DNA of 61,776 bases from a virus: positions 1-61,776 of IMG/VR virus record IMGVR_UViG_3300030333_002148, one strand, 5' to 3'. Made by a program: the position numbers and the translations under genes. The stretch's first letter is position 1. Each line of letters begins with the position of its first letter. The notes below the pieces were generated by a model that saw only the letters and a program-made list of their open reading frames with translations, searched no databases and was not told where the DNA came from. Below, one piece after another: positions 1 through 61,776 of this stretch.

Positions 1-203
1 GTGGGGAATATAAATGTATTCAACAACGAGCAAGAACTGCGATTATAGAAGATGGTAAAGAAATATCATTTTCATACCATAGAACATCATTTATGCCAGA
101 TGCTGATGTAAGTGGCGAATCTGATGAGGTAAAAGCATTAGCTGATACACTATGGACAGATGATGTTAAAAAAGCGTATGAAGATAGCAAAAAATCAGAA
201 TAA
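1..203 (+). CDS. 3' end of an unidentified phage gene (partial)
   Basis: An open frame runs from the window edge (codons from base 3) to TAA at 201-203 and gives 66 residues, ending in a charged tail (KKAYEDSKKSE). It contains RTAIIEDGKEISFSYHR and an acidic stretch. I do not recognise the family. It occupies the place that the 109-residue gene at 57562-57891 holds before the second copy of the cassette, but the two proteins do not look alike, so the left border of the duplication lies just after this gene. The start is outside the window. Confidence 0.7.
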   Translation, partial: GEYKCIQQRARTAIIEDGKEISFSYHRTSFMPDADVSGESDEVKALADTLWTDDVKKAYEDSKKSE

Positions 204-229
204 TTAACTAACTAACAAGGAGTCAAATA

Positions 230-508
230 ATGGCGAAAAAAGAAAAAGAACAAAAGCCAGTCTTGAATCTTGATGGAGAAGAATATATCATCGAGGATAT
301 GACTGATTCACAAAAAGAACTTGCAGGTCAGGTTGCATTAAACCAAGACCATGTAAGAGATGTACAAAACAAGCTAAATACAAATGCTTTCATAAGACAA
401 CAATTAGTTGAATGTGAAAAGGTATTTGTAGAGAAGTTTCAAAAAGGTTTAGCAGAGCTTAAGAAAGCTCTAGAACCTGAAGTTGTTGAGGCTGAAGTAG
501 AAGCATGA
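230..508 (+). CDS. Small charged protein, first gene of lysis cassette (copy 1)
   Basis: This 92-residue soluble protein starts at an ATG with AAGGAG about 7 bases upstream and overlaps the next gene by ATGA. It begins MAKKEKEQKPVLNLDGEEY, continues with the conserved block IEDMTD, and ends in an acidic, probably helical tail. The first 27 or so residues are almost identical to the protein at 57913-58140, while the C-terminal half differs in length and sequence. No enzyme motif is visible. Its place at the head of the membrane-protein cassette suggests co-translation with the HeH-domain protein. Function unknown. Confidence 0.8.
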   Translation: MAKKEKEQKPVLNLDGEEYIIEDMTDSQKELAGQVALNQDHVRDVQNKLNTNAFIRQQLVECEKVFVEKFQKGLAELKKALEPEVVEAEVEA

Positions 509-954
509 TTGTAAGAAGGTGTAGTCAGGGTCATCGAGTAAGACTCCATAGAAATACAACCCCCGGTGCAACCCGTGTAAAGACATATCCAGATGGAACG
601 AAAGAGACTCTGGCTTATCCTTCGTCTTATGATTATTTTGTAGATGTAGATGGAACTGTAGCGAAGAAAAGCAATAGTTTTAAAGTTGCTGAAGAATTTT
701 ATGTATCAGAATGTGCAAAAAAGCATGGTGATGGACATGGTAGATTGATAGTAGGAGGTCATCATATAATAAATGGTGTCGCTACAAGTCAAGCAGATTA
801 TCCTACTGATGCAAATACGAAAGCAGAAATACAAGATTTTTATGATAAACGAGGAATCTCATATGGTTCTAGTGAAACTAAATCGGAATTATTATCAAGA
901 ATAGTCTCTCAATACAAAGGTACTGAAGAAGTATCTAAACATTTAAAATTATGA
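505..954 (+). CDS. HeH/SAP-like domain protein (copy 1)
   Basis: This protein has 149 residues. The N-terminal 100 residues are basic and beta-rich (MIVRRCSQGHRVRLHRN) and include a histidine-rich stretch (VGGHHIING). Residues about 106-133 (IQDFYDKRGISYGSSETKSE then LLSRI) match the helix-extended-helix pattern of the HeH/LEM/SAP group, common near the C-terminus of phage structural or DNA-binding proteins. The paralogue at 58137-58586 has the same length and is highly similar throughout, the HeH segment being nearly identical. It overlaps both neighbours by 4 bases. A virion or nucleic-acid binding role is possible, but nothing here decides it. Confidence 0.8.
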   Translation: MIVRRCSQGHRVRLHRNTTPGATRVKTYPDGTKETLAYPSSYDYFVDVDGTVAKKSNSFKVAEEFYVSECAKKHGDGHGRLIVGGHHIINGVATSQADYPTDANTKAEIQDFYDKRGISYGSSETKSELLSRIVSQYKGTEEVSKHLKL

Positions 955-1208
955 CATTACAAGAAGCATATCGTTCTCAAAATCAAATTAAAGAACATAG
1001 ACAAGAGAAAAAACTTATTGTTAGCGTTCCTGAACTAACTCATTTAGTTAGGCATTTAGACTTATTGTATTCTGAATTACTTAAAAAGAAAGAAGATAAA
1101 CAACACGAAGGACAACCTATGGTAGAAATTCTTGGAAGACCATATATTCAAACTAGAAGTTGGTTTAACCCAGGTCAAGGTATTAAACAATCAGCGGCGG
1201 TTCAATAA
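951..1208 (+). CDS. Hypothetical 85-residue protein
   Basis: The gene starts at an ATG overlapping the previous stop (ATGA) and ends in TAATG, shared with the next start. The first half is strongly helical and charged (EAYRSQNQIKEHRQEKK); the second half contains a GRPYIQTRSWFNPGQG segment. No membrane segment is seen. It has no counterpart in the second cassette copy, where a different 106-residue gene takes its place. Function unknown. Confidence 0.7.
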   Translation: MTLQEAYRSQNQIKEHRQEKKLIVSVPELTHLVRHLDLLYSELLKKKEDKQHEGQPMVEILGRPYIQTRSWFNPGQGIKQSAAVQ

Positions 1209-1498
1209 TGGATAATCCTATAGCAAAATTAGTAGCATGGCAACAAAGAACAGGTCAGTTAGATAGTTGGACATCTTATCATTTAGCTGCTGGTGCATTT
1301 TTATGTAAGATATTTCAATGGTTACATTGGAGTGATTTTTGGTGTGTATTTGCAGTATTTATCATTGGAGTACTGTGGGAGGTCTTTGAATGGATAATTG
1401 AAGATTGGAGGCCCTATGGTTCTAAAAAGAATTGGGCCTATAACACAGCTTCAGATTTATTTGTTGAAACTGCAATAGCATGGTGGATGGTTCTATGA
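1208..1498 (+). CDS. Multi-pass membrane protein, VanZ/YfiM-like, candidate lysis protein
   Basis: This 96-residue protein has about three hydrophobic segments (near residues 24-40, 44-62 and 83-96). Between the second and third lies a polar stretch with GVLWEVFEWIIEDWR and YNTASDLFVE. The glycine/glutamate after a helix followed by an Asn/Asp-containing loop recalls small VanZ/YfiM-like membrane proteins. It lies just upstream of a lipoprotein and membrane-anchored coiled-coil proteins and close to an endolysin, so a holin role is a reasonable inference. It is absent from the second cassette copy. Confidence 0.7.
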   Translation: MDNPIAKLVAWQQRTGQLDSWTSYHLAAGAFLCKIFQWLHWSDFWCVFAVFIIGVLWEVFEWIIEDWRPYGSKKNWAYNTASDLFVETAIAWWMVL

Positions 1499-1578
1499 TA
1501 ATAACAAATGAAATAGATTATGAAATATCAACATCTTATAATATTACTGTTAATTATATTTATATTGACAGGGTGTGA
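1495..1578 (+). CDS. Tiny ORF overlapping the lipoprotein in another frame (copy 1)
   Basis: The 27-residue frame begins with an ATG overlapping the previous stop (ATGA) and ends at TGA 1576-1578. It shares 59 bases with the lipoprotein gene in a different frame. Its translation contains TSYNITVNYIYID, and the equivalent ORF at 59017-59112 gives TSYNIPINYVYID, so this frame is kept in both copies although the DNA has diverged. It could be a real minigene, or a leader that couples translation of the lipoprotein. The conservation is what supports it. Confidence 0.45.
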   Translation: MIITNEIDYEISTSYNITVNYIYIDRV

Positions 1579-1615
1579 TTCTGGATGGTCAGTCTGTGGC
1601 TGGGAGGTTAAGTGA
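1520..1615 (+). CDS. Small lipoprotein, candidate outer-membrane spanin (copy 1)
   Basis: This is a 31-residue protein with a lysine-containing start, a hydrophobic core (LIILLLIIFIL) and the lipobox LTGC with the acylated cysteine at residue 19. The predicted mature peptide of 13 residues (CDSGWSVCGWEVK) is identical in the copy at 59048-59164 although the signal peptides differ. In phage lysis, small outer-membrane lipoproteins act as o-spanins with an inner-membrane coiled-coil partner, and the next gene fits that partner. The mature part is unusually short for an o-spanin. The stop overlaps the GTG start of the next gene. Confidence 0.75.
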   Translation: MKYQHLIILLLIIFILTGCDSGWSVCGWEVK

Positions 1616-1911
1616 GTGGTAAACCAGAAACAGCAAGGTCATATAGGGGTGCGGTTGTTGATGACAATGCCATCATTAGCATTAATATTAAATGGTTATT
1701 GCAATCAGCCGTGGTTATTGCTGGCCTTGTGTACTCGTATTACTCAGTTATTCAAAGAATTACAGAGCTAGAAAGAAAGATGTCTGATGCTAATACAACT
1801 ATTACAGAACTTGTTGAAAAGCATATTGTAGAAGAGCAACAGAGATACGAAGAAATGGAAGAAGAATTAAAATGGTACCAAAAACTAACAAATAAAAAGA
1901 AGAAGAAGTAA
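1612..1911 (+). CDS. Membrane-anchored coiled-coil protein, candidate i-spanin (copy 1)
   Basis: This 99-residue protein starts at GTG 1612, overlapping the lipoprotein stop. It has a polar N-terminus of about 25 residues, one hydrophobic segment near residues 28-47, then a long charged helix (ITELVEKHIVEEQQRYEEME) and a lysine-rich end (NKKKKK). This layout fits an inner-membrane spanin, with the lipoprotein as partner. The protein at 59161-59460 has the same length and layout, with the helix and basic tail most conserved. The first of a series of short membrane/coiled-coil genes. Confidence 0.75.
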   Translation: MSGKPETARSYRGAVVDDNAIISINIKWLLQSAVVIAGLVYSYYSVIQRITELERKMSDANTTITELVEKHIVEEQQRYEEMEEELKWYQKLTNKKKKK

Positions 1912-2228
1912 TGGATTTCATGGCATTATATGGCGAAGCTGGAATGATAGGCGTTGTTGGAGCAATGTTTGTATATCTTGTTGTATCTTTATCTAATAAA
2001 TCAGCAAAGCAACAAGAAACATTAGAAAATTTAAAAGTTGAGAATAAAGGTCAAAGTGAAACATTAGAGAATATGGAAGGCATGGTAATAAAACTTATCA
2101 ACAGGTGGAACCAATCAGATGACAAACTGGATAGAAAGTTTGATGCTATTACTAAAGAAATAAATGACCTTGATAATCAAGTATCAGAATTAAAAGGTTC
2201 TATGAGCAGAATCAATGGCAGACACTAA
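1911..2228 (+). CDS. Single-TM coiled-coil protein, holin-like (copy 1)
   Basis: The 105-residue protein has a hydrophobic segment near residues 10-27 (GMIGVVGAMFVYLVVSL) followed by about 75 residues of charged helix. A short outside N-terminus, one membrane span and a coiled coil recalls BhlA/UviB-type holin-like proteins. The copy at 59460-59777 differs at only about five residues, although the DNA has many synonymous changes, so selection on the protein is strong. It overlaps the next gene by 14 bases in another frame. Confidence 0.75.
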   Translation: MDFMALYGEAGMIGVVGAMFVYLVVSLSNKSAKQQETLENLKVENKGQSETLENMEGMVIKLINRWNQSDDKLDRKFDAITKEINDLDNQVSELKGSMSRINGRH

Positions 2229-2502
2229 ACCTATATCAGATTCAAGTAGTCTTAATATTTCACTTCCAATGTTATTCCAAGCTATTGGATTAATTGGGGC
2301 TATGGTGTGGGGATATGGAGAATTGAACTCAAGAATATCTTTTTTAGAATATCAGGTAAGTATTAATGAAGAACATATTAGTAGACTAGAAGAAGATGCT
2401 AAAGCAAATCAAAATGCAGAAATACCAGCCGATATTAAACAAAATCAAAGAATTGAATATCTTGAAAAAGAAGTAGATAGATTAAGAAGTGCAGGGACTT
2501 AA
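2215..2502 (+). CDS. Single-TM coiled-coil protein, 95 residues
   Basis: After a polar N-terminus of about 15 residues there is a hydrophobic segment (LPMLFQAIGLIGAMVWGYGE), then a glutamate-rich heptad-like helix to the end (IEYLEKEVDRLRS). The layout repeats that of the two preceding proteins and the next one, as if the array arose by duplication. The second cassette copy has no equivalent: there the 105-residue protein is followed directly by the homologue of the 62-residue protein. A role in the membrane during lysis is inferred from context only. Confidence 0.7.
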   Translation: MADTKPISDSSSLNISLPMLFQAIGLIGAMVWGYGELNSRISFLEYQVSINEEHISRLEEDAKANQNAEIPADIKQNQRIEYLEKEVDRLRSAGT

Positions 2503-2677
2503 AATAGATATGAAGTTTGCAATTAATATAATTAGCTTATTGGGTGCTATAGCTTGGGGGTGGTATCAAATGGAATTAAGAGTCCAGGCTTTAGAAATGA
2601 AAATTGAGCATAATGAAAAAATGGCAAAGCTTAGAGATGAGATAATGGAAATAAAGAGTGTTAAAGATGGATTATGA
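2489..2677 (+). CDS. Small TM coiled-coil protein (copy 1)
   Basis: This 62-residue protein starts at GTG 2489 inside the previous gene; an ATG at 2510 is the alternative. The core KFAINIISLLGAIAWGWYQM is a single membrane span followed by a short charged helix (ALEMKIEHNEKMAKLRDEI). The counterpart at 59764-59961 uses an ATG at the position of this GTG and keeps the KIDMKFAINIISLLGAIAW segment unchanged, which favours the longer start. Probable membrane component of the lysis cassette. Confidence 0.7.
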   Translation: MQGLKIDMKFAINIISLLGAIAWGWYQMELRVQALEMKIEHNEKMAKLRDEIMEIKSVKDGL

Positions 2678-2870
2678 TCCCATAGATAAATATAGATATG
2701 ATGTTAAGGAAAGACTTGCTAGAATAGAATCAATTCTAAATAGGGAGTTACCTGATATAAAAGAACAATTAAAGATATCAAATGGTAGAACAAGGGCATT
2801 AGAGAACTGGCGTAGTTATATGTTAGGTGGTATGGCTTTATTAACGGTTTTATTTGGAATTATAAAATAA
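2667..2870 (+). CDS. C-terminally anchored coiled-coil protein
   Basis: The 67-residue frame from ATG 2667 (GTG 2658 would add three residues) begins with an acidic helix and ends with one hydrophobic segment (YMLGGMALLTVLFGIIK). The order is the reverse of the preceding genes: coiled coil first, membrane anchor last. The sequence before the anchor, ISNGRTRALENWR, is typical of small tail-anchored phage proteins found in lysis clusters. It has no clear equivalent in the second cassette copy, where a 49-residue membrane protein follows instead. Confidence 0.65.
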   Translation: MDYDPIDKYRYDVKERLARIESILNRELPDIKEQLKISNGRTRALENWRSYMLGGMALLTVLFGIIK

Positions 2871-2879
2871 GGAGAAAAC

Positions 2880-3107
2880 ATGGATATTAAATCAATGTTG
2901 GTTAGATTAGCTGAAGAACAAGCAGAAAAAATGCAAGAAGAAGCTGTAAAGCATTTAGGTTCTGAAGAAATGACAGAAAAGATTGCAACTGCGATCAATA
3001 AAAGAGTTGACATACCATTTGTTAGTGAAGATAAAGAACAGATCTTCTTTGAGAAGGTAGTTGACGTGGTAACAGATGTTCTTGAAGGTTTGTTTAAAGG
3101 TAAATAA
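2880..3107 (+). CDS. Hypothetical 75-residue helical protein
   Basis: The ATG at 2880 is preceded by AAGGAG. The protein is mostly helical and charged (LAEEQAEKMQEEAVKHL) and ends in a more hydrophobic helix (VVDVVTDVLEGLFKGK). No membrane span or motif is evident. In the second cassette the slot just before the endolysin is taken by a 52-residue protein (60332-60490) that also ends in an acidic helix, but I cannot show homology. The stop overlaps the next ATG (TAATG). Confidence 0.65.
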   Translation: MDIKSMLVRLAEEQAEKMQEEAVKHLGSEEMTEKIATAINKRVDIPFVSEDKEQIFFEKVVDVVTDVLEGLFKGK

Positions 3108-3223
3108 TGCCACAAGGTAAAGGTACATACGGATCCCAAGTAGGTAGACCATCAAAAAAAAGGAGTTCAAATGCCAAGGTTCGGAAAAAGAAGTCGAACA
3201 AGACTAAAAGGCGTAGACGCTAG
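3107..3223 (+). CDS. Basic micro-protein overlapping the endolysin start
   Basis: A 38-residue ORF from ATG 3107, coupled to the previous stop by TAATG, to TAG 3221-3223. It starts MPQGKGTYGSQVGRPSKKR and then becomes almost entirely Lys/Arg (KVRKKKSNKTKRRRR). The N-terminal GKGTYGS-GRP pattern resembles short ORFs I associate with other phage genomes (recollection, not a search). The last 53 bases overlap the endolysin gene in a different frame and supply the Lys/Arg-rich tail. The second cassette copy lacks it. Possibly nucleic-acid binding; uncertain. Confidence 0.5.
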   Translation: MPQGKGTYGSQVGRPSKKRSSNAKVRKKKSNKTKRRRR

Positions 3224-3551
3224 ATTAGTTAATGTATTGAATGAGTTAATAAAGATAATGGATGTGACCATTATTGAAGGATTACGGAGTAAGGAGCGGC
3301 AGCAGGAATTATTAGCACAGGGGAAAACTAAAGTAAAGTATTCCAAACACATGGAAGGAAAAGCTGTTGATCTCGCTCCTTACCCGATAGACTGGAACGA
3401 TAGAGAACGCTTTCATTACATGGGTGGCATGGTAAGAGGTATAGGACATGCACTAGGTTTAAAGATCCGTTGGGGTGGAGACTGGGATTCTGATGGAGAA
3501 ATAAAAGATAATAAGTTTGATGATCTAGTCCATGTAGAGATACGAGATTAA
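3171..3551 (+). CDS. M15-family peptidoglycan peptidase, endolysin (copy 1)
   Basis: This 126-residue protein matches the VanY/L-Ala-D-Glu peptidase (M15) fold. Predicted zinc ligands are His60 and Asp67 in SKHMEGKAVD and His121 in HVEI, with WGGDW at 101-105 before the last ligand. It would cut the peptide part of peptidoglycan at lysis. There is no signal peptide, so release would need the membrane proteins upstream. AAGGAG lies 7-8 bases before the ATG. The copy at 60490-60870 has the same length with roughly 20 substitutions and all three ligands kept. It overlaps the metallophosphoesterase start by one base (TAATG). Confidence 0.92.
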   Translation: MPRFGKRSRTRLKGVDARLVNVLNELIKIMDVTIIEGLRSKERQQELLAQGKTKVKYSKHMEGKAVDLAPYPIDWNDRERFHYMGGMVRGIGHALGLKIRWGGDWDSDGEIKDNKFDDLVHVEIRD

Positions 3552-4618
3552 TGCCTGGAGAAGATTTCACCAGGGACAACGATGACAATCTCATCGCATG
3601 CCCTAGGTGCAAAGGGAGATCTCTTAGACGAGATGGGTGGAGTTATTATAAGAATAGTAAAAAACAGCAATGGTATTGCAATACTTGCTATAGAAAAACA
3701 CTAAAACCTGAAATAATAGAATCCTCTCCTTTTACGGTTGAGGATAAAGATCCAGATGACATGCCTATTGAAGAGCTTATTGCTCATAGGAAGAAGAAGT
3801 ACGATTACAAGAAGTCATCTAAAGAAACAAGAAGGTTAGTCAATATAAATATAGAGTCAGATGGGCCAATAGGTATAGCTCATTTTGGCGATCCCCATGT
3901 TGATGATGATGGGACAGATCTATCTCAGATCATAATGTTCATGGATGTTATAAACAATACAGAAGGTATGTATGCTGGTAATCTTGGCGACATACAGAAT
4001 AATTGGATAGGAAGATTAGCTGCATTATATGGACAGCAATCCACTTCTGCTAAAGAATCCTGGAGACTTACTGAATACTTTGTAAATAAGCTTAATTGGC
4101 TCTATTTGGTAGCAGGAAACCACGATGTCTGGTCAGGTGATGGTGATCCCCTAGAATTCATAATGCGTGATCATAAAGGGCTATATGAGCGTTGGGGGGC
4201 AAGAATGAACCTAAGGTTCCCAAATGGTCAAGAGATAAGAATAAATGCAAGGCACACTTTCAAGGGTAACTCTATGTGGAATACTGCTCATGGTGTAGCC
4301 AAAGCTGCTCAAATGGGTTGGAAAGACCATATTCTTACTTGTGGTCATACTCATGTTTCAGGATATCAAGTATTGAAAGATCCAGCATCAGGTCTTATAA
4401 GTCACGCATTGCAAGTAGCATCATTCAAGATAATGGATAACTATGCAGACAAATTAGGATTAGATGATAAGAATATATTCAACTGTCCTGTTACAATAGT
4501 TGATCCACAATATGATCATGATGATAACCGACTTATAACGACAATTTTTAATCCCATTGAAGCTTCAGAGTATTTAACTTATAAGCGAAAAAAATGGAAA
4601 AAATCAAGTAAAAAATAA
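3551..4618 (+). CDS. Zinc-ribbon metallophosphoesterase
   Basis: This 355-residue protein has two parts. Residues 15-50 form a zinc ribbon (CPRC at 17-20 and CNTC at 43-46), similar to ribbons of InsA-type transposases. From about residue 105 it carries calcineurin-like phosphoesterase motifs: GDPHVDDDG, GDIQNN, GNHDVW (189-194) and GHTH near residue 265, i.e. the full two-metal site. A phosphodiesterase or phosphatase acting on nucleic acid or nucleotides is likely; the substrate is unknown. It lies between endolysin and tail nozzle in a late operon, and is missing at the matching place in the second cassette, where the endolysin abuts the nozzle gene directly. Confidence 0.88.
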   Translation: MPGEDFTRDNDDNLIACPRCKGRSLRRDGWSYYKNSKKQQWYCNTCYRKTLKPEIIESSPFTVEDKDPDDMPIEELIAHRKKKYDYKKSSKETRRLVNINIESDGPIGIAHFGDPHVDDDGTDLSQIIMFMDVINNTEGMYAGNLGDIQNNWIGRLAALYGQQSTSAKESWRLTEYFVNKLNWLYLVAGNHDVWSGDGDPLEFIMRDHKGLYERWGARMNLRFPNGQEIRINARHTFKGNSMWNTAHGVAKAAQMGWKDHILTCGHTHVSGYQVLKDPASGLISHALQVASFKIMDNYADKLGLDDKNIFNCPVTIVDPQYDHDDNRLITTIFNPIEASEYLTYKRKKWKKSSKK

Positions 4619-4620
4619 CA

Positions 4621-7242
4621 ATGCCTAAACAAGTTTGGAAAATAGAACGATTTGAAGGTGGATTAAATACAAATTCTGACCCCAGAGATCTTAAGGATAA
4701 TGAATTGGTTGCTGCTACTGATGCAATGGTGGATAAGATGGGCAGGGTAACTGTTATGGGTACCGGTAAAACAGTGGCTGGAGTCTTAAATGATACCAGT
4801 CAAACATATACTTCAAATGAAGGTTATGGACTTTTTTACTTTCCACATGATCGTAGAGGTGCTCAAGTACAGGGCAGTGATTTTACAGGCAGTCATACAG
4901 GTAGCAGTAATAATAGTTCGCTTACAGATAGTAGTGCATCTTTTCCAACTGATGCACTGATAGGCTTTACTATAAATAATACTACAGATGGTAGCAGTGG
5001 AACTATTACTGACAATACTCAAACGGGAGTTACAGCAACATTATCTGGAGGAACTGATGATGATTGGGATGGAGGTGATGCATACACTATAACTAATGCA
5101 CCTGAAACTGGTGATAATTATTTATTACTTGCAGACTGTGGTAGTGCTGCGAATATAGATGTTTATAGTGATGCATCTAATGTTTGGGAATCTGCAAGAA
5201 TAGATCTTGGTAGTACTACGGGAATGAAACCTTGTTTTTATATGGCTGATGGAAATTTAAGAATTAGCGATGGAGCTTTTGGAGCTACAAATAGAAATAA
5301 ATGGTTTGGACATATACAGGCTACACATTTTAGTGGTATATCTCCTGAGGGGACTACTGATTCATATGATAGATGGTATACTAGAAACCTAGATCTTGCT
5401 GCTCCAACTAGAGGTATTAGTGGGATAGCCGTAGCATTTACTGATACTACTACAGCTTTAGGCGATTCAACAATATACATAGAAGGAGTTAATCTAGCTG
5501 GGGGAGGAGCTTCTACTTGGTTTGCTAATTTTGATATTGATAATCAATCGTATATTGCTGTATCTACGACTGGAAGTGAAAATGCAAGGATCATAACTGA
5601 GGTTCATAGCGGTAACAACGATTTTTTAACCGAAGATAATAGCGGTGATTGGGCTGGAGAGGCTATCGAGGTCTATCCCCCTGTAGGCACAGGATGGAAT
5701 GTATATCTTAGGGATAATGCAAGTACAGTAGGAACATGGGAAGAAGGTTATTATGAAGTAGCAACTACATTTATATATCAAGGAGGTCAAGAATCTAAAA
5801 TATTTACACCACACCGATCATTAACAAGAGGAGAGCAAATGGCGGGTGGTAACTCATGGGATGTTAAAATATTTGCAACATCTCCATATGATCCTTTTAT
5901 AATTGGGGGAAGAGTATATATAAGAAAAGCAGATGAGCCAGATCCTTGGGTATTATTAGCAGATATAAGCTTAGAAGAAGGAGTTCGAACAGATTTAACA
6001 TCAAATCATACAGCATGGAAATTAAGATCTTCAGATGATTCTCAGCACAATAATGCTCCTGATAATGCATATTGTTATGTTGAAATAGATGGTATTGCCA
6101 GTCCAAGTCCTTGGACATATGAAGCTATTAATGGATATGCTCCTGATGAACCAGTTGCAATAGGCTTAGTAGGTGAGGGATTTAAAACTGCCGTTGTTGC
6201 AAATAGACAAGTATATATTGGTAATGTTAAACGGACAGGAACAGATGGGGTGTTGAAAAAAGAGGGGGATGTAATGTATAAGTCAATGCCTGGAAAATTT
6301 GATACATTCCCCATTGCTAGAAAAATTGAAGCAAGTGTTCAAGATGGGGATTCAATAATAAAACTTGAAGAGTATGCAGATAGAATATTGCAGTTTAAAA
6401 GAAATAAAATGCATTTAATAAATATATCTCAAAATATTGAATTTCTAGAAGATACATTCATGCACAAAGGTGTAGCACATCCAGCAGCAGTATGTAAAAC
6501 AGATTTCGGAGTTGCCTGGGTAAATAAATTTGGTTGCTATTTTTATAATGGAGAAAAAGTTGAAAATCTTATTGAAAAACAAGGTTCTCAAATAATAGAT
6601 AGTGATACATGGGCAACTTTCACTGCAAACTCTCCAATGATAGCTTTTCTTCCAAAAAAGAGACAGTTAATTGTTGTAGATGATATGACAAGTTCTGGAG
6701 ATGGTGATATATTTTTATATGATATGGTAACATCATCGTGGGTTCAGGGCACTGCTTTATTTGAAAGCGATGGAGACCTTACAAATATAATAAATGATTG
6801 GAATGGAGATTTGATCTATGCAAATGGGAATACTCTTTATGATTGGACTTCCTCTCCAACATTAACTACAAATTTTTCATTAAAAACAAAAGATATAGAC
6901 TTTGGTCAACCAGGTATAAGAAAAAAAGTATATAGAGTGCGTATTTCTTATAAAGGAGATGCAGATTCACTCAATGTAAAGTATAGTATTAATGGCGATA
7001 CTGATACATTATATAATTTTAATGGAACAAATTCAGATGGAACTCACGATGGGAGTGCTGACGCTACTCCATTACGTGATAAAACAGATCTTACATTATG
7101 GTCTCATGCTGAATTAAAACCAGCAACATCGTCTGTTGCAAACAATATATATAGTTTTCAAATACACATGGATGGAGAGGTTGATTCTGATTTTGAGTTA
7201 AATGACATTTCAATAATTTATAGAGTAAAGAATATTAAATAA
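4621..7242 (+). CDS. Tail-nozzle-like structural protein (copy 1)
   Basis: This 873-residue, beta-rich protein has an N-terminal pattern (WKIERFEGGLNTNSDPRDL, then DNELVAATDAMVD) typical of tail tubular/nozzle or stabilisation proteins of short-tailed phages, where the GGLN segment is followed by a node of aspartates. The middle is rich in Gly, Thr, Ser and Asp, as in virion beta-propellers. No enzyme motif is seen. It begins two bases after the metallophosphoesterase stop and overlaps the next gene at TAATG. A second nozzle gene starts at 60870 with a recognisably related N-terminus but much divergence. Confidence 0.7.
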   Translation: MPKQVWKIERFEGGLNTNSDPRDLKDNELVAATDAMVDKMGRVTVMGTGKTVAGVLNDTSQTYTSNEGYGLFYFPHDRRGAQVQGSDFTGSHTGSSNNSSLTDSSASFPTDALIGFTINNTTDGSSGTITDNTQTGVTATLSGGTDDDWDGGDAYTITNAPETGDNYLLLADCGSAANIDVYSDASNVWESARIDLGSTTGMKPCFYMADGNLRISDGAFGATNRNKWFGHIQATHFSGISPEGTTDSYDRWYTRNLDLAAPTRGISGIAVAFTDTTTALGDSTIYIEGVNLAGGGASTWFANFDIDNQSYIAVSTTGSENARIITEVHSGNNDFLTEDNSGDWAGEAIEVYPPVGTGWNVYLRDNASTVGTWEEGYYEVATTFIYQGGQESKIFTPHRSLTRGEQMAGGNSWDVKIFATSPYDPFIIGGRVYIRKADEPDPWVLLADISLEEGVRTDLTSNHTAWKLRSSDDSQHNNAPDNAYCYVEIDGIASPSPWTYEAINGYAPDEPVAIGLVGEGFKTAVVANRQVYIGNVKRTGTDGVLKKEGDVMYKSMPGKFDTFPIARKIEASVQDGDSIIKLEEYADRILQFKRNKMHLINISQNIEFLEDTFMHKGVAHPAAVCKTDFGVAWVNKFGCYFYNGEKVENLIEKQGSQIIDSDTWATFTANSPMIAFLPKKRQLIVVDDMTSSGDGDIFLYDMVTSSWVQGTALFESDGDLTNIINDWNGDLIYANGNTLYDWTSSPTLTTNFSLKTKDIDFGQPGIRKKVYRVRISYKGDADSLNVKYSINGDTDTLYNFNGTNSDGTHDGSADATPLRDKTDLTLWSHAELKPATSSVANNIYSFQIHMDGEVDSDFELNDISIIYRVKNIK

Positions 7243-7844
7243 TGGCATATAGAAGAGAAGATAGAATTAATCTAAGGAAGCAACAAGTTGGGATTGTTGA
7301 TAGTGAGCCAACAATAAATGAACTTGATGAAGGTGTTGTAATAACTAAAAGCATACCTGACCATAAAACTGGAAAGTATAAAACTGTCCAATATATTAAA
7401 AATGGCTCAAATATTGTAAAATCAGAATTTGGAAATATAAATGAATCAAAATCTTCTTATGAATCAAAATGGGTATTGAGTAAAGAAGCGGATATATCTA
7501 GTACAGGAACTACAAAAGCTATATTTATAAAAGCTGGTACATATTTAATGGATGTTAGAATAATAATCACAGAACAAATAACCGCAGGTTCAATGGAAGT
7601 TGATGTAGGAATTGACAGCAATACAGATGTTTTTATTGATGGTTGGGATGGTACTGCTGGAAGTCACGCAATAGATACTATTAATGCATTTGGAAGAGGA
7701 TCCTCTGCAACTGAAACTGGTGTTAAACTTGGAAAATTTTTTGATGACGATGATACAGTAGACATTAGGGTTAATACTGCTGCTACTTCTGGGAAAGTAA
7801 GATTAATGGCTTGGTTGGTCAGAAACCCTTCAATCTCTACTTGA
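7242..7844 (+). CDS. Hypothetical virion protein, 200 residues
   Basis: The protein starts with a basic segment (MAYRREDRINLRKQQVG), then IKNG repeats and a C-terminal beta-rich domain with alternating hydrophobic residues (VDIRVNTAATSGKVRLMAWL). It overlaps the nozzle stop by TAATG. The C-terminal part resembles small jelly-roll or decoration-type domains in general character, but no family is recognised. Its place right after the nozzle gene suggests a tail accessory protein. Confidence 0.7.
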   Translation: MAYRREDRINLRKQQVGIVDSEPTINELDEGVVITKSIPDHKTGKYKTVQYIKNGSNIVKSEFGNINESKSSYESKWVLSKEADISSTGTTKAIFIKAGTYLMDVRIIITEQITAGSMEVDVGIDSNTDVFIDGWDGTAGSHAIDTINAFGRGSSATETGVKLGKFFDDDDTVDIRVNTAATSGKVRLMAWLVRNPSIST

Positions 7845-7891
7845 AGAATAACTATGATTATGTTTAATTTAAACCCAAATAATAAATCCTA

Positions 7892-9103
7892 ATGGCACAA
7901 TACTCCGATCCAAGTCAATTCGCTAATATTTTTAGTATATATTCTCAGGTATATAAAACTGAACAAGAACAAAAAGAAGCGGAAAAAGAAAAAAAGAAGG
8001 AGTATGTAGAATATGCAGCTAAGCCTGTTGAAATGGCAGAAGCGAACAGAGCAACACAAATAGCGGAAGCCCGATTGCTTCAAATGACGCCTGATCCCGA
8101 TTCAAGAACTGGATTTAAATATGAACCAGATGATACACCTAGAGAAAGGGGATTAAGGGGTTGGTTAAAACATAGATACAGAAAGCCAGAAGATAGAGTT
8201 AGATTAACAGAAAGGACTCCTGAAGCCATAGAAAGAGCTAGAATCGCAGAAAATAAAAGGTTTGAAGAAAAGCAATTAAATATGGTTAAAAGTGATCCTG
8301 ACTTTAGATATGGCCCTGCTCCAACAGAAGAAGCACTTGAAAGGAATTTGCGAAGAAAAGCTATGGATCAAAGGGCTATTAGACTATCGAAAGAAAGAGA
8401 GTCTTTTCCAAAGCCTGATACATTGGATAATATCACACCTGAACCTGTAGCTACTACACCTGGTTTATTGGATGAATCAGTTTATAGTGAGTACCTTGGA
8501 AGAAAAGATGAAAGTGGAAGGTTTTTGAATAAAGATATTCAAGCTATTTATGATAAAACATATGAAGAAGGTTTAAGAAAAAGAGGATTTAATCTTGACT
8601 TAACACCTATAGAAGAAACGGCAAAGGAAGCTACATCTACAATTTCGCAAGCACCTAAATATGATAGCTTTGGTGATCTTATAAAAGCAAGAGATACTGC
8701 TGAAAAGGGTAGTGTTTTATATCAAGATGTTCAATCTCAAATAAATAAATTATACGAACAAGGTGGAGGCACCTATGAGGGTGCAAAAGAAGCATTTGGC
8801 ACTATTGATACTGCATTGGATATAAAGGAAACTGCAGAATCTGCTGAAAATATTTTAGGGGCAGTTGATGTTGGTGAAGGTTTAGAAACTACAAATAAAG
8901 CCACTGCTTCTTTAGCATCTGCTGCTCCTGGTTTAGGAACTGTGGCAAAAGCATATCAAGCTGGGTCTATCTTATTTGATAAGGATGCAGATCCTGATGA
9001 GCAAGCTCGTGCCCTAGGAGAAATGGGATTAAACTATGCTACTGGTGGATTATACGGTTTAGGTAAAGGATTATATGGGTTATTAGGTGGAGACTTAGCA
9101 TGA
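7892..9103 (+). CDS. Ejection-type virion protein, Gly-rich C-terminus
   Basis: The 403-residue protein begins with a charged helix (EQEQKEAEKEKKKE) and is hydrophilic until about residue 300. The last 90 residues are small-residue rich with glycine-zipper character (TASLASAAPGLGTVAKAY; ATGGLYGLGKGLYGLLGG), as in proteins that insert into the host envelope during DNA delivery. It heads the run of large virion proteins (318, 725, 2982 and 960 residues). It overlaps the next gene by ATGA. Role inferred from layout and composition. Confidence 0.65.
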   Translation: MAQYSDPSQFANIFSIYSQVYKTEQEQKEAEKEKKKEYVEYAAKPVEMAEANRATQIAEARLLQMTPDPDSRTGFKYEPDDTPRERGLRGWLKHRYRKPEDRVRLTERTPEAIERARIAENKRFEEKQLNMVKSDPDFRYGPAPTEEALERNLRRKAMDQRAIRLSKERESFPKPDTLDNITPEPVATTPGLLDESVYSEYLGRKDESGRFLNKDIQAIYDKTYEEGLRKRGFNLDLTPIEETAKEATSTISQAPKYDSFGDLIKARDTAEKGSVLYQDVQSQINKLYEQGGGTYEGAKEAFGTIDTALDIKETAESAENILGAVDVGEGLETTNKATASLASAAPGLGTVAKAYQAGSILFDKDADPDEQARALGEMGLNYATGGLYGLGKGLYGLLGGDLA

Positions 9104-10056
9104 TAGAAAAGAAAGCATATAAAGCATATACGGATGGTGCTCAGTATGGAAAATTTGGAGATCATAAATCTAAAGGTGGTAAGGTAGTAGAAGGTGTTAC
9201 TGGTAAAATTCATATACAAGGTGGTGTTGAAACAGATATAATGAAAACACATGGGCCAGAAGGTGAATATATATTAGCACAAAGAAACGGATATCCATCA
9301 CTAGATGCTGTTCCTAAAAATGAAACAACTGGACATAATGAATATTTTTTGAGAAAAGCAAGAAATTGGTTGTTTGGTGAAAATTCAGTTTGGCAAAATA
9401 ATGTTTTTACAGGTGGTGGTCTTGGCAGTGGTCTTGCAACTCTTTTTGGTTATACAGAACCAGCACAAAAAGATCCAGATATGGGGATATCTCCTTTTAA
9501 TTTGGGCACTGATCATGAAGCCCAGAGGAAAAGAGATTTAGGAACAATGCTTGGTACACAAACAGAAAGTGCAATTGCAGCACAGGAAAAAATGGAAGGA
9601 TTCATTGATGAGAATCTTCAGGAACAATTAATTCAATTTGGTGCGAGATCAGAAATGCTTGATACTGCTGAGGATAGATTAGGAACTCAAACAACAAGTG
9701 TACAGCGTGATATATCTAAACAGTATGGTGGAGTTAGAGATATGTCCGCAAAAACAGGCCTTGTTACTGCAGGTGACGATTCAGCTATGTTAGAAGATAT
9801 TGAATTTGCAGGAGAAACTGCAATGGAGGATATTGGTATAAATCGTCAAAACATAGGCTCTCAAAGAGAGATACTAGCAAGTCAAGAACGTGGAGCTATT
9901 ACTCAAGCAGATATAGATAAAGCAAAAAGTAAGCAAGGTACTCAACAAGCACTTGCGTCTATGATATCAGATTATATGTCAGCAACTGGAGAAACTGTAG
10001 ATGATGATATATTTGATCTATTTACTCAATATATGGAAGAGGGGGGACAAGTGTAA
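9100..10056 (+). CDS. Hypothetical virion protein, 318 residues
   Basis: The N-terminal 100 residues are glycine-rich (GDHKSKGGKVVEGVTGKIHI) with a segment EGEYILAQRNGYPSLDAVPK; the C-terminal 150 residues are helical, ending in a Gln/Glu-rich helix (DYMSATGETVDDDIFDLF). The gene overlaps its neighbours by ATGA and TAATG, so the five large genes look co-translated. I do not recognise the family. An internal virion role is likely from context. Confidence 0.65.
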   Translation: MIEKKAYKAYTDGAQYGKFGDHKSKGGKVVEGVTGKIHIQGGVETDIMKTHGPEGEYILAQRNGYPSLDAVPKNETTGHNEYFLRKARNWLFGENSVWQNNVFTGGGLGSGLATLFGYTEPAQKDPDMGISPFNLGTDHEAQRKRDLGTMLGTQTESAIAAQEKMEGFIDENLQEQLIQFGARSEMLDTAEDRLGTQTTSVQRDISKQYGGVRDMSAKTGLVTAGDDSAMLEDIEFAGETAMEDIGINRQNIGSQREILASQERGAITQADIDKAKSKQGTQQALASMISDYMSATGETVDDDIFDLFTQYMEEGGQV

Positions 10057-12233
10057 TGGCTACTTCTGATACTATATTAGCAGGATTGTCTGAACTTGCA
10101 GACTTATATACTAAGTCTAAAGCATTAGATCTAGCAGAAACTCAATTCCAAATACAGAGAGAAGGTGCTATTGCTGATAGAGCTTTTACACAAAGGCAAT
10201 TAGATATCGCTGAAAACAAAGCTATATCTTCTGAGAAATTAGGTGAATTGAATTTAATGCTTAGTATGAAGAATGATCTTCAAGCAGAGAAAAGAGTACA
10301 GGAGAAAATATTACAAACTACTTATAATGTTGCCCCTCAGTATAGTACTTCAGGACTTGAGGATATAACAACAATGTTATCTGGCTCCATGGATGATAAG
10401 ATATCTGGTGTTGGTGAGTATATCAACCTATTAGATACTCAATTAAGTGATATAAATACTCAGATCAGTGGTTTACAAGCTGAAGAAAGGTATTACGCTG
10501 ATGCTGCAGCACGTTATTCTGGTTTAAATCAAATACTGCAAGAACATGAATTTGAAACCTTAGTAGAAGATGCTAAACAATTACCTCAGTTCGAAGGTTT
10601 TGTAGATGAAGCAGACTTTGGTGCAGGTTTTAGAGCAGCTTTTACAAAAGAAATGCCTGCATGGCGTAGACAAGCTTTATCTATGGATGTTACTAACAAG
10701 ATGAATAAAGAATCAAAAGATAGAGCTGCAGCACAATATTCAGCTATGCAAACATATACTGCTTCACCAGATTTTGATTGGGCTGAACAATTTGGATCAG
10801 AAGAAATGGGCAATGCGGCTAAACAAGCATTTACATCATCAGATTATTCTAGATTTTTAGCACATCTTAATATGCCTGGTAATGAGTCACTTAAAAAAGT
10901 TTTTCAAACTCATCTAGGTTTTAATGTTCAACTTGGTAATATAGAAGCAAATGCTGCAAAAGCATATGCATTAGATGCTGAATTGATGGGGCAGACATAT
11001 ACCCCTACTGCTCCAAAGGGTAATTTTTTAGAAGAATATGAAACTATAGTATCAATGGCTGATCTACCAGGAGGTGGTAAGGCATCTGCTTTTGAAGCAT
11101 ATACAAATTTTATATCTGGCAGGGGCATAACGGATAAAGCAACTGTTGATAGCATGTTTGCAATGCTTGAAGATAAATATGGAGAAGATCTTGGCCCTGA
11201 TTTTAAAGCTTGGTTAGATGATCCAGAAGGCTTTGGTAAAACTGAAGTTGAGCAGGTCACTGGTGGAGGAAATGTTTCTGAACTTACTGCTTTGGATCAA
11301 TTAATCGCAGATTATGCTCAAACGGAAACTGAAAGAGGCAAAATAACTGGAGAGCAAAAAAAGAAAAAAGATTGGTCTAAGAATGTTAATAGCAAATATA
11401 ATCAATTATACTCAAGAGCACCTTCTTCATTACAGTCTGTATTCGATAGAGTTATTGGCCCTAAATTTGAAACACTTCTAGCTTCTGCTCCAGTAGATCA
11501 ACAGCGTGCACGAAAGCATGCTATGAAATTTACAGGAACTAAGGGAGCAGATTTAACAGATAAACAATGGTTAGATCTTGACAATCAAGTGGCATTGACA
11601 GTGAGTACAATGTTACAACAACCAGCACCAGGTCTTGAAGAAGTAGGATTAGGGGCAGGAGGAATGCTTTTATCAACAGTAGGTATAGGTGATGAAGATG
11701 TTGCAAGAGATATGCTAAAAACAGGTAAAAGTTCTGCTTTATCTTTATTAAAACAATATTCTGAATATAAAGCCATGACACAAGAAAGACCTGAGTTCTC
11801 TCCTGAGGTTAAAGAATTGATGGAGAAATATGGTATAGGCATACCTACTGCTTGGAAAGAACCTGCTACTGAACCAGTAAAAAAAGAAACTGCTGAAAAT
11901 ATTGGAGCTGCAATAGATGCTGGATTTGGTCAAGATTGGAATATATCAGAAGCTAGGGCTACAGATCTAGATCGAGCTACATTAGCAAGTTTAGATAATT
12001 TAACATTGAAAACAGTATATGATTCAGATGATATACCCTATGATCCTGCAAGTATGGAATTATATTCTCAAACACCATCTGAAAGACCATTTTGGGATCC
12101 TGAATTTAGATCAGATTGGGAAGAGATGTTTCCTGGACAGCCAACTCCTTGGGCATTTTATGATAAGGCTAGTCCGATATGGGATCCAGGTAATTGGGGC
12201 CCTAGAAATCCATTTGAAGCTGTTGATGAATAA
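10056..12233 (+). CDS. Helical internal virion protein, 725 residues
   Basis: The protein is helical through most of its length (for example KALDLAETQFQIQREGAIAD and AEKRVQEKILQTTYN) and has a Trp/Pro-rich C-terminus (ERPFWDPEFRSDWEEMFPGQ and PIWDPGNWGPRNPF). No catalytic motif is visible. Composition and place before the giant protein suit an internal/ejection or injection-scaffold protein. The stop overlaps the start of the 2982-residue gene at TAATG. Confidence 0.65.
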   Translation: MATSDTILAGLSELADLYTKSKALDLAETQFQIQREGAIADRAFTQRQLDIAENKAISSEKLGELNLMLSMKNDLQAEKRVQEKILQTTYNVAPQYSTSGLEDITTMLSGSMDDKISGVGEYINLLDTQLSDINTQISGLQAEERYYADAAARYSGLNQILQEHEFETLVEDAKQLPQFEGFVDEADFGAGFRAAFTKEMPAWRRQALSMDVTNKMNKESKDRAAAQYSAMQTYTASPDFDWAEQFGSEEMGNAAKQAFTSSDYSRFLAHLNMPGNESLKKVFQTHLGFNVQLGNIEANAAKAYALDAELMGQTYTPTAPKGNFLEEYETIVSMADLPGGGKASAFEAYTNFISGRGITDKATVDSMFAMLEDKYGEDLGPDFKAWLDDPEGFGKTEVEQVTGGGNVSELTALDQLIADYAQTETERGKITGEQKKKKDWSKNVNSKYNQLYSRAPSSLQSVFDRVIGPKFETLLASAPVDQQRARKHAMKFTGTKGADLTDKQWLDLDNQVALTVSTMLQQPAPGLEEVGLGAGGMLLSTVGIGDEDVARDMLKTGKSSALSLLKQYSEYKAMTQERPEFSPEVKELMEKYGIGIPTAWKEPATEPVKKETAENIGAAIDAGFGQDWNISEARATDLDRATLASLDNLTLKTVYDSDDIPYDPASMELYSQTPSERPFWDPEFRSDWEEMFPGQPTPWAFYDKASPIWDPGNWGPRNPFEAVDE

Positions 12234-15200
12234 TGCCTTTACCAGAAGAATATTATAATATATTAAATCAAGGTGCTCGTCAGGGCGTCACTACATTTCC
12301 TAACTTTTCTCCTCCAGGTATAGAGTATCCTACATACGAGGGTTTAATAGTAGAAGAACCAGAACCTGTAGAGAGAGGTACATTTATGGATCTTGCTAAA
12401 AGCTTTGGAGCTGGTGGAGTATCTGGACTTACATGGTCTGCTATTGATCTACAAGGTGAGGATTGGGATCAAATGAATACTATGGAAAGAACTGGGTGGA
12501 TACTTGGTGAAGGTGCATCCTTGTTCTTACCGATAGGGCCATTTGGCTTACTAGGTAGGGGATCAAGAATGGTTGCCAGAGGACTTGGTAATAATTTTAT
12601 TGACGATCTTGCTAAACAGGCTGGTAAGTTCACTACTAAAGATACAAATGAGATATTAAAAGGTATTAACGCTGCTGCGAAAAAGACTGGTAAGAGTACA
12701 GATGAAATAGTATCAGGATTAGATCGAAATGTACAAAGAGGATTAAGAGAAGTAGTTGATGATGATCTTGGAATACGATGGATAAATGAATTAGGAATAG
12801 GTGGTACTACTGCAGCAAATGCACAAAAACTACTTACTATGTCTAGCAGTACTGCAGTTAAACAAGCATTCAAAGATGCAGGACTTCGTGAAATAGCTCA
12901 GAGAGATGCAGATCTTATAGCTGGTAGATTTGTAGATGGTCTAGCAGATGGAAGGTATGTAAATGATGTTGCTGAATGGGTAGAAAGAGGTATTTCTGGG
13001 GGACTACCAGAAGGTGTGTCTAAATATCTTGGTATGGCTGCTCAAGATATGTTGATAATGAGTATTCATTCTATTGGTGCTGGAAAGATAGCAGAACATC
13101 TAAGAGGTGAAGCGTTTGATACTGAAACAGCATTAAGTCATTCAGCAATGATGTCTCTTGCCTTTCCTGCAATAAGATTTTTCCCATTTGGTGGTACAGA
13201 AAACCTTGGAAATGGTATAAAAGCCTATTGGAATTCATATAAAGGTACAAATTATCAAAAAATAGCAAAAGAACATGGCGAAGATGTTGTCAGAGGGATG
13301 GCAAATATAATGACAAGAGGTTCTTTTAAAGATATAATTAATAAAGGTATGGGTAATCGTACTATAAATATGAGAGATGGTACTCAATACTTAGGTGCTG
13401 ATGCTGTTGAGAATGCATTATTTGCAAAAAATATAAAAAATAGAATGCCTATGGAACATGTCTATGAGATATTGGAAAAGTATAAGGGGGCAGTAGGTCA
13501 AGAATTAAGAAGTAAATGGGGTAAGAATTATATAATGGACATTGTTGCATCTGCTCCTAGAATGGGATTAGGTGTACTTGCAATGAATCATGGTATGTTT
13601 GCTACTGGAATGTTCAATGACATGGAAGGGCCAGAATTAGCATCTCATATCTTTATGTCTGCTATAATGACAAAAGGTAGAGGAGCCTGGGGTAGGGATA
13701 CCCAACGTACTTATATGGCTGAATTCACCCCATATTTCGAAGCATTGAAGCTATTAGGAGCAAAGCCTGATGTCCTTCAACAAAGAATGGCAACCTATAC
13801 AAGAGATGAAATTGAAGGTACCTTTGGAACGTCATTCGCAACTGATCCTGTAGGTCAGCAAATAGAAAAAACATTTGATACTGTATTATCTGATAAAAGC
13901 AATAGAGAATATAAGGCTGGTGATTTTAGTCCAACCAATCATAAGAAAGTTTCTGAATTTGCAAATGTATATAATATGATAAAAAGGATGCGTAATCCAG
14001 AAATGAAACCAGAGGAATTGATAGATCCTAGGTTCATGAATAAGAAAGCACTTGATGAATTATCGAAAAGTATAGATAATATAGAGGTAGAAAACGGTAG
14101 GACTATAAAGCAAGTAGGTTGGGAGGGTACACTGGCTGTTCTTTCTGAAAGACCTGCAGATAGAATTGTTGATATATATGGTAAGATGATACAAGAAATG
14201 GCAGACTTTGCTGGTATTGAAGCCTCTTATGATCCAACAATTAAAGGTAGGGATAAGATATTTGGAAAATTAATATCAGGGCCTGACATGATGGAAATGG
14301 ATGGTGTATTTACCTATAATAGAGTTATGCAAAGATTGAATTCTATGAGTAGAGCGGACACTACTGGAGAGTATCAAGATGTAAGTACATTAAAAATAAA
14401 AAATATCGATGAACTCAGTTCAGGTTTAAATAGGATAGCAGATAAATGGATGGAGACAATAGATATAGAATATGGTGGTAAAAGATTGTATAACAGTCCT
14501 TGGGATAATGCTTATATGGACTTTATGGGTAGAGCATCTCAAATTGGTGCAAAGAATTTTTTAAGAAAAGTATTAATAGGAGACACATCTGATATAGATG
14601 CTGGTAATCTATCAAGATCTATGCTTGCTCTGTTCAATACAACTGATCTTATTGACGGTAAACAAAAATTTAGAAGATCTATAGATGATTATAAATTTGA
14701 GGATGCGGTAGGAGAAAAGGATGCTGCTAGATTAAGTCAAGCGAAAGAAAACTTGAGGCTTTTATTTGAATTAATGAAATCTCATCCTGATAGAGGAGTA
14801 GCGAAGGATCCTATAAAACAAAAAGATAAAATAACTATAGATGAAGTAGAAGCAGCCGCAGGTTTATTTTCAAAAAGATTTAATTCACTACCTGAGCAGT
14901 ATAGAGAGAATTTTTATGCTGAGGGTAGTGTAGATCTTGTAGAAACAACTTATGGTTTAGAAAACGCTGATCCAAGAGCAGTTTTTGTAGCAAAGGCTGT
15001 GTCTGAAGAAGGACTTGGATTTCAATACGAGGGGAAAACTCAATTACCAAGTAGAAAATTTGTTTCAGACCTAGCTAGAGATCTTCCACCAACTCAATCA
15101 TTAGAAGCACAGCAAAAGGTTAATGCAGCATTGGATAGAATAAGTAGAATACTTGGGCCTAATGCTGAAAGAGCAGATTATTCTGTAATAGAAACAGGTA

Positions 15201-18200
15201 GACCAGAATTTTCATCTTTAACTATAGAAAAAATATTAGCAGTTGATAAAGCAATTGGAAATCAAACTGTTAAAGACCTCTTAGAAAATGGAATAAAGGC
15301 TACATCTGAAATACAATTTTCAAATAGCAATCTTCAAGAAAAACTTGTAAGTATAAAAACTGCAATGGAGAATTTACAGCACTCATTTGAAACAAACTCA
15401 CTCAAGCCAAAGCATCTTGATGAGATCGCTGTGCAAATAGAAACCCTTATTGATATGGGAGTAAGTAAAGATCAGGTAGCTTCCTTAGAATCAAATCTTA
15501 GTACAATAAAGCAATTTATTGCACGTGGTGATATGTCACAAGACTATGTTAAGGAAAATTCTAATGCAATATTATCAGTACAAGAAGTAGTTGCTGATAT
15601 ATTAAACCGAGAAGGAAGAGCTAAAAGAGAATTTCAGAGTATAACAAATAAGATCATTAACATGACCATTCTTGGTAGAAGTGGTGGTGGATTAAAGTCA
15701 ATTCAAGCAAGAGAAGCGGTTGAAGATCTAAGTGCTAAACTGAGAGAACTTAGACCAGATGCTATGGACAGAGAAAAAACCTTTTCAGAATTAGTAATGG
15801 AATACAATGAAACAGGTAGTTGGACAAAAGCATTGGATGTTGTTAGGTCAGTAAATGAAGGTATTGTAGGTCAAGTTTTAAGTAATAGTAGAAATCCTAT
15901 TATAGCAGAAACGGCTAAGCAGTTATGGAATAAGACATTAAATAAAAACACTATACAACACGACCAAAGAACTCTTCAAGATATTGCAAGGGATTATGGA
16001 ATAGTAGACAGAGCAGATCCCAACGAGATAGATCCTGCTTTTGTGAAAAGGATACGTGATCGTACTAATCCCAATAGTGTTGAAGATGCATTTATGGAGA
16101 TAAGAAAAAGGATCTTTGATAATAATCCTACAGCTGAAGCTTACAATCTTTGGAGTAAGTTTATAAAAGAGGATAGTAATATACTTGCAAATGCTTTGAT
16201 AAATGGTAGAGTTAGGCAAGAAGCTAGAATAAAAGCTGGTGTATTAGAATTTAATTCAGATGGTAAATTTAGATCAAATATTAATGATGATTTTTATGAC
16301 CGGTTGCATGTAACTGGTGATAGAAACGAACCTTATGAACTATGGCACCTTGATGATACTATAACAACAAGGACATTTAAAAAGAATAGAACGTTCTCTA
16401 TTGATTTTTATAAAAGTGGTGATCCTTTAGAGATACAACAATTGATCAATGGTCAGTTACGTTTGGGAAAAATGACAGACCTTGTGAAAGAATTGAAAGA
16501 TTCTGGATTTATGTTTGATCCCAATGGAAAGTATATGGAAAGCCTAACAAATGTTCCTATATCTCCCTTGATCTACATGAGACCTTCCCCTGGTTCAAGA
16601 ATAATATTTGTAGCCACTGATAGTAATGTTAAAAAATTGAATTCAGATTTTGAACTTTGGTTTGCCAATAAAGCAGATAGATTACGAGATAGAAGTGAGG
16701 TAGAAGCAAATAAATTTATTGAAATGTTTGGAGATCTTCTTACTGGTGGAAATACAAATGCATCTCTTAGATTGAAGATGTTAATGCAACACATAGATTA
16801 TACTAGAGCAGGTCAATTCGATAAATGGATGGCAGAACATTCAAAAGCAACTCCTGATTGGAATAACCTTGCTAAGATAGAATCAGATATGTTTAAACGT
16901 GGATACTTATCTGATGGTGGTACTACTCAAAGGTTTAATGAAAAAACACTTAGATGGAACGCTCAACGCCATCCAGATCAAACTGTAAGGGATTTTTCAG
17001 AACTATTATTAAATAATAATATGCAGTACACAGTAGGTGTGATCGCAGATGAAGTATTCAATAGAGATGCAGATTATACTGTAAGTCAACAACGAACTGG
17101 AACTCCATTTGATAATAGGAGAATATCTTTTGAAAAATTAACTGAAGTTCAGGGCGAGTATGTAAATAACAGTGTTGTAAATGAAATTGTTGGAAAACAA
17201 ATCTATGATGTCTCTACTGATTCTTATAAAAGTCTTAAATCCTCTATGCTGGATGGTGCAAAAATAGTAGATGAAAGTTTGGCTAAACTGTTATGGGCAC
17301 AGAAAGGTGGATCAGGTGAATGGAATGGAGCAAAGACCATTATGTTCTCTACTGGTGATAATTCTATGCTTGGTAAGGGTTTTGCTGTTTATATACCTTC
17401 AATCTCTAGAAGAATGACAAATCGTGGTATTAACTTATTACTAGGAGAGTCATCTGCTAAGTCGTTTACTGGAAACAATTTAAATGGTAATCCAATTATA
17501 CCTTTTGAACATTCACAAACAGGACAAGCTCGAAATTGGACAAGAGATATATTTCAAAATATGGGGGCTGATAATATAATGAGCTTAAATATTGATGGTC
17601 TTGGTGTTCAATTCACATCAAAGAATGTTGAGGGTGTTAATATATCATCATCCATGTTTGACTGGCAAAGCCCTGGTCATGTAAAACGGGCAACAGAGTG
17701 GATGGGACTTACAGAAATATTAAAAGATAGAAAGAACTTAAAATCAATGATAGGTGATGGGCCTGATTTTATAAGAGCTGTCTTCGCTGAAAGAGAATCT
17801 AAGGGTTTAGTGTATACTGAAGGTGCAATGGGATTAACCAGAGAATTGATAGACATGGGTATATCCTCTAATAATCCATTGGTCAGGGCTCAGTTAGATA
17901 AGATATTAAGAAATGAAGATTATAAAATGCTTACAAAGGTACCTACTACTTATGGAGAAGATAACTTTATTATTCCTGATGTTAGAGGCACTCTTTCTAA
18001 TCCAGTTTTTGCTGAGTTAAGAGCTAAAATAGTAGAAAATGGAACACCAGCTTTAGGAGATAAATTATACAATAAAGCTATACAATTTGGAGGAGTTGCA
18101 TTACCAGATAACACAGCAAGAAAGAAAATGAAAGATCTCAATGAAAAGATATTTGTTTTCAGAGATGAAAATGGTGTTGATCATGTAGTACAATATGATA

Positions 18201-21181
18201 CACATAAAGATCTCAAGGGGCCTAATCGTTCAGAAGGATTTAATTTTTTTAGTTCGTTCTATGAAACATATGATCCAGCACAGCACTATATAGCTAGAAG
18301 AAATAGAAGTGGTCAAAATGATATCACATCTGTAGATAATACTGCATTTGCCGATAAAATGAGTACTAGCGAATCTTTTAAAACAAATGTAAAAACAGTA
18401 TTGAATGAGCTTGGTGGGTTAATAAGAGATCATAATCTTGATTTTGTTCATGCACATAAATTGCTTTCTGGCGGTGAAATAACTATAGAAGGGAATAGGC
18501 TTCGCTTACAAAAACTTGCTCCAGATGTTTTACAAGCAATGAAACCAGCATTGGGAGCATCTGTTAATGCTATTCCTAAGATAGCAAAGGATCAGCCAGT
18601 CATGCGTGTAGATAGAATAAATAGCGATGAAATGAATGGGGTAATACAAGTAAATGCACATGACCTTAGAACAACATTGCAACGTGATAATGATGGTGAT
18701 CATTTATATAGTTATTTGAAAATGCCTCATCAACTTGTTAGGGACTATGCAAGAGATATGGGTCACAAGTCAGATTATAATATGCTAGAAAAGGGTATAA
18801 CACCTGGGGATATTAATATATTTGGTATAAAAGAGATCAAAAACAAATATAAAGCTGGTCAAAATGAATCAGCTATAGGCTTTTCTGAATATTCCAACCA
18901 CTTGTCTACAGCAAGAAAAGCAATTGGTAGTATTATATCATCAAGGCGTGCCTTATCGTGGATGGAAAATGCCGGACTAGAATATAATGGCGAGCGGTTC
19001 TTAAGGGACATTGGAAAAAAGGGTGAATTAAATTCAAATGAGATGCTTGTTCTTGATAGGATGATGGATATATTTCAAAACAGTGTAGATATACATGGTG
19101 GATATAATAGATTAATGGCTAAAGATGCTTTAAGAAATTACTTTTTATGGGGAGATGTACCTGCGGATTACACCCTTCCAGCTGGATCTATTGAAGCAAG
19201 GCATTCAAAAGATAGTATTGTAAGAGATGATGCTCCGTTTGGTAGCCAAAAAGGAGCTTATGGACAAGGTCAGAATAAAGATGTGCAACGATTGGGTTTT
19301 GAAATAATATTAAGAACAATGAACGAAGCTAATAAAATGGCTAATGATACTTGGGATAACGCAGGTAGCAGATCACCTGAAACATGGGAATTAAAAACAA
19401 GTCATAGAAAGATAAAAGCATTGTTAGATAACCCTACTGATTTTATTACTAGAGAAATAATGTCTGAAATATCTATGTTAAGATATATAGGAGAGCATAA
19501 GAAGGCAGATAACCTTCAAAGACAATTTATTAATGAATATTTTCAAGATCGTATTCAAGATGTTGGTTCAAGTACTCAAGTAAATAAATTCCTAAAAAAG
19601 CTTAGGGAGGGGAGAGTAAAGCCAAGTAAGGAAATATGGAATTTTAAAGAAAAGTCTGATACTGCATTTGAATACAGTATTGGAGGAAAAGTTTTAAATG
19701 AGGTAATGACAAAAGGATTGTATAATAGCCCTGATATGCCTGATCTTGCTGTATCTAAACATACATCTGCGGGATATCTTGTTAATGGACTGGTTGATAG
19801 AGTAGCAATGCACAAAGCATTCAATATGAATCCATTAAATAACTGGCAAGAGTTCAAGATACCTAATTTGGTTGCAGAAACAGACGCAACAAGCAATCCA
19901 AATACTGTTAAAAATGCTTTGACAAGAGGACACGTTAGAACAATATTACAAAAAGAACATAGGAATATTGCTGATTCCTTAAGATTTTTTAGTGAAGAAA
20001 GGTTTGTAAATCCTACAAAGCTACAAAAGTTAGAGAGTAGACTAGCAGATGTTTCAGATGCAATTAGAATAATTGATAAACAAGCTGCTCAAGATATGGT
20101 AATAGATAAAAAGAATCTTCAACTTATAAAAGCATCTAAAGGTGCTACAAAAAGTTATCCAAAAGAATTAAAAGTAGATGCTCTTGTTTATGAAATAAAC
20201 GGTAGAATAAAAAAGAAGGTAGGCACTAAGGAAGGAAATCCTAGGTTAATAGATCATGAAATAGAAAGTATTGATGTAGATTATGGTAGCTTAAAACCTA
20301 TTGGATGGTTTAAGGCTGGTGATAAATTTGAGGTAAGAAAGAATAAAAGCTACTTAATAGATAAAAGACCAATGGTAAGAGAGAGTTCTTCAACTGTTGA
20401 AGCTAGATACTCAGAGGCATGGAAAGAAGTTACTGGTGTTGGAAGGTTAAGCTCTAGGAATCTAATATCAGATCCAGTAGATAGAGAGATGTTTATGTAT
20501 GACGTGGATCAATTAAGAATGCGTTTGGATAATTCCTATAGCAATACTATTAAATCACTAAAGAATGATAGAACATTTGCTAATGATGTATGGGATTATT
20601 CATCTGGTAGAGAACAAAATATGATAGATGCATTCATGGGAAAATGGAGACATAAGATAGTTGGAGGTGGAACTGAAATGGATCAAGCTGCTCTTCTAAT
20701 GCGTTATGTATTGCAACCACAGGTTATGACTGGTAAATATCTATCAGATGGTACAACAGAAATGCCTTATTATAGAGTAAATAAAAGATTAATGAATCAA
20801 ATGTTCAATTGGGGATTAGATAATAAGCAGATCAATATGCAACCTGCTATAAAAAGAATGATACAAAATGTTGAAAAACAATATCGTGGTGAAAGATATG
20901 AAGAAGATCTAATGTCTGAAGGATATAAATACATGAATGCTGATGGGTATAGATGGGAAAATCTTGGAGCTTTTGCTAACACTGTTAAGTCACTATCAAA
21001 TGGATGGTTTGCAAGTCCATATTTTGCACAAATAGAAGCAAGCCATAACTTGCTGAACAGACAGTTTGCAGATCCGATCACAGTTAGAACTGCAGCAGGA
21101 GATAAGCTTAGGATAAAACAAAGGATACCTGACAATGTATTTGACAAGGAAAGTGCAAACGGTAAAGGTTGTCTATATTAG
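12233..21181 (+). CDS. Giant virion protein, candidate two-barrel RNA polymerase
   Basis: The 2982-residue protein is the largest in the window. Residues 2148-2158 read TLQRDNDGDHL: Asp2152, Asp2154 and Asp2156 form the D-x-D-G-D signature that holds catalytic magnesium in double-psi beta-barrel RNA polymerases. About 210 residues earlier, GDKLYNKAIQFGG (from Gly1942) resembles the beta-subunit barrel motif GDK-R-G-KG. Order and close spacing of the two suit single-chain polymerases such as those of crAss-like phages, carried in the virion. The second basic residue of the beta motif is Phe here, so the match is imperfect. Residues 40-130 include hydrophobic, Gly-rich stretches. Structural virion role is secure; polymerase activity is inferred. 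Confidence 0.6.
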   Translation: MPLPEEYYNILNQGARQGVTTFPNFSPPGIEYPTYEGLIVEEPEPVERGTFMDLAKSFGAGGVSGLTWSAIDLQGEDWDQMNTMERTGWILGEGASLFLPIGPFGLLGRGSRMVARGLGNNFIDDLAKQAGKFTTKDTNEILKGINAAAKKTGKSTDEIVSGLDRNVQRGLREVVDDDLGIRWINELGIGGTTAANAQKLLTMSSSTAVKQAFKDAGLREIAQRDADLIAGRFVDGLADGRYVNDVAEWVERGISGGLPEGVSKYLGMAAQDMLIMSIHSIGAGKIAEHLRGEAFDTETALSHSAMMSLAFPAIRFFPFGGTENLGNGIKAYWNSYKGTNYQKIAKEHGEDVVRGMANIMTRGSFKDIINKGMGNRTINMRDGTQYLGADAVENALFAKNIKNRMPMEHVYEILEKYKGAVGQELRSKWGKNYIMDIVASAPRMGLGVLAMNHGMFATGMFNDMEGPELASHIFMSAIMTKGRGAWGRDTQRTYMAEFTPYFEALKLLGAKPDVLQQRMATYTRDEIEGTFGTSFATDPVGQQIEKTFDTVLSDKSNREYKAGDFSPTNHKKVSEFANVYNMIKRMRNPEMKPEELIDPRFMNKKALDELSKSIDNIEVENGRTIKQVGWEGTLAVLSERPADRIVDIYGKMIQEMADFAGIEASYDPTIKGRDKIFGKLISGPDMMEMDGVFTYNRVMQRLNSMSRADTTGEYQDVSTLKIKNIDELSSGLNRIADKWMETIDIEYGGKRLYNSPWDNAYMDFMGRASQIGAKNFLRKVLIGDTSDIDAGNLSRSMLALFNTTDLIDGKQKFRRSIDDYKFEDAVGEKDAARLSQAKENLRLLFELMKSHPDRGVAKDPIKQKDKITIDEVEAAAGLFSKRFNSLPEQYRENFYAEGSVDLVETTYGLENADPRAVFVAKAVSEEGLGFQYEGKTQLPSRKFVSDLARDLPPTQSLEAQQKVNAALDRISRILGPNAERADYSVIETGRPEFSSLTIEKILAVDKAIGNQTVKDLLENGIKATSEIQFSNSNLQEKLVSIKTAMENLQHSFETNSLKPKHLDEIAVQIETLIDMGVSKDQVASLESNLSTIKQFIARGDMSQDYVKENSNAILSVQEVVADILNREGRAKREFQSITNKIINMTILGRSGGGLKSIQAREAVEDLSAKLRELRPDAMDREKTFSELVMEYNETGSWTKALDVVRSVNEGIVGQVLSNSRNPIIAETAKQLWNKTLNKNTIQHDQRTLQDIARDYGIVDRADPNEIDPAFVKRIRDRTNPNSVEDAFMEIRKRIFDNNPTAEAYNLWSKFIKEDSNILANALINGRVRQEARIKAGVLEFNSDGKFRSNINDDFYDRLHVTGDRNEPYELWHLDDTITTRTFKKNRTFSIDFYKSGDPLEIQQLINGQLRLGKMTDLVKELKDSGFMFDPNGKYMESLTNVPISPLIYMRPSPGSRIIFVATDSNVKKLNSDFELWFANKADRLRDRSEVEANKFIEMFGDLLTGGNTNASLRLKMLMQHIDYTRAGQFDKWMAEHSKATPDWNNLAKIESDMFKRGYLSDGGTTQRFNEKTLRWNAQRHPDQTVRDFSELLLNNNMQYTVGVIADEVFNRDADYTVSQQRTGTPFDNRRISFEKLTEVQGEYVNNSVVNEIVGKQIYDVSTDSYKSLKSSMLDGAKIVDESLAKLLWAQKGGSGEWNGAKTIMFSTGDNSMLGKGFAVYIPSISRRMTNRGINLLLGESSAKSFTGNNLNGNPIIPFEHSQTGQARNWTRDIFQNMGADNIMSLNIDGLGVQFTSKNVEGVNISSSMFDWQSPGHVKRATEWMGLTEILKDRKNLKSMIGDGPDFIRAVFAERESKGLVYTEGAMGLTRELIDMGISSNNPLVRAQLDKILRNEDYKMLTKVPTTYGEDNFIIPDVRGTLSNPVFAELRAKIVENGTPALGDKLYNKAIQFGGVALPDNTARKKMKDLNEKIFVFRDENGVDHVVQYDTHKDLKGPNRSEGFNFFSSFYETYDPAQHYIARRNRSGQNDITSVDNTAFADKMSTSESFKTNVKTVLNELGGLIRDHNLDFVHAHKLLSGGEITIEGNRLRLQKLAPDVLQAMKPALGASVNAIPKIAKDQPVMRVDRINSDEMNGVIQVNAHDLRTTLQRDNDGDHLYSYLKMPHQLVRDYARDMGHKSDYNMLEKGITPGDINIFGIKEIKNKYKAGQNESAIGFSEYSNHLSTARKAIGSIISSRRALSWMENAGLEYNGERFLRDIGKKGELNSNEMLVLDRMMDIFQNSVDIHGGYNRLMAKDALRNYFLWGDVPADYTLPAGSIEARHSKDSIVRDDAPFGSQKGAYGQGQNKDVQRLGFEIILRTMNEANKMANDTWDNAGSRSPETWELKTSHRKIKALLDNPTDFITREIMSEISMLRYIGEHKKADNLQRQFINEYFQDRIQDVGSSTQVNKFLKKLREGRVKPSKEIWNFKEKSDTAFEYSIGGKVLNEVMTKGLYNSPDMPDLAVSKHTSAGYLVNGLVDRVAMHKAFNMNPLNNWQEFKIPNLVAETDATSNPNTVKNALTRGHVRTILQKEHRNIADSLRFFSEERFVNPTKLQKLESRLADVSDAIRIIDKQAAQDMVIDKKNLQLIKASKGATKSYPKELKVDALVYEINGRIKKKVGTKEGNPRLIDHEIESIDVDYGSLKPIGWFKAGDKFEVRKNKSYLIDKRPMVRESSSTVEARYSEAWKEVTGVGRLSSRNLISDPVDREMFMYDVDQLRMRLDNSYSNTIKSLKNDRTFANDVWDYSSGREQNMIDAFMGKWRHKIVGGGTEMDQAALLMRYVLQPQVMTGKYLSDGTTEMPYYRVNKRLMNQMFNWGLDNKQINMQPAIKRMIQNVEKQYRGERYEEDLMSEGYKYMNADGYRWENLGAFANTVKSLSNGWFASPYFAQIEASHNLLNRQFADPITVRTAAGDKLRIKQRIPDNVFDKESANGKGCLY

Positions 21182-21287
21182 AAAATGAAAAATAACGAAA
21201 ATCATTATGTATATATATAAAAATTTGAAATTCGATATTAAAAACGGCACCCCCCAGCGGATTAAATTTTCAAACCTTAGGTGATAT
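21182..21287 (+). other. Gap between the two giant virion genes
   Basis: About 106 bases without a good ORF separate genes in a block where others overlap or nearly touch. The gap holds the 15-base word AAATGAAAAATAACG, which occurs again at 36447-36461 in the divergent control region, a TA-rich stretch, a GC-rich patch (GGCACCCCCCAGCGG) and a possible ribosome site (TAGGTGAT) before ATG 21288. Both flanks encode Gly-Cys-x-Tyr. It may be a promoter with leader, or the scar of an insertion into a once longer gene. Confidence 0.5.
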
Positions 21288-24170
21288 ATGGGATGTAATT
21301 ACAGTACTAAAACAAAAAATGAACATATTGATAATATGGGTGAAGTTTGGAAAAAATGGACAAGCCATAAAAGTATAAAGGATAGATATAGGAATTCAGA
21401 TGGTACTTTAAATATTGATCTTGCCAAAGAAAGACTTATTGATTTTGCCCAATATAAGCTAAAACTTCCATTTGACCAGGATTATGTACTATCTAAAGGG
21501 GAGATAAACAGGTTAAATGTTGAAATAGATGCATATTCCAAAGATCTTAAAGGCAAATTCTCTCAAATAGCCGGTATAGTTCCTGAGGGAATATCAAAAC
21601 AAGATCCAACTTCTAGAAAATTTTACCTGGATCTAAATAATATATTGAATATGACTCGTGTTAATACGGGCAAAAAAGAAAATGCAATGGCATCTATTAC
21701 TTCACATTTTCTTGATGCTTATACAAATGCTGGTATGAATAGAAAATATTTTAAGGTAGGGATTGATGCTGTAAACGAGCTAAGAAATCTAAGGCAACAA
21801 GCAATGGAAGCTCCAAGTCCAGAAATAAAAAGAAAATTTGAACAGCAAATAGAAAAATTTGTAAATGGAGATGAAGGTTTTTTTCTTAGACAGTTTAAAA
21901 TATTAAATGAAATGTCTAGTAGCGATCTTAAAAGAGTTAGAAAAGAAGGAAAATATGTTGATCCGATAACTAAAAAAGAATCAGTATTTGATCCAAATAT
22001 TGTAAGTGCTGCTGAAAAAAGTAGAAATTATTTAGATAGCATGGGTAATGTTTTTCTTAGGGGACTTGAAAAATTAAAGGATGTAGTTGATCAAAAGTAT
22101 AAATATGACACTTCTACTGCTAAAAGATTAAAAGGAGATATAGACACCTCAATTGCTTCTATAAAGGCATCTATAGATAGAGGTGGATATTGGCCTGGTG
22201 TATTCCTTCAAAATCTCGTAGATGTAAAGATTGGAATGGAAAAAATGATCAAATCTAATAATAGAGAAGGTGTTATATCAGATGCACAAAATCTATCAAA
22301 TATATTAAGAAATATTCCAGACCTCCCAGATCAGGCAAAAGCAAGAAATCCAAATTTAAAACATGTATATGATCAAGATCCATTATTTGTATTAAATCAA
22401 TATGGTAAGGATGCTGTAGCGTTTAATAAACTTGTATTCGCTCAAGACTCTTTATTAAAAGCTATGAGTCAAATACCAAAAACAAATAATACTCAATTTT
22501 TAAATGGATTGAAAAAATTCTTAGTAGAGGAATATACTGTATTCACAGAAGGTACTCGTTCAAGACCTGATTGGGTAAACAATATGGTATATTATGTTAA
22601 TGCTTTCCAAACAGCAAGAACCATGGGATTTAATATAACAGGAGCAGCTAAAAACGCTGCAAGTGCTGTGCATTATTTTTCTCATGTAGGTCTCGGTGCT
22701 GTTAATAGAACAGGAAAAGCATATAGGCATAATGAAGATGGAGTACGAGATATATTAGATAATCTTGAGAAAAGAGCAGGGTATAAATTCGTAGATCCAG
22801 CATCTGAATTGTTTTCTGAGGGTTTGATAAAGAGATCTGACTTTGATCAAGGTAGGATAGAGTTTGATCCGATAAAAGGTACTATAAAATATAATGGAAG
22901 TCAGTTAAAAGATCAGATAGGAGAAGTTGGTGAGTGGACAATGGGTAAACTTCTTACTTTTCATCGAATGACAGAGAATTGGCAACGCAGATGGATGTTT
23001 AGAACTGCTTTTATACAAAAATATCAACAGTTATTAAAGAATTCTACAACCCTTTCTAGAGATAAAATAGAAAAATTTGCAGAAAATCATGCATTGGAAA
23101 TGGTAAATGCATTCGCTTATGAATATGCACCCCATGCTAAGGCTAAGCCTTTACGTGGTACAGGCCATGAGGTAAAGGTAGATGAGTTTGGTGAGCATAT
23201 AATAATGAAACGTCCTATTATTGGCGGAATGAGTGAGGTTGCATTTCATTTATTGCATTATCCAATGTCTCTTGCTGAAACACATTTAAGTGCATTAAAA
23301 GGAGCTGGCAAAGCAATTCAAGCTGGTCAATGGAATGCAGATGAATTGATGTATGCAGCTAGATATGCAGGTGTATTTGGTGTATTGCAGGCAGGTTCAA
23401 TTCTGTTAAATGTAGATCTTAATAATTTATTTGAAAATGAAACTATTAGTAGAATGAGAAGAATTCATGACGATCTAACAGTAGGTGGTAAATATGAAAT
23501 ATCGGATCTTTTAAATCCTGATTATACTACAATGGGTGAACTATCATTTGATGAAATGGATGCGGGTGAGGTAGATACATGGAAAGTATCTGCCATAGCA
23601 AGAGATCGTAGGGATAGAGAAACTGCAAGAACTGATAAAACAGCAGTTACTGTATCAGGGACAACACAAAGACCAGTATCTGGAGCTAAGCAATTCTTTC
23701 CTCAAGATTTTATTCAATCTGGAAGGAAAAAAAGTACCTTTGGTCTTTCAGCAGAAATATTTGGCCCAACTGTAGGACATATAAAATACGGTCTCATAGC
23801 AAGTGGATTAATGGATCTTGAGCATAGTTTATTTAATCAAATAGTATTTGGTAATGTTGATTATAGTAAGGATGATGAAGAGACTGCTAGATACGAAGCA
23901 TATCAATATAGTACTGAATACGGTAGGTTTATTAATAAAACATGGCCTGCAGTTAGAGATGGACGTGGTATGGATCTTCTAAGACATTGGTTAGGTTTAT
24001 ATCCAAGAAAATGGACTAAACAGTACCATGAAAGTATCTTTGGGCTCTCTGAATCAAAGCAACAGGCACAGGCTAGAAGAAGAGTAAGAGGATTGGAGCC
24101 TGAAGCCGCATCTGCTGTTGGTGTTTTAGATCAAATGTTAGAAATGGAATATAAAGGGACAGGGTATTAA
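21288..24170 (+). CDS. Large virion protein, 960 residues
   Basis: The protein is mostly helical with segments such as ERLIDFAQYKLKLPFDQD and a C-terminal half rich in aromatic residues and Arg (FHRMTENWQRRWMFRTAF; LLHYPMSLAETHLSALKGAG). The latter is followed by a hydrophobic stretch (YAGVFGVLQAGSILLNV), a possible membrane-interacting segment. It starts with AGGTG upstream of ATG 21288, and the terminator stem overlaps its 3' end. No family recognised; likely packaged and ejected with the 2982-residue protein, of which it may once have been the C-terminal part. Confidence 0.65.
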   Translation: MGCNYSTKTKNEHIDNMGEVWKKWTSHKSIKDRYRNSDGTLNIDLAKERLIDFAQYKLKLPFDQDYVLSKGEINRLNVEIDAYSKDLKGKFSQIAGIVPEGISKQDPTSRKFYLDLNNILNMTRVNTGKKENAMASITSHFLDAYTNAGMNRKYFKVGIDAVNELRNLRQQAMEAPSPEIKRKFEQQIEKFVNGDEGFFLRQFKILNEMSSSDLKRVRKEGKYVDPITKKESVFDPNIVSAAEKSRNYLDSMGNVFLRGLEKLKDVVDQKYKYDTSTAKRLKGDIDTSIASIKASIDRGGYWPGVFLQNLVDVKIGMEKMIKSNNREGVISDAQNLSNILRNIPDLPDQAKARNPNLKHVYDQDPLFVLNQYGKDAVAFNKLVFAQDSLLKAMSQIPKTNNTQFLNGLKKFLVEEYTVFTEGTRSRPDWVNNMVYYVNAFQTARTMGFNITGAAKNAASAVHYFSHVGLGAVNRTGKAYRHNEDGVRDILDNLEKRAGYKFVDPASELFSEGLIKRSDFDQGRIEFDPIKGTIKYNGSQLKDQIGEVGEWTMGKLLTFHRMTENWQRRWMFRTAFIQKYQQLLKNSTTLSRDKIEKFAENHALEMVNAFAYEYAPHAKAKPLRGTGHEVKVDEFGEHIIMKRPIIGGMSEVAFHLLHYPMSLAETHLSALKGAGKAIQAGQWNADELMYAARYAGVFGVLQAGSILLNVDLNNLFENETISRMRRIHDDLTVGGKYEISDLLNPDYTTMGELSFDEMDAGEVDTWKVSAIARDRRDRETARTDKTAVTVSGTTQRPVSGAKQFFPQDFIQSGRKKSTFGLSAEIFGPTVGHIKYGLIASGLMDLEHSLFNQIVFGNVDYSKDDEETARYEAYQYSTEYGRFINKTWPAVRDGRGMDLLRHWLGLYPRKWTKQYHESIFGLSESKQQAQARRRVRGLEPEAASAVGVLDQMLEMEYKGTGY

Positions 24171-24198
24171 TAGGAGTTAGTCCCCGTCCCTTCTTTTT
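24154..24198 (+). terminator. Rho-independent terminator of the first rightward block
   Basis: AAGGGAC (24154-24160) pairs with GTCCCTT (24186-24192), extended inward by GGG/CCC, followed by TTCTTTTT. It overlaps the last codons of the 960-residue gene and lies between convergent genes. On the other strand it could also stop leftward transcription, though the following T-run there is broken. Confidence 0.8.
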
Positions 24199-24370
24199 AG
24201 TCGAAAAATGTATTATCTATTGTGAATGTTAATCTTGTTGTAAGTGATAGTATATGTATTGATATGCATACCATATTTGTTATCAATATTTCAAAGCAAA
24301 AAGGAAATAATTGAAAACATACATAGTCGGTTTCTAATGTGATTCTTGCAATATTGTTTCCTACACTCAT
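24197..24370 (-). CDS. Small hydrophobic protein, last gene of leftward operon
   Basis: From ATG 24370, preceded by TAGGAG, a 57-residue protein is read to the stop at 24197. It is hydrophobic (CFQLFPFCFEILITNMVCIS) and might be a membrane protein. A longer frame in the same phase would begin at 24424 inside the resolvase gene, but the ribosome site favours 24370. It ends just at the terminator. No family is recognised, and coding status is moderately supported by the ribosome site and spacing only. Confidence 0.45.
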   Translation of the reverse strand: MSVGNNIARITLETDYVCFQLFPFCFEILITNMVCISIHILSLTTRLTFTIDNTFFD

Positions 24371-24378
24371 ACAAACTC

Positions 24379-24702
24379 CTACATTTCTAGATACAGTTCT
24401 GCTCTTTTGATAAGATCTAGCCATTCATCATATTCCATGATAATATAAGCTTCTCCCCTATCCTCACGTACCAATGCAACATCACAGCAATCTGGTGGCT
24501 TGATCCATTTTGCTATTCTTTTTCTTCTTTTACACTGTACTTTATATTGCCCAATAACGGCATCAACCTCTTCTTCTAGTCCAAGCGACATTCCATTAGA
24601 CCCATAAGCTCTTTTGGCCTCTATGCCCTTGTTTTTCGCTTTATTTACGCATTCTCTTTCAAATGTATTTCCTTTAACTTTGCTTGGGTGTGTCATGTTC
24701 AT
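24379..24702 (-). CDS. Hjc-like Holliday junction resolvase
   Basis: The 107-residue protein carries the PD-(D/E)xK nuclease pattern of archaeal-type Hjc resolvases and their phage relatives: Glu15 in GNTFERE, Asp47 in EEEVDAVIG, and Q56-C57-K58 in YKVQCKRRK, after the characteristic GSNGMSLG loop. It would cut four-way DNA junctions, e.g. in recombination or before packaging. The usual Glu-x-Lys is replaced by Gln-Cys-Lys, a substitution I believe also occurs in this superfamily. The start overlaps the end of the upstream gene by 29 bases. It is near the end of the replication operon. Confidence 0.8.
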   Translation of the reverse strand: MNMTHPSKVKGNTFERECVNKAKNKGIEAKRAYGSNGMSLGLEEEVDAVIGQYKVQCKRRKRIAKWIKPPDCCDVALVREDRGEAYIIMEYDEWLDLIKRAELYLEM

Positions 24703-24922
24703 CTCCTGGATCTTGGGGTGATACCCATTTATACTCTATTTCATCGCCTAGGTTTACATTGAATTCATCAGCAGTTGTAGGCTCTCCATCTAATGCTGCT
24801 AGTGCTAATGCTCTTAGTACTTCAGGGTCTTTGATATTTTTTGAATGCACTATTTGTTCTAATGCATGTCTATATCGTTCCATATATTGTTCTACGTCCA
24901 AGAGCAACTCATTCCAGGTCAT
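24674..24922 (-). CDS. Hypothetical acidic 82-residue protein
   Basis: The gene starts at ATG 24922, overlapping the upstream stop (ATGA). The protein begins with a helical stretch (LLLDVEQYMERYRHALEQIV) and ends in an acidic Pro/Gly tail (VSPQDPGDEHDTPKQS). No motif or membrane segment is seen. The tight overlap with the resolvase gene and the operon setting suggest a small partner or regulator in DNA metabolism, but this is only context. Confidence 0.65.
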   Translation of the reverse strand: MTWNELLLDVEQYMERYRHALEQIVHSKNIKDPEVLRALALAALDGEPTTADEFNVNLGDEIEYKWVSPQDPGDEHDTPKQS

Positions 24923-25092
24923 AATCCCAGACGGGACTTAATGATATTTATAGTTGATTTCATTTCTTGGATTGATTGTTCAACCAATCTTATTCTTTTT
25001 GACAACTTACCTTCAGGTTTTTCTTTTGGTTTTGCTTCAGCATCCTTTGCTTTCTTTTGAAACATTTTGAATGTACTTGGTTTTTCTTCCAT
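24919..25092 (-). CDS. Lysine-rich 57-residue protein
   Basis: ATG 25092 has AAGGAG about 5 bases upstream (ATAAGGAGTTATA). The translation is basic at the N-terminus (TFKMFQKKAKDAEAKPKEKP) and then forms a short heptad-like helix (IRLVEQSIQEMKSTINIIKS). The stop overlaps the next start by ATGA. It may bind nucleic acid or act as a small oligomer. No family recognised. Confidence 0.6.
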   Translation of the reverse strand: MEEKPSTFKMFQKKAKDAEAKPKEKPEGKLSKRIRLVEQSIQEMKSTINIIKSRLGL

Positions 25093-25101
25093 TATAACTC
25101 C

Positions 25102-25290
25102 TTATTGGTTTAGTTTGCCTAATGCAATATACATTAGTTCCGGTGTTAATCTCTTTACATTTCCTTGTTTACATCTTATTGCCATTCTTTTTACCATCAT
25201 CTTGGCTTCATGATCAATAAACTCAATTGTATCTTTACCAAGTTGTACATTGTTTTCTTTGAAGATATGTTTTATTTCTTTTTGTGTCAT
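25102..25290 (-). CDS. Candidate histone-fold protein (HMf/NF-YB-like)
   Basis: The 62-residue protein can be read as a minimal histone fold: helix 1 (EIKHIFKENN), a loop, a long helix 2 (residues about 20-45, TIEFIDHEAKMMVKRMAIRC), a loop with KRLTPE where archaeal histones have RKTI-AEDI, and helix 3 (LMYIALGKL). Length matches archaeal histones (about 65 residues). If right, it would bind or wrap phage DNA. It has an upstream AGGAG and sits among DNA metabolism genes, after two stem-closed elements. The likeness is by pattern only; a plain three-helix protein is the alternative. Confidence 0.5.
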   Translation of the reverse strand: MTQKEIKHIFKENNVQLGKDTIEFIDHEAKMMVKRMAIRCKQGNVKRLTPELMYIALGKLNQ

Positions 25291-25304
25291 AATGATCTCC
25301 TAAT

Positions 25305-25401
25305 TTAAAGTGGTAGTATATATTTTCCCACAGATGAAGTCCCATGTCTTCTATGAGTCTGACTTACACAGTCCCGTATACGAGGATTACCACCACTTTA
25401 A
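25305..25401 (-). other. Stem-closed intergenic element 1
   Basis: TTAAAGTGGT (25305-25314) and ACCACTTTAA (25392-25401) form a perfect 10-bp closing stem around about 77 bases that contain further short inverted pairs such as CGTATACG. It lies in the leader of the histone-like gene, ending 15 bases before its start. It is not a tRNA: no T-loop can be placed. Confidence 0.65.
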
Positions 25402-25405
25402 GCTT

Positions 25406-25479
25406 ATTAGGGAAACTCTTCAGTAGCCAACCGAAGCATTTATCAACACATTTTTACGTTAATATTTAGTTTCCCTAAT
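25406..25479 (-). other. Stem-closed intergenic element 2
   Basis: ATTAGGGAAACT (25406-25417) and AGTTTCCCTAAT (25468-25479) give a perfect 12-bp stem around a 50-base loop with an inner CTTC/GAAG hairpin. It follows element 1 at once and overlaps the stop of the 60-residue gene by 5 bases. Two such structures in tandem in a short gap suggest a functional RNA or processing site. Confidence 0.7.
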
Positions 25480-25657
25480 TTTTATTGGTCATTGTTATTA
25501 TTGAATTGATCTTAGAAACCTCATCAATAAGGTTTCCTACAAGGAATTTCTTATGAGAACCACCTTGTGATTTTACTAATCTCAATCCCTCTAACAATAT
25601 TTCAGTTTCTTGTATGCTTTCGATCACTAGAACAGGTACTCTCATTGATTTAGCCAT
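25475..25657 (-). CDS. Hypothetical 60-residue protein
   Basis: The start ATG overlaps the Gp157-like stop (TAATG). The protein is compact and hydrophobic/charged (RVPVLVIESIQETEILLEGL) with a Ser/Lys-rich middle (KSQGGSHKKF). No recognised domain. The overlap suggests it is made together with the Gp157-like protein. Confidence 0.6.
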   Translation of the reverse strand: MAKSMRVPVLVIESIQETEILLEGLRLVKSQGGSHKKFLVGNLIDEVSKINSIITMTNKN

Positions 25658-26154
25658 TATCTGAATCCTCCTACGAAGTTCTTTCTTAGAAGTCGTACTC
25701 CAGGTATTTTGGATCCATCTTTTAACTCTTCTAGTATTCTTTTTTTATCAAGTTTCTTTGTTTGAACGGTTATCCAGTATTCATCAGGTATGTCATTCTC
25801 GTCTATTACTTCAACTGCACCAGCGGATTTTCTTATCTTAAGAGGATTGAAAACAGAATTCTTGGGCATTGTTTTCAATTCTGCATGGGATTCGATAACA
25901 AGCTGCTTAACCCGTTCATTTGTATTGTGCAGCATTTTCTTTATCTTTTTACATTTATCTATATGCTCGTCTACCATTTGCATCTTGGATTCATTATCAC
26001 GGTAGAACCAGTATATACCATCTTCTTTTTCATATAACTCTGTAAATAACTCTTGTATCTGTACATTGAACTGTTCTGGATCCATTGCCATGTCCATGTT
26101 CATCTGTTGAGTCATTATATCAGTAGTTATTTCATTCATTGTTCTTCTCATCAT
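25657..26154 (-). CDS. Gp157-like phage protein
   Basis: This protein has 165 residues. The C-terminal half matches the Siphovirus Gp157 family pattern: a helical N-terminal region, then a beta segment with IRKSAGAVEV, the IPDEY motif, KLDKKRILEELKDG and a closing PGVRLL-K-F. Gp157 proteins lie in phage recombination/replication clusters with SSB and RecA-like ATPases; their biochemical role is not established. The same neighbourhood exists here. The first 20 residues are Met-rich, so the start could be one of several ATGs; 26154 gives the longest frame, overlapping the upstream gene. Confidence 0.8.
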   Translation of the reverse strand: MMRRTMNEITTDIMTQQMNMDMAMDPEQFNVQIQELFTELYEKEDGIYWFYRDNESKMQMVDEHIDKCKKIKKMLHNTNERVKQLVIESHAELKTMPKNSVFNPLKIRKSAGAVEVIDENDIPDEYWITVQTKKLDKKRILEELKDGSKIPGVRLLRKNFVGGFR

Positions 26155-26332
26155 TGTCCTCTTTTGCTATTGCGTCCCAATCTGGTTCTAATATGTCTGG
26201 ATCTAGATCCTTTCCACACATTCCACAACTAAGACTTTCAGGAACATTTGTATCTTCTTCTCTTGCTTGATACTCCATTTCATCTTTAGGATGTTGGCAT
26301 TCAAGCTCTTTTGTTGTTATGATCGCTATCAT
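26132..26332 (-). CDS. Small zinc-binding protein
   Basis: The 66-residue protein has a CGMCG pair and, nearer the start, Cys and His in ELECQHPKDE, which could together bind one zinc. The rest is very acidic (DILEPDWDAIAKEDNDEKNN). The start overlaps the stop of the primase-helicase gene (ATGA). The likely role is protein-protein contact in the replication complex, inferred from position and composition. Confidence 0.6.
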   Translation of the reverse strand: MIAIITTKELECQHPKDEMEYQAREEDTNVPESLSCGMCGKDLDPDILEPDWDAIAKEDNDEKNNE

Positions 26333-28071
26333 CCTACTAACCTCAATCCATCTAATGAAAGGTCAACATGCAGTGTTTCCTTTTCACGATTAGCTGTACT
26401 TTCAAGCTTTAATCCCTTTATCAAGCTCTTCTCCTTTATATCAAATAAAGGCTCTAAGGATAATACTTTATTGACATTATATGCTACTCTAAATGAACCT
26501 TTTGATGATGCTATGTTCATTCCTTCGTGAAATGCACTTTTTGTGATCTCACTTATAACAAATACTATCAAATCGTATTGTACAGCAATTTCTGTTAATA
26601 CTTGAGATGCTTCTTCAACTTTCATGTTATTGTCTTTCATTCTACTTCTTAATAGACCTAGGTGGTCAACTACAAGTATTTCAGGCTTTTCAGGTAACAT
26701 CTGTATTCTCTTTTCTATCTCATATGGATAGCAAGAATTATAATCCACCTGTAACCAGTTGAAATCAACATCAATACCATTTCTATTTCTTGAATAATGT
26801 ATCTTTAGATCTTCTTCATCCCACCCTCTTTCTATCATAATGAATCTTGACATCATTTGCCTTGGGGACATTTCAAGTTCCATCATATAAGTATTCTTCT
26901 TGAACGCATTTATCCAATTCATAAGTAACATTGTTTTCATGCTCTTGGGAGGTGCTTGTAACAATACTACTTCACCAGGATAAATAGGAAAGCTTACTAC
27001 TTGTTCATATAACTCATTGAAATTAATGGGTTTAACATTACTTGTATAGAAATCTATCAGTACGTTTTCCATATCAGTAGCTGACATTACAGATTGGTCT
27101 TTCTTAGATTTGTATAGAAAGCATGTTTGCTGACATAACGAATCCTTTATAGAGTCACTACAACCGTAATTGTACCCACTACCATCATTAGCAGTGTAAC
27201 AAGATGTTATGATCTTATCCAATTCTTCTTCAGTGAATGGTACATCATGTTTATCTACACGCTGTCTCCAGTCTTCCATGATCAATCTAACAACACTTTC
27301 AGGGTATCTCCATCTTAGATGTGAACCTAATCTTAATGCTGTCATGTGCCTACTTCCTTGACTAACGCCTTTTAGCATTAATTGTATACATGTGTAGTTT
27401 GTTGGATCTGGATCTCTACCGAGTTCACTTTTGACCACCTCAGTTTCTTTTGGTGTTTTAGCTATCCTGTCTAATACATCAAATACAGGATCACACTTCA
27501 TTTCTGGGTATTTAAAGTCTCTTCTTGGAACATTCTTGAAGTTTAAATTGAACTTTCTAAATTCTGTTTCATTTAGTGGTATCTTCCATTTTCCAGACTT
27601 GGTATTCAAGGTATTGGGGACTCTGATTATCCTTGTCTTGTCAATCACAGATGGATCTGCATATTTATATACTCCAACAGCTTTAAGCTTATCTTTTACT
27701 TTCAAATGAAGATCCTTACAGGGTTCCCATTTAAATGCAGAAGATGGAATATTTACATGAAATCCACGACCACTAAAGTATATTTGATATGGTATTTGTT
27801 TTTTATACAGTAGTTCTATTAGCATTAATGTTTTATGCTTTGCTTGCTCAAGATTCTTTCCATCAACATCTAGTATCAATTCATCAGGCATATATATCAA
27901 TCCATCGAATCCAGCGAGCTTGTTATTCTTATTAAAGTATTCTATAACATATTTATCATAGTCCCATAAGGACATAAAGGTATCTTGGGGTGTACCTTCG
28001 AGCTGTGACATCTTATTACTTTCATGGAAATGATGTCTGTTAGATAGTGATAATGCAAATTCTTTAATCAT
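26329..28071 (-). CDS. AEP primase fused to DnaB-like helicase
   Basis: This 580-residue protein carries both priming and unwinding motifs. The N-terminal half is an archaeo-eukaryotic primase: Asp68-x-Asp70 in LILDVD, SGRGFHV (100-106), and the RIIRVPNTLN-KSG-IPL block near 147-165. The second half is a RecA/DnaB-type ATPase with a P-loop-like LLQAPPKSMKT, a Walker B-like EILVVDHLGLL and a later VISEITKS segment. The P-loop lacks the usual Gly before Lys, a known variation in this group. A bent link near 330 has four Cys (CSDSIKDSLCQQTC), possibly zinc-binding. It is the central replication enzyme; AEPs can also extend primers. Confidence 0.88.
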   Translation of the reverse strand: MIKEFALSLSNRHHFHESNKMSQLEGTPQDTFMSLWDYDKYVIEYFNKNNKLAGFDGLIYMPDELILDVDGKNLEQAKHKTLMLIELLYKKQIPYQIYFSGRGFHVNIPSSAFKWEPCKDLHLKVKDKLKAVGVYKYADPSVIDKTRIIRVPNTLNTKSGKWKIPLNETEFRKFNLNFKNVPRRDFKYPEMKCDPVFDVLDRIAKTPKETEVVKSELGRDPDPTNYTCIQLMLKGVSQGSRHMTALRLGSHLRWRYPESVVRLIMEDWRQRVDKHDVPFTEEELDKIITSCYTANDGSGYNYGCSDSIKDSLCQQTCFLYKSKKDQSVMSATDMENVLIDFYTSNVKPINFNELYEQVVSFPIYPGEVVLLQAPPKSMKTMLLMNWINAFKKNTYMMELEMSPRQMMSRFIMIERGWDEEDLKIHYSRNRNGIDVDFNWLQVDYNSCYPYEIEKRIQMLPEKPEILVVDHLGLLRSRMKDNNMKVEEASQVLTEIAVQYDLIVFVISEITKSAFHEGMNIASSKGSFRVAYNVNKVLSLEPLFDIKEKSLIKGLKLESTANREKETLHVDLSLDGLRLVG

Positions 28072-28370
28072 TCCATCTCCTTGATTTCCTTCTTTACTTG
28101 ATCTTGCATTTTATGTCTTTTATCCCAGAGTTCACCACGAAGAGATGGGTTAAGCTCTTGTAATTTCTGTCTACACCTTCTTACAGATTCAGATGATGGT
28201 AACTTACCTTCTGCAAGTGTATTTAGAAAATCCATTACACCTTCTTCTATTTCTGGCATTTTGTGATACCATACTGTAGCAAGGAGTTTGTTATCATCAT
28301 CTCTAAGATGTGGATAATTTGTTAATAGATGTTTTATCATATCTATTGTTTTTTCTTGTATGTATTTCAT
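28068..28370 (-). CDS. Conserved 100-residue phage replication-region protein
   Basis: The protein is helical and charged. The segment KLPSSESVRRCRQKLQELNP, followed by SLRGELWDKR, resembles short proteins I recall from phage replication clusters that look like helix-turn-helix DNA binders, and the N-terminal part has LLATVWYHKM. A helicase loader or initiator partner is plausible because the gene overlaps the primase-helicase start by 4 bases. Family identity is from memory of the pattern, not a search. Confidence 0.6.
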   Translation of the reverse strand: MKYIQEKTIDMIKHLLTNYPHLRDDDNKLLATVWYHKMPEIEEGVMDFLNTLAEGKLPSSESVRRCRQKLQELNPSLRGELWDKRHKMQDQVKKEIKEME

Positions 28371-28383
28371 ATGTATCCTTTAA

Positions 28384-28444
28384 TAGAGTGGGGCTTTCTA
28401 ATAGAGAAAGAAAAGGAGACAGAAAGCCCCTGTGACGTACTCTA
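28384..28444 (-). other. Stem-closed intergenic element 3
   Basis: GGGGCTTTCT (28390-28399) pairs perfectly with AGAAAGCCCC (28421-28430); outside it TAGAGT (28384-28389) pairs with ACTCTA (28439-28444) after an 8-base bulge. On the transcribed strand the loop contains CTCCTTTT. It fills the gap between the SSB stop and the start of the 100-residue gene. It could stop, slow or protect the leftward transcript. Confidence 0.7.
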
Positions 28445-28445
28445 A

Positions 28446-29030
28446 TTAGAAAGGAGGCTCATCAGTAGTTGTTGTAGTTGAATTTATAACATTAGCAACT
28501 TCAGCAACTTTTTCCTTTATTTCATCGGTTGTCATTTCCAACATTTCACCATTGGATTCAGCAGGTTTCTTGTATTGTTCATAATACTTTAGACCTTGTC
28601 CCATCCAATATTCAGTATCCTTTTCAGTGTAGGATAAAACCTCACCTTCTTGGACAACTGGAGCAACACGATTTAATACTCTGAAATATCCCTCTTCATT
28701 CTTATAGAAGAAAACATGAATTTTCTTTCCATTAAGATTAACAGCTTCATCATCATATTGAAGACTTTTTTTACCAGAGGAATTTTGAACCTCGCCTATG
28801 ATACCAGCATTTGCTAGTTTGAACAATCTTGCTATTGCAAATTCTTCACCACTATCTTTAGCATAGGCTTCATATAAACGAAGGTTTATTGTTTCAGGGT
28901 ATTCTTCAAACCAAGCATCAACATAACGAACATCATTATATTTACCATACTTGGCATCCTTTAGAGTAACTTCTTTCCAGCCGATAGACCAATCTCCACC
29001 GCCTGAATTACTCATTGTTTTTATAGCCAT
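28446..29030 (-). CDS. ssb: Phage single-stranded DNA-binding protein
   Basis: The 194-residue protein has a beta-rich core of about 140 residues (DVRYVDAWFEEYPETINLRL; KKIHVFFYKNEEGYFRVLNR), then a linker and an acidic/Thr tail ending DEPPF. This ending mimics the acidic, aromatic-tipped tail by which SSBs recruit partners. It would coat single-stranded DNA during replication and recombination. It overlaps the RecA-like ATPase stop by one base (TAATG), a common pairing in phages. Confidence 0.8.
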   Translation of the reverse strand: MAIKTMSNSGGGDWSIGWKEVTLKDAKYGKYNDVRYVDAWFEEYPETINLRLYEAYAKDSGEEFAIARLFKLANAGIIGEVQNSSGKKSLQYDDEAVNLNGKKIHVFFYKNEEGYFRVLNRVAPVVQEGEVLSYTEKDTEYWMGQGLKYYEQYKKPAESNGEMLEMTTDEIKEKVAEVANVINSTTTTTDEPPF

Positions 29031-29776
29031 TATGACTCCTTATTAACTAAGGTTCTTAAACTCCATGTCTTACCAGATCCTGGACTTCCTATGATGAGGA
29101 TCTTTGCAGATGTGAAGTTCTTTTCTTTTACAGCATCTAATACCAATTGAAAATCTTGGGGAATCTCAGAAGGTAATAGATCTGTTCTATCTTTAGCGTG
29201 ATCATACTTTTCAGTATGCTTTGTTTGCCAAACATATTTAGTTTCACCATTTGGAGCTTCAACAGTTCTTGTATAAAATACAAAATCGAACCATTTGCTT
29301 ATATCTTCTTTGGTGCTACCATCTATATATGGCAATACTTTTGTAGTTCCATCATCAAGGTCTCTTAATTTACCATGGACGGTCATAACAAGAACACCTG
29401 GTATTCTGGTTATGAATTCAAGAAGCATATCAAGGGTATTCTTTAGTTTACCCCAGTCTTGCATCTTCATTCTACCTGTTTTATCAACAAGGCTTCTTTG
29501 ATACTTCTTTGATAATTCACTGAATGTATCAAGTATCAATGCGTCTATTTGAGTACCATTCTTGGGTATGGTCTCTAAGACTTCTTGATCTATTTCAAGA
29601 TCACCTATCTTTGTCTTATGTACTGCTTTTTGAACAGTATAAAGATCAGATATTATCTTTTTGAACTGATCGAATGTGGTAGGTGCAAGTACTGGATATC
29701 CAAACATCTCTTGTATATCATCAGTGCTTCCAAGTGTTTGTGAACCACGTTCAAGATCAAACATCAAACATTTCAT
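29030..29776 (-). CDS. Sak4/AAA_24-like recombination ATPase, apparently circularly permuted
   Basis: This 248-residue protein has the parts of a phage RecA-like ATPase in an unusual order. The Walker A motif GSPGSGKT is at residues 230-237, only eleven from the C-terminus, while Walker B (IDALILDTFS, Asp83) and the later sensor strand (VLVMTVHGKL) are upstream. The N-terminus MKCLMFDLERGSQTL is what normally follows the P-loop helix in this family. Joining the C-terminal ILIIGSPGSGKTWSLRTLV to this N-terminus would rebuild the usual order. Likely role: single-strand annealing with SSB. The start overlaps a small membrane gene (TAATG). Confidence 0.72.
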   Translation of the reverse strand: MKCLMFDLERGSQTLGSTDDIQEMFGYPVLAPTTFDQFKKIISDLYTVQKAVHKTKIGDLEIDQEVLETIPKNGTQIDALILDTFSELSKKYQRSLVDKTGRMKMQDWGKLKNTLDMLLEFITRIPGVLVMTVHGKLRDLDDGTTKVLPYIDGSTKEDISKWFDFVFYTRTVEAPNGETKYVWQTKHTEKYDHAKDRTDLLPSEIPQDFQLVLDAVKEKNFTSAKILIIGSPGSGKTWSLRTLVNKES

Positions 29777-29925
29777 TAGCTATCCTTTATTATATGTGTT
29801 TTTATAAGTTTATTTGCCATGGATACTATCATTGCTAATAGAAATATCCCTACTGCCCATACAACAACAGCTATTCCTAGTATAAGCATATTTGCTATCC
29901 ATTCTGCTATGTCCATTACTAACAT
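29776..29925 (-). CDS. 49-residue membrane protein
   Basis: ATG 29925 is preceded by AGGAGGAGAA. The protein is almost wholly hydrophobic (MLILGIAVVVWAVGIFLLAM), probably one or two spans, with a basic tail (NKLIKTHIIK). It is too short for many ORF cut-offs. It is in the replication operon, so it could tether a replication protein to the membrane, or be a superinfection/inhibitor peptide; neither can be shown here. Confidence 0.6.
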   Translation of the reverse strand: MLVMDIAEWIANMLILGIAVVVWAVGIFLLAMIVSMANKLIKTHIIKDS

Positions 29926-29933
29926 TTCTCCTC

Positions 29934-30209
29934 CTATGCTGATGGCATTTTATCAAATTCTTTAGCAAACTCATCATATTCATCATCTACCATATTTGCA
30001 TATCTAGCAAAGTCTTTTGCAGGATCTTTATATACCATGAAAGAGGCTGCAGCCAACAATGATCCTAAGGTATCTCTGTACCATTCAGAATCCACTCCAT
30101 TTTTTTCCATTTCAGCAAACATCATTCCAAATACTCTATGAAATAATGGTATTAATATTTTTAAACTACCCTCATTACTATCCATTACTTTTGCTAATTT
30201 ACTTATCAT
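29934..30209 (-). CDS. Hypothetical 91-residue helical protein
   Basis: Start chosen at ATG 30209 (MISKLAKVMDS), after AAAGGAAATAAA; an in-frame ATG at 30239 would extend into stem-closed element 4. The protein is helical with a small hydrophobic middle (LGSLLAAASFMVY) and acidic end (DDEYDEFAKEFDK). No domain recognised. It lies between the E1-like gene and the small membrane protein. Confidence 0.6.
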   Translation of the reverse strand: MISKLAKVMDSNEGSLKILIPLFHRVFGMMFAEMEKNGVDSEWYRDTLGSLLAAASFMVYKDPAKDFARYANMVDDEYDEFAKEFDKMPSA

Positions 30210-30226
30210 TTTATTTCCTTTATTAA

Positions 30227-30340
30227 AGAGGGAGACCACACTTATGTTATAAGTTCTTGTATCTCGGAGTTTGACTGAATCATCGGATTGACAAGCTCTG
30301 AAACATTAACGGTATGGTGGTTTTATCCGTAACTCCCTCT
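30227..30340 (-). other. Stem-closed intergenic element 4
   Basis: AGAGGGAG (30227-30234) and CTCCCTCT (30333-30340) close a 114-base element; inside, ACCAC (30235-30239) pairs with GTGGT (30317-30321). The transcribed strand reads CAAACTCCGAG inside, a word like one in other elements. It fills the gap after the E1-like gene, ending 18 bases before the next start. Confidence 0.65.
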
Positions 30341-30345
30341 CTAAA

Positions 30346-31005
30346 TCATTTTGCCATTAGTGTCATGGATGGAAAGTGAAACAATATCTCTTTCTCATAT
30401 ATATGGTTGTTTGTCACTTTAGATATAGCATTTGTAATAAATGAACCAGCCATGTTGCTACAATAACTTGTTGCTTTGGCTGTACATGGTTCACTACTTG
30501 CATCTTTATCTTCATACCAACATTCTTTATACTTATCAATACTTGGTCTTTTGAATGTATATTGTTGATATGTTTGTGCTCCCATACGTCCGTCTACTAA
30601 TATTAACGGTTTTAATTTCTTTACACTACAAGCTATCTCCACAGCCTGTAATCTACTCGACATGTTATCAAATCCTAAGACTATGATATCATTTCCATGA
30701 GGTATGTATTGAGAATTATCCTTGAATTTATCTTTTTCAGTAATAATAATTGGATTGTCACATATTTCATTTAGATAATCTTCTAATGCATTAACCTTAT
30801 GTTTACCAACATCAGAGAAACCATATTGACTCACACCAATATTTTCTTGAGAAACCTTATCATTATCATATAATGTAAACTTCTCACCACCTGATCTGGC
30901 TATTTGGATGGCTGCGGAACTACCGATAGCTCCGCAACCAAGTATATGGAAATGAAATTTATCAAAGTTATTGAATATGTCTTCAAACCTTGATGTTCTT
31001 CTCAT
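30346..31005 (-). CDS. E1-like (ThiF/MoeB/UBA-type) adenylating enzyme
   Basis: The 219-residue protein has E1-superfamily motifs in order: nucleotide-binding GCGAIGS (23-29), YDNDKVSQENIGVSQ (from 46), KHK near 68-70, and FDNMSSR (112-118), where Asp and Arg are the usual adenylation residues. Cysteines at 174 and 182 (PCTAKATSYC) are candidates for a thiol intermediate. It would activate the C-terminus of a ubiquitin-like protein with ATP. It lacks the extra domains of eukaryotic E1s, as most bacterial and phage forms do. Its start overlaps the JAMM gene by 23 bases, and the ubiquitin-like gene is upstream in the same operon. Confidence 0.85.
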   Translation of the reverse strand: MRRTSRFEDIFNNFDKFHFHILGCGAIGSSAAIQIARSGGEKFTLYDNDKVSQENIGVSQYGFSDVGKHKVNALEDYLNEICDNPIIITEKDKFKDNSQYIPHGNDIIVLGFDNMSSRLQAVEIACSVKKLKPLILVDGRMGAQTYQQYTFKRPSIDKYKECWYEDKDASSEPCTAKATSYCSNMAGSFITNAISKVTNNHIYEKEILFHFPSMTLMAK

Positions 31006-31873
31006 CCTTCTCTCCCAAATTTAAGAAATCCAGCGTATCATATCCAGTATAATATCCACACCTTTCATGTAATTCATTCTCTGTAAATTCAACAATATTA
31101 AAGCTTTGCTTCTTGTTTTCAAGAATAGCATTCCATGATTTTACTGACTTCAACCAATCCTTGAATGTGAATTCACCTTCAGTATACAAACTGTTAAATT
31201 CATCAACTACATCAACAGTGGCTGACAAGAGTGGTTCATCAAAATCAATATCATCTCCTGTCTTTTTTGCAAAGTCTAAACTGCTACCACCATATAATGA
31301 TGTTTGTTGTGGATTTGCCCATGATCTTTTATAACTACCATTCCAATGAGTAATTCCATTAGTAGTTAATTCAGGTTTACTACACAATTTTGATACAGCA
31401 TCTACAACACCTTTTGGTAATTTCTTGGGTTTTGCATCAAGTATCTTTAACTCTATATCTTCATGTGCTTTAATTGGATTCCAAACACTAACTCTGAATT
31501 TATATGCTTGACGAATATTGACCACAAGAAATGCTGACCAATCTCCGCTAGAATATTCTTCCATTGTATCTGTATCTGTAGTAGACCAAAATGCATCCAT
31601 ATTAGCATGTGAATGCCACCATACAAATCTTACACCAGCACCATGCTTTTCAGCACATTTGACATAATAATCTGCTACTGCATCCTTATCCATTTCAGTT
31701 GTACCACCTGTTACTTCTTGTTTTAAGATCTCAGGCTCAGATATGATCATGTTTCCATCTTTATCTGGCATTGCTACCATAAAACCACCTACTTCAGATT
31801 TGAATTGATCATAAGATGCTTGGGCATAATCTATGACCTTCTTCCAATCTTTTTGCGAAATGTAAAAATCCAT
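30983..31873 (-). CDS. JAMM/MPN metalloprotease (deubiquitinase-like)
   Basis: The 296-residue protein has a complete JAMM motif: Glu27 in KSEVGGF, then HSHANMDAFWSTTD, i.e. His87-x-His89 with Ser97 and Asp100 at the exact x7-S-x-x-D spacing. Such zinc proteases cut ubiquitin-like proteins from their targets or trim their C-termini. The C-terminal 150 residues have no recognised domain. Next to an E1 homologue and downstream of a GG-ending beta-grasp protein, the expected substrate is that protein, whose three extra residues after GG would need removal. SD-like AAGGAG precedes the start. Confidence 0.88.
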   Translation of the reverse strand: MDFYISQKDWKKVIDYAQASYDQFKSEVGGFMVAMPDKDGNMIISEPEILKQEVTGGTTEMDKDAVADYYVKCAEKHGAGVRFVWWHSHANMDAFWSTTDTDTMEEYSSGDWSAFLVVNIRQAYKFRVSVWNPIKAHEDIELKILDAKPKKLPKGVVDAVSKLCSKPELTTNGITHWNGSYKRSWANPQQTSLYGGSSLDFAKKTGDDIDFDEPLLSATVDVVDEFNSLYTEGEFTFKDWLKSVKSWNAILENKKQSFNIVEFTENELHERCGYYTGYDTLDFLNLGEKDEKNIKV

Positions 31874-31886
31874 TTCTTCTCCTTTT

Positions 31887-33353
31887 CTAACGTAGATCTT
31901 CTATAACAGCATCGCTGTTATTTCTAACCCATTCTAACATTGAACTTTGTAAATCCTCTTGTGAACTTATTGTTGTATATCTTGTAGGATAGTTGTCATC
32001 AACACCTTCAAAACTCCAGTTGAAATTTCCTGGATATGTATCTTCTGCATTGATTGTTTCTATTTTATCCCAATTTATACTCCCATGCTTAACCCACAAT
32101 ACGAGTCTTTCTCGTTTCAATCTAGTTTCATCTCTCTTAAATCCATCACACATTAACATAAGACGTTCTGAACAATTTGCTTTACAAATAGATTGACGTT
32201 CCGTAGCTGTATCAAGATAAGTTCTCATTTGATTGTAACAGCTTCCAACATCTGTACCAACTATGTCATAATAATTATCATGAACATCTTTATCATGAGT
32301 TCTTGGACTCCCATAATAACCTGTTCTTATGTTATTTAATGGATGAGTATCGCCAACTCTAAATGTTGTCAACCATGAATAAGTAGTTTCACACCACTTT
32401 ACAATATTCATATCTGTAGTATTTAGGTTGTTGAAATTTCCATAACATGAATTACTTGTTTGATTCATTCTAATATTCCATGTATCTGGATGAGTACTCG
32501 GATCTATTTCTCCCTCAGAATAACTTCTACCAGGATACTGAAGAAATGGATGTTTTAATCCTTGTATGATAGGTTTATACCAGAAATCGGATCCACCTAT
32601 TCCAAAAGCACGTCTTCTTGTTGTACCTAATGCATGACTTATAAGTCTAGCTCCATCTATTCTATACATACCTAGAACACTTCCATTGTTAAATCTATAC
32701 ATTGGTGTAGTGCTATCTGATACATATACATTCATGATAATATCTTTGAATGGATGAATAAGATATACCCTAGTACCATGTTCTCTTAATACGATCTTTG
32801 TTTTGTTTTCAGTAAATGAAAATGAATCATTTATAAGTTCATTCAAAAGTTTTTGAAAATCATCAGAGTTATGGTTTTGTTCGTTGTACACATAATATTC
32901 TATATCACAATTATTCATAGATTTATTATATGCTTCAAAGTCATCAAAGGCTGATACAATTTTTTCAATTGCATCTTTCTTTATATCTTCTACAACATCA
33001 TCATCATCAATCCATATTTCATTTCTAAATCTTTTTCTCTGCAACATTCTTTCAACCACACTTAATTGACGTCTGAATCTCATAAGATAATATGCTTGAC
33101 GATTTCTTTCTGGTTTTTCAAATACCTCTAATACGTTCTTATATTTACCTAAGGTTCCCAGAAAGTAAGACCTTAAGTATTCCATTTGATCATATGTTCC
33201 ACGTTTCCATTGAAATTTCTTGGTAACTTCCAATTGAATACCTAGAAAATGAGGTACTTGTTCGTTTAGTTCTTCCACAGCAGTTATAAGATCAGCTTGT
33301 GGGCCGATCGGTATGTGTGAAAAATCCATGTTTTTGATAAATTCTCTTATCAT
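31887..33353 (-). CDS. Large protein of the ubiquitin-like cluster, candidate E2-like/conjugation component
   Basis: The start was set at ATG 33353 (MIREFIKNM), 7 bases after AAAGGAG; the frame continues 26 residues further upstream but through an inverted repeat. The 488-residue protein is not recognised overall. The middle has a stretch with KHPFLQYPGRS, followed by NSCYGNF, which recalls the His-Pro and catalytic-Cys layout of E2 enzymes, though with odd spacing. Later a Cys-rich segment (SICKANCSERLMLMC) could bind metal. Being between the ubiquitin-like protein and the JAMM protease in one operon, it is the natural place for an E2, E3 or target protein. That role is an inference. Confidence 0.5.
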   Translation of the reverse strand: MIREFIKNMDFSHIPIGPQADLITAVEELNEQVPHFLGIQLEVTKKFQWKRGTYDQMEYLRSYFLGTLGKYKNVLEVFEKPERNRQAYYLMRFRRQLSVVERMLQRKRFRNEIWIDDDDVVEDIKKDAIEKIVSAFDDFEAYNKSMNNCDIEYYVYNEQNHNSDDFQKLLNELINDSFSFTENKTKIVLREHGTRVYLIHPFKDIIMNVYVSDSTTPMYRFNNGSVLGMYRIDGARLISHALGTTRRRAFGIGGSDFWYKPIIQGLKHPFLQYPGRSYSEGEIDPSTHPDTWNIRMNQTSNSCYGNFNNLNTTDMNIVKWCETTYSWLTTFRVGDTHPLNNIRTGYYGSPRTHDKDVHDNYYDIVGTDVGSCYNQMRTYLDTATERQSICKANCSERLMLMCDGFKRDETRLKRERLVLWVKHGSINWDKIETINAEDTYPGNFNWSFEGVDDNYPTRYTTISSQEDLQSSMLEWVRNNSDAVIEDLR

Positions 33354-33375
33354 TTTATACTCCTTTATAGTATCA

Positions 33376-33425
33376 GGGGAAATAAAGTACAGGCATATTA
33401 TTTCTAATACGTTAACCAATTCCCC
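33376..33425 (-). other. Short inverted repeat in leader of the 488-residue gene (element 5)
   Basis: GGGGAA (33376-33381) pairs with TTCCCC (33420-33425), 6 bp, around a 38-base loop. It lies between the ubiquitin-like gene and the preferred start at 33353, which supports treating this stretch as leader rather than coding. The stem is the weakest of the series. Confidence 0.45.
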
Positions 33426-33459
33426 CATCAACTATTATCTTAACGGAACCGATAAATGT

Positions 33460-33678
33460 TTATTTACCTTCGCCACCCTTTTTATTGGTCTTTACAACAG
33501 CAACATTATCATTATCACGCAATTGGTGATCATCATTTGCTACTACACGATTCACGTTAATTGCTTCATCCGTAAGATTCAACTCACTCCTTAGCTCACC
33601 TACATTAGATGCACCAGTTGGAGTTGGGATGAAAGCAGCTGTATCTCTGCACAGATTAATGGTTATACCATCTGACAT
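33460..33678 (-). CDS. Ubiquitin-like beta-grasp protein (ThiS/MoaD/Ubl type)
   Basis: The 72-residue protein is read from ATG 33678 with a strong AAGGAGGT. It fits a beta-grasp: strand 1 ITINLCRD, strand 2 FIPTP, helix NVGELRSEL, then INVNRVVANDD and LRDNDNVAVVK, which is the strand pattern of ThiS/MoaD. The C-terminus is KKGGEGK, so a Gly68-Gly69 pair is followed by three residues, as in ubiquitin-like precursors that must be trimmed. E1 and JAMM homologues follow in the same operon. Conjugation to a protein is possible; sulfur transfer in the ThiS/MoaD manner is the main alternative. Confidence 0.75.
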   Translation of the reverse strand: MSDGITINLCRDTAAFIPTPTGASNVGELRSELNLTDEAINVNRVVANDDHQLRDNDNVAVVKTNKKGGEGK

Positions 33679-33714
33679 ATGATACCTCCTTGTTTGTTTG
33701 TTAACAAAAACTTT

Positions 33715-33830
33715 CTGTCAGTGACCGCTCGACAGTGATCCTTAATGCCAAACCTAAGCAGCTCAGTTCGGGGATCAGCGTGTAGGAGTTTCACCTACAT
33801 ATTACGTCCATTTTAAAGTGTGGTTACACT
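33715..33830 (-). other. Cluster of hairpins before the ubiquitin-like gene (element 6)
   Basis: Four paired segments follow one another: CTGTC/GACAG (33715-33735), TGATCC (33736-33741)/GGATCA (33772-33777), TGTAGG/CCTACA with a 7-base loop (33781-33799), and AGTGT/ACACT (33817-33830). On the transcribed strand the third loop reads TGAAACT with CTCC next to it. Three or more stacked hairpins in a leader suggest a structured RNA, not chance. A tRNA could not be fitted. Confidence 0.6.
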
Positions 33831-33838
33831 CCCAAGTT

Positions 33839-33943
33839 TTAATTTCTCTTTTTTATAATTCTATAATCACCAACGGTTCTTCTTATGTAGTCTAAAAGAG
33901 ATTCAAACTTTCTTGTCGGATGTTTTTTCAATTTATCCTTCAT
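33839..33943 (-). CDS. 34-residue basic ORF after the phosphoesterase gene
   Basis: The ATG at 33943 lies inside the last codons of the phosphoesterase gene (11-base overlap) and reads MKDKLKKHPTRKFESLLD, then YIRRTVGDYRIIKKRN. The gap it fills would otherwise be empty. No good ribosome site precedes it, so translation would be coupled. A short leader peptide or nothing are alternatives. Confidence 0.35.
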   Translation of the reverse strand: MKDKLKKHPTRKFESLLDYIRRTVGDYRIIKKRN

Positions 33944-34586
33944 CTTTAGGATCCGCCTTAAATACTTTCCATATTCCTATTGGGTTAAAGAAACTGAATA
34001 TTGGTTTTATTCTATCAATATAAACCTTTCTATCTTCTGTGTTATCACTATCAAGACCATTAGCTTCCAATATAGATTCTTTCATGAATGGGTTTTTGTT
34101 CTGAGAATAACTTTGCTTGTAATTTGTTTGTGTAAAACATTTATCACGTTCTTCTCTAGACTTTCTTCCCAACTCTTCCAGTCTTTCACCTACTACTGCA
34201 GGTGGTAATTTTCCTGAATCCCATGTAATATGAAGTGGATATCCAGGTATGTACTTTGTCTCTCCATTATCTTCAACTTTTCTATCACATTGATAGTTCA
34301 TATATCCCTGACTTCCTTCATCAAGTATTTCTGGGTATAATACTTTTACCTTTGATGCTAATACTTCACCATCATCATAAATACCTTCATGTATTATCTG
34401 TGTCCAATCACCATCACATACATCTTCTGGAAAATATGGATTTCCTGGTTCATAGTGATATGTTACATGAAAAGGACTTATTTCAAACAGTGCCTTACTA
34501 TTTTCTCTGTCAAGTACTGGATTAACAAGATAAACAGCTGTGAAGATAGGTATTTGACCATCTTCTTGTATTTCTACTTTACTCAT
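33933..34586 (-). CDS. 2H phosphoesterase superfamily protein
   Basis: The start is taken at ATG 34586 (MSKVEIQEDG), after AAAAGGAGATG. This 217-residue protein has two H-x-T motifs about 80 residues apart, FHVTYHY (His40) and LHITWDSGKLPP (His119), the double signature of 2H phosphoesterases (LigT, tRNA-ligase CPDase domains, anti-CBASS Acb1). The sequence following the second motif (GKLPPAVVGERLEEL) is like that of Swiss-army-knife RNA-repair phosphoesterases. Candidate activities are cyclic-phosphate hydrolysis in RNA repair or cleavage of cyclic-nucleotide defence signals; the sequence does not decide between them. Operon-mates are unknown small genes. Confidence 0.72.
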   Translation of the reverse strand: MSKVEIQEDGQIPIFTAVYLVNPVLDRENSKALFEISPFHVTYHYEPGNPYFPEDVCDGDWTQIIHEGIYDDGEVLASKVKVLYPEILDEGSQGYMNYQCDRKVEDNGETKYIPGYPLHITWDSGKLPPAVVGERLEELGRKSREERDKCFTQTNYKQSYSQNKNPFMKESILEANGLDSDNTEDRKVYIDRIKPIFSFFNPIGIWKVFKADPKDEG

Positions 34587-34606
34587 TACATCTCCTTTTA
34601 AATGTA

Positions 34607-34952
34607 GCTGGTGATCTAACCGCTTGGGTTGGAGCAAACAGATGCAAAACATGCGGAGTTTCACATTCAGACCACCAGCATGATCAAAAAACTATGGACT
34701 GGCTCGCTTACGGAGTTGAGATCGTGTACACTTAACTGACCAGTCCAAACTTTGTGCAGCCACTCCCTGCAGAGAAGTGTGGGGCTCACCATTACGCAAC
34801 CCAACCTACATCACATAGGTGCTGCAAATATAAATCTTTAGGCAGACAAGTAGTTGCGAGCATCCCCACAGCATGACCAAATGAGAATCGCATGCCTGCC
34901 TAAATATAAATTTTTGCCTGGTATTATTGTTGGAGAACCAGGCTAACTCCAA
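34607..34952 (-). other. Tandem array of five stem-closed structures ending in a predicted pseudoknot
   Basis: Five perfect inverted pairs follow each other in the 393 bases between genes: GCTGGTG/CACCAGC (34607-34613, 34673-34679), GGACTGG/CCAGTCC (34696-34702, 34740-34746), TGCAGC/GCTGCA (34755-34760, 34821-34826), TTTAGGCAG/CTGCCTAAA (34837-34845, 34896-34904) and GCCTGGT/ACCAGGC (34916-34922, 34937-34943). TTGGAG in the last loop pairs with CTCCAA (34947-34952) outside, giving an H-type pseudoknot. No coding frame or tRNA fits. This is the longest non-coding stretch of the leftward operon. Confidence 0.72.
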
Positions 34953-34980
34953 TTATAAGTTACGCCATTAGGTAAGCCTC

Positions 34981-35169
34981 CTATCTAAATTGTCTCGTTT
35001 TAGTTAAAGGACAAACTATATCATGTTGTGCCTTTTGATTATAAAGGACAGCATATTCATTATTCAATTGATCGAGGTTATCTCTAATCCTCTGAATTTC
35101 TTTGTTCTTTAAATAATTATTAACAAGACTTATTAGTAGAAGGATAGCAATTGCAATGTTATAAACCAT
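34981..35169 (-). CDS. 62-residue protein, N-terminal TM and coiled coil
   Basis: The start is taken at ATG 35169 (MVYNIAIAILLL), with AAAGGAG upstream; an in-frame ATG at 35217 lacks one. A hydrophobic segment at residues 4-20 is followed by a charged helix (NKEIQRIRDNLDQLNNEYAV), so it is likely a membrane-anchored coiled coil. It overlaps the upstream gene by 11 bases. Function unknown. Confidence 0.6.
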   Translation of the reverse strand: MVYNIAIAILLLISLVNNYLKNKEIQRIRDNLDQLNNEYAVLYNQKAQHDIVCPLTKTRQFR

Positions 35170-35341
35170 ATCCACGCTCCTTTTTCCATTCTTGATCTGT
35201 TTTAAACCAATAATCAACTTTCTCTTTTGGTGTCATTCTAGAAAATTCCATTCTTTTTCTTAGAAATATGATATGTTTTAACAATTTATTGAAGACAACT
35301 TCTACTTTTAAGCAGATAGCTATCATAACATTATAAATCAC
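35159..35341 (-). CDS. Hypothetical 60-residue protein
   Basis: The frame begins with GTG 35341 overlapping the end of the previous small gene. A short hydrophobic stretch at the start (YNVMIAICLKVEVV) is followed by basic sequence and WFKTDQEWKKERG. A membrane anchor is possible. Function unknown; the GTG start is chosen by overlap with the upstream gene. Confidence 0.5.
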   Translation of the reverse strand: MIYNVMIAICLKVEVVFNKLLKHIIFLRKRMEFSRMTPKEKVDYWFKTDQEWKKERGYGL

Positions 35342-35465
35342 GACGTTTCCTCGCTTTCTTACGCTTGATGCGTTCTATTTGATTGCGAGTACGACCATTA
35401 GCATTAAGAGATTCATTCAGCTTTCTCTTTTTACGCTTACGATCTTTTGCTTTGGTATTAGGCAT
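35331..35465 (-). CDS. Very basic 44-residue protein
   Basis: ATG 35465 follows TAGGAG. The protein is mostly Lys/Arg with polar residues (KAKDRKRKKRKLNESL; NQIERIKRKKARKRRDL). This composition suggests RNA or DNA binding, or inhibition of a host acidic protein. It is too short for most ORF cut-offs. The stop is inside the next gene. Confidence 0.6.
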   Translation of the reverse strand: MPNTKAKDRKRKKRKLNESLNANGRTRNQIERIKRKKARKRRDL

Positions 35466-35498
35466 GTTCACTCCTATTAGTTAAATCTTTAAGTAACA

Positions 35499-35592
35499 AG
35501 GTATGTATTCTCACACTAACTATAATAATAGCCTGTTTGAATCATCTTAGTCACCAACTAAGAAGCATGATTGGTTAGATCATAACATACCT
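35499..35592 (-). other. Stem-closed intergenic element 8
   Basis: AGGTATGT (35499-35506) pairs perfectly with ACATACCT (35585-35592), with an inner hairpin CTTAGT/ACTAAG (35546-35562). It occupies the gap of about 160 bases between the 77-residue and 44-residue genes. Same layout as the other elements of the operon. Confidence 0.65.
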
Positions 35593-35628
35593 CGCAACTA
35601 CACTTACACTACACTACATTACGCTTAC

Positions 35629-35862
35629 TTATGTTTTTATTCTGGTGTCTCCAGGTTGATAAATCTTTGCAAGTTCAGCATTAATGTATTGTTTTGTCAT
35701 CTTTATAGCTTTATCTCCAACATACATATATTTCTTTAGTTGTTGAAGATCCGTGTTTATTAATAACTCCCAAAAAGCACCATTATCATATGACCAGATG
35801 TCAACTTTATGATAATGTCCTAAGGCTGCTATCACACGAGTAGGTAGGTAAGGTTTTCCCAT
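35629..35862 (-). CDS. Hypothetical 77-residue protein
   Basis: ATG 35862 follows AAAGGAG. The protein is mixed alpha/beta with aromatic residues (LGHYHKVDIWSYDNGAFWEL) and a C-terminal helix (KAIKMTKQYINAELAKIY). No family recognised. Second gene of the leftward operon, so probably expressed early; small host-interaction proteins are typical in such positions. Confidence 0.65.
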   Translation of the reverse strand: MGKPYLPTRVIAALGHYHKVDIWSYDNGAFWELLINTDLQQLKKYMYVGDKAIKMTKQYINAELAKIYQPGDTRIKT

Positions 35863-35882
35863 GATTACTCCTTTTGTTTAAA

Positions 35883-36078
35883 TAGGGAGTGACAGACAGA
35901 ACTCGACATGAACTATCTGCCACTAATGTATTACCCAACAAATGGATACGGAGAACGTATCTACAATCCCTAAAGTTTGGTAGGAGTTTATAATAAATAA
36001 CGCCTTGCAGTCTCGTATGTTAGGACTGTGTAAAAGTTTGAGGAAGGGTTGAAAGGGGCATTGTACAAACTACCCCTT
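35883..36078 (-). other. Two inverted-repeat structures between first and second operon genes
   Basis: TAGGGA (35883-35888)/TCCCTA (35967-35972) enclose a hairpin GATACG-GAGAA-CGTATC (35945-35961). Next come CAGTC/GACTG (36008-36028) and AAGGGG/CCCCTT (36053-36078). No ORF of note fits the 231 bases. They lie in the first intergenic space of the operon, where attenuation or processing would affect everything downstream. Confidence 0.6.
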
Positions 36079-36093
36079 AATGTTAAAGATTAA

Positions 36094-36405
36094 TTACCAC
36101 ACACCTTCTTGATCCATTATATGATCCTTGACTTTGACTAGAGATTGCTTTTCTTCAGCCATTCTATCTCTAAGCTTTACCCAGTGTACTTCATCTCTTG
36201 GGTAGCGTCTAGCCATTGAGTTGCATATAGCTTGAAATTCATCAGCGTAAGCATTCAGCTTAGTTCTAGTCTTTCTTCTAGCTGCGTTACTACGACCTTC
36301 ATCACGACCACTGTATTGCATATGTATCAATGCATCAACGATAGCATTTAGTGCTGACTTTGCACTAGGGAGGTCAACAATCTTAGGCATTTCAAATAAA
36401 CCCAT
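36094..36405 (-). CDS. Hypothetical 103-residue protein, first leftward gene
   Basis: ATG 36405 follows TAGGAGTTAAG. The protein is helical and basic in the middle (GRSNAARRKTRTKLNAYADE) with KLRDRMAEEKQSLVKVKDHI near the end. No domain is recognised. As the first gene after the divergent region it is likely among the earliest transcribed. Confidence 0.7.
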   Translation of the reverse strand: MGLFEMPKIVDLPSAKSALNAIVDALIHMQYSGRDEGRSNAARRKTRTKLNAYADEFQAICNSMARRYPRDEVHWVKLRDRMAEEKQSLVKVKDHIMDQEGVW

Positions 36406-36743
36406 TCTTAACTCCTATTAATTAATTAAATAACATATATAATACAAATGAAAAATAACGTAATCGTAGAATTAAAAACCCTTGTTAAAGGGGGTACGTC
36501 CGTATGAAACACCACATACCAAAATGCCACAATTTTTAAACCTTTTTGTAATTCTGATATATTTTATATAATATCGCTACCGTAGATTCGTAGAATATCA
36601 CCCTTTAAGTACCCCTGCAATGGTTCTGCTTCGAGGGTCAGAAGTCGGGTTGTAGGTTATCAAAATAGTTAACTGAGTTCCCCGATACTACAGAAAACTG
36701 CTAAGATATAAGTCTTGAGTAAGGGAGAAATAACTGGCTTTGG
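36406..36743. other. Divergent control region, possible origin
   Basis: This non-coding stretch separates the leftward replication operon from the rightward terminase operon. It holds AAATGAAAAATAACG (36447-36461, also in the gap at 21.18 kb), a GGGGTAC/GTACCCC pair (36491-36497, 36609-36615) closing 125 bases, a promoter-like box pair, and a TTCTG/CAGAA hairpin near 36622-36645. Both operons start here, so promoters on each strand are expected. The inverted repeats and AT-rich runs also suit a replication origin, which is not proven. Confidence 0.55.
36545..36572 (+). promoter_or_regulatory. Candidate sigma70-like promoter for the terminase operon
   Basis: TTTGTA (36545-36550) and TATAAT (36567-36572) with 16 bases between them resemble -35 and -10 boxes reading rightward. 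The -10 box is perfect; the -35 box is poor. The first gene starts about 170 bases downstream. AT-rich DNA gives such matches by chance, so support is moderate. Confidence 0.4.
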
Positions 36744-37010
36744 ATGAAATTCTTGGTTAAAGATCAAAATGCTCAGGGGAAAAGTCTATCTAGTTATAAG
36801 GTTTTATGCTTATCTTATAGTATGAAGATATATACCCTTACTATTGGTATTGATGAAGAAAATGAACAAGTTGAGTTTATTCAGGAAGAGCAGTATGATA
36901 CTGAGCCGGTCATAAAAGAAGAGCCTATAGTAGCAGCAGAAGTAACAGCAGATGATAACTTTGAAAGTTTATTAGAAAAGCTAAAATTAAGCATTGTTGG
37001 ACATGCATGA
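36744..37010 (+). CDS. Hypothetical acidic 88-residue protein
   Basis: The frame runs from ATG 36744; an in-frame ATG at 36822 (MKIYTLTIGIDEENE) may be the true start, as the conserved-looking part begins there. Neither has a good ribosome site. The protein is acidic (EEQYDTEPVIKEEPIVAAEV) with a C-terminal helix (FESLLEKLKLSIV). It overlaps the terminase small subunit gene at ATGA. Function unknown. Confidence 0.55.
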   Translation: MKFLVKDQNAQGKSLSSYKVLCLSYSMKIYTLTIGIDEENEQVEFIQEEQYDTEPVIKEEPIVAAEVTADDNFESLLEKLKLSIVGHA

Positions 37011-37771
37011 TATTTACGCCCCCTGGCGGGGGCTATTTGATGAGACATTATAAAGTAAATAAGATACAGCATACAGTATTTGATACCATAGATGAAGTCC
37101 CGTCTGATATGGAAGTAGTCCCCAACTGGCGTGATTCCAGTATTGGGGATTGGGTCAAAGCTGATGATGATTGCGTCATACAGATCCTCCGAAGAGGTAA
37201 TATGATGAGAGACAAGGGAAAGAATAGGGTGCGTAGTTATGTAGGTACCTGTACTGGGACGTTCGTATGCCTTCCACGTACCAAGATGGATACATCTAGA
37301 AGAAGGAATATATACTCAATTGGTGGGGAATTATCTGCGGAAGAACGAGTCTCATCCCGAACTACGCTCTCAAAGAACGAGGTATTGTTTGTTCAGTATC
37401 TCTCCTCCGGACTCACAGCACAGAACGCATATCTCAAGGCATTCCCCACCAATAACCCACATTATGCAAATACCAAGTCTGCCAGTTTGATCAAAACAGA
37501 AAGGATAGTGAAAGCCATGAAAAGAGAATTAGAACCTATTGTAAAAGAATTAGGCATTAGTCCTAAGTATGTCCTTGACAGGATAAAGGCAGAAGCTGAT
37601 AGTAGCGATAAGGCAGATGTCCGTTTAAAAGCACTATTCAAGCTATCTGATATCCTGGATCTGGAAGATAAGTCCAGTACCAAGGTAACACAAGTAACCG
37701 GAGCTTTGTTTCAAGGGTTTTCAGAAGATCAACTTGAAGCAGCAGAGCGTCCAAAGGAGATAAAGGGATGA
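37007..37771 (+). CDS. Terminase small subunit-like protein
   Basis: The protein has 254 residues from ATG 37007 (ATGA overlap); the alternative ATG 37040 lies after a GCCCCC-TGGC-GGGGGC hairpin (37018-37033). The central part has the typical small-terminase pattern: FVQYLSSGLTAQNAYLKAFP, a helix-turn-helix with repeated helices after it, then LGISPKYVLDRIKAEADSSD and ADVRLKALFKLSDILDLED. It would recognise phage DNA for packaging and pass it to the ATPase. The first 100 residues before it are unknown. It precedes terL with one tiny gene in between. Confidence 0.78.
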   Translation: MIFTPPGGGYLMRHYKVNKIQHTVFDTIDEVPSDMEVVPNWRDSSIGDWVKADDDCVIQILRRGNMMRDKGKNRVRSYVGTCTGTFVCLPRTKMDTSRRRNIYSIGGELSAEERVSSRTTLSKNEVLFVQYLSSGLTAQNAYLKAFPTNNPHYANTKSASLIKTERIVKAMKRELEPIVKELGISPKYVLDRIKAEADSSDKADVRLKALFKLSDILDLEDKSSTKVTQVTGALFQGFSEDQLEAAERPKEIKG

Positions 37772-37905
37772 GATATTATTGGGAAGTGTTATTTAGCGTA
37801 GAATATTTCCCGTATTGGGAGTTTACTATGCTAATGGTGCTATGTTTGTGCTTAAGTATGCTATATAGATTGCATAGAATAGAAAATAAAGTGGATAAGT
37901 TATAG
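37768..37905 (+). CDS. 45-residue membrane protein between terS and terL
   Basis: ATG 37768 overlaps the previous stop (ATGA), with AAAGGAG upstream. The protein has one hydrophobic segment (FTMLMVLCLCLSMLY) and a charged end (RLHRIENKVDKL). Position between terminase genes is unusual for a membrane peptide. Function unknown. Confidence 0.55.
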   Translation: MRYYWEVLFSVEYFPYWEFTMLMVLCLCLSMLYRLHRIENKVDKL

Positions 37906-37950
37906 TTTTTGCTTTGTAATTGCTATTTTTTGTATAATAAGCTACAATAA

Positions 37951-39507
37951 ATGGCCAATATAAATACAAAAGTTGTATCGAAGGCTGAGGAACAGCTAGA
38001 ATTAGCTAAAAAAGACCTCATTGCTTTTGGAAAATTATTTCTTCCAGAGGATTTTATGCGTTCAGAGACACCGTTCTTTCATTATGAGGTAACGGACGCT
38101 CTAATGGACAAAGATCATAGACAGTTGGCCATCATTCTTCCAAGGGGACATGGGAAAACTGTACTTACAAAGTGTAATATCATGCATGATTTCTGTTTTG
38201 CTACAGATCCACTATTCTATGGGTGGGTTGCTGCTTCTTCAAAGATATCCGTACCAAATCTTGATTATATTAAATACCATATTGAATATAATGATAAAGT
38301 GAGGTACTACTTTGGAGACCTAAAGGGAAGAAAATGGACGGAGGACGACATTGAGCTATCGAACGGTTGTAAACTTATATCGAAGTCTAACTTATCTGGC
38401 ATTCGTGGGGGTGCTAAGTTGCATAAAAGATACGATCTTATTGTTTTGGATGATTTTGAAGATGAGAATAACACCATTACTCCAGAATCGAGAGCAAAAA
38501 TATCAAATCTTGTTACAGCTGTGGTCTTTCCAGCTCTGGAACCTGCGGATGGCAGGCTTAGAATTAATGGAACACCTGTACACTTTGATTCTTTTATACA
38601 AAATATCCTGGTCGGATATGATAAAGCAAAAAAAGAAAAAGAAAAATTTAGTTGGAAGGTCATAACCTATAAGGCGATCATGGATGATGGTAATCCTCTA
38701 TGGCCTAGTTGGTTTGGACATAAAGAAATGCAACGTAAGAAAAAGTTTTATGCTGATTCTGGACAGCCACAGAAATTCTATCAAGAATATATGATGGAGG
38801 TTCAGAGTGCAGATGACGCAATATTCACGAGAGAGCATATAAAACATTGGGATGGGATATTTACCCATGATGATGAAACAGGATTATCATTCATTACGCC
38901 TAATGGGCAGGATACTCAACCCTGCAATGTCTTTTGTGGGGTTGATCCTGCCACCGATAGTCAAAGGCGGGATAGTGATTTCTCAGTTCTCATAGTAGTA
39001 GCAGTAACTCCTGAGAATAATATCTATGTATTGGATTATATACGAAAAAGGTCTATACCTGTTCTGTCTATACTTGGTGAGGAAAGAAAAGGAATAGTGG
39101 ATTATATGTTTGATTATGCAAAGACCTACCATCCATCGCTATTTACAGTAGAAGATACCAGTATGAGTAAACCTATCTTTCAGTCATTACAGTCAGAGAT
39201 GCGTAGGAGAAATGATTTTAGTATAGGTTGCAGACCAGAAAAGCCTGGTACTCGTATGAGTAAACGAGATCGTATACAGGAGGTATTATCACAAAGATTT
39301 GCAGTAGGGCAGATACATTTAAAGAAAGAGATGTACGATCTACATAGAGAAATAATAACATTTGGGCCTCGTATGGCACATGACGATACCATTGACGCAC
39401 TTGCATATGCATGTAAGTATGCACATCCACCCATGAATTCTAAGAAGAATAAAGATGGAGATTGGTATAAGCGTAAACCTAAGGTAAAGGATTGGGTGGT
39501 AGCGTAA
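37951..39507 (+). CDS. terL: Terminase large subunit
   Basis: This 518-residue packaging motor has a Walker A at residues 64-70 (PRGHGKT), Walker B at 163-170 (LIVLDDFE), and a C-terminal RNase H-like nuclease with an acidic site at about 331 (GVDPATD), a later DSDF, and HDDTIDALAYA near 477. It would translocate DNA into the procapsid and cut the concatemer. All key residues are present and length is normal. It overlaps the next gene by one base (TAATG). Confidence 0.95.
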   Translation: MANINTKVVSKAEEQLELAKKDLIAFGKLFLPEDFMRSETPFFHYEVTDALMDKDHRQLAIILPRGHGKTVLTKCNIMHDFCFATDPLFYGWVAASSKISVPNLDYIKYHIEYNDKVRYYFGDLKGRKWTEDDIELSNGCKLISKSNLSGIRGGAKLHKRYDLIVLDDFEDENNTITPESRAKISNLVTAVVFPALEPADGRLRINGTPVHFDSFIQNILVGYDKAKKEKEKFSWKVITYKAIMDDGNPLWPSWFGHKEMQRKKKFYADSGQPQKFYQEYMMEVQSADDAIFTREHIKHWDGIFTHDDETGLSFITPNGQDTQPCNVFCGVDPATDSQRRDSDFSVLIVVAVTPENNIYVLDYIRKRSIPVLSILGEERKGIVDYMFDYAKTYHPSLFTVEDTSMSKPIFQSLQSEMRRRNDFSIGCRPEKPGTRMSKRDRIQEVLSQRFAVGQIHLKKEMYDLHREIITFGPRMAHDDTIDALAYACKYAHPPMNSKKNKDGDWYKRKPKVKDWVVA

Positions 39508-40166
39508 TGGCTGAACCAGTAAAAGAAGCAAGGTATCCAGGTCTAGCAGAATTTGTTTATGATGATGTGGATCTTCCTGGATATCAAAGAACTTATGTTC
39601 CTGGAGAATCTGAATTAACATCAAGGCTTTTGGGCTTACCTCCTAGATATACATATGAAGCTAAAATGAGCACTATTCCTGACCAGTTTCAGGAGAGTGA
39701 ACTAAAAGATCCTAAATTATGGGAAATATATATTGATAAGGTATGGGAAAATGTTGCAGAAAGTGCTTATGACCCAAGCAAGAGTCCAATAAAAGAAGTA
39801 GAACCAAATGTTTTTGAAATAAATACCAGTACAGAATTTGGGAAAGTTCTTCAATCTAGAATAGATCTTGCTTATTCAAGAGCAAGGCACCAAAAATGGC
39901 CCGAAGGACATTTCTTAGAAGGCGAATTAAAACGAGATTTGAATCCAGATCGTGATTATGAACCCATGTTAAAGGGTGAAGAGCCATTATTGGGCGATAT
40001 TTATTTTGATGAAGAAGGCAATTTTGAAGATGTTTGGAATATATCTGTAGATGAACATGAACCCTTGCTTACACCAACAAATTTAATAAGAAAAATTGGA
40101 GCTCCTTTGCTAGAAATGAATCAACCAATAGTTAGGGGAAAAGCTACGTATAAAGGATATGAATAA
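39507..40166 (+). CDS. Hypothetical 219-residue protein between terL and portal
   Basis: ATG 39507 overlaps the terL stop and is preferred over an in-frame ATG at 39492 inside terL. The protein is polar, with Tyr/Pro-rich segments (YPGLAEFVYDDVDLPGYQ; LLGLPPRYTYEAKM) and acidic C-terminal sequence (LLGDIYFDEEGNFEDVW). No motif recognised. Its place between terL and portal suggests a head-related or internal protein. Confidence 0.7.
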   Translation: MAEPVKEARYPGLAEFVYDDVDLPGYQRTYVPGESELTSRLLGLPPRYTYEAKMSTIPDQFQESELKDPKLWEIYIDKVWENVAESAYDPSKSPIKEVEPNVFEINTSTEFGKVLQSRIDLAYSRARHQKWPEGHFLEGELKRDLNPDRDYEPMLKGEEPLLGDIYFDEEGNFEDVWNISVDEHEPLLTPTNLIRKIGAPLLEMNQPIVRGKATYKGYE

Positions 40167-42466
40167 TGGCTAAAAAGAAAAAAGCCGACCAGGTTCGGCA
40201 ACTATTTCATTATAGTAATAATTTTATAAGAGAGCAATGGCAAAATGTCAATCAAGAAGGATATGACTTTGCACATGATGATCAGTTAAAAGAAACTGAA
40301 ATTGCTTCTCTTCGTGAACAAGGTATGCCGACATTTACCATAAACAGGATATTGCCTGTGGTAGAAATGTTAAATTACTATGCAACTGCTAATAATCCCA
40401 GGTGGCAGGCTGTTGGTGTTGAAGGTAGTGACTCTGATGTAGCTGCAGTATTCAGTGATATAGCAGATTATATCTGGGGACATTCTGATGGAGATACACT
40501 TTATTCGAATGCTGTAAATGATGCGATCACAAAGAGCCTTGGATATCTAATGGTAGAGATAGATAAGGATGCTGACAATGGAATGGGAGAAGTAAAGATA
40601 TCTCAGCCAGAACCATTTGATATCTATGTAGATCAAAAATCAAGGGATATCATGTTCAGAGATGCATCTTATATCATGATAAGAAAGGTTCTTCCTAAAA
40701 GTCATCTTATAAAACTATTTCCAGATCAAAAGAGAAAGATAGATAAAGCGAATAGTGATGAACAAACAAACTTTTCTTATACAAGACGACCGTTAGGTAC
40801 GGGAGACCAAAGAACATTTCTATACGATGATGATTCAATGGATGACATTGGTATTACAGCAGATGGAGAACAAGAACCTTTAATAGAATTTTTTGAGGTA
40901 TATGAAAAATTAAAGATAGCATATATGAATGTATTCTATCGCATTCCTCCCAGCCCTGAAGAATTGCAAGCCATACAACAACAGGTTCAGGTCAGAATGA
41001 AAGAGATGGCTGCTGAGATGGAAGTTCAATTACTTGAACAACAACAACAAATGGAACAAGCTGTAGCTGAGGGTAAGATGATACCCGAAAGATATGAGCT
41101 TGAGATGCAAAAAGCTCAAGAGATGATGCAACAACAATTACAAGTTGCAGAGCAAGAATACATGAGTGAATTGCAGGCTGCACAATCAAAGATCGAAAAT
41201 AAGATAATATCTGAAAAAGAATATAAAATACTTTTAAAAGATAAGACATTTGCAGTTAATGTTGTAGATGCTGTTAAGTTTTATGGAACAAGGATCAAAC
41301 AATGTTGTCTTGCTGGAGATCAATTACTTTATGAATATATTCTTCCAGAAAATGTAACAGAATATCCTATTGTTCCATTTCATTACAAGTGGACAGGTAC
41401 CCCATATCCTATATCTGCTGTTAGTCCATTAATAGGAAAACAGAAAGAAATAAATAAATCCCATCAGATCATGGTTCATAATGCATCGTTGGGAAGTAGC
41501 TTAAGGTGGATGTTCGAAGAAGGTAGTATTGATGCAGAGATGTGGGAAAAATATTCTTCCGCACCTGGTGCCTTGCTTCCAGTTAGACCTGGTACGGAAA
41601 GACCGACTCCTGTTATGCCAGCACCACTGTCCAATGCTTTCTTTAGTATTGTTCAAGAAGGAAAAGGAGATATGGAATATCTTGCAGGTATTTATTCTTC
41701 TATGCAGGGTGATACTCAACAACAGCATGAAACATTTCGTGGTATGCTTGCATTGGATGAATATGGCACAAGACGTGTAAAACAATGGATGAAAAATTCT
41801 ATAGAACCAGCACTAAAACAACTTGGAACCATAGTGATGCAGTATTCTCAAGCAATATATACTGCAAATAAAAGATTTAGGATCGTACAACCATCTGCGA
41901 TACAAGAAGATCGTGAACTTGAGATCAATATCCCAATATTCAATGACATGGGAGAAGCAATTGGAAAATCAATGGATTATTCAGCTGCGAGGTTTGATGT
42001 TAAGGTTGTATCTGGATCCACACTACCTATCAATAGATGGGCATATTTGTCTGAACTAAAAGAGTTATTACAACTTGGTGTTGTAGATGATCTTGCAGTT
42101 CTTGCAGAAACAGATATCAAAAAGAAAGATCTTATTGCAAAAAGAAAGAGTTTGTACTCTCAGTTGCAAGGACAACTTTCTCAACTACAAGAAGCCCTTA
42201 AGGATAAAGAAGGAACAATTGAAACGCTTGAAAGGCAATTGGTACAAGCTGGTATCAAAGGTAAGGTCATGCAAGCAGAAATGGAGATCACCAAACAGAA
42301 AGAACAGATCAAAGGTGATACCAAAGATGCATATAGACAAACACAGGCAGAACAAGCTGTTGTTCAAGGTGCTTTGAATAATGAAGCAGCTATGAAAAAG
42401 AAAGAAATGCAACTAGAGATACAAAAAGCTCGAAACCAGTTGCAAGGTAATAAGAATAATTCGTAA
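40166..42466 (+). CDS. Portal protein, P22-like
   Basis: The 766-residue protein matches the P22-type portal family. The N-terminal region has INRILPVVEMLNYYATANNP and KSLGYLMVEIDKD, followed by the DIYVDQKSRDI segment in the wing, with a glutamine-rich helical insertion near residues 270-340. The C-terminal 130 residues are a long coiled coil (QLSQLQEALKDKEGTIETLE), as in portals with extended barrels. Twelve copies would form the DNA gate at one vertex. It follows terL in canonical order and starts in TAATG overlap. Confidence 0.88.
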   Translation: MAKKKKADQVRQLFHYSNNFIREQWQNVNQEGYDFAHDDQLKETEIASLREQGMPTFTINRILPVVEMLNYYATANNPRWQAVGVEGSDSDVAAVFSDIADYIWGHSDGDTLYSNAVNDAITKSLGYLMVEIDKDADNGMGEVKISQPEPFDIYVDQKSRDIMFRDASYIMIRKVLPKSHLIKLFPDQKRKIDKANSDEQTNFSYTRRPLGTGDQRTFLYDDDSMDDIGITADGEQEPLIEFFEVYEKLKIAYMNVFYRIPPSPEELQAIQQQVQVRMKEMAAEMEVQLLEQQQQMEQAVAEGKMIPERYELEMQKAQEMMQQQLQVAEQEYMSELQAAQSKIENKIISEKEYKILLKDKTFAVNVVDAVKFYGTRIKQCCLAGDQLLYEYILPENVTEYPIVPFHYKWTGTPYPISAVSPLIGKQKEINKSHQIMVHNASLGSSLRWMFEEGSIDAEMWEKYSSAPGALLPVRPGTERPTPVMPAPLSNAFFSIVQEGKGDMEYLAGIYSSMQGDTQQQHETFRGMLALDEYGTRRVKQWMKNSIEPALKQLGTIVMQYSQAIYTANKRFRIVQPSAIQEDRELEINIPIFNDMGEAIGKSMDYSAARFDVKVVSGSTLPINRWAYLSELKELLQLGVVDDLAVLAETDIKKKDLIAKRKSLYSQLQGQLSQLQEALKDKEGTIETLERQLVQAGIKGKVMQAEMEITKQKEQIKGDTKDAYRQTQAEQAVVQGALNNEAAMKKKEMQLEIQKARNQLQGNKNNS

Positions 42467-42502
42467 AATAATTCAATAGTATAACTAAAAAAGAGGTACA
42501 AA

Positions 42503-43420
42503 ATGGACGAAATAGTTCAAGATTCAGTAAGTAACCCAGATCAGAATTCTCAAGATCAAGCAATTGATCCAACAGAGAAAGCTGTATTTGGCTCTTCTGA
42601 AGCATCTTTTTTTGATGCTCTGGAAAATGAAGTGAACGGAGCAATACAAGATGAACCCACCGAGGCAACCCAACAACAAATAGGCGACCCCGTACAGGAA
42701 ACTCGCTCTGAACAGAATGTTGGCTCCAATAGTGTGGACTGGGACGATGATGGCAACCCTTATAAAAAACGATATGCTGATAGCAGTCGTGAAGCCATCA
42801 AGCTCGCTGAGCAGTACAAAAGTGTAGAACCTTTTGTTCCTGTTCTTGAAGCAATGAAAAACGATAGCGGGCTGGTAGAGCATGTCCGTGATTATCTGGT
42901 CAATGGTGGGCAACCATCAAAAAGCATCCAATCTTCTCTTGGCCTGGATGAGGATTTTATTTACAACGAGCAAGAAGCAATGTCTGATCCAAATTCAGAT
43001 AGTGCTAAGGTGATGAATGCTCATGTAGATAGGATTGTTCAGCAAAGAGTTGGTAGTATGTTACAACGTGAAAAGCAAAATGCTTCGAAACAAGCAGCTG
43101 AAAATAAACGTTTGCAGGAAGAGGCCAAATTTCGAAAGGAATCTGGAATGTCTGATGAAGAATATATGGAAATGGTGGAATGGGCAAAGACACATACTCT
43201 TACTCTTGACGATATCAACTACTTGAAGAATAAGCAAAAAGTTGCAGGTAATGTTGCACAGGCTACTAAAAAAGATATGTTAGATCAGATGAAGAACGTA
43301 CAAAGCATGCCGTCTACAGTCAGCGGAGCAAATAGTCGTACTCAAGAAAAAAGTGCAGATAATTCAGTATTTGACGCACTATTGAGTACTGACTCTGAGT
43401 TAGACAACCTGTTCGGATAG
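42503..43420 (+). CDS. Scaffold-like protein
   Basis: The 305-residue protein is acidic and Gln-rich at the N-terminus (DSVSNPDQNSQDQAIDPTEK), with a helical, charged centre (RVGSMLQREKQNASKQAAEN; KRLQEEAKFRKESGMSDEEY) and a short C-terminal tail. It sits between portal and capsid genes, the usual place of the scaffold, and has composition typical of scaffolds. AGAGGTAC before the start is only a modest ribosome site. Confidence 0.75.
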   Translation: MDEIVQDSVSNPDQNSQDQAIDPTEKAVFGSSEASFFDALENEVNGAIQDEPTEATQQQIGDPVQETRSEQNVGSNSVDWDDDGNPYKKRYADSSREAIKLAEQYKSVEPFVPVLEAMKNDSGLVEHVRDYLVNGGQPSKSIQSSLGLDEDFIYNEQEAMSDPNSDSAKVMNAHVDRIVQQRVGSMLQREKQNASKQAAENKRLQEEAKFRKESGMSDEEYMEMVEWAKTHTLTLDDINYLKNKQKVAGNVAQATKKDMLDQMKNVQSMPSTVSGANSRTQEKSADNSVFDALLSTDSELDNLFG

Positions 43421-43466
43421 ATAAAATTTCATAACGTCTGTCTGAACTTAAAGAAAGGAGTTCGTA

Positions 43467-45080
43467 ATGTCTGATTTTGTATCAGTCATAACGCCAAATA
43501 CAGATCTTACTGTGGCGGATTTTGACGGACGAGGCCCGGGTACAAGTACCAATCTTTCTACTGGTGATATCAGGAGAAAGTATAATTTTGGTAGCAGGGT
43601 ATCTGAGCTTGCAATTCCTCAAGATCCATTCTTCAGATTTCTGAGTTTGGCTTCAAAAAAACCGACAGACGATCCTCAGTTCAAGTATACTGAGAAACGT
43701 CCCTCGTTTAATAAACGATATGCTTATGTTATGGGTTATGTGCAAAATGATGGTCAAGATGAATTTGCAGATTCTACGATAGAAGCATATAATGATGGTG
43801 GTACCGGAACCTCTGTAGCAGTTGGTGACACTTTGAAACTTTATATGGCAGGTGATTATAAGTATCAAGGTAATGTACAGAATGTATACGGTAACACATC
43901 CAACAAAGTTGATGTTGGAGCAAGTGGAACTACGCCAAAGTTCTTCTTACCAGGTCAATTGATCAAGATCCCAACTATGACAGATGGTGCTTCTGCAACT
44001 ACGTCATGGGGAGAAAGTTATATTCTCGCAAGGGTATCATCAGTTGATGCATCTTCATACGAAAGTTCTGCAAAGGATAGTAAGTATCCTGCAGTGGTTG
44101 AATGTAAAATTGTTAAAGCCCCAGATTCTAGTTATGTTGGATTTGCAGGTTATTACAATAATAACTTCGGCCCTGGTGGAGCAGCTGGTGATGAAGTAGT
44201 AGCGGATCAATCAATTGCATCTCTTCTCGAAAGAGCAAGAACATATGTAGTTGGTTCAGCACATGCTGAAGGTTCTGGTTTTCCAGAAACCTGGATCGAC
44301 CAACCTTATCAATCCAATCATGGGCTTACTCAGATCTGGAAAACTTCAATGGCAATGACCAATACGGCTCGTGCTACAGTATTGAAGTTCGAATCTAGTG
44401 AGTGGGCACGTGTATGGCGTGAAAAGTTGATCGAACACAAATGGGATATTGAAACATCATTACTATTTGGATCTCAGTATACAGATGGTGATAGTATTCA
44501 ATACACTCAAGGTGCTGTTGATTATATCACAAGCTATGGTAATGTCTTTAGCTTGGATACACAAACAAAGTCTCAAGATGGTTTCTTAGATGATCTATCA
44601 AATCTTCTTGATCCTCGCTACAACAATAGTGGAGCAACCGTATTCTTCTGTTCTACAGATGTATACAATTGGTTGCATAAACTAAGTGGATACTTTGCTA
44701 ATAATCTTGGATCTGTTCAGGCTTTCCAGTCTGCAAATCCAAGCTCTAGTGGTGAAAATTCACTAGCAAGGGCTGACATGAGTCTAACAGGACGCAAAAA
44801 AGTGTTTGGTGTTGATATCACAACTATCTCGACAGTTTATGGCGACATGAATGTTGCACGTAATGTCCATTTAGATGGAACTAATGTCAAGATGTTAGGT
44901 ATTAACATGAAAAACTGTGCTTACAGACCTCTTGTTGGTAATGGCTTAAATCGTGACACCTCAGTCTACGTTGGTGTTCAAACACTTGAAAACTCAGGTG
45001 TTGACCGCAGGGTAGATCAAATCTTAACCGAAGCTGGTATGGAATGGTCAATGGCCGAATCCCATGCTATCTGGACATAA
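43467..45080 (+). CDS. Major capsid protein, probable HK97 fold
   Basis: This 537-residue protein follows the scaffold-like gene and has AAAGGAG before ATG 43467. The N-terminal segment (LSTGDIRRKYNFGSRVSELA, then PQDPFFRFLS) resembles capsid proteins of marine short-tailed phages, and the C-terminal part has many beta strands and a conserved-looking ending (DRRVDQILTEAGMEWSMAES). Length and order are consistent with the main capsid subunit. The fold is inferred from context, not directly shown. Confidence 0.8.
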   Translation: MSDFVSVITPNTDLTVADFDGRGPGTSTNLSTGDIRRKYNFGSRVSELAIPQDPFFRFLSLASKKPTDDPQFKYTEKRPSFNKRYAYVMGYVQNDGQDEFADSTIEAYNDGGTGTSVAVGDTLKLYMAGDYKYQGNVQNVYGNTSNKVDVGASGTTPKFFLPGQLIKIPTMTDGASATTSWGESYILARVSSVDASSYESSAKDSKYPAVVECKIVKAPDSSYVGFAGYYNNNFGPGGAAGDEVVADQSIASLLERARTYVVGSAHAEGSGFPETWIDQPYQSNHGLTQIWKTSMAMTNTARATVLKFESSEWARVWREKLIEHKWDIETSLLFGSQYTDGDSIQYTQGAVDYITSYGNVFSLDTQTKSQDGFLDDLSNLLDPRYNNSGATVFFCSTDVYNWLHKLSGYFANNLGSVQAFQSANPSSSGENSLARADMSLTGRKKVFGVDITTISTVYGDMNVARNVHLDGTNVKMLGINMKNCAYRPLVGNGLNRDTSVYVGVQTLENSGVDRRVDQILTEAGMEWSMAESHAIWT

Positions 45081-45091
45081 GGGGGTAGATA

Positions 45092-45607
45092 ATGGCTAAT
45101 CCGATGTACGGACAAAATTCGTTCGACAATAGAGTTGGTGAGAAGTTATTCTCTGAGGCAGGCACAGGTCGTGAACATGAAAACTCTACAGATGCTGCAG
45201 ATCTTTTCTCTTACATGATTCCAGCTAATAAGTTGGAAGTTGGAGATATCGTAAGGATCAAGGTATTCTGTACAGTTGTTGATAGTAATGGTTCAGATAC
45301 ATTAACACCAATTCTTAAATTTGGTGGTACTGCTATTGCAACAGGTGCAGCACTAGACGTAGCTGATGATGATATCATCTACGCTTGGGCTGATGTTCAT
45401 GTAACTGCATCAGGTAGTTCTGGTGCGATGACAGCTATCTCTGAAATGAGAACAGATGCATTAGGTGCAACTGTGGTTATTGGGCAAACTGCATTAACAT
45501 CAAAAGATACTACAGGTACTTTAGCTGTAGCTCTTAATGTTGATTGGAGTGCAGCTCATGCTGATAACGAAGTAAGAATAGATGCTGTTAGCATCGAACT
45601 TGTTTAA
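45092..45607 (+). CDS. Beta-rich head decoration-type protein
   Basis: The 171-residue protein follows the capsid gene after GGGGGTAG. After 35 polar residues it is almost entirely alternating beta sequence (VGDIVRIKVFCTVVDSNGSD; TLAVALNVDWSAAHADNEVR). Such proteins often decorate capsids or connect fibres. No specific family is recognised. It ends just before a strong hairpin. Confidence 0.65.
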   Translation: MANPMYGQNSFDNRVGEKLFSEAGTGREHENSTDAADLFSYMIPANKLEVGDIVRIKVFCTVVDSNGSDTLTPILKFGGTAIATGAALDVADDDIIYAWADVHVTASGSSGAMTAISEMRTDALGATVVIGQTALTSKDTTGTLAVALNVDWSAAHADNEVRIDAVSIELV

Positions 45608-45628
45608 TCAAGCTAACTAAACAAATGG

Positions 45629-45650
45629 AGGGGGGATTTATTTCCCCCCT
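45629..45650 (+). other. Strong hairpin after the decoration gene
   Basis: AGGGGGGA (45629-45636) pairs with TCCCCCCT (45643-45650), 8 bp with a 6-base loop, in the gap before the 1036-residue gene. The GGAGG of the stem might otherwise serve as ribosome site. There is no T-run after it (TCTATAAAAT), so it is more likely an attenuator, processing or mRNA-stability element than a full terminator. Confidence 0.65.
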
Positions 45651-45660
45651 TCTATAAAAT

Positions 45661-48600
45661 ATGGCAACTACAAGTATAGAATTAGACATAGAGAACATAA
45701 CTGGAGTTTCGGACGCTGACGACCAGTTTATTATCTCTGCACAAAAATTTGTTGTATCAAGCGTTCCAAAAGATTTATTAACCTGGGCTTCTAGTGAGAC
45801 AACTGCTGGTTCTCATGGTGGAGATTCAAGTCCAACAGCGATCACACTTCCAGTAGGGACAGACAATATTATATCTGTAAGAAGAGGAAGTTATATTGCT
45901 AATCAAGTTCCAATAGAAGATAGTCCCTATATATCAGATTCAAATAGTTTAAAGTTTGCTACTTCAAAGCATCCTAAATATTGGTTGGATCCTGCTAATA
46001 AAGTACAGGTCAAACCTGCACCTAGTGATTCAACTACTGCTCATGTTCAATATGTAGACTTTTCTAAGTTAGATGATGATTCTGACCTAAGAAATGCTAT
46101 TATATTTCATGCATGTGCAAAAGAATTTACAAAGTTATCAAGTGATGTAATGCCAGACTGGAGTGATGTTACTGCTCCTGTAGCACCTACTGCTCCTGAT
46201 TTTGGTAGTGATCTATCCATAACTTCTGTCGCACCAAATGTACCAACGATATCTACAGTAAGTTATACAGATGCAACGAATGCAGATGCAAGTGCTTCTT
46301 CTATCAGTACGATAACTGTTGCTTCTGTTAATAAAGCAGATATAAGTGGTAATGCACCTGCTTATACTAAGCCAACAATTACAACAAGAGTTTCTTTTGA
46401 TACATTTTTTGATGGCTCTACGAATTCATTTGGAGATAGCGATCCTGGTGTGTTTACAATATCATCGGTTATTCCTGTTGCTCCTGCAATAAGCACTGTT
46501 TCATACACAGATGCAACTAATTCTGATGTATCTGGAGTTGGTACGATAAGTCCTATTACTGTTTCAGCTGTTAGCAAAGCTGATATATCTGGAGATGTAC
46601 CAACTTATACAAAGCCTTCAACGGCAATAGTTGCTTCTGCTCCCACTGCTCCTTCAATAACAACTGTTTCATTTACAGACCCTGGTCTTTCTATTGTAGG
46701 AACTGAACCAAGTGCTGTTTCGCTTACAACAGTTAATTATAGTGATGCTAATCAAACTTCGGTAGAATCATTAGTTCCTCCTGTTTATTCAGGCCCAACT
46801 CTTGGTAGTCGTACAAGTTTTGAAGATTTTTGGAATTTAAGTGAAGATGGTAATGCTTTTGGCGACAATGATCCTGGTGATTTTTCTATTTCAGCGACAG
46901 TACCAGTTGCACCTCAGACACCTAAGTTCACAACACCTTCAGTAAGTGCTATTACTATAGATTCTTTACCAACCTCTCCAGTTTATGTACCACCTGTTAT
47001 GCAGGCTCCTGATTGGGCTGATGTAGAAAATTGGATAACAACTGAAGAAGATTCTGAAATGTTGGAATCAAGAATACAGGCAATACAGGCAAAAGTTGCA
47101 GATTATTCTGCTAGACTAGGACAAGCTCAAACTGAGTTTCAAAAAGAAATGGCAGTTTATCAAGCAGGGGTGGAAAAGAATCTTCAACAAGCACAAATAA
47201 ATATGCAAGATGCTCAGGCAGAATCAAATTTATTACTTGAGCAACAAAATAAAGAATATATACAAGATATTGCCCTTTTTCAAGCTCAACTTTCTAACTA
47301 TCAGTCAGAAGTTCAAAAAGAAGTTCAGGAGTATGGACAGAAACTGGCAAGATACCAATTAGAAGTAGGGGTGGTATATACATCATGGGTAGAAACAGAA
47401 AATAGAACAATTTCAATATTTCAAGCTGAGTTAGCAGCTTCTCAAGCAGATTTTCAAGCTAGAGCAACAGAGTTTCAAGCAGAACTTCAAAAGAAATTAA
47501 CAGATGCACAAGAAGCAAATAAAATAGCTTTACAAAATGCAACTCAAGAAGCAAAGGATGCTATTGAAAATAACAATGCTGCTCTTGCTAAATACAATGC
47601 AGAGTCTCAAGTTTATTCTACAAATATTCAAAAAGGGATACAGTCTTATAGTGCAGAACTTCAATCTGCAAGTCAGACAATGCAGGCTACGGTAGAAGAC
47701 AATCAAGCAATAATTTCTAAATATGCTAATGAATTAAAATCTTTTGATTCTCAAATTCAAAAAGAATTATCAGTAATTCAAGTAAACCTACAGAATGAAT
47801 TGAACGAATTTAATAAAGAGAATGTAAGGTATCAGGCTAATGTTCAGGCAGAGCTTGCCAAGCATCAATCTGACCTGCAGAAGGTACTTACTCAGGCACA
47901 ATTAGATGCACAGGATGCACAACAGGAAGCTGCATTAGCAGTAGACATAGCAAAATTCAATAAAGCTCAAGATCAGGCTCTTGCTCTTGAAAATGCAGCA
48001 AAGCAAATAGAGGATGTTATAGCAGATAATGGTAATAAGATCCAAAAGTATGGTTCAGAATTGTCAGCATATCAAGCAGAGGTTCAGTCTGAAGTTCAAG
48101 AATATTCACAAAAATTAGCAAGATACCAGGCTGAAATAGCAGTAGTAATGGAAGCTTGGTCTAAAACAGAGTCAGATAGCCTTCAACAATACCAACTAGA
48201 TATTCAAAATGAAGTAAATGAGTTCAATAAGGAAAATGCTATATATCAAGCAAACATTCAAGCAGAATTAGCAAAACATCAATCAGATCTTCAAAAGGTT
48301 TTAACACAGGCTCAGATAGATGCTCAAGATGCTCAGCAGGAAGCAACTCTTACAACTGATGTAAGCAAGTTCAATAAAGCTCAGGATCAAGCATTAGCTT
48401 TAGAGAATGCTGCTAAACAAATGGAAGATCTAATTGCTGATAATGCTAGTAAGATTCAAAAATATCAGGCTGAACTTCAATCATATCAGTCTAATATAAG
48501 TAAAGAAGTAGAAGAGTATAATGCAACTTTATCAAAGGAAGTTCAAGAATATCAGAGCAAAGTTGGTCTTTATACTTCGGATTTACAGAAATATCAAGCA

Positions 48601-48771
48601 GAAGTCGCTTCAGAAACTCAAAAAACAGCCTTAAATTCACAGAAGGCTCAACTTTATGAAGCTGAAGCAAATAAATATTATCAATGGGCTGTTGCTGAGG
48701 TGCAAACATATGTTCAGAATAACTCAAAAATGATTGGAATGCAAATGGCAGCACAGGCTGCACAAAAATAA
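45661..48771 (+). CDS. Repetitive coiled-coil structural protein, 1036 residues
   Basis: Three regions are visible. Residues 1-165 form a globular part (SIELDIENITGVSDADDQFI). About 165-440 hold Thr/Ser/Pro-rich repeats with the core TISTVSYTDATN recurring at least three times. From about 450 to the end is a Gln/Ala-rich coiled coil, containing two similar units of about 140 residues (both with LAKHQSDLQKVLTQAQ and KFNKAQDQALALENAAKQ). This looks like a long rod or fibre attached to the head or neck. Near-repeats suggest growth by internal duplication. Confidence 0.72.
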   Translation: MATTSIELDIENITGVSDADDQFIISAQKFVVSSVPKDLLTWASSETTAGSHGGDSSPTAITLPVGTDNIISVRRGSYIANQVPIEDSPYISDSNSLKFATSKHPKYWLDPANKVQVKPAPSDSTTAHVQYVDFSKLDDDSDLRNAIIFHACAKEFTKLSSDVMPDWSDVTAPVAPTAPDFGSDLSITSVAPNVPTISTVSYTDATNADASASSISTITVASVNKADISGNAPAYTKPTITTRVSFDTFFDGSTNSFGDSDPGVFTISSVIPVAPAISTVSYTDATNSDVSGVGTISPITVSAVSKADISGDVPTYTKPSTAIVASAPTAPSITTVSFTDPGLSIVGTEPSAVSLTTVNYSDANQTSVESLVPPVYSGPTLGSRTSFEDFWNLSEDGNAFGDNDPGDFSISATVPVAPQTPKFTTPSVSAITIDSLPTSPVYVPPVMQAPDWADVENWITTEEDSEMLESRIQAIQAKVADYSARLGQAQTEFQKEMAVYQAGVEKNLQQAQINMQDAQAESNLLLEQQNKEYIQDIALFQAQLSNYQSEVQKEVQEYGQKLARYQLEVGVVYTSWVETENRTISIFQAELAASQADFQARATEFQAELQKKLTDAQEANKIALQNATQEAKDAIENNNAALAKYNAESQVYSTNIQKGIQSYSAELQSASQTMQATVEDNQAIISKYANELKSFDSQIQKELSVIQVNLQNELNEFNKENVRYQANVQAELAKHQSDLQKVLTQAQLDAQDAQQEAALAVDIAKFNKAQDQALALENAAKQIEDVIADNGNKIQKYGSELSAYQAEVQSEVQEYSQKLARYQAEIAVVMEAWSKTESDSLQQYQLDIQNEVNEFNKENAIYQANIQAELAKHQSDLQKVLTQAQIDAQDAQQEATLTTDVSKFNKAQDQALALENAAKQMEDLIADNASKIQKYQAELQSYQSNISKEVEEYNATLSKEVQEYQSKVGLYTSDLQKYQAEVASETQKTALNSQKAQLYEAEANKYYQWAVAEVQTYVQNNSKMIGMQMAAQAAQK

Positions 48772-48780
48772 GGATAAAAT

Positions 48781-49230
48781 ATGGCAAACGTAAACAAAAC
48801 GTCATATGCTGTATCGTGCACTGCTAAGGCAAAAATGGATGCAGCCGCTGGCGTAAATTTAGCAATGGAAGTAATACATGAAGATGTAAGAGCAACTTTA
48901 GGTGGAAGTGGTGAGATCACAGGAGATGATAATACTGTTGCTGGATATTCAGATGGTAGTGCTTCAACTATAAGTTCAAATGGGGGAACGGTTCCTACTC
49001 ATGATGGGAATACAGATCTTATTTTTATAAAAAACAATGGAACTTTAGTTGCTGGTGGAACAGCATCCAGTACGCATACAGCATTAGTAAAACATGATAA
49101 TGATGTTATCGCAACACTTGCTCCTGGTGGGGCTGTTGTATTACCTCAGCCAACTGGAGCTGTATTAACAGTTGCTACTGGAAGTGGCTCAAATCATGTT
49201 AATCTTGAAGTTCTTGTAGTTGGTACATAA
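48781..49230 (+). CDS. Beta-rich small structural protein
   Basis: The 149-residue protein has a helical start (CTAKAKMDAAAGVNLAMEVI), then Gly/Thr/Ser-rich beta sequence (ALVKHDNDVIATLAPGGAVV). It overlaps the adaptor gene start by TAATG. The C-terminal half resembles a small decoration or fibre-tip fold in general character only. Role inferred from its neighbours. Confidence 0.6.
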   Translation: MANVNKTSYAVSCTAKAKMDAAAGVNLAMEVIHEDVRATLGGSGEITGDDNTVAGYSDGSASTISSNGGTVPTHDGNTDLIFIKNNGTLVAGGTASSTHTALVKHDNDVIATLAPGGAVVLPQPTGAVLTVATGSGSNHVNLEVLVVGT

Positions 49231-49511
49231 TGACTGTACTTGAGATAATGGAAAGAGTTGGTACCTCTGAGACTGGTAGAGCACTTGCTTATATCAAAGA
49301 TGGTCTTAGAGAGATCAATATGATATCTGAAACTCATATCAATACAGAGAGAATAGATATCACTAAGGATCAAAGATTCTATGAATTTCCATCAGATATG
49401 ATAAAAGTACTTGATATCAGATGTAAGAACCATCTTAATGTAGATGACGAGTATAGATCTATACCTAGAATGATAGGTGAACCATTAAGGAAGGATGCTG
49501 ATGGCGTCTAG
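49230..49511 (+). CDS. Head-tail adaptor, N-terminal part (frame 0)
   Basis: This 93-residue frame reads IMERVGTSETGRALAYIKDG, RFYEFPSDMIKVLDIRCK and then YRSIPRMIGEPLRKDADGV before TAG 49509-49511. It has the start of a connector protein: an N-terminal helix, a strand pair and the conserved EFPSDM. The rest of the protein continues in the +1 frame from AGT 49510. A shift at GTC-TAG-T (49506-49512) would give an uninterrupted 321-residue protein. Either programmed frameshift or split gene. Confidence 0.75.
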   Translation: MTVLEIMERVGTSETGRALAYIKDGLREINMISETHINTERIDITKDQRFYEFPSDMIKVLDIRCKNHLNVDDEYRSIPRMIGEPLRKDADGV

Positions 49512-50196
49512 TAAGGAATATGCATATTATCTAAAAGGGAATAAACTTTCTTTAGTCCAAAAAGACCTTGTTTTCTCAAGTGGTCAAACCCTTTCACAAC
49601 CTGGATTAAATGATCTTGCAGTTGCAGGACGCTTATTATGGAAAAGTCCTAAAGAAAGTATTGCGGACGGATTAGAGATACAATATGTACATAGCCCTGA
49701 TTATTTTATCAATGAAACAGAAGATGTAAATACCGAAATAGATACCTATGTTTCTCTTGGTGGACTATTGAAAATTATAGATCAGGGAGATAATGACTAT
49801 TCTGCTTCTCCCGAAAGTCTAAGTGATGGAAGTTATATAGTATTAAGAAAAGCTGGGAAGTTTAATGGTCTACATAAGGTTAAAGCAGCAGGTGCAGGAT
49901 ATATAACTCTTTATACTAAATATAGTGGTAGTGCAACTGTTCAAAAGTCATTTGAAGAAACTATAGATGTATATTACAATGTAGATGTTCTTAATGATGA
50001 AGATGATACGGTAGACCTACCTGATTATTTATGTACTGCACTTGTTTATTATGTCAAAGCAAAGTTTGCAGAAGATGCAGGTGAGATAGAATTAAAAGAA
50101 TATTTTATGAGAGAATTTAGAGCTATAACAGAAAAATTTCATGCAGGTAAACAAAGAGGCCCATTTAGGATACAAAGTTTTGGCATGATACGATAA
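49495..50196 (+). CDS. Head-tail adaptor, C-terminal part (+1 frame)
   Basis: The frame from ATG 49495 or 49501 (the latter with AGGA 5 bases upstream) gives up to 233 residues. The early SKEYAYYLKGNKLSLVQKDL reads like the middle of a connector, and the segment LCTALVYYVKAKFAEDAGEI is the usual C-terminal helix. Together with the upstream frame it forms one adaptor of typical length. Independent translation from the internal ATG would make the C-terminal part alone. Confidence 0.72.
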   Translation: MLMASSKEYAYYLKGNKLSLVQKDLVFSSGQTLSQPGLNDLAVAGRLLWKSPKESIADGLEIQYVHSPDYFINETEDVNTEIDTYVSLGGLLKIIDQGDNDYSASPESLSDGSYIVLRKAGKFNGLHKVKAAGAGYITLYTKYSGSATVQKSFEETIDVYYNVDVLNDEDDTVDLPDYLCTALVYYVKAKFAEDAGEIELKEYFMREFRAITEKFHAGKQRGPFRIQSFGMIR

Positions 50197-50274
50197 AACA
50201 GTCTTAAATTAATATTAGATCCAGATAAGGAGCATTCTCGCCTCGCAAGCTGGGCTGAACAAATAGGAGAATAA

Positions 50275-50610
50275 ATGGCAAATCTTCAGAGACACAGAGC
50301 TCACGAATCCCTCAATGTAGAGACAGCTGCTGATTGGAGTGTACAATCAGTAACAGTGGCAGATAGCGATGGTATAGCAGTTAATGTTACAGGCTATCAT
50401 AAGGTTCATCTACAATCAGACAACGATTTTTATTTCACATTTAATACCACTGGTACAGATTCAGATATAGATACGAATAAAGATCTATATCTTAAAGGTG
50501 GTGATACAATATATTCATTGGTCATACCTAATGGATTAGGAGATAGTGTATATTTAATTCTTGAAAGAAAAGGTGGTTCAGACGCAAATATTAGAACTAT
50601 CCTGGCATAG
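50275..50610 (+). CDS. Small beta protein before the giant fibre
   Basis: ATG 50275 follows AGGAGAATAA. The 111-residue protein is beta-rich (HLQSDNDFYFTFNTTGTDSD; LYLKGGDTIYSLVIPNGLGD). The pattern of strands and a C-terminal ILERKGG suggests a small jelly-roll, perhaps a fibre or head-vertex component. The fibre gene follows after 9 bases. Confidence 0.6.
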   Translation: MANLQRHRAHESLNVETAADWSVQSVTVADSDGIAVNVTGYHKVHLQSDNDFYFTFNTTGTDSDIDTNKDLYLKGGDTIYSLVIPNGLGDSVYLILERKGGSDANIRTILA

Positions 50611-50619
50611 GAGATCACA

Positions 50620-53600
50620 ATGGGTTTCATAACAACAACTGACGAACATATAGCATCTGGTGGTACAGTAACAGGAGATTTGACCATTGATGCAGATCTT
50701 ACCGTAACTGGTAGTACTGCGATAACAACAAATGAGGTTATACAAGGCACATCCACAATAGATGTAACCAACACAGAAGCCTTTCTTGTCCGCAAGAACT
50801 CTGATGGTGGTGATGTATTTGTTGTAGATACTACTAATCAAAAAATTGGAATCAATACTTCCTCACCAGACTTTGCTTTGCACGTTCACGGAGCATCAGA
50901 TGGTGTTGGTTATGTCAAAATATCAGATTCTAATACAGGTGAAGGTGCAACAGATGGAGCAAGGATTGGATTTAATAGTGGAGTAATGAGAATCCAAAAT
51001 TTTGAAAACTCTGATATGGAGTTTTATGTAAACAACACTACAAAGCCTTTAACCTTAGAGTCTGATGGTTCAGTTACTTTTTCTGGTGATGTAACTGTAA
51101 TAGGCAGTGATGGTACTGTAAGTGGAACAGCAGATTCAGATGGAAATGAATTAGTAATTAGAAACAATGCTGATGCTGGGATTTCAATTTTGGCTGGTGA
51201 ATCCTCTGGACATACATCATCTGTTATATTTGGCTCTGCAAGCGATTTGAATGGTGCTAATGTATTTTATGATTACAATAGTAAAACATTTACAGTAGGA
51301 ACTCAACATACATCTGGGATATTAAAACTTAGAAGTGGTAATGGCACAGATGCACTTACGATAGACTCAAGTCAAAATGCTACTTTTGCTGGTGACATTA
51401 GCCTTAGTAGTGGAAAAGCATTAAGTAGTGTTTCAACTGGTGGGGTGAGGTTGTTGAACAATAATGGTACTGCATCTGCTCCAAACTACACTTTTTTCAA
51501 TGATGTTGATACAGGAATGTATCGGGCTGCGGCAGATTCAATAGGACTTGCTACTGGCGGTACTGAAAGAATGACTATTGATTCATCAGGTGATGTAACT
51601 ATTACAAATTCAGGTTCAGGTAAACCTAAATTAACTCTTCATAATTCAAATACAGCTGGCAGTCAATCAGGTTGGTTGGCATTTGAACAAGGAAGCACCA
51701 GCCAAGCAGATGACCAGCAATTGGGATATATTTCATTTGGTGGGTATAGAGACAATGATAGCAGTATAGAAACAATGGTTTCAATGGCGGCTTTTATGTC
51801 TGACATAACTACAGCCGATTGTGCTGGTGAATTTAGATTGCAAGTACAGATAGATAATAGTGCATCTAATGTATTGAATATTAATGGATTTGATGGTGGT
51901 GTAGGGCAGGGAACTATAGTATTTAATGAGGATTCAAAAGATTTTGATTTTAGAGTAGAATCAGATAACAATGCTAATGCTTTTTTCATTCAAGGTAGCA
52001 CAGGTAATGTCGGAATAAATCAGGCAAGTCCAGATTCTCAATTGCACATCGTAAATGCTGATGGTGGTACATATAGATTTGGATATGGCGGTAGTTCTGA
52101 TGTTTATGTAGATGCAGATAATTTTTATTGGCGAACCGATAATGGTGGTGCCAATCAAATGACCTTAACAACAACTGGGTTGGGAATTGGAGTTACTGCT
52201 CCAGAAGCTCAATTAAATATCGCAAAAGCTGGTTCTTCAGATAATGCAATATTCTATATTGATACATTTTCAAGCGGTATAAATAATCAATCTGTTATAG
52301 GATTAAGAAAATCTAACTCAAATTCAGTAGGCACAGAAACAACAGTAGAGGATAATGAAAAATTAGGTAAAATTGCTTGGTATGGTGGTGAAACGGATGG
52401 TTATGATGAAGCGGCATCTATCCATGCCGAAGTAGATGGAACACCGGGCAGTAATGACACAGATATGCCGGGTGCATTGGTATTTGGTACGACCGCTGAT
52501 GGTACTGGTTCAAGTGCTGAAAGAATGAGAATTGACTCATCAGGCAGAGTGGGTATTGGAACTGCATCTCCATCAGTTTCTGGTGGTTTAGGTTTAGATA
52601 TTGAAGATAATGGTGCGAGTGGTGGCTCTAAAGGTGGTTCTTTAACACTTGGTTCTAATGATGGTTCGCCTGTTGCTCAGAATGATAGATTAGGCGTAAT
52701 TAGTTTTAGGGGTGCTGAAGATAGTTCTGGCACTATGATAGAAGGTGGAAGAATTGATGTGATTGCCGATTCTGGATGGAGTGCATCAGAAAATGGTGCA
52801 GATATGAGGTTCTTCACTACAGATGGGAATGCCTCTGATACTGAAAAAATGAGAATTACTGCTGAAGGCAATGTTGAAATTGGAAAACAAAAAGGTTCAA
52901 CTTCTACAGATACTGATGTCACTATATATGGTGGAGAAGCTGGTGGTGCTATACTCGGACTCTATGCAGATAATGGTGATGATAATGCGGATAAATGGCA
53001 ATTAGTATCAAGAACAAATAATAATATAGCTTTAAGAAGTTACAGTACAGGCTCATGGGTTTATCATCTTCAACTTGATGCCAACTCCCGAATCTCGCTT
53101 ACAAATAATGATAGTGGCGGTACTGGTGGTTCAGATGGTTTAAGTGCAAATACAATCTTTGGATATTTGGCTGGTGAGGACATTGCAGATGGCGGTGTAG
53201 ACAATACATATTTTGGACACAAGGCAGGCTCAAATAACGCTACTGGCGATGACAATGTTTTCATGGGTTCAAATGCTGGTAAAGGAGTTCATGGAAACAG
53301 TAATAGTAGAAATGTTGGGATAGGTTCAGATTGTATGTTGAAAATTACTACGGGGACTGAAAATGTGGCAATTGGTAGAACAGCGATGGAAGATGCTAAT
53401 ACTGCCGCTGGGAATGTTGCAATTGGAACAGAATGTCTTATGAATTTGACTGACGGGACTAATAATGTAGCAATAGGAAAAGTTGCATTAAATGGGGCTG
53501 GTGTAAACCCAAGTAACTCAGTAGCAGTAGGATATGCAGCTGCGAGATATGCGGAGGGAAATAATAATATAGCATTAGGACTATCTGCATTAAAAGGTGT

Positions 53601-56600
53601 ATCTGGTTTTGATGGAGTAAATAATATTGCTATTGGATACGAAGCTCTGGATGCTGTAACAGATGGCGAAGAAGCAAATATAGCTATAGGTTATGGCTCT
53701 ATGGGTGCAGTTAATGAATCAGCTTCTCATCATGCTGATGCAAACATCGCTATAGGTTACAATGCCCTAACTGGAGGAACTTTAACAGATGGAAACCTTA
53801 GTCATAATATTGCAATTGGGTATGAAGCTTTAGACGCAACAGGGGCTAATGACCAACTTGGTACAATAGCGATTGGATATGCGGCTCTTGGAGCATTAAC
53901 ATCTGGAGTTGATAATTTAGCAATAGGCTATCAAGCATTAGATGCTAATACAACAGGAGATGGTAACTTAGCCATTGGTGCTTATGCTTTAGGAGACTTA
54001 AATCACACTAACTCTGTAAGAAATATTGGTATAGGTGCTGGTTCAGGCGATGGAATGGGTACTCTTGATGGAAATTTTGATAATATATTCATAGGCTATA
54101 GTTCTGGTGGTGGAACTTGGACTGGTGCGGCATCTAAAGGAAATATTGGTATTGGTACTAATGTGATGGATGCTGGTATGAATACAGCTTACTATAATAC
54201 AGCAGTAGGTAATAGTGCATTAAGTGGCTTGACTTCTGGAGATGACAACGTAGCAATCGGTGGAGATGCTGGTAAACAACTTACATCTGGGGATGACAAT
54301 ACATTTGTCGGGTACTCGGCTGGAACTGCTATGGGTTCAGGTGCAAGTAATGTGGCTGTAGGTCATTCAGCTCTTGCGACACAAGCAAACGCATCAGCAG
54401 TTGGTAATGTTGCTGTTGGGGCATCAGCTTTAAAAGATATGAATGGTGCTCATACTCGAAATATTGGAATAGGTCTTGCGGCATTGGAAAATGCAAGTAC
54501 AGCAACAACCTTTACAGATAATATAGCGATTGGTGCATATGCATTTGACGATAGTGGTAGTAATGACCAAACTGGTACAATTGCCATTGGATATAGTGCC
54601 CTCACCGCATTGACATCTGGTATAGACAATGTAGGTGTTGGTTATAAATCTCTTTTTGCTTGTAATACTGGTCAACAAAATACAGCTTTAGGAACACACG
54701 CTTTATATGGAACTGATGATGGAGTAAGTAATACTGCGATAGGTGCGTATGCAATGCACGTTGGAAATGCTGGCACTTCAAATACTGCTGTAGGTGCACA
54801 GTCAATGATTGATGTTACAGGAAGTTACAATACTGCTGTGGGTATGCAATCGTTATTTGATATAACAAGTGGTGGAAGCAATGTTGCAATAGGAGCACTT
54901 GCTTTAAAAGATGCTCATGCTGGAGAATCTCATAATATAGCTATTGGCGTTGAAACTATGAGAGATGTAGATGAAGATACTAACACTGCAGATTACAATA
55001 TAGCTATTGGTTCTATGGCTTTATTAGGCGGTACTGTAGGAGGTGATTTTTTAGGCAATATAGCTATTGGATATCATGCTTTAGATGCTACTGGAACTAA
55101 CGCCCAGACTGGCACTATCGCCATAGGTTATGATGCCCTCACATCATTGACAACTGGAGCAAGAAATATTGCGATAGGTTACAATGCTGGACTTGGGTTG
55201 GTTGACTCTACTGATTGTACTTTGATTGGTTATATGGCTGGTGAGGATATAGATTCAAGTGGCTCTACTCCACAAGAATGTACTTATATCGGTTCTTATG
55301 CTGGAAGATATTTAGATGATGGTAGCCAGAATACAGCTCTTGGGCATGGAGCAATGGAAGGCGGCACAAGCGGTGGAAATTCTTGTGTTTCCAATGTTGC
55401 TATAGGTGTTGATTCATTGTTTGATATAACAACAGGAGATTACAACACAGCCGCAGGAAGATTCTCAGGTGGAAATCTCACAACAGGAAGTTCAAATACT
55501 CTTTTAGGTTTTGAAGCCGCTCAAAGTCTAAATATCGGAAGATACAACATTGTAATTGGACATCAAGCATTGAACTCAGATGATGTTGGAGATAGAACAA
55601 TTGCGATAGGTTATAAAGCATTATATTCTCAAAACTCTGATTCTGATAATGAATCAACTAAGAACACAGGAGTTGGATATGAAGCTGGTTATTACAATGT
55701 AACAGGAACTGAAAATACATATTTTGGGTACGGAGCTGGTGGCTCTGGAGCTGGAAGTACAAATAGTCATAGTTATAATACAGCCATTGGTGCTAATGCT
55801 CTAATATCATTAACAACTGGTAATTACAATACTGCCGTTGGTCACAATGCACTTGATGAATTAGCAAATGGAAGTTACAATGTTGCTATTGGAAACGGAG
55901 CATTACACGCTCTTGATGGCTCTGAAGACAATAATGTTTCGATTGGTTACAATTCTCTTAATAATGCAGATGGTGCATCAAATAATGTAGGTATAGGAAA
56001 TGCTGTAACATTATCTACTGCGGCTGGTACTAACCAAACAGTAATAGGATATAATGCAACAGGACAAGCAGATAACTCAGTAACACTTGGTAATTCGGAT
56101 GTAACTAATAATTATTTACGAGAAAAAATTGAACTAAAAGCAAGAAACGACCAACCGGCTATAATTGAATTACAAGCTGATAACGCTGATAACAATGCAG
56201 ATATTTGGCAAATTGAAGCTGGAACTGATGGATTTTTTCAAATTAAACATAAAGATACTGGTTCACTTGCAGATGCTCTTACAATAGGTGGTAGTACAGG
56301 TCAGGTTACAATCGCAGGACATAGCACAGTCGCTCACAATGGAACATCAATGCTATTGGTTCAGGATACTGGTGTAAAAACTGGTGGTAACTTTAATATT
56401 GGCACATTCACTGCAACTATTAATGATGGAGATGGTGATAGTAGTGATACATTTATCGGTATTAAATCTCAATTAGTCTTTAATGATACTGGTGAATCTT
56501 TTGGTGGCCTATATGGTTTAACTGTTCATTGTGAATCAACAGAAACAGCAGATGAAGAAAGCTCAGTAATAGTTGGGATAGATAGCAAAGCCGCATTAAA

Positions 56601-57552
56601 TGGTACTCATAGCGATGTTTCGGATATATATGGAATACATTCTGAAGCAGAAACAAATGGCGGAACTGTTGATTCAAATGTTTATGGTGCCGCTATATCT
56701 GCAGATGTCAATTCTGGAACTATTACTGGAGATATTTACGGAATATATATAAACAACGATTCAGAAGTTAGTCCTTCTGGCTCATCTTTTGGACTATATA
56801 TAAGGTCTGATACTAATCAAGATAACGCCATTCAAACTCAAGATAATAGTAGTATAAGATTTAGAGTGTCTGATGATGGAGTAGTTACATCAGAAGGTGC
56901 GATGCATGCAAGTACAGGAATGGACTATGCAGAATATTTTGAAAGTAAAGATGGTAAAGAAATTGCAGTAGGCACAACAGTAAAACTTGATGGAACAAAA
57001 ATAGTTGCTTGTTCTGATGGAGATACGCCAATAGGAGTTATAAGACCAGTTAATACATCTTCTGTGGTTGCTGGTGGTCAAGAGTTTCATTGGGAAGGTA
57101 TGTTTATGAAAGATGATTATGGTGCTAATGTATGGGAATCTTATACTCAAATAAAGTGGATTGAAGAAATAACACTTGAAGAATATAGTAAAAGAGGAAA
57201 AGATAAAACTGGTGGTGTATTAGGTGGAATGATTAAGGATTCAAAAGTTGAAGGAGATGTAGAAAAAGGTGTTCCTCACAAATATTATCGTGAGCATAAA
57301 TATCATAGCGATAGACTCCCAAGTGGAGTTACAGCACCTAAAGACGCTAAAACAATTACACCTTCTAATAAAAGGCAAAAATTAAATCCTGACTATGATG
57401 CAAGTAAATCATATAAGTCAAGAGAAGAACGAGATGAATGGCATGTAGTAGGTTTGCTTGGGCAAATTCCAGTAACCAAAGGACAGCCAACTGGTTCATG
57501 GATTAAAATGAAAGATGTTTCTGATACAGTAGAAATGTATTTCGTAAAATAA
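50620..57552 (+). CDS. Giant tail fibre with YadA-like repeats and Peptidase_G2-like C-terminus
   Basis: The 2310-residue protein has three regions. Residues 1-850 hold Gly/Asp-rich beta units with recurring SSGDVTI, RMRIDSSG and KISDSNTG elements. From about 900 to 1810 come dozens of repeats around the motif N-(I/V)-A-I-G-Y-x-A-L, as in the left-handed beta-roll of YadA-type trimeric adhesins. From about 2090 a globular end begins with MDYAEYFESKDG and continues with GTTVKLDGTKIVACSDGD, which resembles the Peptidase_G2 chaperone/autocleavage domain of phage appendages (GA-1/phi29 gp12 type). It should trimerise and mediate adsorption. The C-terminal piece may be released. Confidence 0.85.
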   Translation: MGFITTTDEHIASGGTVTGDLTIDADLTVTGSTAITTNEVIQGTSTIDVTNTEAFLVRKNSDGGDVFVVDTTNQKIGINTSSPDFALHVHGASDGVGYVKISDSNTGEGATDGARIGFNSGVMRIQNFENSDMEFYVNNTTKPLTLESDGSVTFSGDVTVIGSDGTVSGTADSDGNELVIRNNADAGISILAGESSGHTSSVIFGSASDLNGANVFYDYNSKTFTVGTQHTSGILKLRSGNGTDALTIDSSQNATFAGDISLSSGKALSSVSTGGVRLLNNNGTASAPNYTFFNDVDTGMYRAAADSIGLATGGTERMTIDSSGDVTITNSGSGKPKLTLHNSNTAGSQSGWLAFEQGSTSQADDQQLGYISFGGYRDNDSSIETMVSMAAFMSDITTADCAGEFRLQVQIDNSASNVLNINGFDGGVGQGTIVFNEDSKDFDFRVESDNNANAFFIQGSTGNVGINQASPDSQLHIVNADGGTYRFGYGGSSDVYVDADNFYWRTDNGGANQMTLTTTGLGIGVTAPEAQLNIAKAGSSDNAIFYIDTFSSGINNQSVIGLRKSNSNSVGTETTVEDNEKLGKIAWYGGETDGYDEAASIHAEVDGTPGSNDTDMPGALVFGTTADGTGSSAERMRIDSSGRVGIGTASPSVSGGLGLDIEDNGASGGSKGGSLTLGSNDGSPVAQNDRLGVISFRGAEDSSGTMIEGGRIDVIADSGWSASENGADMRFFTTDGNASDTEKMRITAEGNVEIGKQKGSTSTDTDVTIYGGEAGGAILGLYADNGDDNADKWQLVSRTNNNIALRSYSTGSWVYHLQLDANSRISLTNNDSGGTGGSDGLSANTIFGYLAGEDIADGGVDNTYFGHKAGSNNATGDDNVFMGSNAGKGVHGNSNSRNVGIGSDCMLKITTGTENVAIGRTAMEDANTAAGNVAIGTECLMNLTDGTNNVAIGKVALNGAGVNPSNSVAVGYAAARYAEGNNNIALGLSALKGVSGFDGVNNIAIGYEALDAVTDGEEANIAIGYGSMGAVNESASHHADANIAIGYNALTGGTLTDGNLSHNIAIGYEALDATGANDQLGTIAIGYAALGALTSGVDNLAIGYQALDANTTGDGNLAIGAYALGDLNHTNSVRNIGIGAGSGDGMGTLDGNFDNIFIGYSSGGGTWTGAASKGNIGIGTNVMDAGMNTAYYNTAVGNSALSGLTSGDDNVAIGGDAGKQLTSGDDNTFVGYSAGTAMGSGASNVAVGHSALATQANASAVGNVAVGASALKDMNGAHTRNIGIGLAALENASTATTFTDNIAIGAYAFDDSGSNDQTGTIAIGYSALTALTSGIDNVGVGYKSLFACNTGQQNTALGTHALYGTDDGVSNTAIGAYAMHVGNAGTSNTAVGAQSMIDVTGSYNTAVGMQSLFDITSGGSNVAIGALALKDAHAGESHNIAIGVETMRDVDEDTNTADYNIAIGSMALLGGTVGGDFLGNIAIGYHALDATGTNAQTGTIAIGYDALTSLTTGARNIAIGYNAGLGLVDSTDCTLIGYMAGEDIDSSGSTPQECTYIGSYAGRYLDDGSQNTALGHGAMEGGTSGGNSCVSNVAIGVDSLFDITTGDYNTAAGRFSGGNLTTGSSNTLLGFEAAQSLNIGRYNIVIGHQALNSDDVGDRTIAIGYKALYSQNSDSDNESTKNTGVGYEAGYYNVTGTENTYFGYGAGGSGAGSTNSHSYNTAIGANALISLTTGNYNTAVGHNALDELANGSYNVAIGNGALHALDGSEDNNVSIGYNSLNNADGASNNVGIGNAVTLSTAAGTNQTVIGYNATGQADNSVTLGNSDVTNNYLREKIELKARNDQPAIIELQADNADNNADIWQIEAGTDGFFQIKHKDTGSLADALTIGGSTGQVTIAGHSTVAHNGTSMLLVQDTGVKTGGNFNIGTFTATINDGDGDSSDTFIGIKSQLVFNDTGESFGGLYGLTVHCESTETADEESSVIVGIDSKAALNGTHSDVSDIYGIHSEAETNGGTVDSNVYGAAISADVNSGTITGDIYGIYINNDSEVSPSGSSFGLYIRSDTNQDNAIQTQDNSSIRFRVSDDGVVTSEGAMHASTGMDYAEYFESKDGKEIAVGTTVKLDGTKIVACSDGDTPIGVIRPVNTSSVVAGGQEFHWEGMFMKDDYGANVWESYTQIKWIEEITLEEYSKRGKDKTGGVLGGMIKDSKVEGDVEKGVPHKYYREHKYHSDRLPSGVTAPKDAKTITPSNKRQKLNPDYDASKSYKSREERDEWHVVGLLGQIPVTKGQPTGSWIKMKDVSDTVEMYFVK

Positions 57553-57561
57553 GGATAAATA

Positions 57562-57891
57562 ATGAGATGGTCTAAATATAGTACATTAAAAACTGCAAAG
57601 AAGGTTGCGTTTTCAAAAGAAAAAGAAACTATCCGAGAGGAAGTTAAAGAAGTAAAAGATTCTGATGGGAATGTAACTACACCAGCACAAGCTAAAAAAG
57701 AGCGTGAATATGTTGCCTTAACTCAAAAGCGTTTTGATAGTGAAACTGGTGAAGCCTTAGATGATTCAAAGCGAGAATGGTCTTTATCTGATTTAGAAAG
57801 AGAAAAGGCTCGTTATGATGATGATATAGCAAGAGCAAAAGCAGAAAGTGATGAACTCGCAAAAGCAATAGCAGATTTTAAGAAACTTTAA
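57562..57891 (+). CDS. Charged helical 109-residue protein, possible fibre assembly factor
   Basis: ATG 57562 lies 9 bases after the fibre stop. The protein is lysine/glutamate-rich (KEKETIREEVKEVKDSDGN), with a C-terminal coiled helix (EREKARYDDDIARAKAESDE). Fibre-adjacent genes often code for chaperones, so an assembly role is possible. It marks the left border of the second cassette copy; the corresponding place in copy 1 holds an unrelated partial gene. Confidence 0.6.
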   Translation: MRWSKYSTLKTAKKVAFSKEKETIREEVKEVKDSDGNVTTPAQAKKEREYVALTQKRFDSETGEALDDSKREWSLSDLEREKARYDDDIARAKAESDELAKAIADFKKL

Positions 57892-57912
57892 TTAACTAAC
57901 AAGGAGTCAATA

Positions 57913-58140
57913 ATGGCTAAAAAAGAAAAAGAACAGAAGCCAGTCTTGAACCTTGATGACAAAGAATATGTTATTGAGGATATGACTGATGAGCAGAAGA
58001 TGATGGTAAATCATATTAATGATCTGCAAAACAAGCAGAATACTAACACTTTTATGGCTGATCAGTTACAAGTTGGTAAGGAAGCGTTTATTAATATGCT
58101 TCGTTCATCATTAGAAAAAGAGGATGAAGTAGTAGAATGA
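57913..58140 (+). CDS. Small charged protein (copy 2)
   Basis: This 75-residue paralogue of 230-508 starts MAKKEKEQKPVLNLDDKEYV and keeps IEDMTD; the rest has lost the middle part and ends in LEKEDEVVE. The leader AACAAGGAGTCAA is the same as in copy 1. It overlaps the next gene by ATGA, as in copy 1. Function unknown. Confidence 0.75.
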   Translation: MAKKEKEQKPVLNLDDKEYVIEDMTDEQKMMVNHINDLQNKQNTNTFMADQLQVGKEAFINMLRSSLEKEDEVVE

Positions 58141-58586
58141 TCATAAGAAGGTGTAGCCAGGGACATCACGTTAGAGTCCATAAAAATACGACTCCGGGTA
58201 CTACCCGTGTAAAAACTTATCCTGATGGAACTACGGAAACCCTGGCTTATCCTTCGGCTTATTCATACTTTGTAGATGTAGATGGTGAGGTTAAAAAGAA
58301 GAGTAATAGCTTTAAGGTGGTAGAAGAATTTTATGTATCTGAATGTGCAAAAAAACATAGTGATGGACATGGTAGGGTGATCATAGGCAAGCATCATTTG
58401 ATAAATGGTGTTGCTACATCCCAAGAAGATTACCCTACAAATTCTAATACTAAATCACAGATACAAGATTTTTATGATAAACGTGGGATCTCTTACGGGT
58501 CTAGTGAAACTAAAGCAGAACTTCTTTCAAGAATTGTTCCTAAATTACATGTGAATAAAGAAGTGTCTAAGCATTTAAAGGTTTAA
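58137..58586 (+). CDS. HeH/SAP-like domain protein (copy 2)
   Basis: The same length (149 residues) as the copy at 505-954. The HeH/SAP-like segment (QIQDFYDKRGISYGSSETKA) is retained, and differences spread over the rest. The DNA shows frequent synonymous changes. A following AGGAG leads into a gene that is not in copy 1. Confidence 0.78.
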   Translation: MIIRRCSQGHHVRVHKNTTPGTTRVKTYPDGTTETLAYPSAYSYFVDVDGEVKKKSNSFKVVEEFYVSECAKKHSDGHGRVIIGKHHLINGVATSQEDYPTNSNTKSQIQDFYDKRGISYGSSETKAELLSRIVPKLHVNKEVSKHLKV

Positions 58587-58598
58587 TAGGAGTAAAAA

Positions 58599-58919
58599 AT
58601 GGCTAAAGGATTAAGAGAATATACCTCAGCTGAAGCAACATCGCTTGCTATAGGTCAAAATGGTTTTGATCTTATTGCAGAGCACAATACAAATACATCA
58701 GAACCAGACAAGGGAGCATGGATAGCGATACAGGCACTTGGTAAGGGTGGTGGTGATGCAGCTGTTGAGTATTTACAATTAAAGGTTACATCTAATATTG
58801 GCGATAGTCTTAGTTCGGCTTGGTTCTATATGGTTCCAGGTGAAATACTATATGGTAATTTTAGTGGTATAATCAATCATACAAATTCTACAGCGACATG
58901 CATAGCTTACAGAGGGTGA
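58599..58919 (+). CDS. Hypothetical 106-residue beta protein
   Basis: ATG 58599 follows TAGGAG. The protein is beta-rich (GAWIAIQALGKGGGDAAVEY; SAWFYMVPGEILYGNFSGII). It occupies the slot of the 85-residue and membrane genes of copy 1, to which it is not related. The sequence resembles small virion decoration domains in character. Function unknown. Confidence 0.6.
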   Translation: MAKGLREYTSAEATSLAIGQNGFDLIAEHNTNTSEPDKGAWIAIQALGKGGGDAAVEYLQLKVTSNIGDSLSSAWFYMVPGEILYGNFSGIINHTNSTATCIAYRG

Positions 58920-59020
58920 GAAGAATAGAAAGATTGAAGAGAAAGCTGGGCTATAAAAAGCCTACTTTGATTCAAAGAATTAAGAATTGGTTCAAATCAA
59001 AACTGAAAAGGTTTAAATGA
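58916..59020 (+). CDS. 34-residue basic peptide
   Basis: GTG 58916 overlaps the previous stop; the peptide is strongly basic and amphipathic (RRIERLKRKLGYKKP; IQRIKNWFKSKLKRF). It overlaps the next ORF by ATGA. A cationic peptide could act on the membrane (pinholin-like) or bind nucleic acid. Short; coding is supported by overlap and composition. Confidence 0.45.
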   Translation: MRRIERLKRKLGYKKPTLIQRIKNWFKSKLKRFK

Positions 59021-59112
59021 ACTATAAAATAAGAAAAAAATTAAATAATGGAGATTTTGAATTTGTTAATACGAGCTATAACATACCTATTAATTATGTT
59101 TATATTGATTAG
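59017..59112 (+). CDS. Tiny ORF overlapping the lipoprotein in another frame (copy 2)
   Basis: The 31-residue ORF from ATG 59017 contains NTSYNIPINYVYID, the counterpart of the ORF at 1495-1578. It shares 65 bases with the lipoprotein frame. Conservation of a second frame in both copies suggests real use. No ribosome site; coupling to the previous gene through ATGA. Confidence 0.45.
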   Translation: MNYKIRKKLNNGDFEFVNTSYNIPINYVYID

Positions 59113-59164
59113 TATTACTGGATGTGATTCTGGTTGGTCAGTTTGTGGCTGGGAAGTTAAGTGA
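59048..59164 (+). CDS. Small lipoprotein, candidate outer-membrane spanin (copy 2)
   Basis: The 38-residue protein has a hydrophobic signal (ITYLLIMFILISITGC) with the acylated Cys at residue 26. The predicted mature part CDSGWSVCGWEVK is identical with copy 1, although the signal peptide is longer and differs in sequence. The stop overlaps the GTG start of the next gene just as in copy 1. Confidence 0.72.
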   Translation: MEILNLLIRAITYLLIMFILISITGCDSGWSVCGWEVK

Positions 59165-59460
59165 GTGAAAAACCTGATACCGCCAGAAGTTATCGTGCTA
59201 CTGTTCTTGATGATAATGCCATTGTTAGCATTAACCTTAAGTGGCTCGGTCAAATTGCAGTTCTTATTGGAATGTTGGTTTATGGCTATTGGCAAATTGA
59301 AATTCGTATTCAAAACCTTGAAACAAATTTTGAGCAGGCTAATAAAACAATCACAGAGCTTGTCGAAAAACACATAGTAGAAGAGCAAGAAAGATTTGCT
59401 GAAATGGAAGAAGAATTAAAATGGTATCAAAAACTAAGTAATAAAAAGAAGAAGAAATAA
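59161..59460 (+). CDS. Membrane-anchored coiled-coil protein, candidate i-spanin (copy 2)
   Basis: A 99-residue paralogue of 1612-1911 with GTG start, one membrane span (LGQIAVLIGMLVYGYWQI) and the same helical C-terminus (ITELVEKHIVEEQERFAEME) and lysine tail. The membrane span is more diverged than the helix, which is where a partner would bind. Pairs with the lipoprotein upstream. Confidence 0.72.
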   Translation: MSEKPDTARSYRATVLDDNAIVSINLKWLGQIAVLIGMLVYGYWQIEIRIQNLETNFEQANKTITELVEKHIVEEQERFAEMEEELKWYQKLSNKKKKK

Positions 59461-59777
59461 TGGATTTTATGGAGATATATGGCGAAGCTGGAATGATTGG
59501 AGTAGTTGGGGCTATGTTTGTATACCTAGTGGTATCTCTGTCAAATAAATCAGCACAACAGCAAGAAACATTAGAAAAATTAAAAGTTGAAAATAGAGGT
59601 CAAAGTGAGACTCTTGAGAATATGGAAGGAATGGTAATTAAATTAATTAATCGCTGGAATCAATCAGATGATAAACTGGATAGAAAATTTGATGCTATTA
59701 CTAAAGAGATAAATGACCTCGATAATCAAGTTTCAGAATTGAAAGGTTCAATGAGCAGAATTAATGGGCGGCATTAA
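59460..59777 (+). CDS. Single-TM coiled-coil protein, holin-like (copy 2)
   Basis: Nearly identical in protein sequence to 1911-2228 (about five substitutions in 105), with the same membrane span and coiled coil. Many codons differ silently. It overlaps the next gene by 14 bases, again as in copy 1. Confidence 0.72.
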   Translation: MDFMEIYGEAGMIGVVGAMFVYLVVSLSNKSAQQQETLEKLKVENRGQSETLENMEGMVIKLINRWNQSDDKLDRKFDAITKEINDLDNQVSELKGSMSRINGRH

Positions 59778-59961
59778 AATAGATATGAAATTTGCAATAA
59801 ATATTATCAGTCTACTAGGAGCGATTGCTTGGGGGTGGTATCAAATGGAATTAAGGGTAGCTGCTTTGGAGATGAAGATTGAGCATAATGAAAAAATGTC
59901 ACAACTGAGAGATGAAATACAAGGATTAAAAAATGGACAGTCTGAAGGTAACAACAATTAG
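59764..59961 (+). CDS. Small TM coiled-coil protein (copy 2)
   Basis: A 65-residue paralogue of 2489-2677 starting with ATG. The span KFAINIISLLGAIAWGWYQM is unchanged; the C-terminal helix varies (SQLRDEIQGLKNGQSEG). Since the intermediate 95-residue gene of copy 1 is missing here, this gene follows the holin-like gene directly. Confidence 0.7.
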   Translation: MGGIKIDMKFAINIISLLGAIAWGWYQMELRVAALEMKIEHNEKMSQLRDEIQGLKNGQSEGNNN

Positions 59962-60082
59962 TACAAGCTTAGGCTTAGTTTATTACACAGATATAATATC
60001 TGGTGTTTTAATGTGTGTTATGTTTGCAATACAGATTTACTACTTATTATTAAAGTCAAAAAAATTAAAGGATAGCGAGTAA
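59933..60082 (+). CDS. 49-residue membrane protein
   Basis: ATG 59933 lies within the end of the previous gene. The protein has one or two hydrophobic segments (IISGVLMCVMFAIQIYYLLL) and a Lys-rich end (KSKKLKDSE). It takes the place of the tail-anchored coiled-coil protein of copy 1 but is not similar. Possibly part of the lysis system. Confidence 0.55.
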   Translation: MDSLKVTTISTSLGLVYYTDIISGVLMCVMFAIQIYYLLLKSKKLKDSE

Positions 60083-60091
60083 AGAAATGTT

Positions 60092-60157
60092 GAGTATGCC
60101 TCCTATTAGCTCTATATCCTCCCTATCTCGTCCATCCTCTGGGGCTGAGGCATACTC
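60092..60157 (+). other. Stem-closed element in the second cassette
   Basis: GAGTATGCCTC (60092-60102) pairs perfectly with GAGGCATACTC (60147-60157), 11 bp with a 44-base loop. The loop contains TATCCTCCCTATC, and an AAAGGAG follows 11 bases after the stem, 6 bases before the next ATG. The layout is that of the elements in the leftward operon, here in the rightward direction. The 30-residue ORF across it is probably not real. Confidence 0.65.
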
Positions 60158-60179
60158 GACTTATTTAAAGGAGTATTAA

Positions 60180-60335
60180 ATGGAATGGTTAAGTGAAAAT
60201 TGGGAAGTAGTTATAGTAGTCTTTTTCTGTTTGGAAAAGATTGTTAAGCTATCCCCATCAGAAAAAGATGACATCTTGGTTGATGTTGTTTGGCAAGGTT
60301 TAACTCAACTCTTAAAAAAGGAAAATAAAAAATGA
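60180..60335 (+). CDS. 51-residue protein
   Basis: ATG 60180 follows AAAGGAG. The protein has a short hydrophobic segment (WEVVIVVFFCLEKIV) and a helical end (VVWQGLTQLLKKENK). It has no counterpart in copy 1. It overlaps the next gene by ATGA. Function unknown. Confidence 0.55.
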   Translation: MEWLSENWEVVIVVFFCLEKIVKLSPSEKDDILVDVVWQGLTQLLKKENKK

Positions 60336-60490
60336 GTATGTTATCTGCGTATATAAAAAGAAAAGTAAAAAAACAAGGTGCAAAAGCTTTTGTACTTAAA
60401 GTGCTTGACGTTATTGTTAAGGCAACCCCTAGTAAAAAAGATGACCAAATGGTTGCTAAGATAAAGAAAGTACTAAACGAATTTGAATAA
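60332..60490 (+). CDS. 52-residue basic protein before endolysin
   Basis: The ATG overlaps the previous stop; the protein begins with basic residues (YIKRKVKKQGAKAFVLKVLD) and ends with an acidic helix (DQMVAKIKKVLNEFE). It occupies the same place as the 75-residue gene of copy 1. The stop overlaps the endolysin start by TAATG. Confidence 0.6.
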   Translation: MSMLSAYIKRKVKKQGAKAFVLKVLDVIVKATPSKKDDQMVAKIKKVLNEFE

Positions 60491-60870
60491 TGTTTAGGTT
60501 CGGAAGAAGAAGTAGAAAGCGTTTAGAAGGTGTAGACGCTAGACTTGTTAATGTTCTTAATGAACTTATTAAGATAATGGATGTTACTGTTATCGAAGGT
60601 GTTCGTTCAGAAGAAAGACAACGAGAACTACTCAAGAAAGGGGCAACCAAAGTCAAGTACAGCAAACACATGAGTGGAAAAGCTGTAGACATCGCTCCCT
60701 ACCCTATAGATTGGGAAGACCGAGAAAGGTTTCACTACATGGGTGGTATGCTTAGAGGTATTGGTCAACAACTAGGCATAAGAGTACGATGGGGCGGAGA
60801 TTGGGATTCAGATGGCGAGATAAAAGATAATAACTTTGATGATTTAGTTCATGTGGAGATACTTGACTAG
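60490..60870 (+). CDS. M15-family peptidoglycan peptidase, endolysin (copy 2)
   Basis: This 126-residue paralogue of 3171-3551 keeps the ligands His60, Asp67 and His121 and the WGGDW segment. Substitutions cluster in the N-terminal helix and on the surface. Translation starts by TAATG overlap, not by a separate ribosome site as in copy 1. The stop overlaps the GTG start of the nozzle gene by one base. Two different endolysins could both be active. Confidence 0.9.
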   Translation: MFRFGRRSRKRLEGVDARLVNVLNELIKIMDVTVIEGVRSEERQRELLKKGATKVKYSKHMSGKAVDIAPYPIDWEDRERFHYMGGMLRGIGQQLGIRVRWGGDWDSDGEIKDNNFDDLVHVEILD

Positions 60871-61776
60871 TGCCAAAGCAACCATTTACAATGAACCAAT
60901 GGCATGGTGGATTAAATAATCATTCAAGCAGTAGAGATATTGCTGATGATGAAATATCTGCAGCTAGAGATATTCTTGTTGAGCATTTAGGCAAGATAAA
61001 ATTATTAGGAGGTCATGCTGATTACGCAGCTGTGGCTGATTTAGATATAACAGGATTAGGCGTTCCTCTTGATAGCGATGGCAAGGGAAGGGGGTACGGA
61101 TTATTTAATTTTGCTCATGATTACGATGGAATGGAAGACATTGCTGCTGATGGTACTTATTCTGCTGAGCCAGCTCAAGCTTCTACAGAATACACATTGT
61201 TTACAAATGACTCTAATTCAGATATATATATTTATAGTGGGGCAGCTTCTAATGGGGGATGGGGTACTCATAAGCTGACTTTAAATATATCAGGTCAATC
61301 TGCTTCTGATAACCCTCAACCTTCTTTTACTGTTGTAGATGGCACAGTTAGAGTTTCTGATGGTAATTTTGCAAATGAAACACATGAAAATAAGTCTATA
61401 GGGTATTATCAGAGAAAATATTTTGCTGGAGATGGTGGATTTACATATAAAAAATGGTACTCCACAAATGATGCTATGGAAACTCCTTCTACTATGGCAC
61501 TAAACGATAACGCAAGCGATGCTAGTGAAAAAGGAAAGGTTAAGGTTAGAAGCTCTGCTAGTGCCCAAGCAAATCAATTTCAAATTATATGGTATTTAGC
61601 ACCTGCTTCTTCTGGGGTTGGTAACTGGAATTTCTATCATGAAGACGATAATGCAAGTGGAGACGATTATCAATTCCATGTATCCTATATATTTGAAGGT
61701 GGTTACGATGGTCCACTAGCAACTGAGGAGAGTTGGACTGTTGGGAGCATGAATAATTTATCTGGTGATGGTAAAA
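60870..61776 (+). CDS. Tail-nozzle-like structural protein, 5' part (copy 2)
   Basis: The frame is open to the window end, 302 codons from GTG 60870. The N-terminus (MPKQPFTMNQWHGGLNNHSS) resembles that of 4621-7242 (PKQVWKIERFEGGLNTNSD), with the shared GGLN and ARD/ATD segments, but the rest is much more diverged than the cassette genes. The remainder is Gly/Ser/Thr/Asp-rich beta sequence. A second nozzle in one phage is unusual. Confidence 0.7.
   Translation, partial: MPKQPFTMNQWHGGLNNHSSSRDIADDEISAARDILVEHLGKIKLLGGHADYAAVADLDITGLGVPLDSDGKGRGYGLFNFAHDYDGMEDIAADGTYSAEPAQASTEYTLFTNDSNSDIYIYSGAASNGGWGTHKLTLNISGQSASDNPQPSFTVVDGTVRVSDGNFANETHENKSIGYYQRKYFAGDGGFTYKKWYSTNDAMETPSTMALNDNASDASEKGKVKVRSSASAQANQFQIIWYLAPASSGVGNWNFYHEDDNASGDDYQFHVSYIFEGGYDGPLATEESWTVGSMNNLSGDGK

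Follow-up and report, generated by a model that had tools for sequence, protein, structure and literature searches.

Natural homo-oligomers of RNA are rare, and the phage ones, GOLLD and ROOL, are structured noncoding RNAs located near tRNAs whose function is obscure. Their symmetric kissing loops were inferred from palindrome-switching covariation, and each is a single RNA of hundreds of nucleotides with a fixed fold, forming cages. The pRNA of phi29 is another phage RNA which multimerises by loop-loop pairing; its two complementary loops differ from each other, and it drives packaging. Phage tRNA arrays are cassette-like RNA arrays in early intergenic regions. A marine GOLLD is located downstream of tRNA-Met, and in OLE the L9.3 loop makes a homodimer contact by means of a covarying palindrome (PMC12286853). 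In the open-licence literature we found no account of arrays such as the one described here.

The window, that is, the whole stretch of DNA analysed (61,776 nt, positions 1 to 61,776 of the IMG/VR virus record IMGVR_UViG_3300030333_002148), contains an array of five structured modules spanning positions 34601-34985 on the minus strand (385 nt). As the first-pass annotation had claimed, five successive stem-closed elements without coding capacity were present between the gene ending at 34981 and the gene starting at 34586; the region had no credible ORF and its GC content was 0.44-0.52, that of the surroundings being about 0.30. The neighbouring genes are all on the minus strand, the same as the RNA, and the order from 5' to 3' on this strand is a Shine-Dalgarno sequence with a two-codon ORF, E5, E4, E3, E2, E1 and gene B. 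Homologues of gene A, which lies upstream of the array, were found in the same position in the relatives L002, L003 and L010. The features are as follows.

34981-35163, minus strand: small gene A, ending in KTRQFR, upstream of the array; start codon ambiguous
34968-34960, minus strand: two-codon ORF ATG-GCG-TAA just upstream of the pseudoknot, with Shine-Dalgarno AGGAGG at 34982-34977
34916-34952, minus strand: E5, H-type pseudoknot; stem 1 34952-34947/34935-34930, stem 2 34943-34937/34922-34916
34837-34904, minus strand: E4 module; closing stem TTTAGGCAG/CTGCCTAAA, inner hairpin, conserved 3' segment CTCGCAACTA
34755-34826, minus strand: E3, four-way cloverleaf-like module; closing TGCAGC/GCTGCA, 7-nt loop TCTGCAG, palindrome CTGCAG at 34772-34767
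34695-34747, minus strand: E2, portable element; covarying closing stem, palindrome GTGTACAC at 34731-34724
34607-34679, minus strand: E1, three-way junction; P1, arm A loop TCCGCAT at 34657-34651, arm B loop CTCCAACC at 34634-34627
33933-34586, minus strand: gene B, 217 aa, downstream of E1; Shine-Dalgarno at 34597-34592

The RNA was assigned to the minus strand, and a plus-strand RNA was rejected, because the flanking genes are on the minus strand, folding is better there and the pseudoknot is sterically normal only on it. When compared with shuffled sequences, the fold of the region gave a z-score of -3.36 on the minus strand versus -0.86 on the plus strand, with values of -4.74 for E1 and -4.77 for E4. 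The interleaved helices GCCTGGT/ACCAGGC and TTGGAG/CTCCAA noticed at first pass were found again and their pseudoknot topology holds: on the minus strand E5 has a stem 1 of 6 bp, a loop 1 of 3 nt, a stem 2 of 7 bp, a loop 2 of 1 nt and a loop 3 of 7 nt, whereas the plus-strand version would require a 3-nt loop to span 7 bp. The pseudoknot had been placed last in the array, but on the minus strand E5 comes first and it is E1 that lies nearest to the gene at 33933-34586. The stems had also been called perfect; they do exist, but the word was an overstatement, E3 being closed by only 6 perfect pairs.

Neither the number of stems nor the fold z-score was accepted as sole proof, both being too weak when set against shuffles and coding controls: 77 of 2000 dinucleotide shuffles (about 4%) contained three perfect, disjoint stems (at least 7 bp, within 90 nt), coding controls reached fold z-scores as low as -1.7 to -2.4, and the fold energy of the region was only modestly better than that of these controls. 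Therefore, the case rests on covariation in relatives, two of which were found via gene B and at least 80 via the terminase. Covariation was found in E2, E5, E1 and E3; E5, E4, E3 and E1 are supported by two to five sequences each. In E5, compared among the window, L002 and L003, two pairs of stem 1 and a single pair of stem 2 show double-compensatory changes, and E5 thus combines the interleaved helices, feasible loops and covariation (three double-compensated pairs) of an H-type pseudoknot. The two-codon ORF, with its strong Shine-Dalgarno sequence, ends 8 nt before this pseudoknot; it is kept as ATG GCG TAA in L002 and ATG GAA TAA in L003, followed in both by CTTATAA. As a suggestion only, a start-stop ORF followed by a pseudoknot might place the ribosome, as it initiates, against the helix of E5. 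E4 is present in L002, L003 and L010 too, with the closing stem maintained in the four phages; its conserved 3' segment reads CCACAACTA in L010, and its inner stem is ATTCTC/GGGGAT versus CTTCTA/TAGAAG in L003. Compared with L002, E3 of the window shows a double compensatory change and several single ones.

E3 received no tRNA call, both ARAGORN and RF00005 found 0 tRNAs or tmRNAs in the window, and the modules were consequently rejected as tRNAs. An Rfam scan of the window region with 4227 families (gathering cut-offs and E<=5) gave no significant match, the one match at E<=5 being a chance-level sRNA with 17.2 bits against a cut-off of 41.2; the scans of relatives gave nothing above threshold but tRNAs.

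E1 was detected in five phages, the window included, with model E-values of 1e-15 to 1e-20; E1-like pattern matches in L006 and L007 were discarded as due to chance. Double changes were observed at three pairs of P1, two of arm A and one of arm B, in a set formed by the window, L003, L010 and L094, to which L100 was added for the arm A hairpin only. In L010 a tiny ORF separates E1 from gene B; in the other four phages E1 directly precedes the gene. Given this adjacency, a link between E1 and gene B is probable, and the association is consistent but limited to five close phages. L012, a terminase relative (93% identical) that lacks the modules of the window, keeps gene B without E1 and has other stem-closed stretches filling the slot, so that the loss of the stems beside kept flanking genes, named at first pass as grounds for refutation, was found in part. 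The gene B protein has two invariant HxT motifs in five aligned homologues, as in 2H phosphoesterases; it had no match in Pfam, PHROG or PDB and its structure model was unreliable (pLDDT 39.5), so the name phosphoesterase rests on the two motifs. The array had been regarded as a leader before a phosphoesterase gene: only E1 is leader-like, and no profile or confident model backs the name. The hairpin of arm A, with loop UCCGCAU and a closing pair of C-G (A-U in L103), was seen elsewhere, in L092 at ~10762 (minus), L100 at 10378 and L103 at 287 (minus), and may be a portable hairpin too, because it recurs in other contexts.

Pattern scans and a covariance model located E2 in 23 viral records besides the window (IMG/VR contigs, not mutually independent). 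It was single-copy in each of the 19 records searched whole and sense to the flanking genes in 17 of the 17 loci examined. Its core of about 36 nt is near-invariant (CAGTTAAG-palindrome-GAT(C)TCAACTCCGTAAGCGA; consensus in RNA letters CAGUYAAG-palindrome-GAUUCAACUCCGUAAGCGA), despite terminases of the carriers being as low as 30% identical. The closing stem varies freely, with both bases changed in compensation at 7 of its pairs, and the covariation score of the whole structure was 0.554, versus 0.19 when shuffled and at most 0.13 when slid. The E2 pattern had no match in bacterial and archaeal genomes (GTDB species genomes); a shorter core pattern hit 14 bacterial or archaeal stretches, all without the remaining E2 parts, four of them scoring a marginal 17-22 bits versus 48-77 for true E2 members. 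Among isolated phages there was no DNA match to the array, E2 matches were at chance level only, and the terminase relatives were only about 25% identical.

The E2 loop shows a palindrome of 8 nt (once 6 nt) in seven sequences: GTGTACAC, GCATATGC, GCACGTGC, GTCTAGAC, AGGTACCT, AGGCCT and GGTCGACC. The palindrome types are GUGUACAC in the window and GUCUAGAC in L102. The inner hexamer is perfect in 7/7 variants, and column permutations gave a mean of about 0.26 perfect variants, 5 being reached once in 200,000. All four Watson-Crick types are present at palindrome pairs 2 and 3, and the central pair, made of adjacent bases, is TA, CG or GC. Adjacent bases are unable to pair within one chain; this central-dinucleotide argument is based on about three independent changes. 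Between L092 and L102, with a DNA identity of 88% over 4.2 kb, GTGTACAC is replaced by GTCTAGAC via one matched double change. As far as the comparison of sequences goes, these variants demonstrate selection for self-complementarity in the E2 loop, and two E2 copies probably stick together through it. The criterion of a central pair that cannot form in one chain was used in the GOLLD, ROOL and OLE study to infer symmetric intermolecular loops (OLE L9.3 and GOLLD L21a; PMC12286853); E2 displays the palindrome-switching covariation used there, which is a likeness in working and not family membership. A stem-closed module, TTCAAGCACTA/TAGTGCTTGAA, with the 8-nt palindrome GGGATCCC, was also observed in the E2-bearing array of L106 (minus, ~1660-1735).

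Relatives keep the flanking genes yet carry different modules of the same build. L003 is without E3 and has an E2-containing RNA elsewhere in the genome, and L002 has two extra modules and a ParB-like gene separating E2 and E1. L003 has a module of ~300 nt in common with L010 (91% identical), and an 87-nt E2-bearing RNA at 97% in common with L091, to which it otherwise bears little similarity. The order is M7-E2 in L005 and E2-M7 in L116, M7 being 94% identical. In a second RNA, marked by ATCACCGATGA and GTAAAAATGCTG, E2 sits at one stem in L088 and at another in L100 and L103; in L103, hairpin E7 occupies the first stem of the RNA marked by ATCACCGATGA. Hairpin E6 (GTCATG..TAGCTAGGTGTAAGCCCTAGGTGACAATA) was seen at 7423 in L078 and at 6765 in L079 (minus), in different closing stems, and is missing from the corresponding stem of L081. 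A true tRNA(CAU) was detected in several relatives, among the modules or in related array regions. Non-coding stretches of ~0.8-1 kb lie at the corresponding region of further phages in the group, L039 (1850-2850), L049 (3500-4650), L081 (6200-7450) and L083 (6950-7900); they fold better on the minus strand, and those of L049 and L081, when scanned, gave no Rfam match besides tRNA. Each module is an independent unit, since a relative may have one but lack another, and both position and order vary among the relatives. The several small RNAs envisaged at first pass are thus borne out, as independent modules, by exchange and reordering in the relatives, whereas one large ribozyme or riboswitch-like leader found no support as a single unit and matched no ribozyme or riboswitch family. 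Nor did E2 have the constant type of downstream gene expected of a riboswitch, since it precedes many unrelated genes in other phages.

A ubiquitin-like set of genes is located in the same window at 30346-33678 (minus):

33460-33678, minus strand: ThiS-like protein, just under the Pfam cut-off
30983-31873, minus strand: JAB-like peptidase, below the Pfam cut-off
30346-31005, minus strand: ThiF/E1-like protein, clear match

A search of 21 records, namely the window and E2-bearing ones, gave ThiF relatives in 11. Three small genes of the left end of the window recur at the right end, diverged and in the same order (505-954 / 58137-58586, 1911-2228 / 59460-59777 and 3171-3551 / 60490-60870).

Comparison among the relatives establishes the structures, their strand, their modularity, the insertion into different helices and the self-complementarity of the seven palindromes. 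We consider it fairly probable that the locus is a transcribed five-module array of structured noncoding RNAs in an early-gene cassette slot, with E2 as a portable homodimerisation domain. The array would be co-transcribed with the minus-strand early genes, and the slot is a cassette site in which modules are acquired, dropped and rearranged by related phages, some with tRNA(CAU). The transcript could perhaps be cut at AT-rich linkers such as AAGAUUUAUACUU. In the cell, the palindrome of the E2 loop would pair with that of a second copy in a symmetric kissing contact, the covarying closing stem would let E2 attach to any helix of another RNA, and dimerisation, by analogy with GOLLD and ROOL, might build a homo-oligomeric RNA scaffold during infection. 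E1 would act in cis on gene B. E2 is found in various arrays and has no constant RNA partner, so that no shared scaffold is apparent, and there was no direct sign of anything larger than a dimer. A further reading, possible but somewhat doubtful, is an RNA construction kit in which scaffold RNAs with open helix ends take plug-in hairpins (E2, E7 and probably E6), E2 being an orthogonal self-dimerisation connector of changeable specificity, so that each phage would assemble its own homo-oligomer.

The modules might instead be unconnected small RNAs, resembling a tRNA island, which act alone, either as decoys for host RNases, toxins or immune sensors or by inhibiting them; an arms race would then explain why they are so varied, and E2 would dimerise only within its own binding mode. 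The reshuffled cassettes, the tRNA(CAU) of neighbouring arrays, the AT-rich linkers and the nearby Ubl/E1/JAB-like genes agree with this, as do the near-invariant cores with free stems expected of protein-binding RNAs, but the modules have no similarity to known decoys and no known target, and E2 often stands at the tip of a larger RNA instead of being free; we find this reading unlikely. Quite unlikely, in our judgement, is a cis-acting leader, in which the modules would set the stability or the translation of the minus-strand genes that follow; a ribosome would stall on the two-codon ORF and pseudoknot at the 5' end of the array, and the CUCC-bearing loops of E1 would regulate gene B. All elements are sense to the genes, the start-stop ORF and pseudoknot are kept in three phages, and E1 adjoins gene B as described; against this stand the unrelated genes behind E2 in other phages, the ParB-like gene between E2 and E1 in L002 and the gene B without E1 in L012.

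All palindrome variants are perfect over six or eight bases and are also potential type II restriction sites, which would suit a DNA-level dyad (a protein site or a cruciform) in place of an RNA contact. However, the sequence varies freely while the symmetry persists, when a DNA-binding site ought to conserve the sequence too, and the remainder of E2 is asymmetric, with covarying stems that include G-U pairs and always sense to the genes, making such a dyad very improbable. That the stems arose by chance in non-coding DNA is practically negligible: their count alone is reached in the shuffles mentioned above, but covariation and conservation in relatives refute chance for E2, E1 and E5 and, more weakly, for E3 and E4.

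With a portable homodimerisation domain as the preferred reading, E2 would constitute a small, easily testable self-assembly system: a domain of 50 nt, inserted into different RNAs, whose seven palindromes are interchangeable. The array suggests that RNA domains are exchanged as insertable parts, like protein domains, and points to several RNA classes not yet described, in a phage group that is abundant but uncultured. Membership in GOLLD, ROOL or OLE was rejected, as no covariance model matched. The phi29 pRNA differs in its unlike loops and its packaging role, and the window gave no Rfam match. Like the phage tRNA arrays, this is a cassette-like early intergenic array, with tRNA(CAU) in the corresponding region of relatives, but its modules are not tRNAs. 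E2 shares with OLE a covarying palindromic loop, whereas OLE is a single large RNA found in cellular bacteria, without sequence or Rfam match to the window. Unlike GOLLD and ROOL, the array consists of short reshuffled modules without Rfam match, among which E2 is portable and about 50 nt long; by analogy, it would resemble these RNAs in mechanism only, and not as a member of either family.
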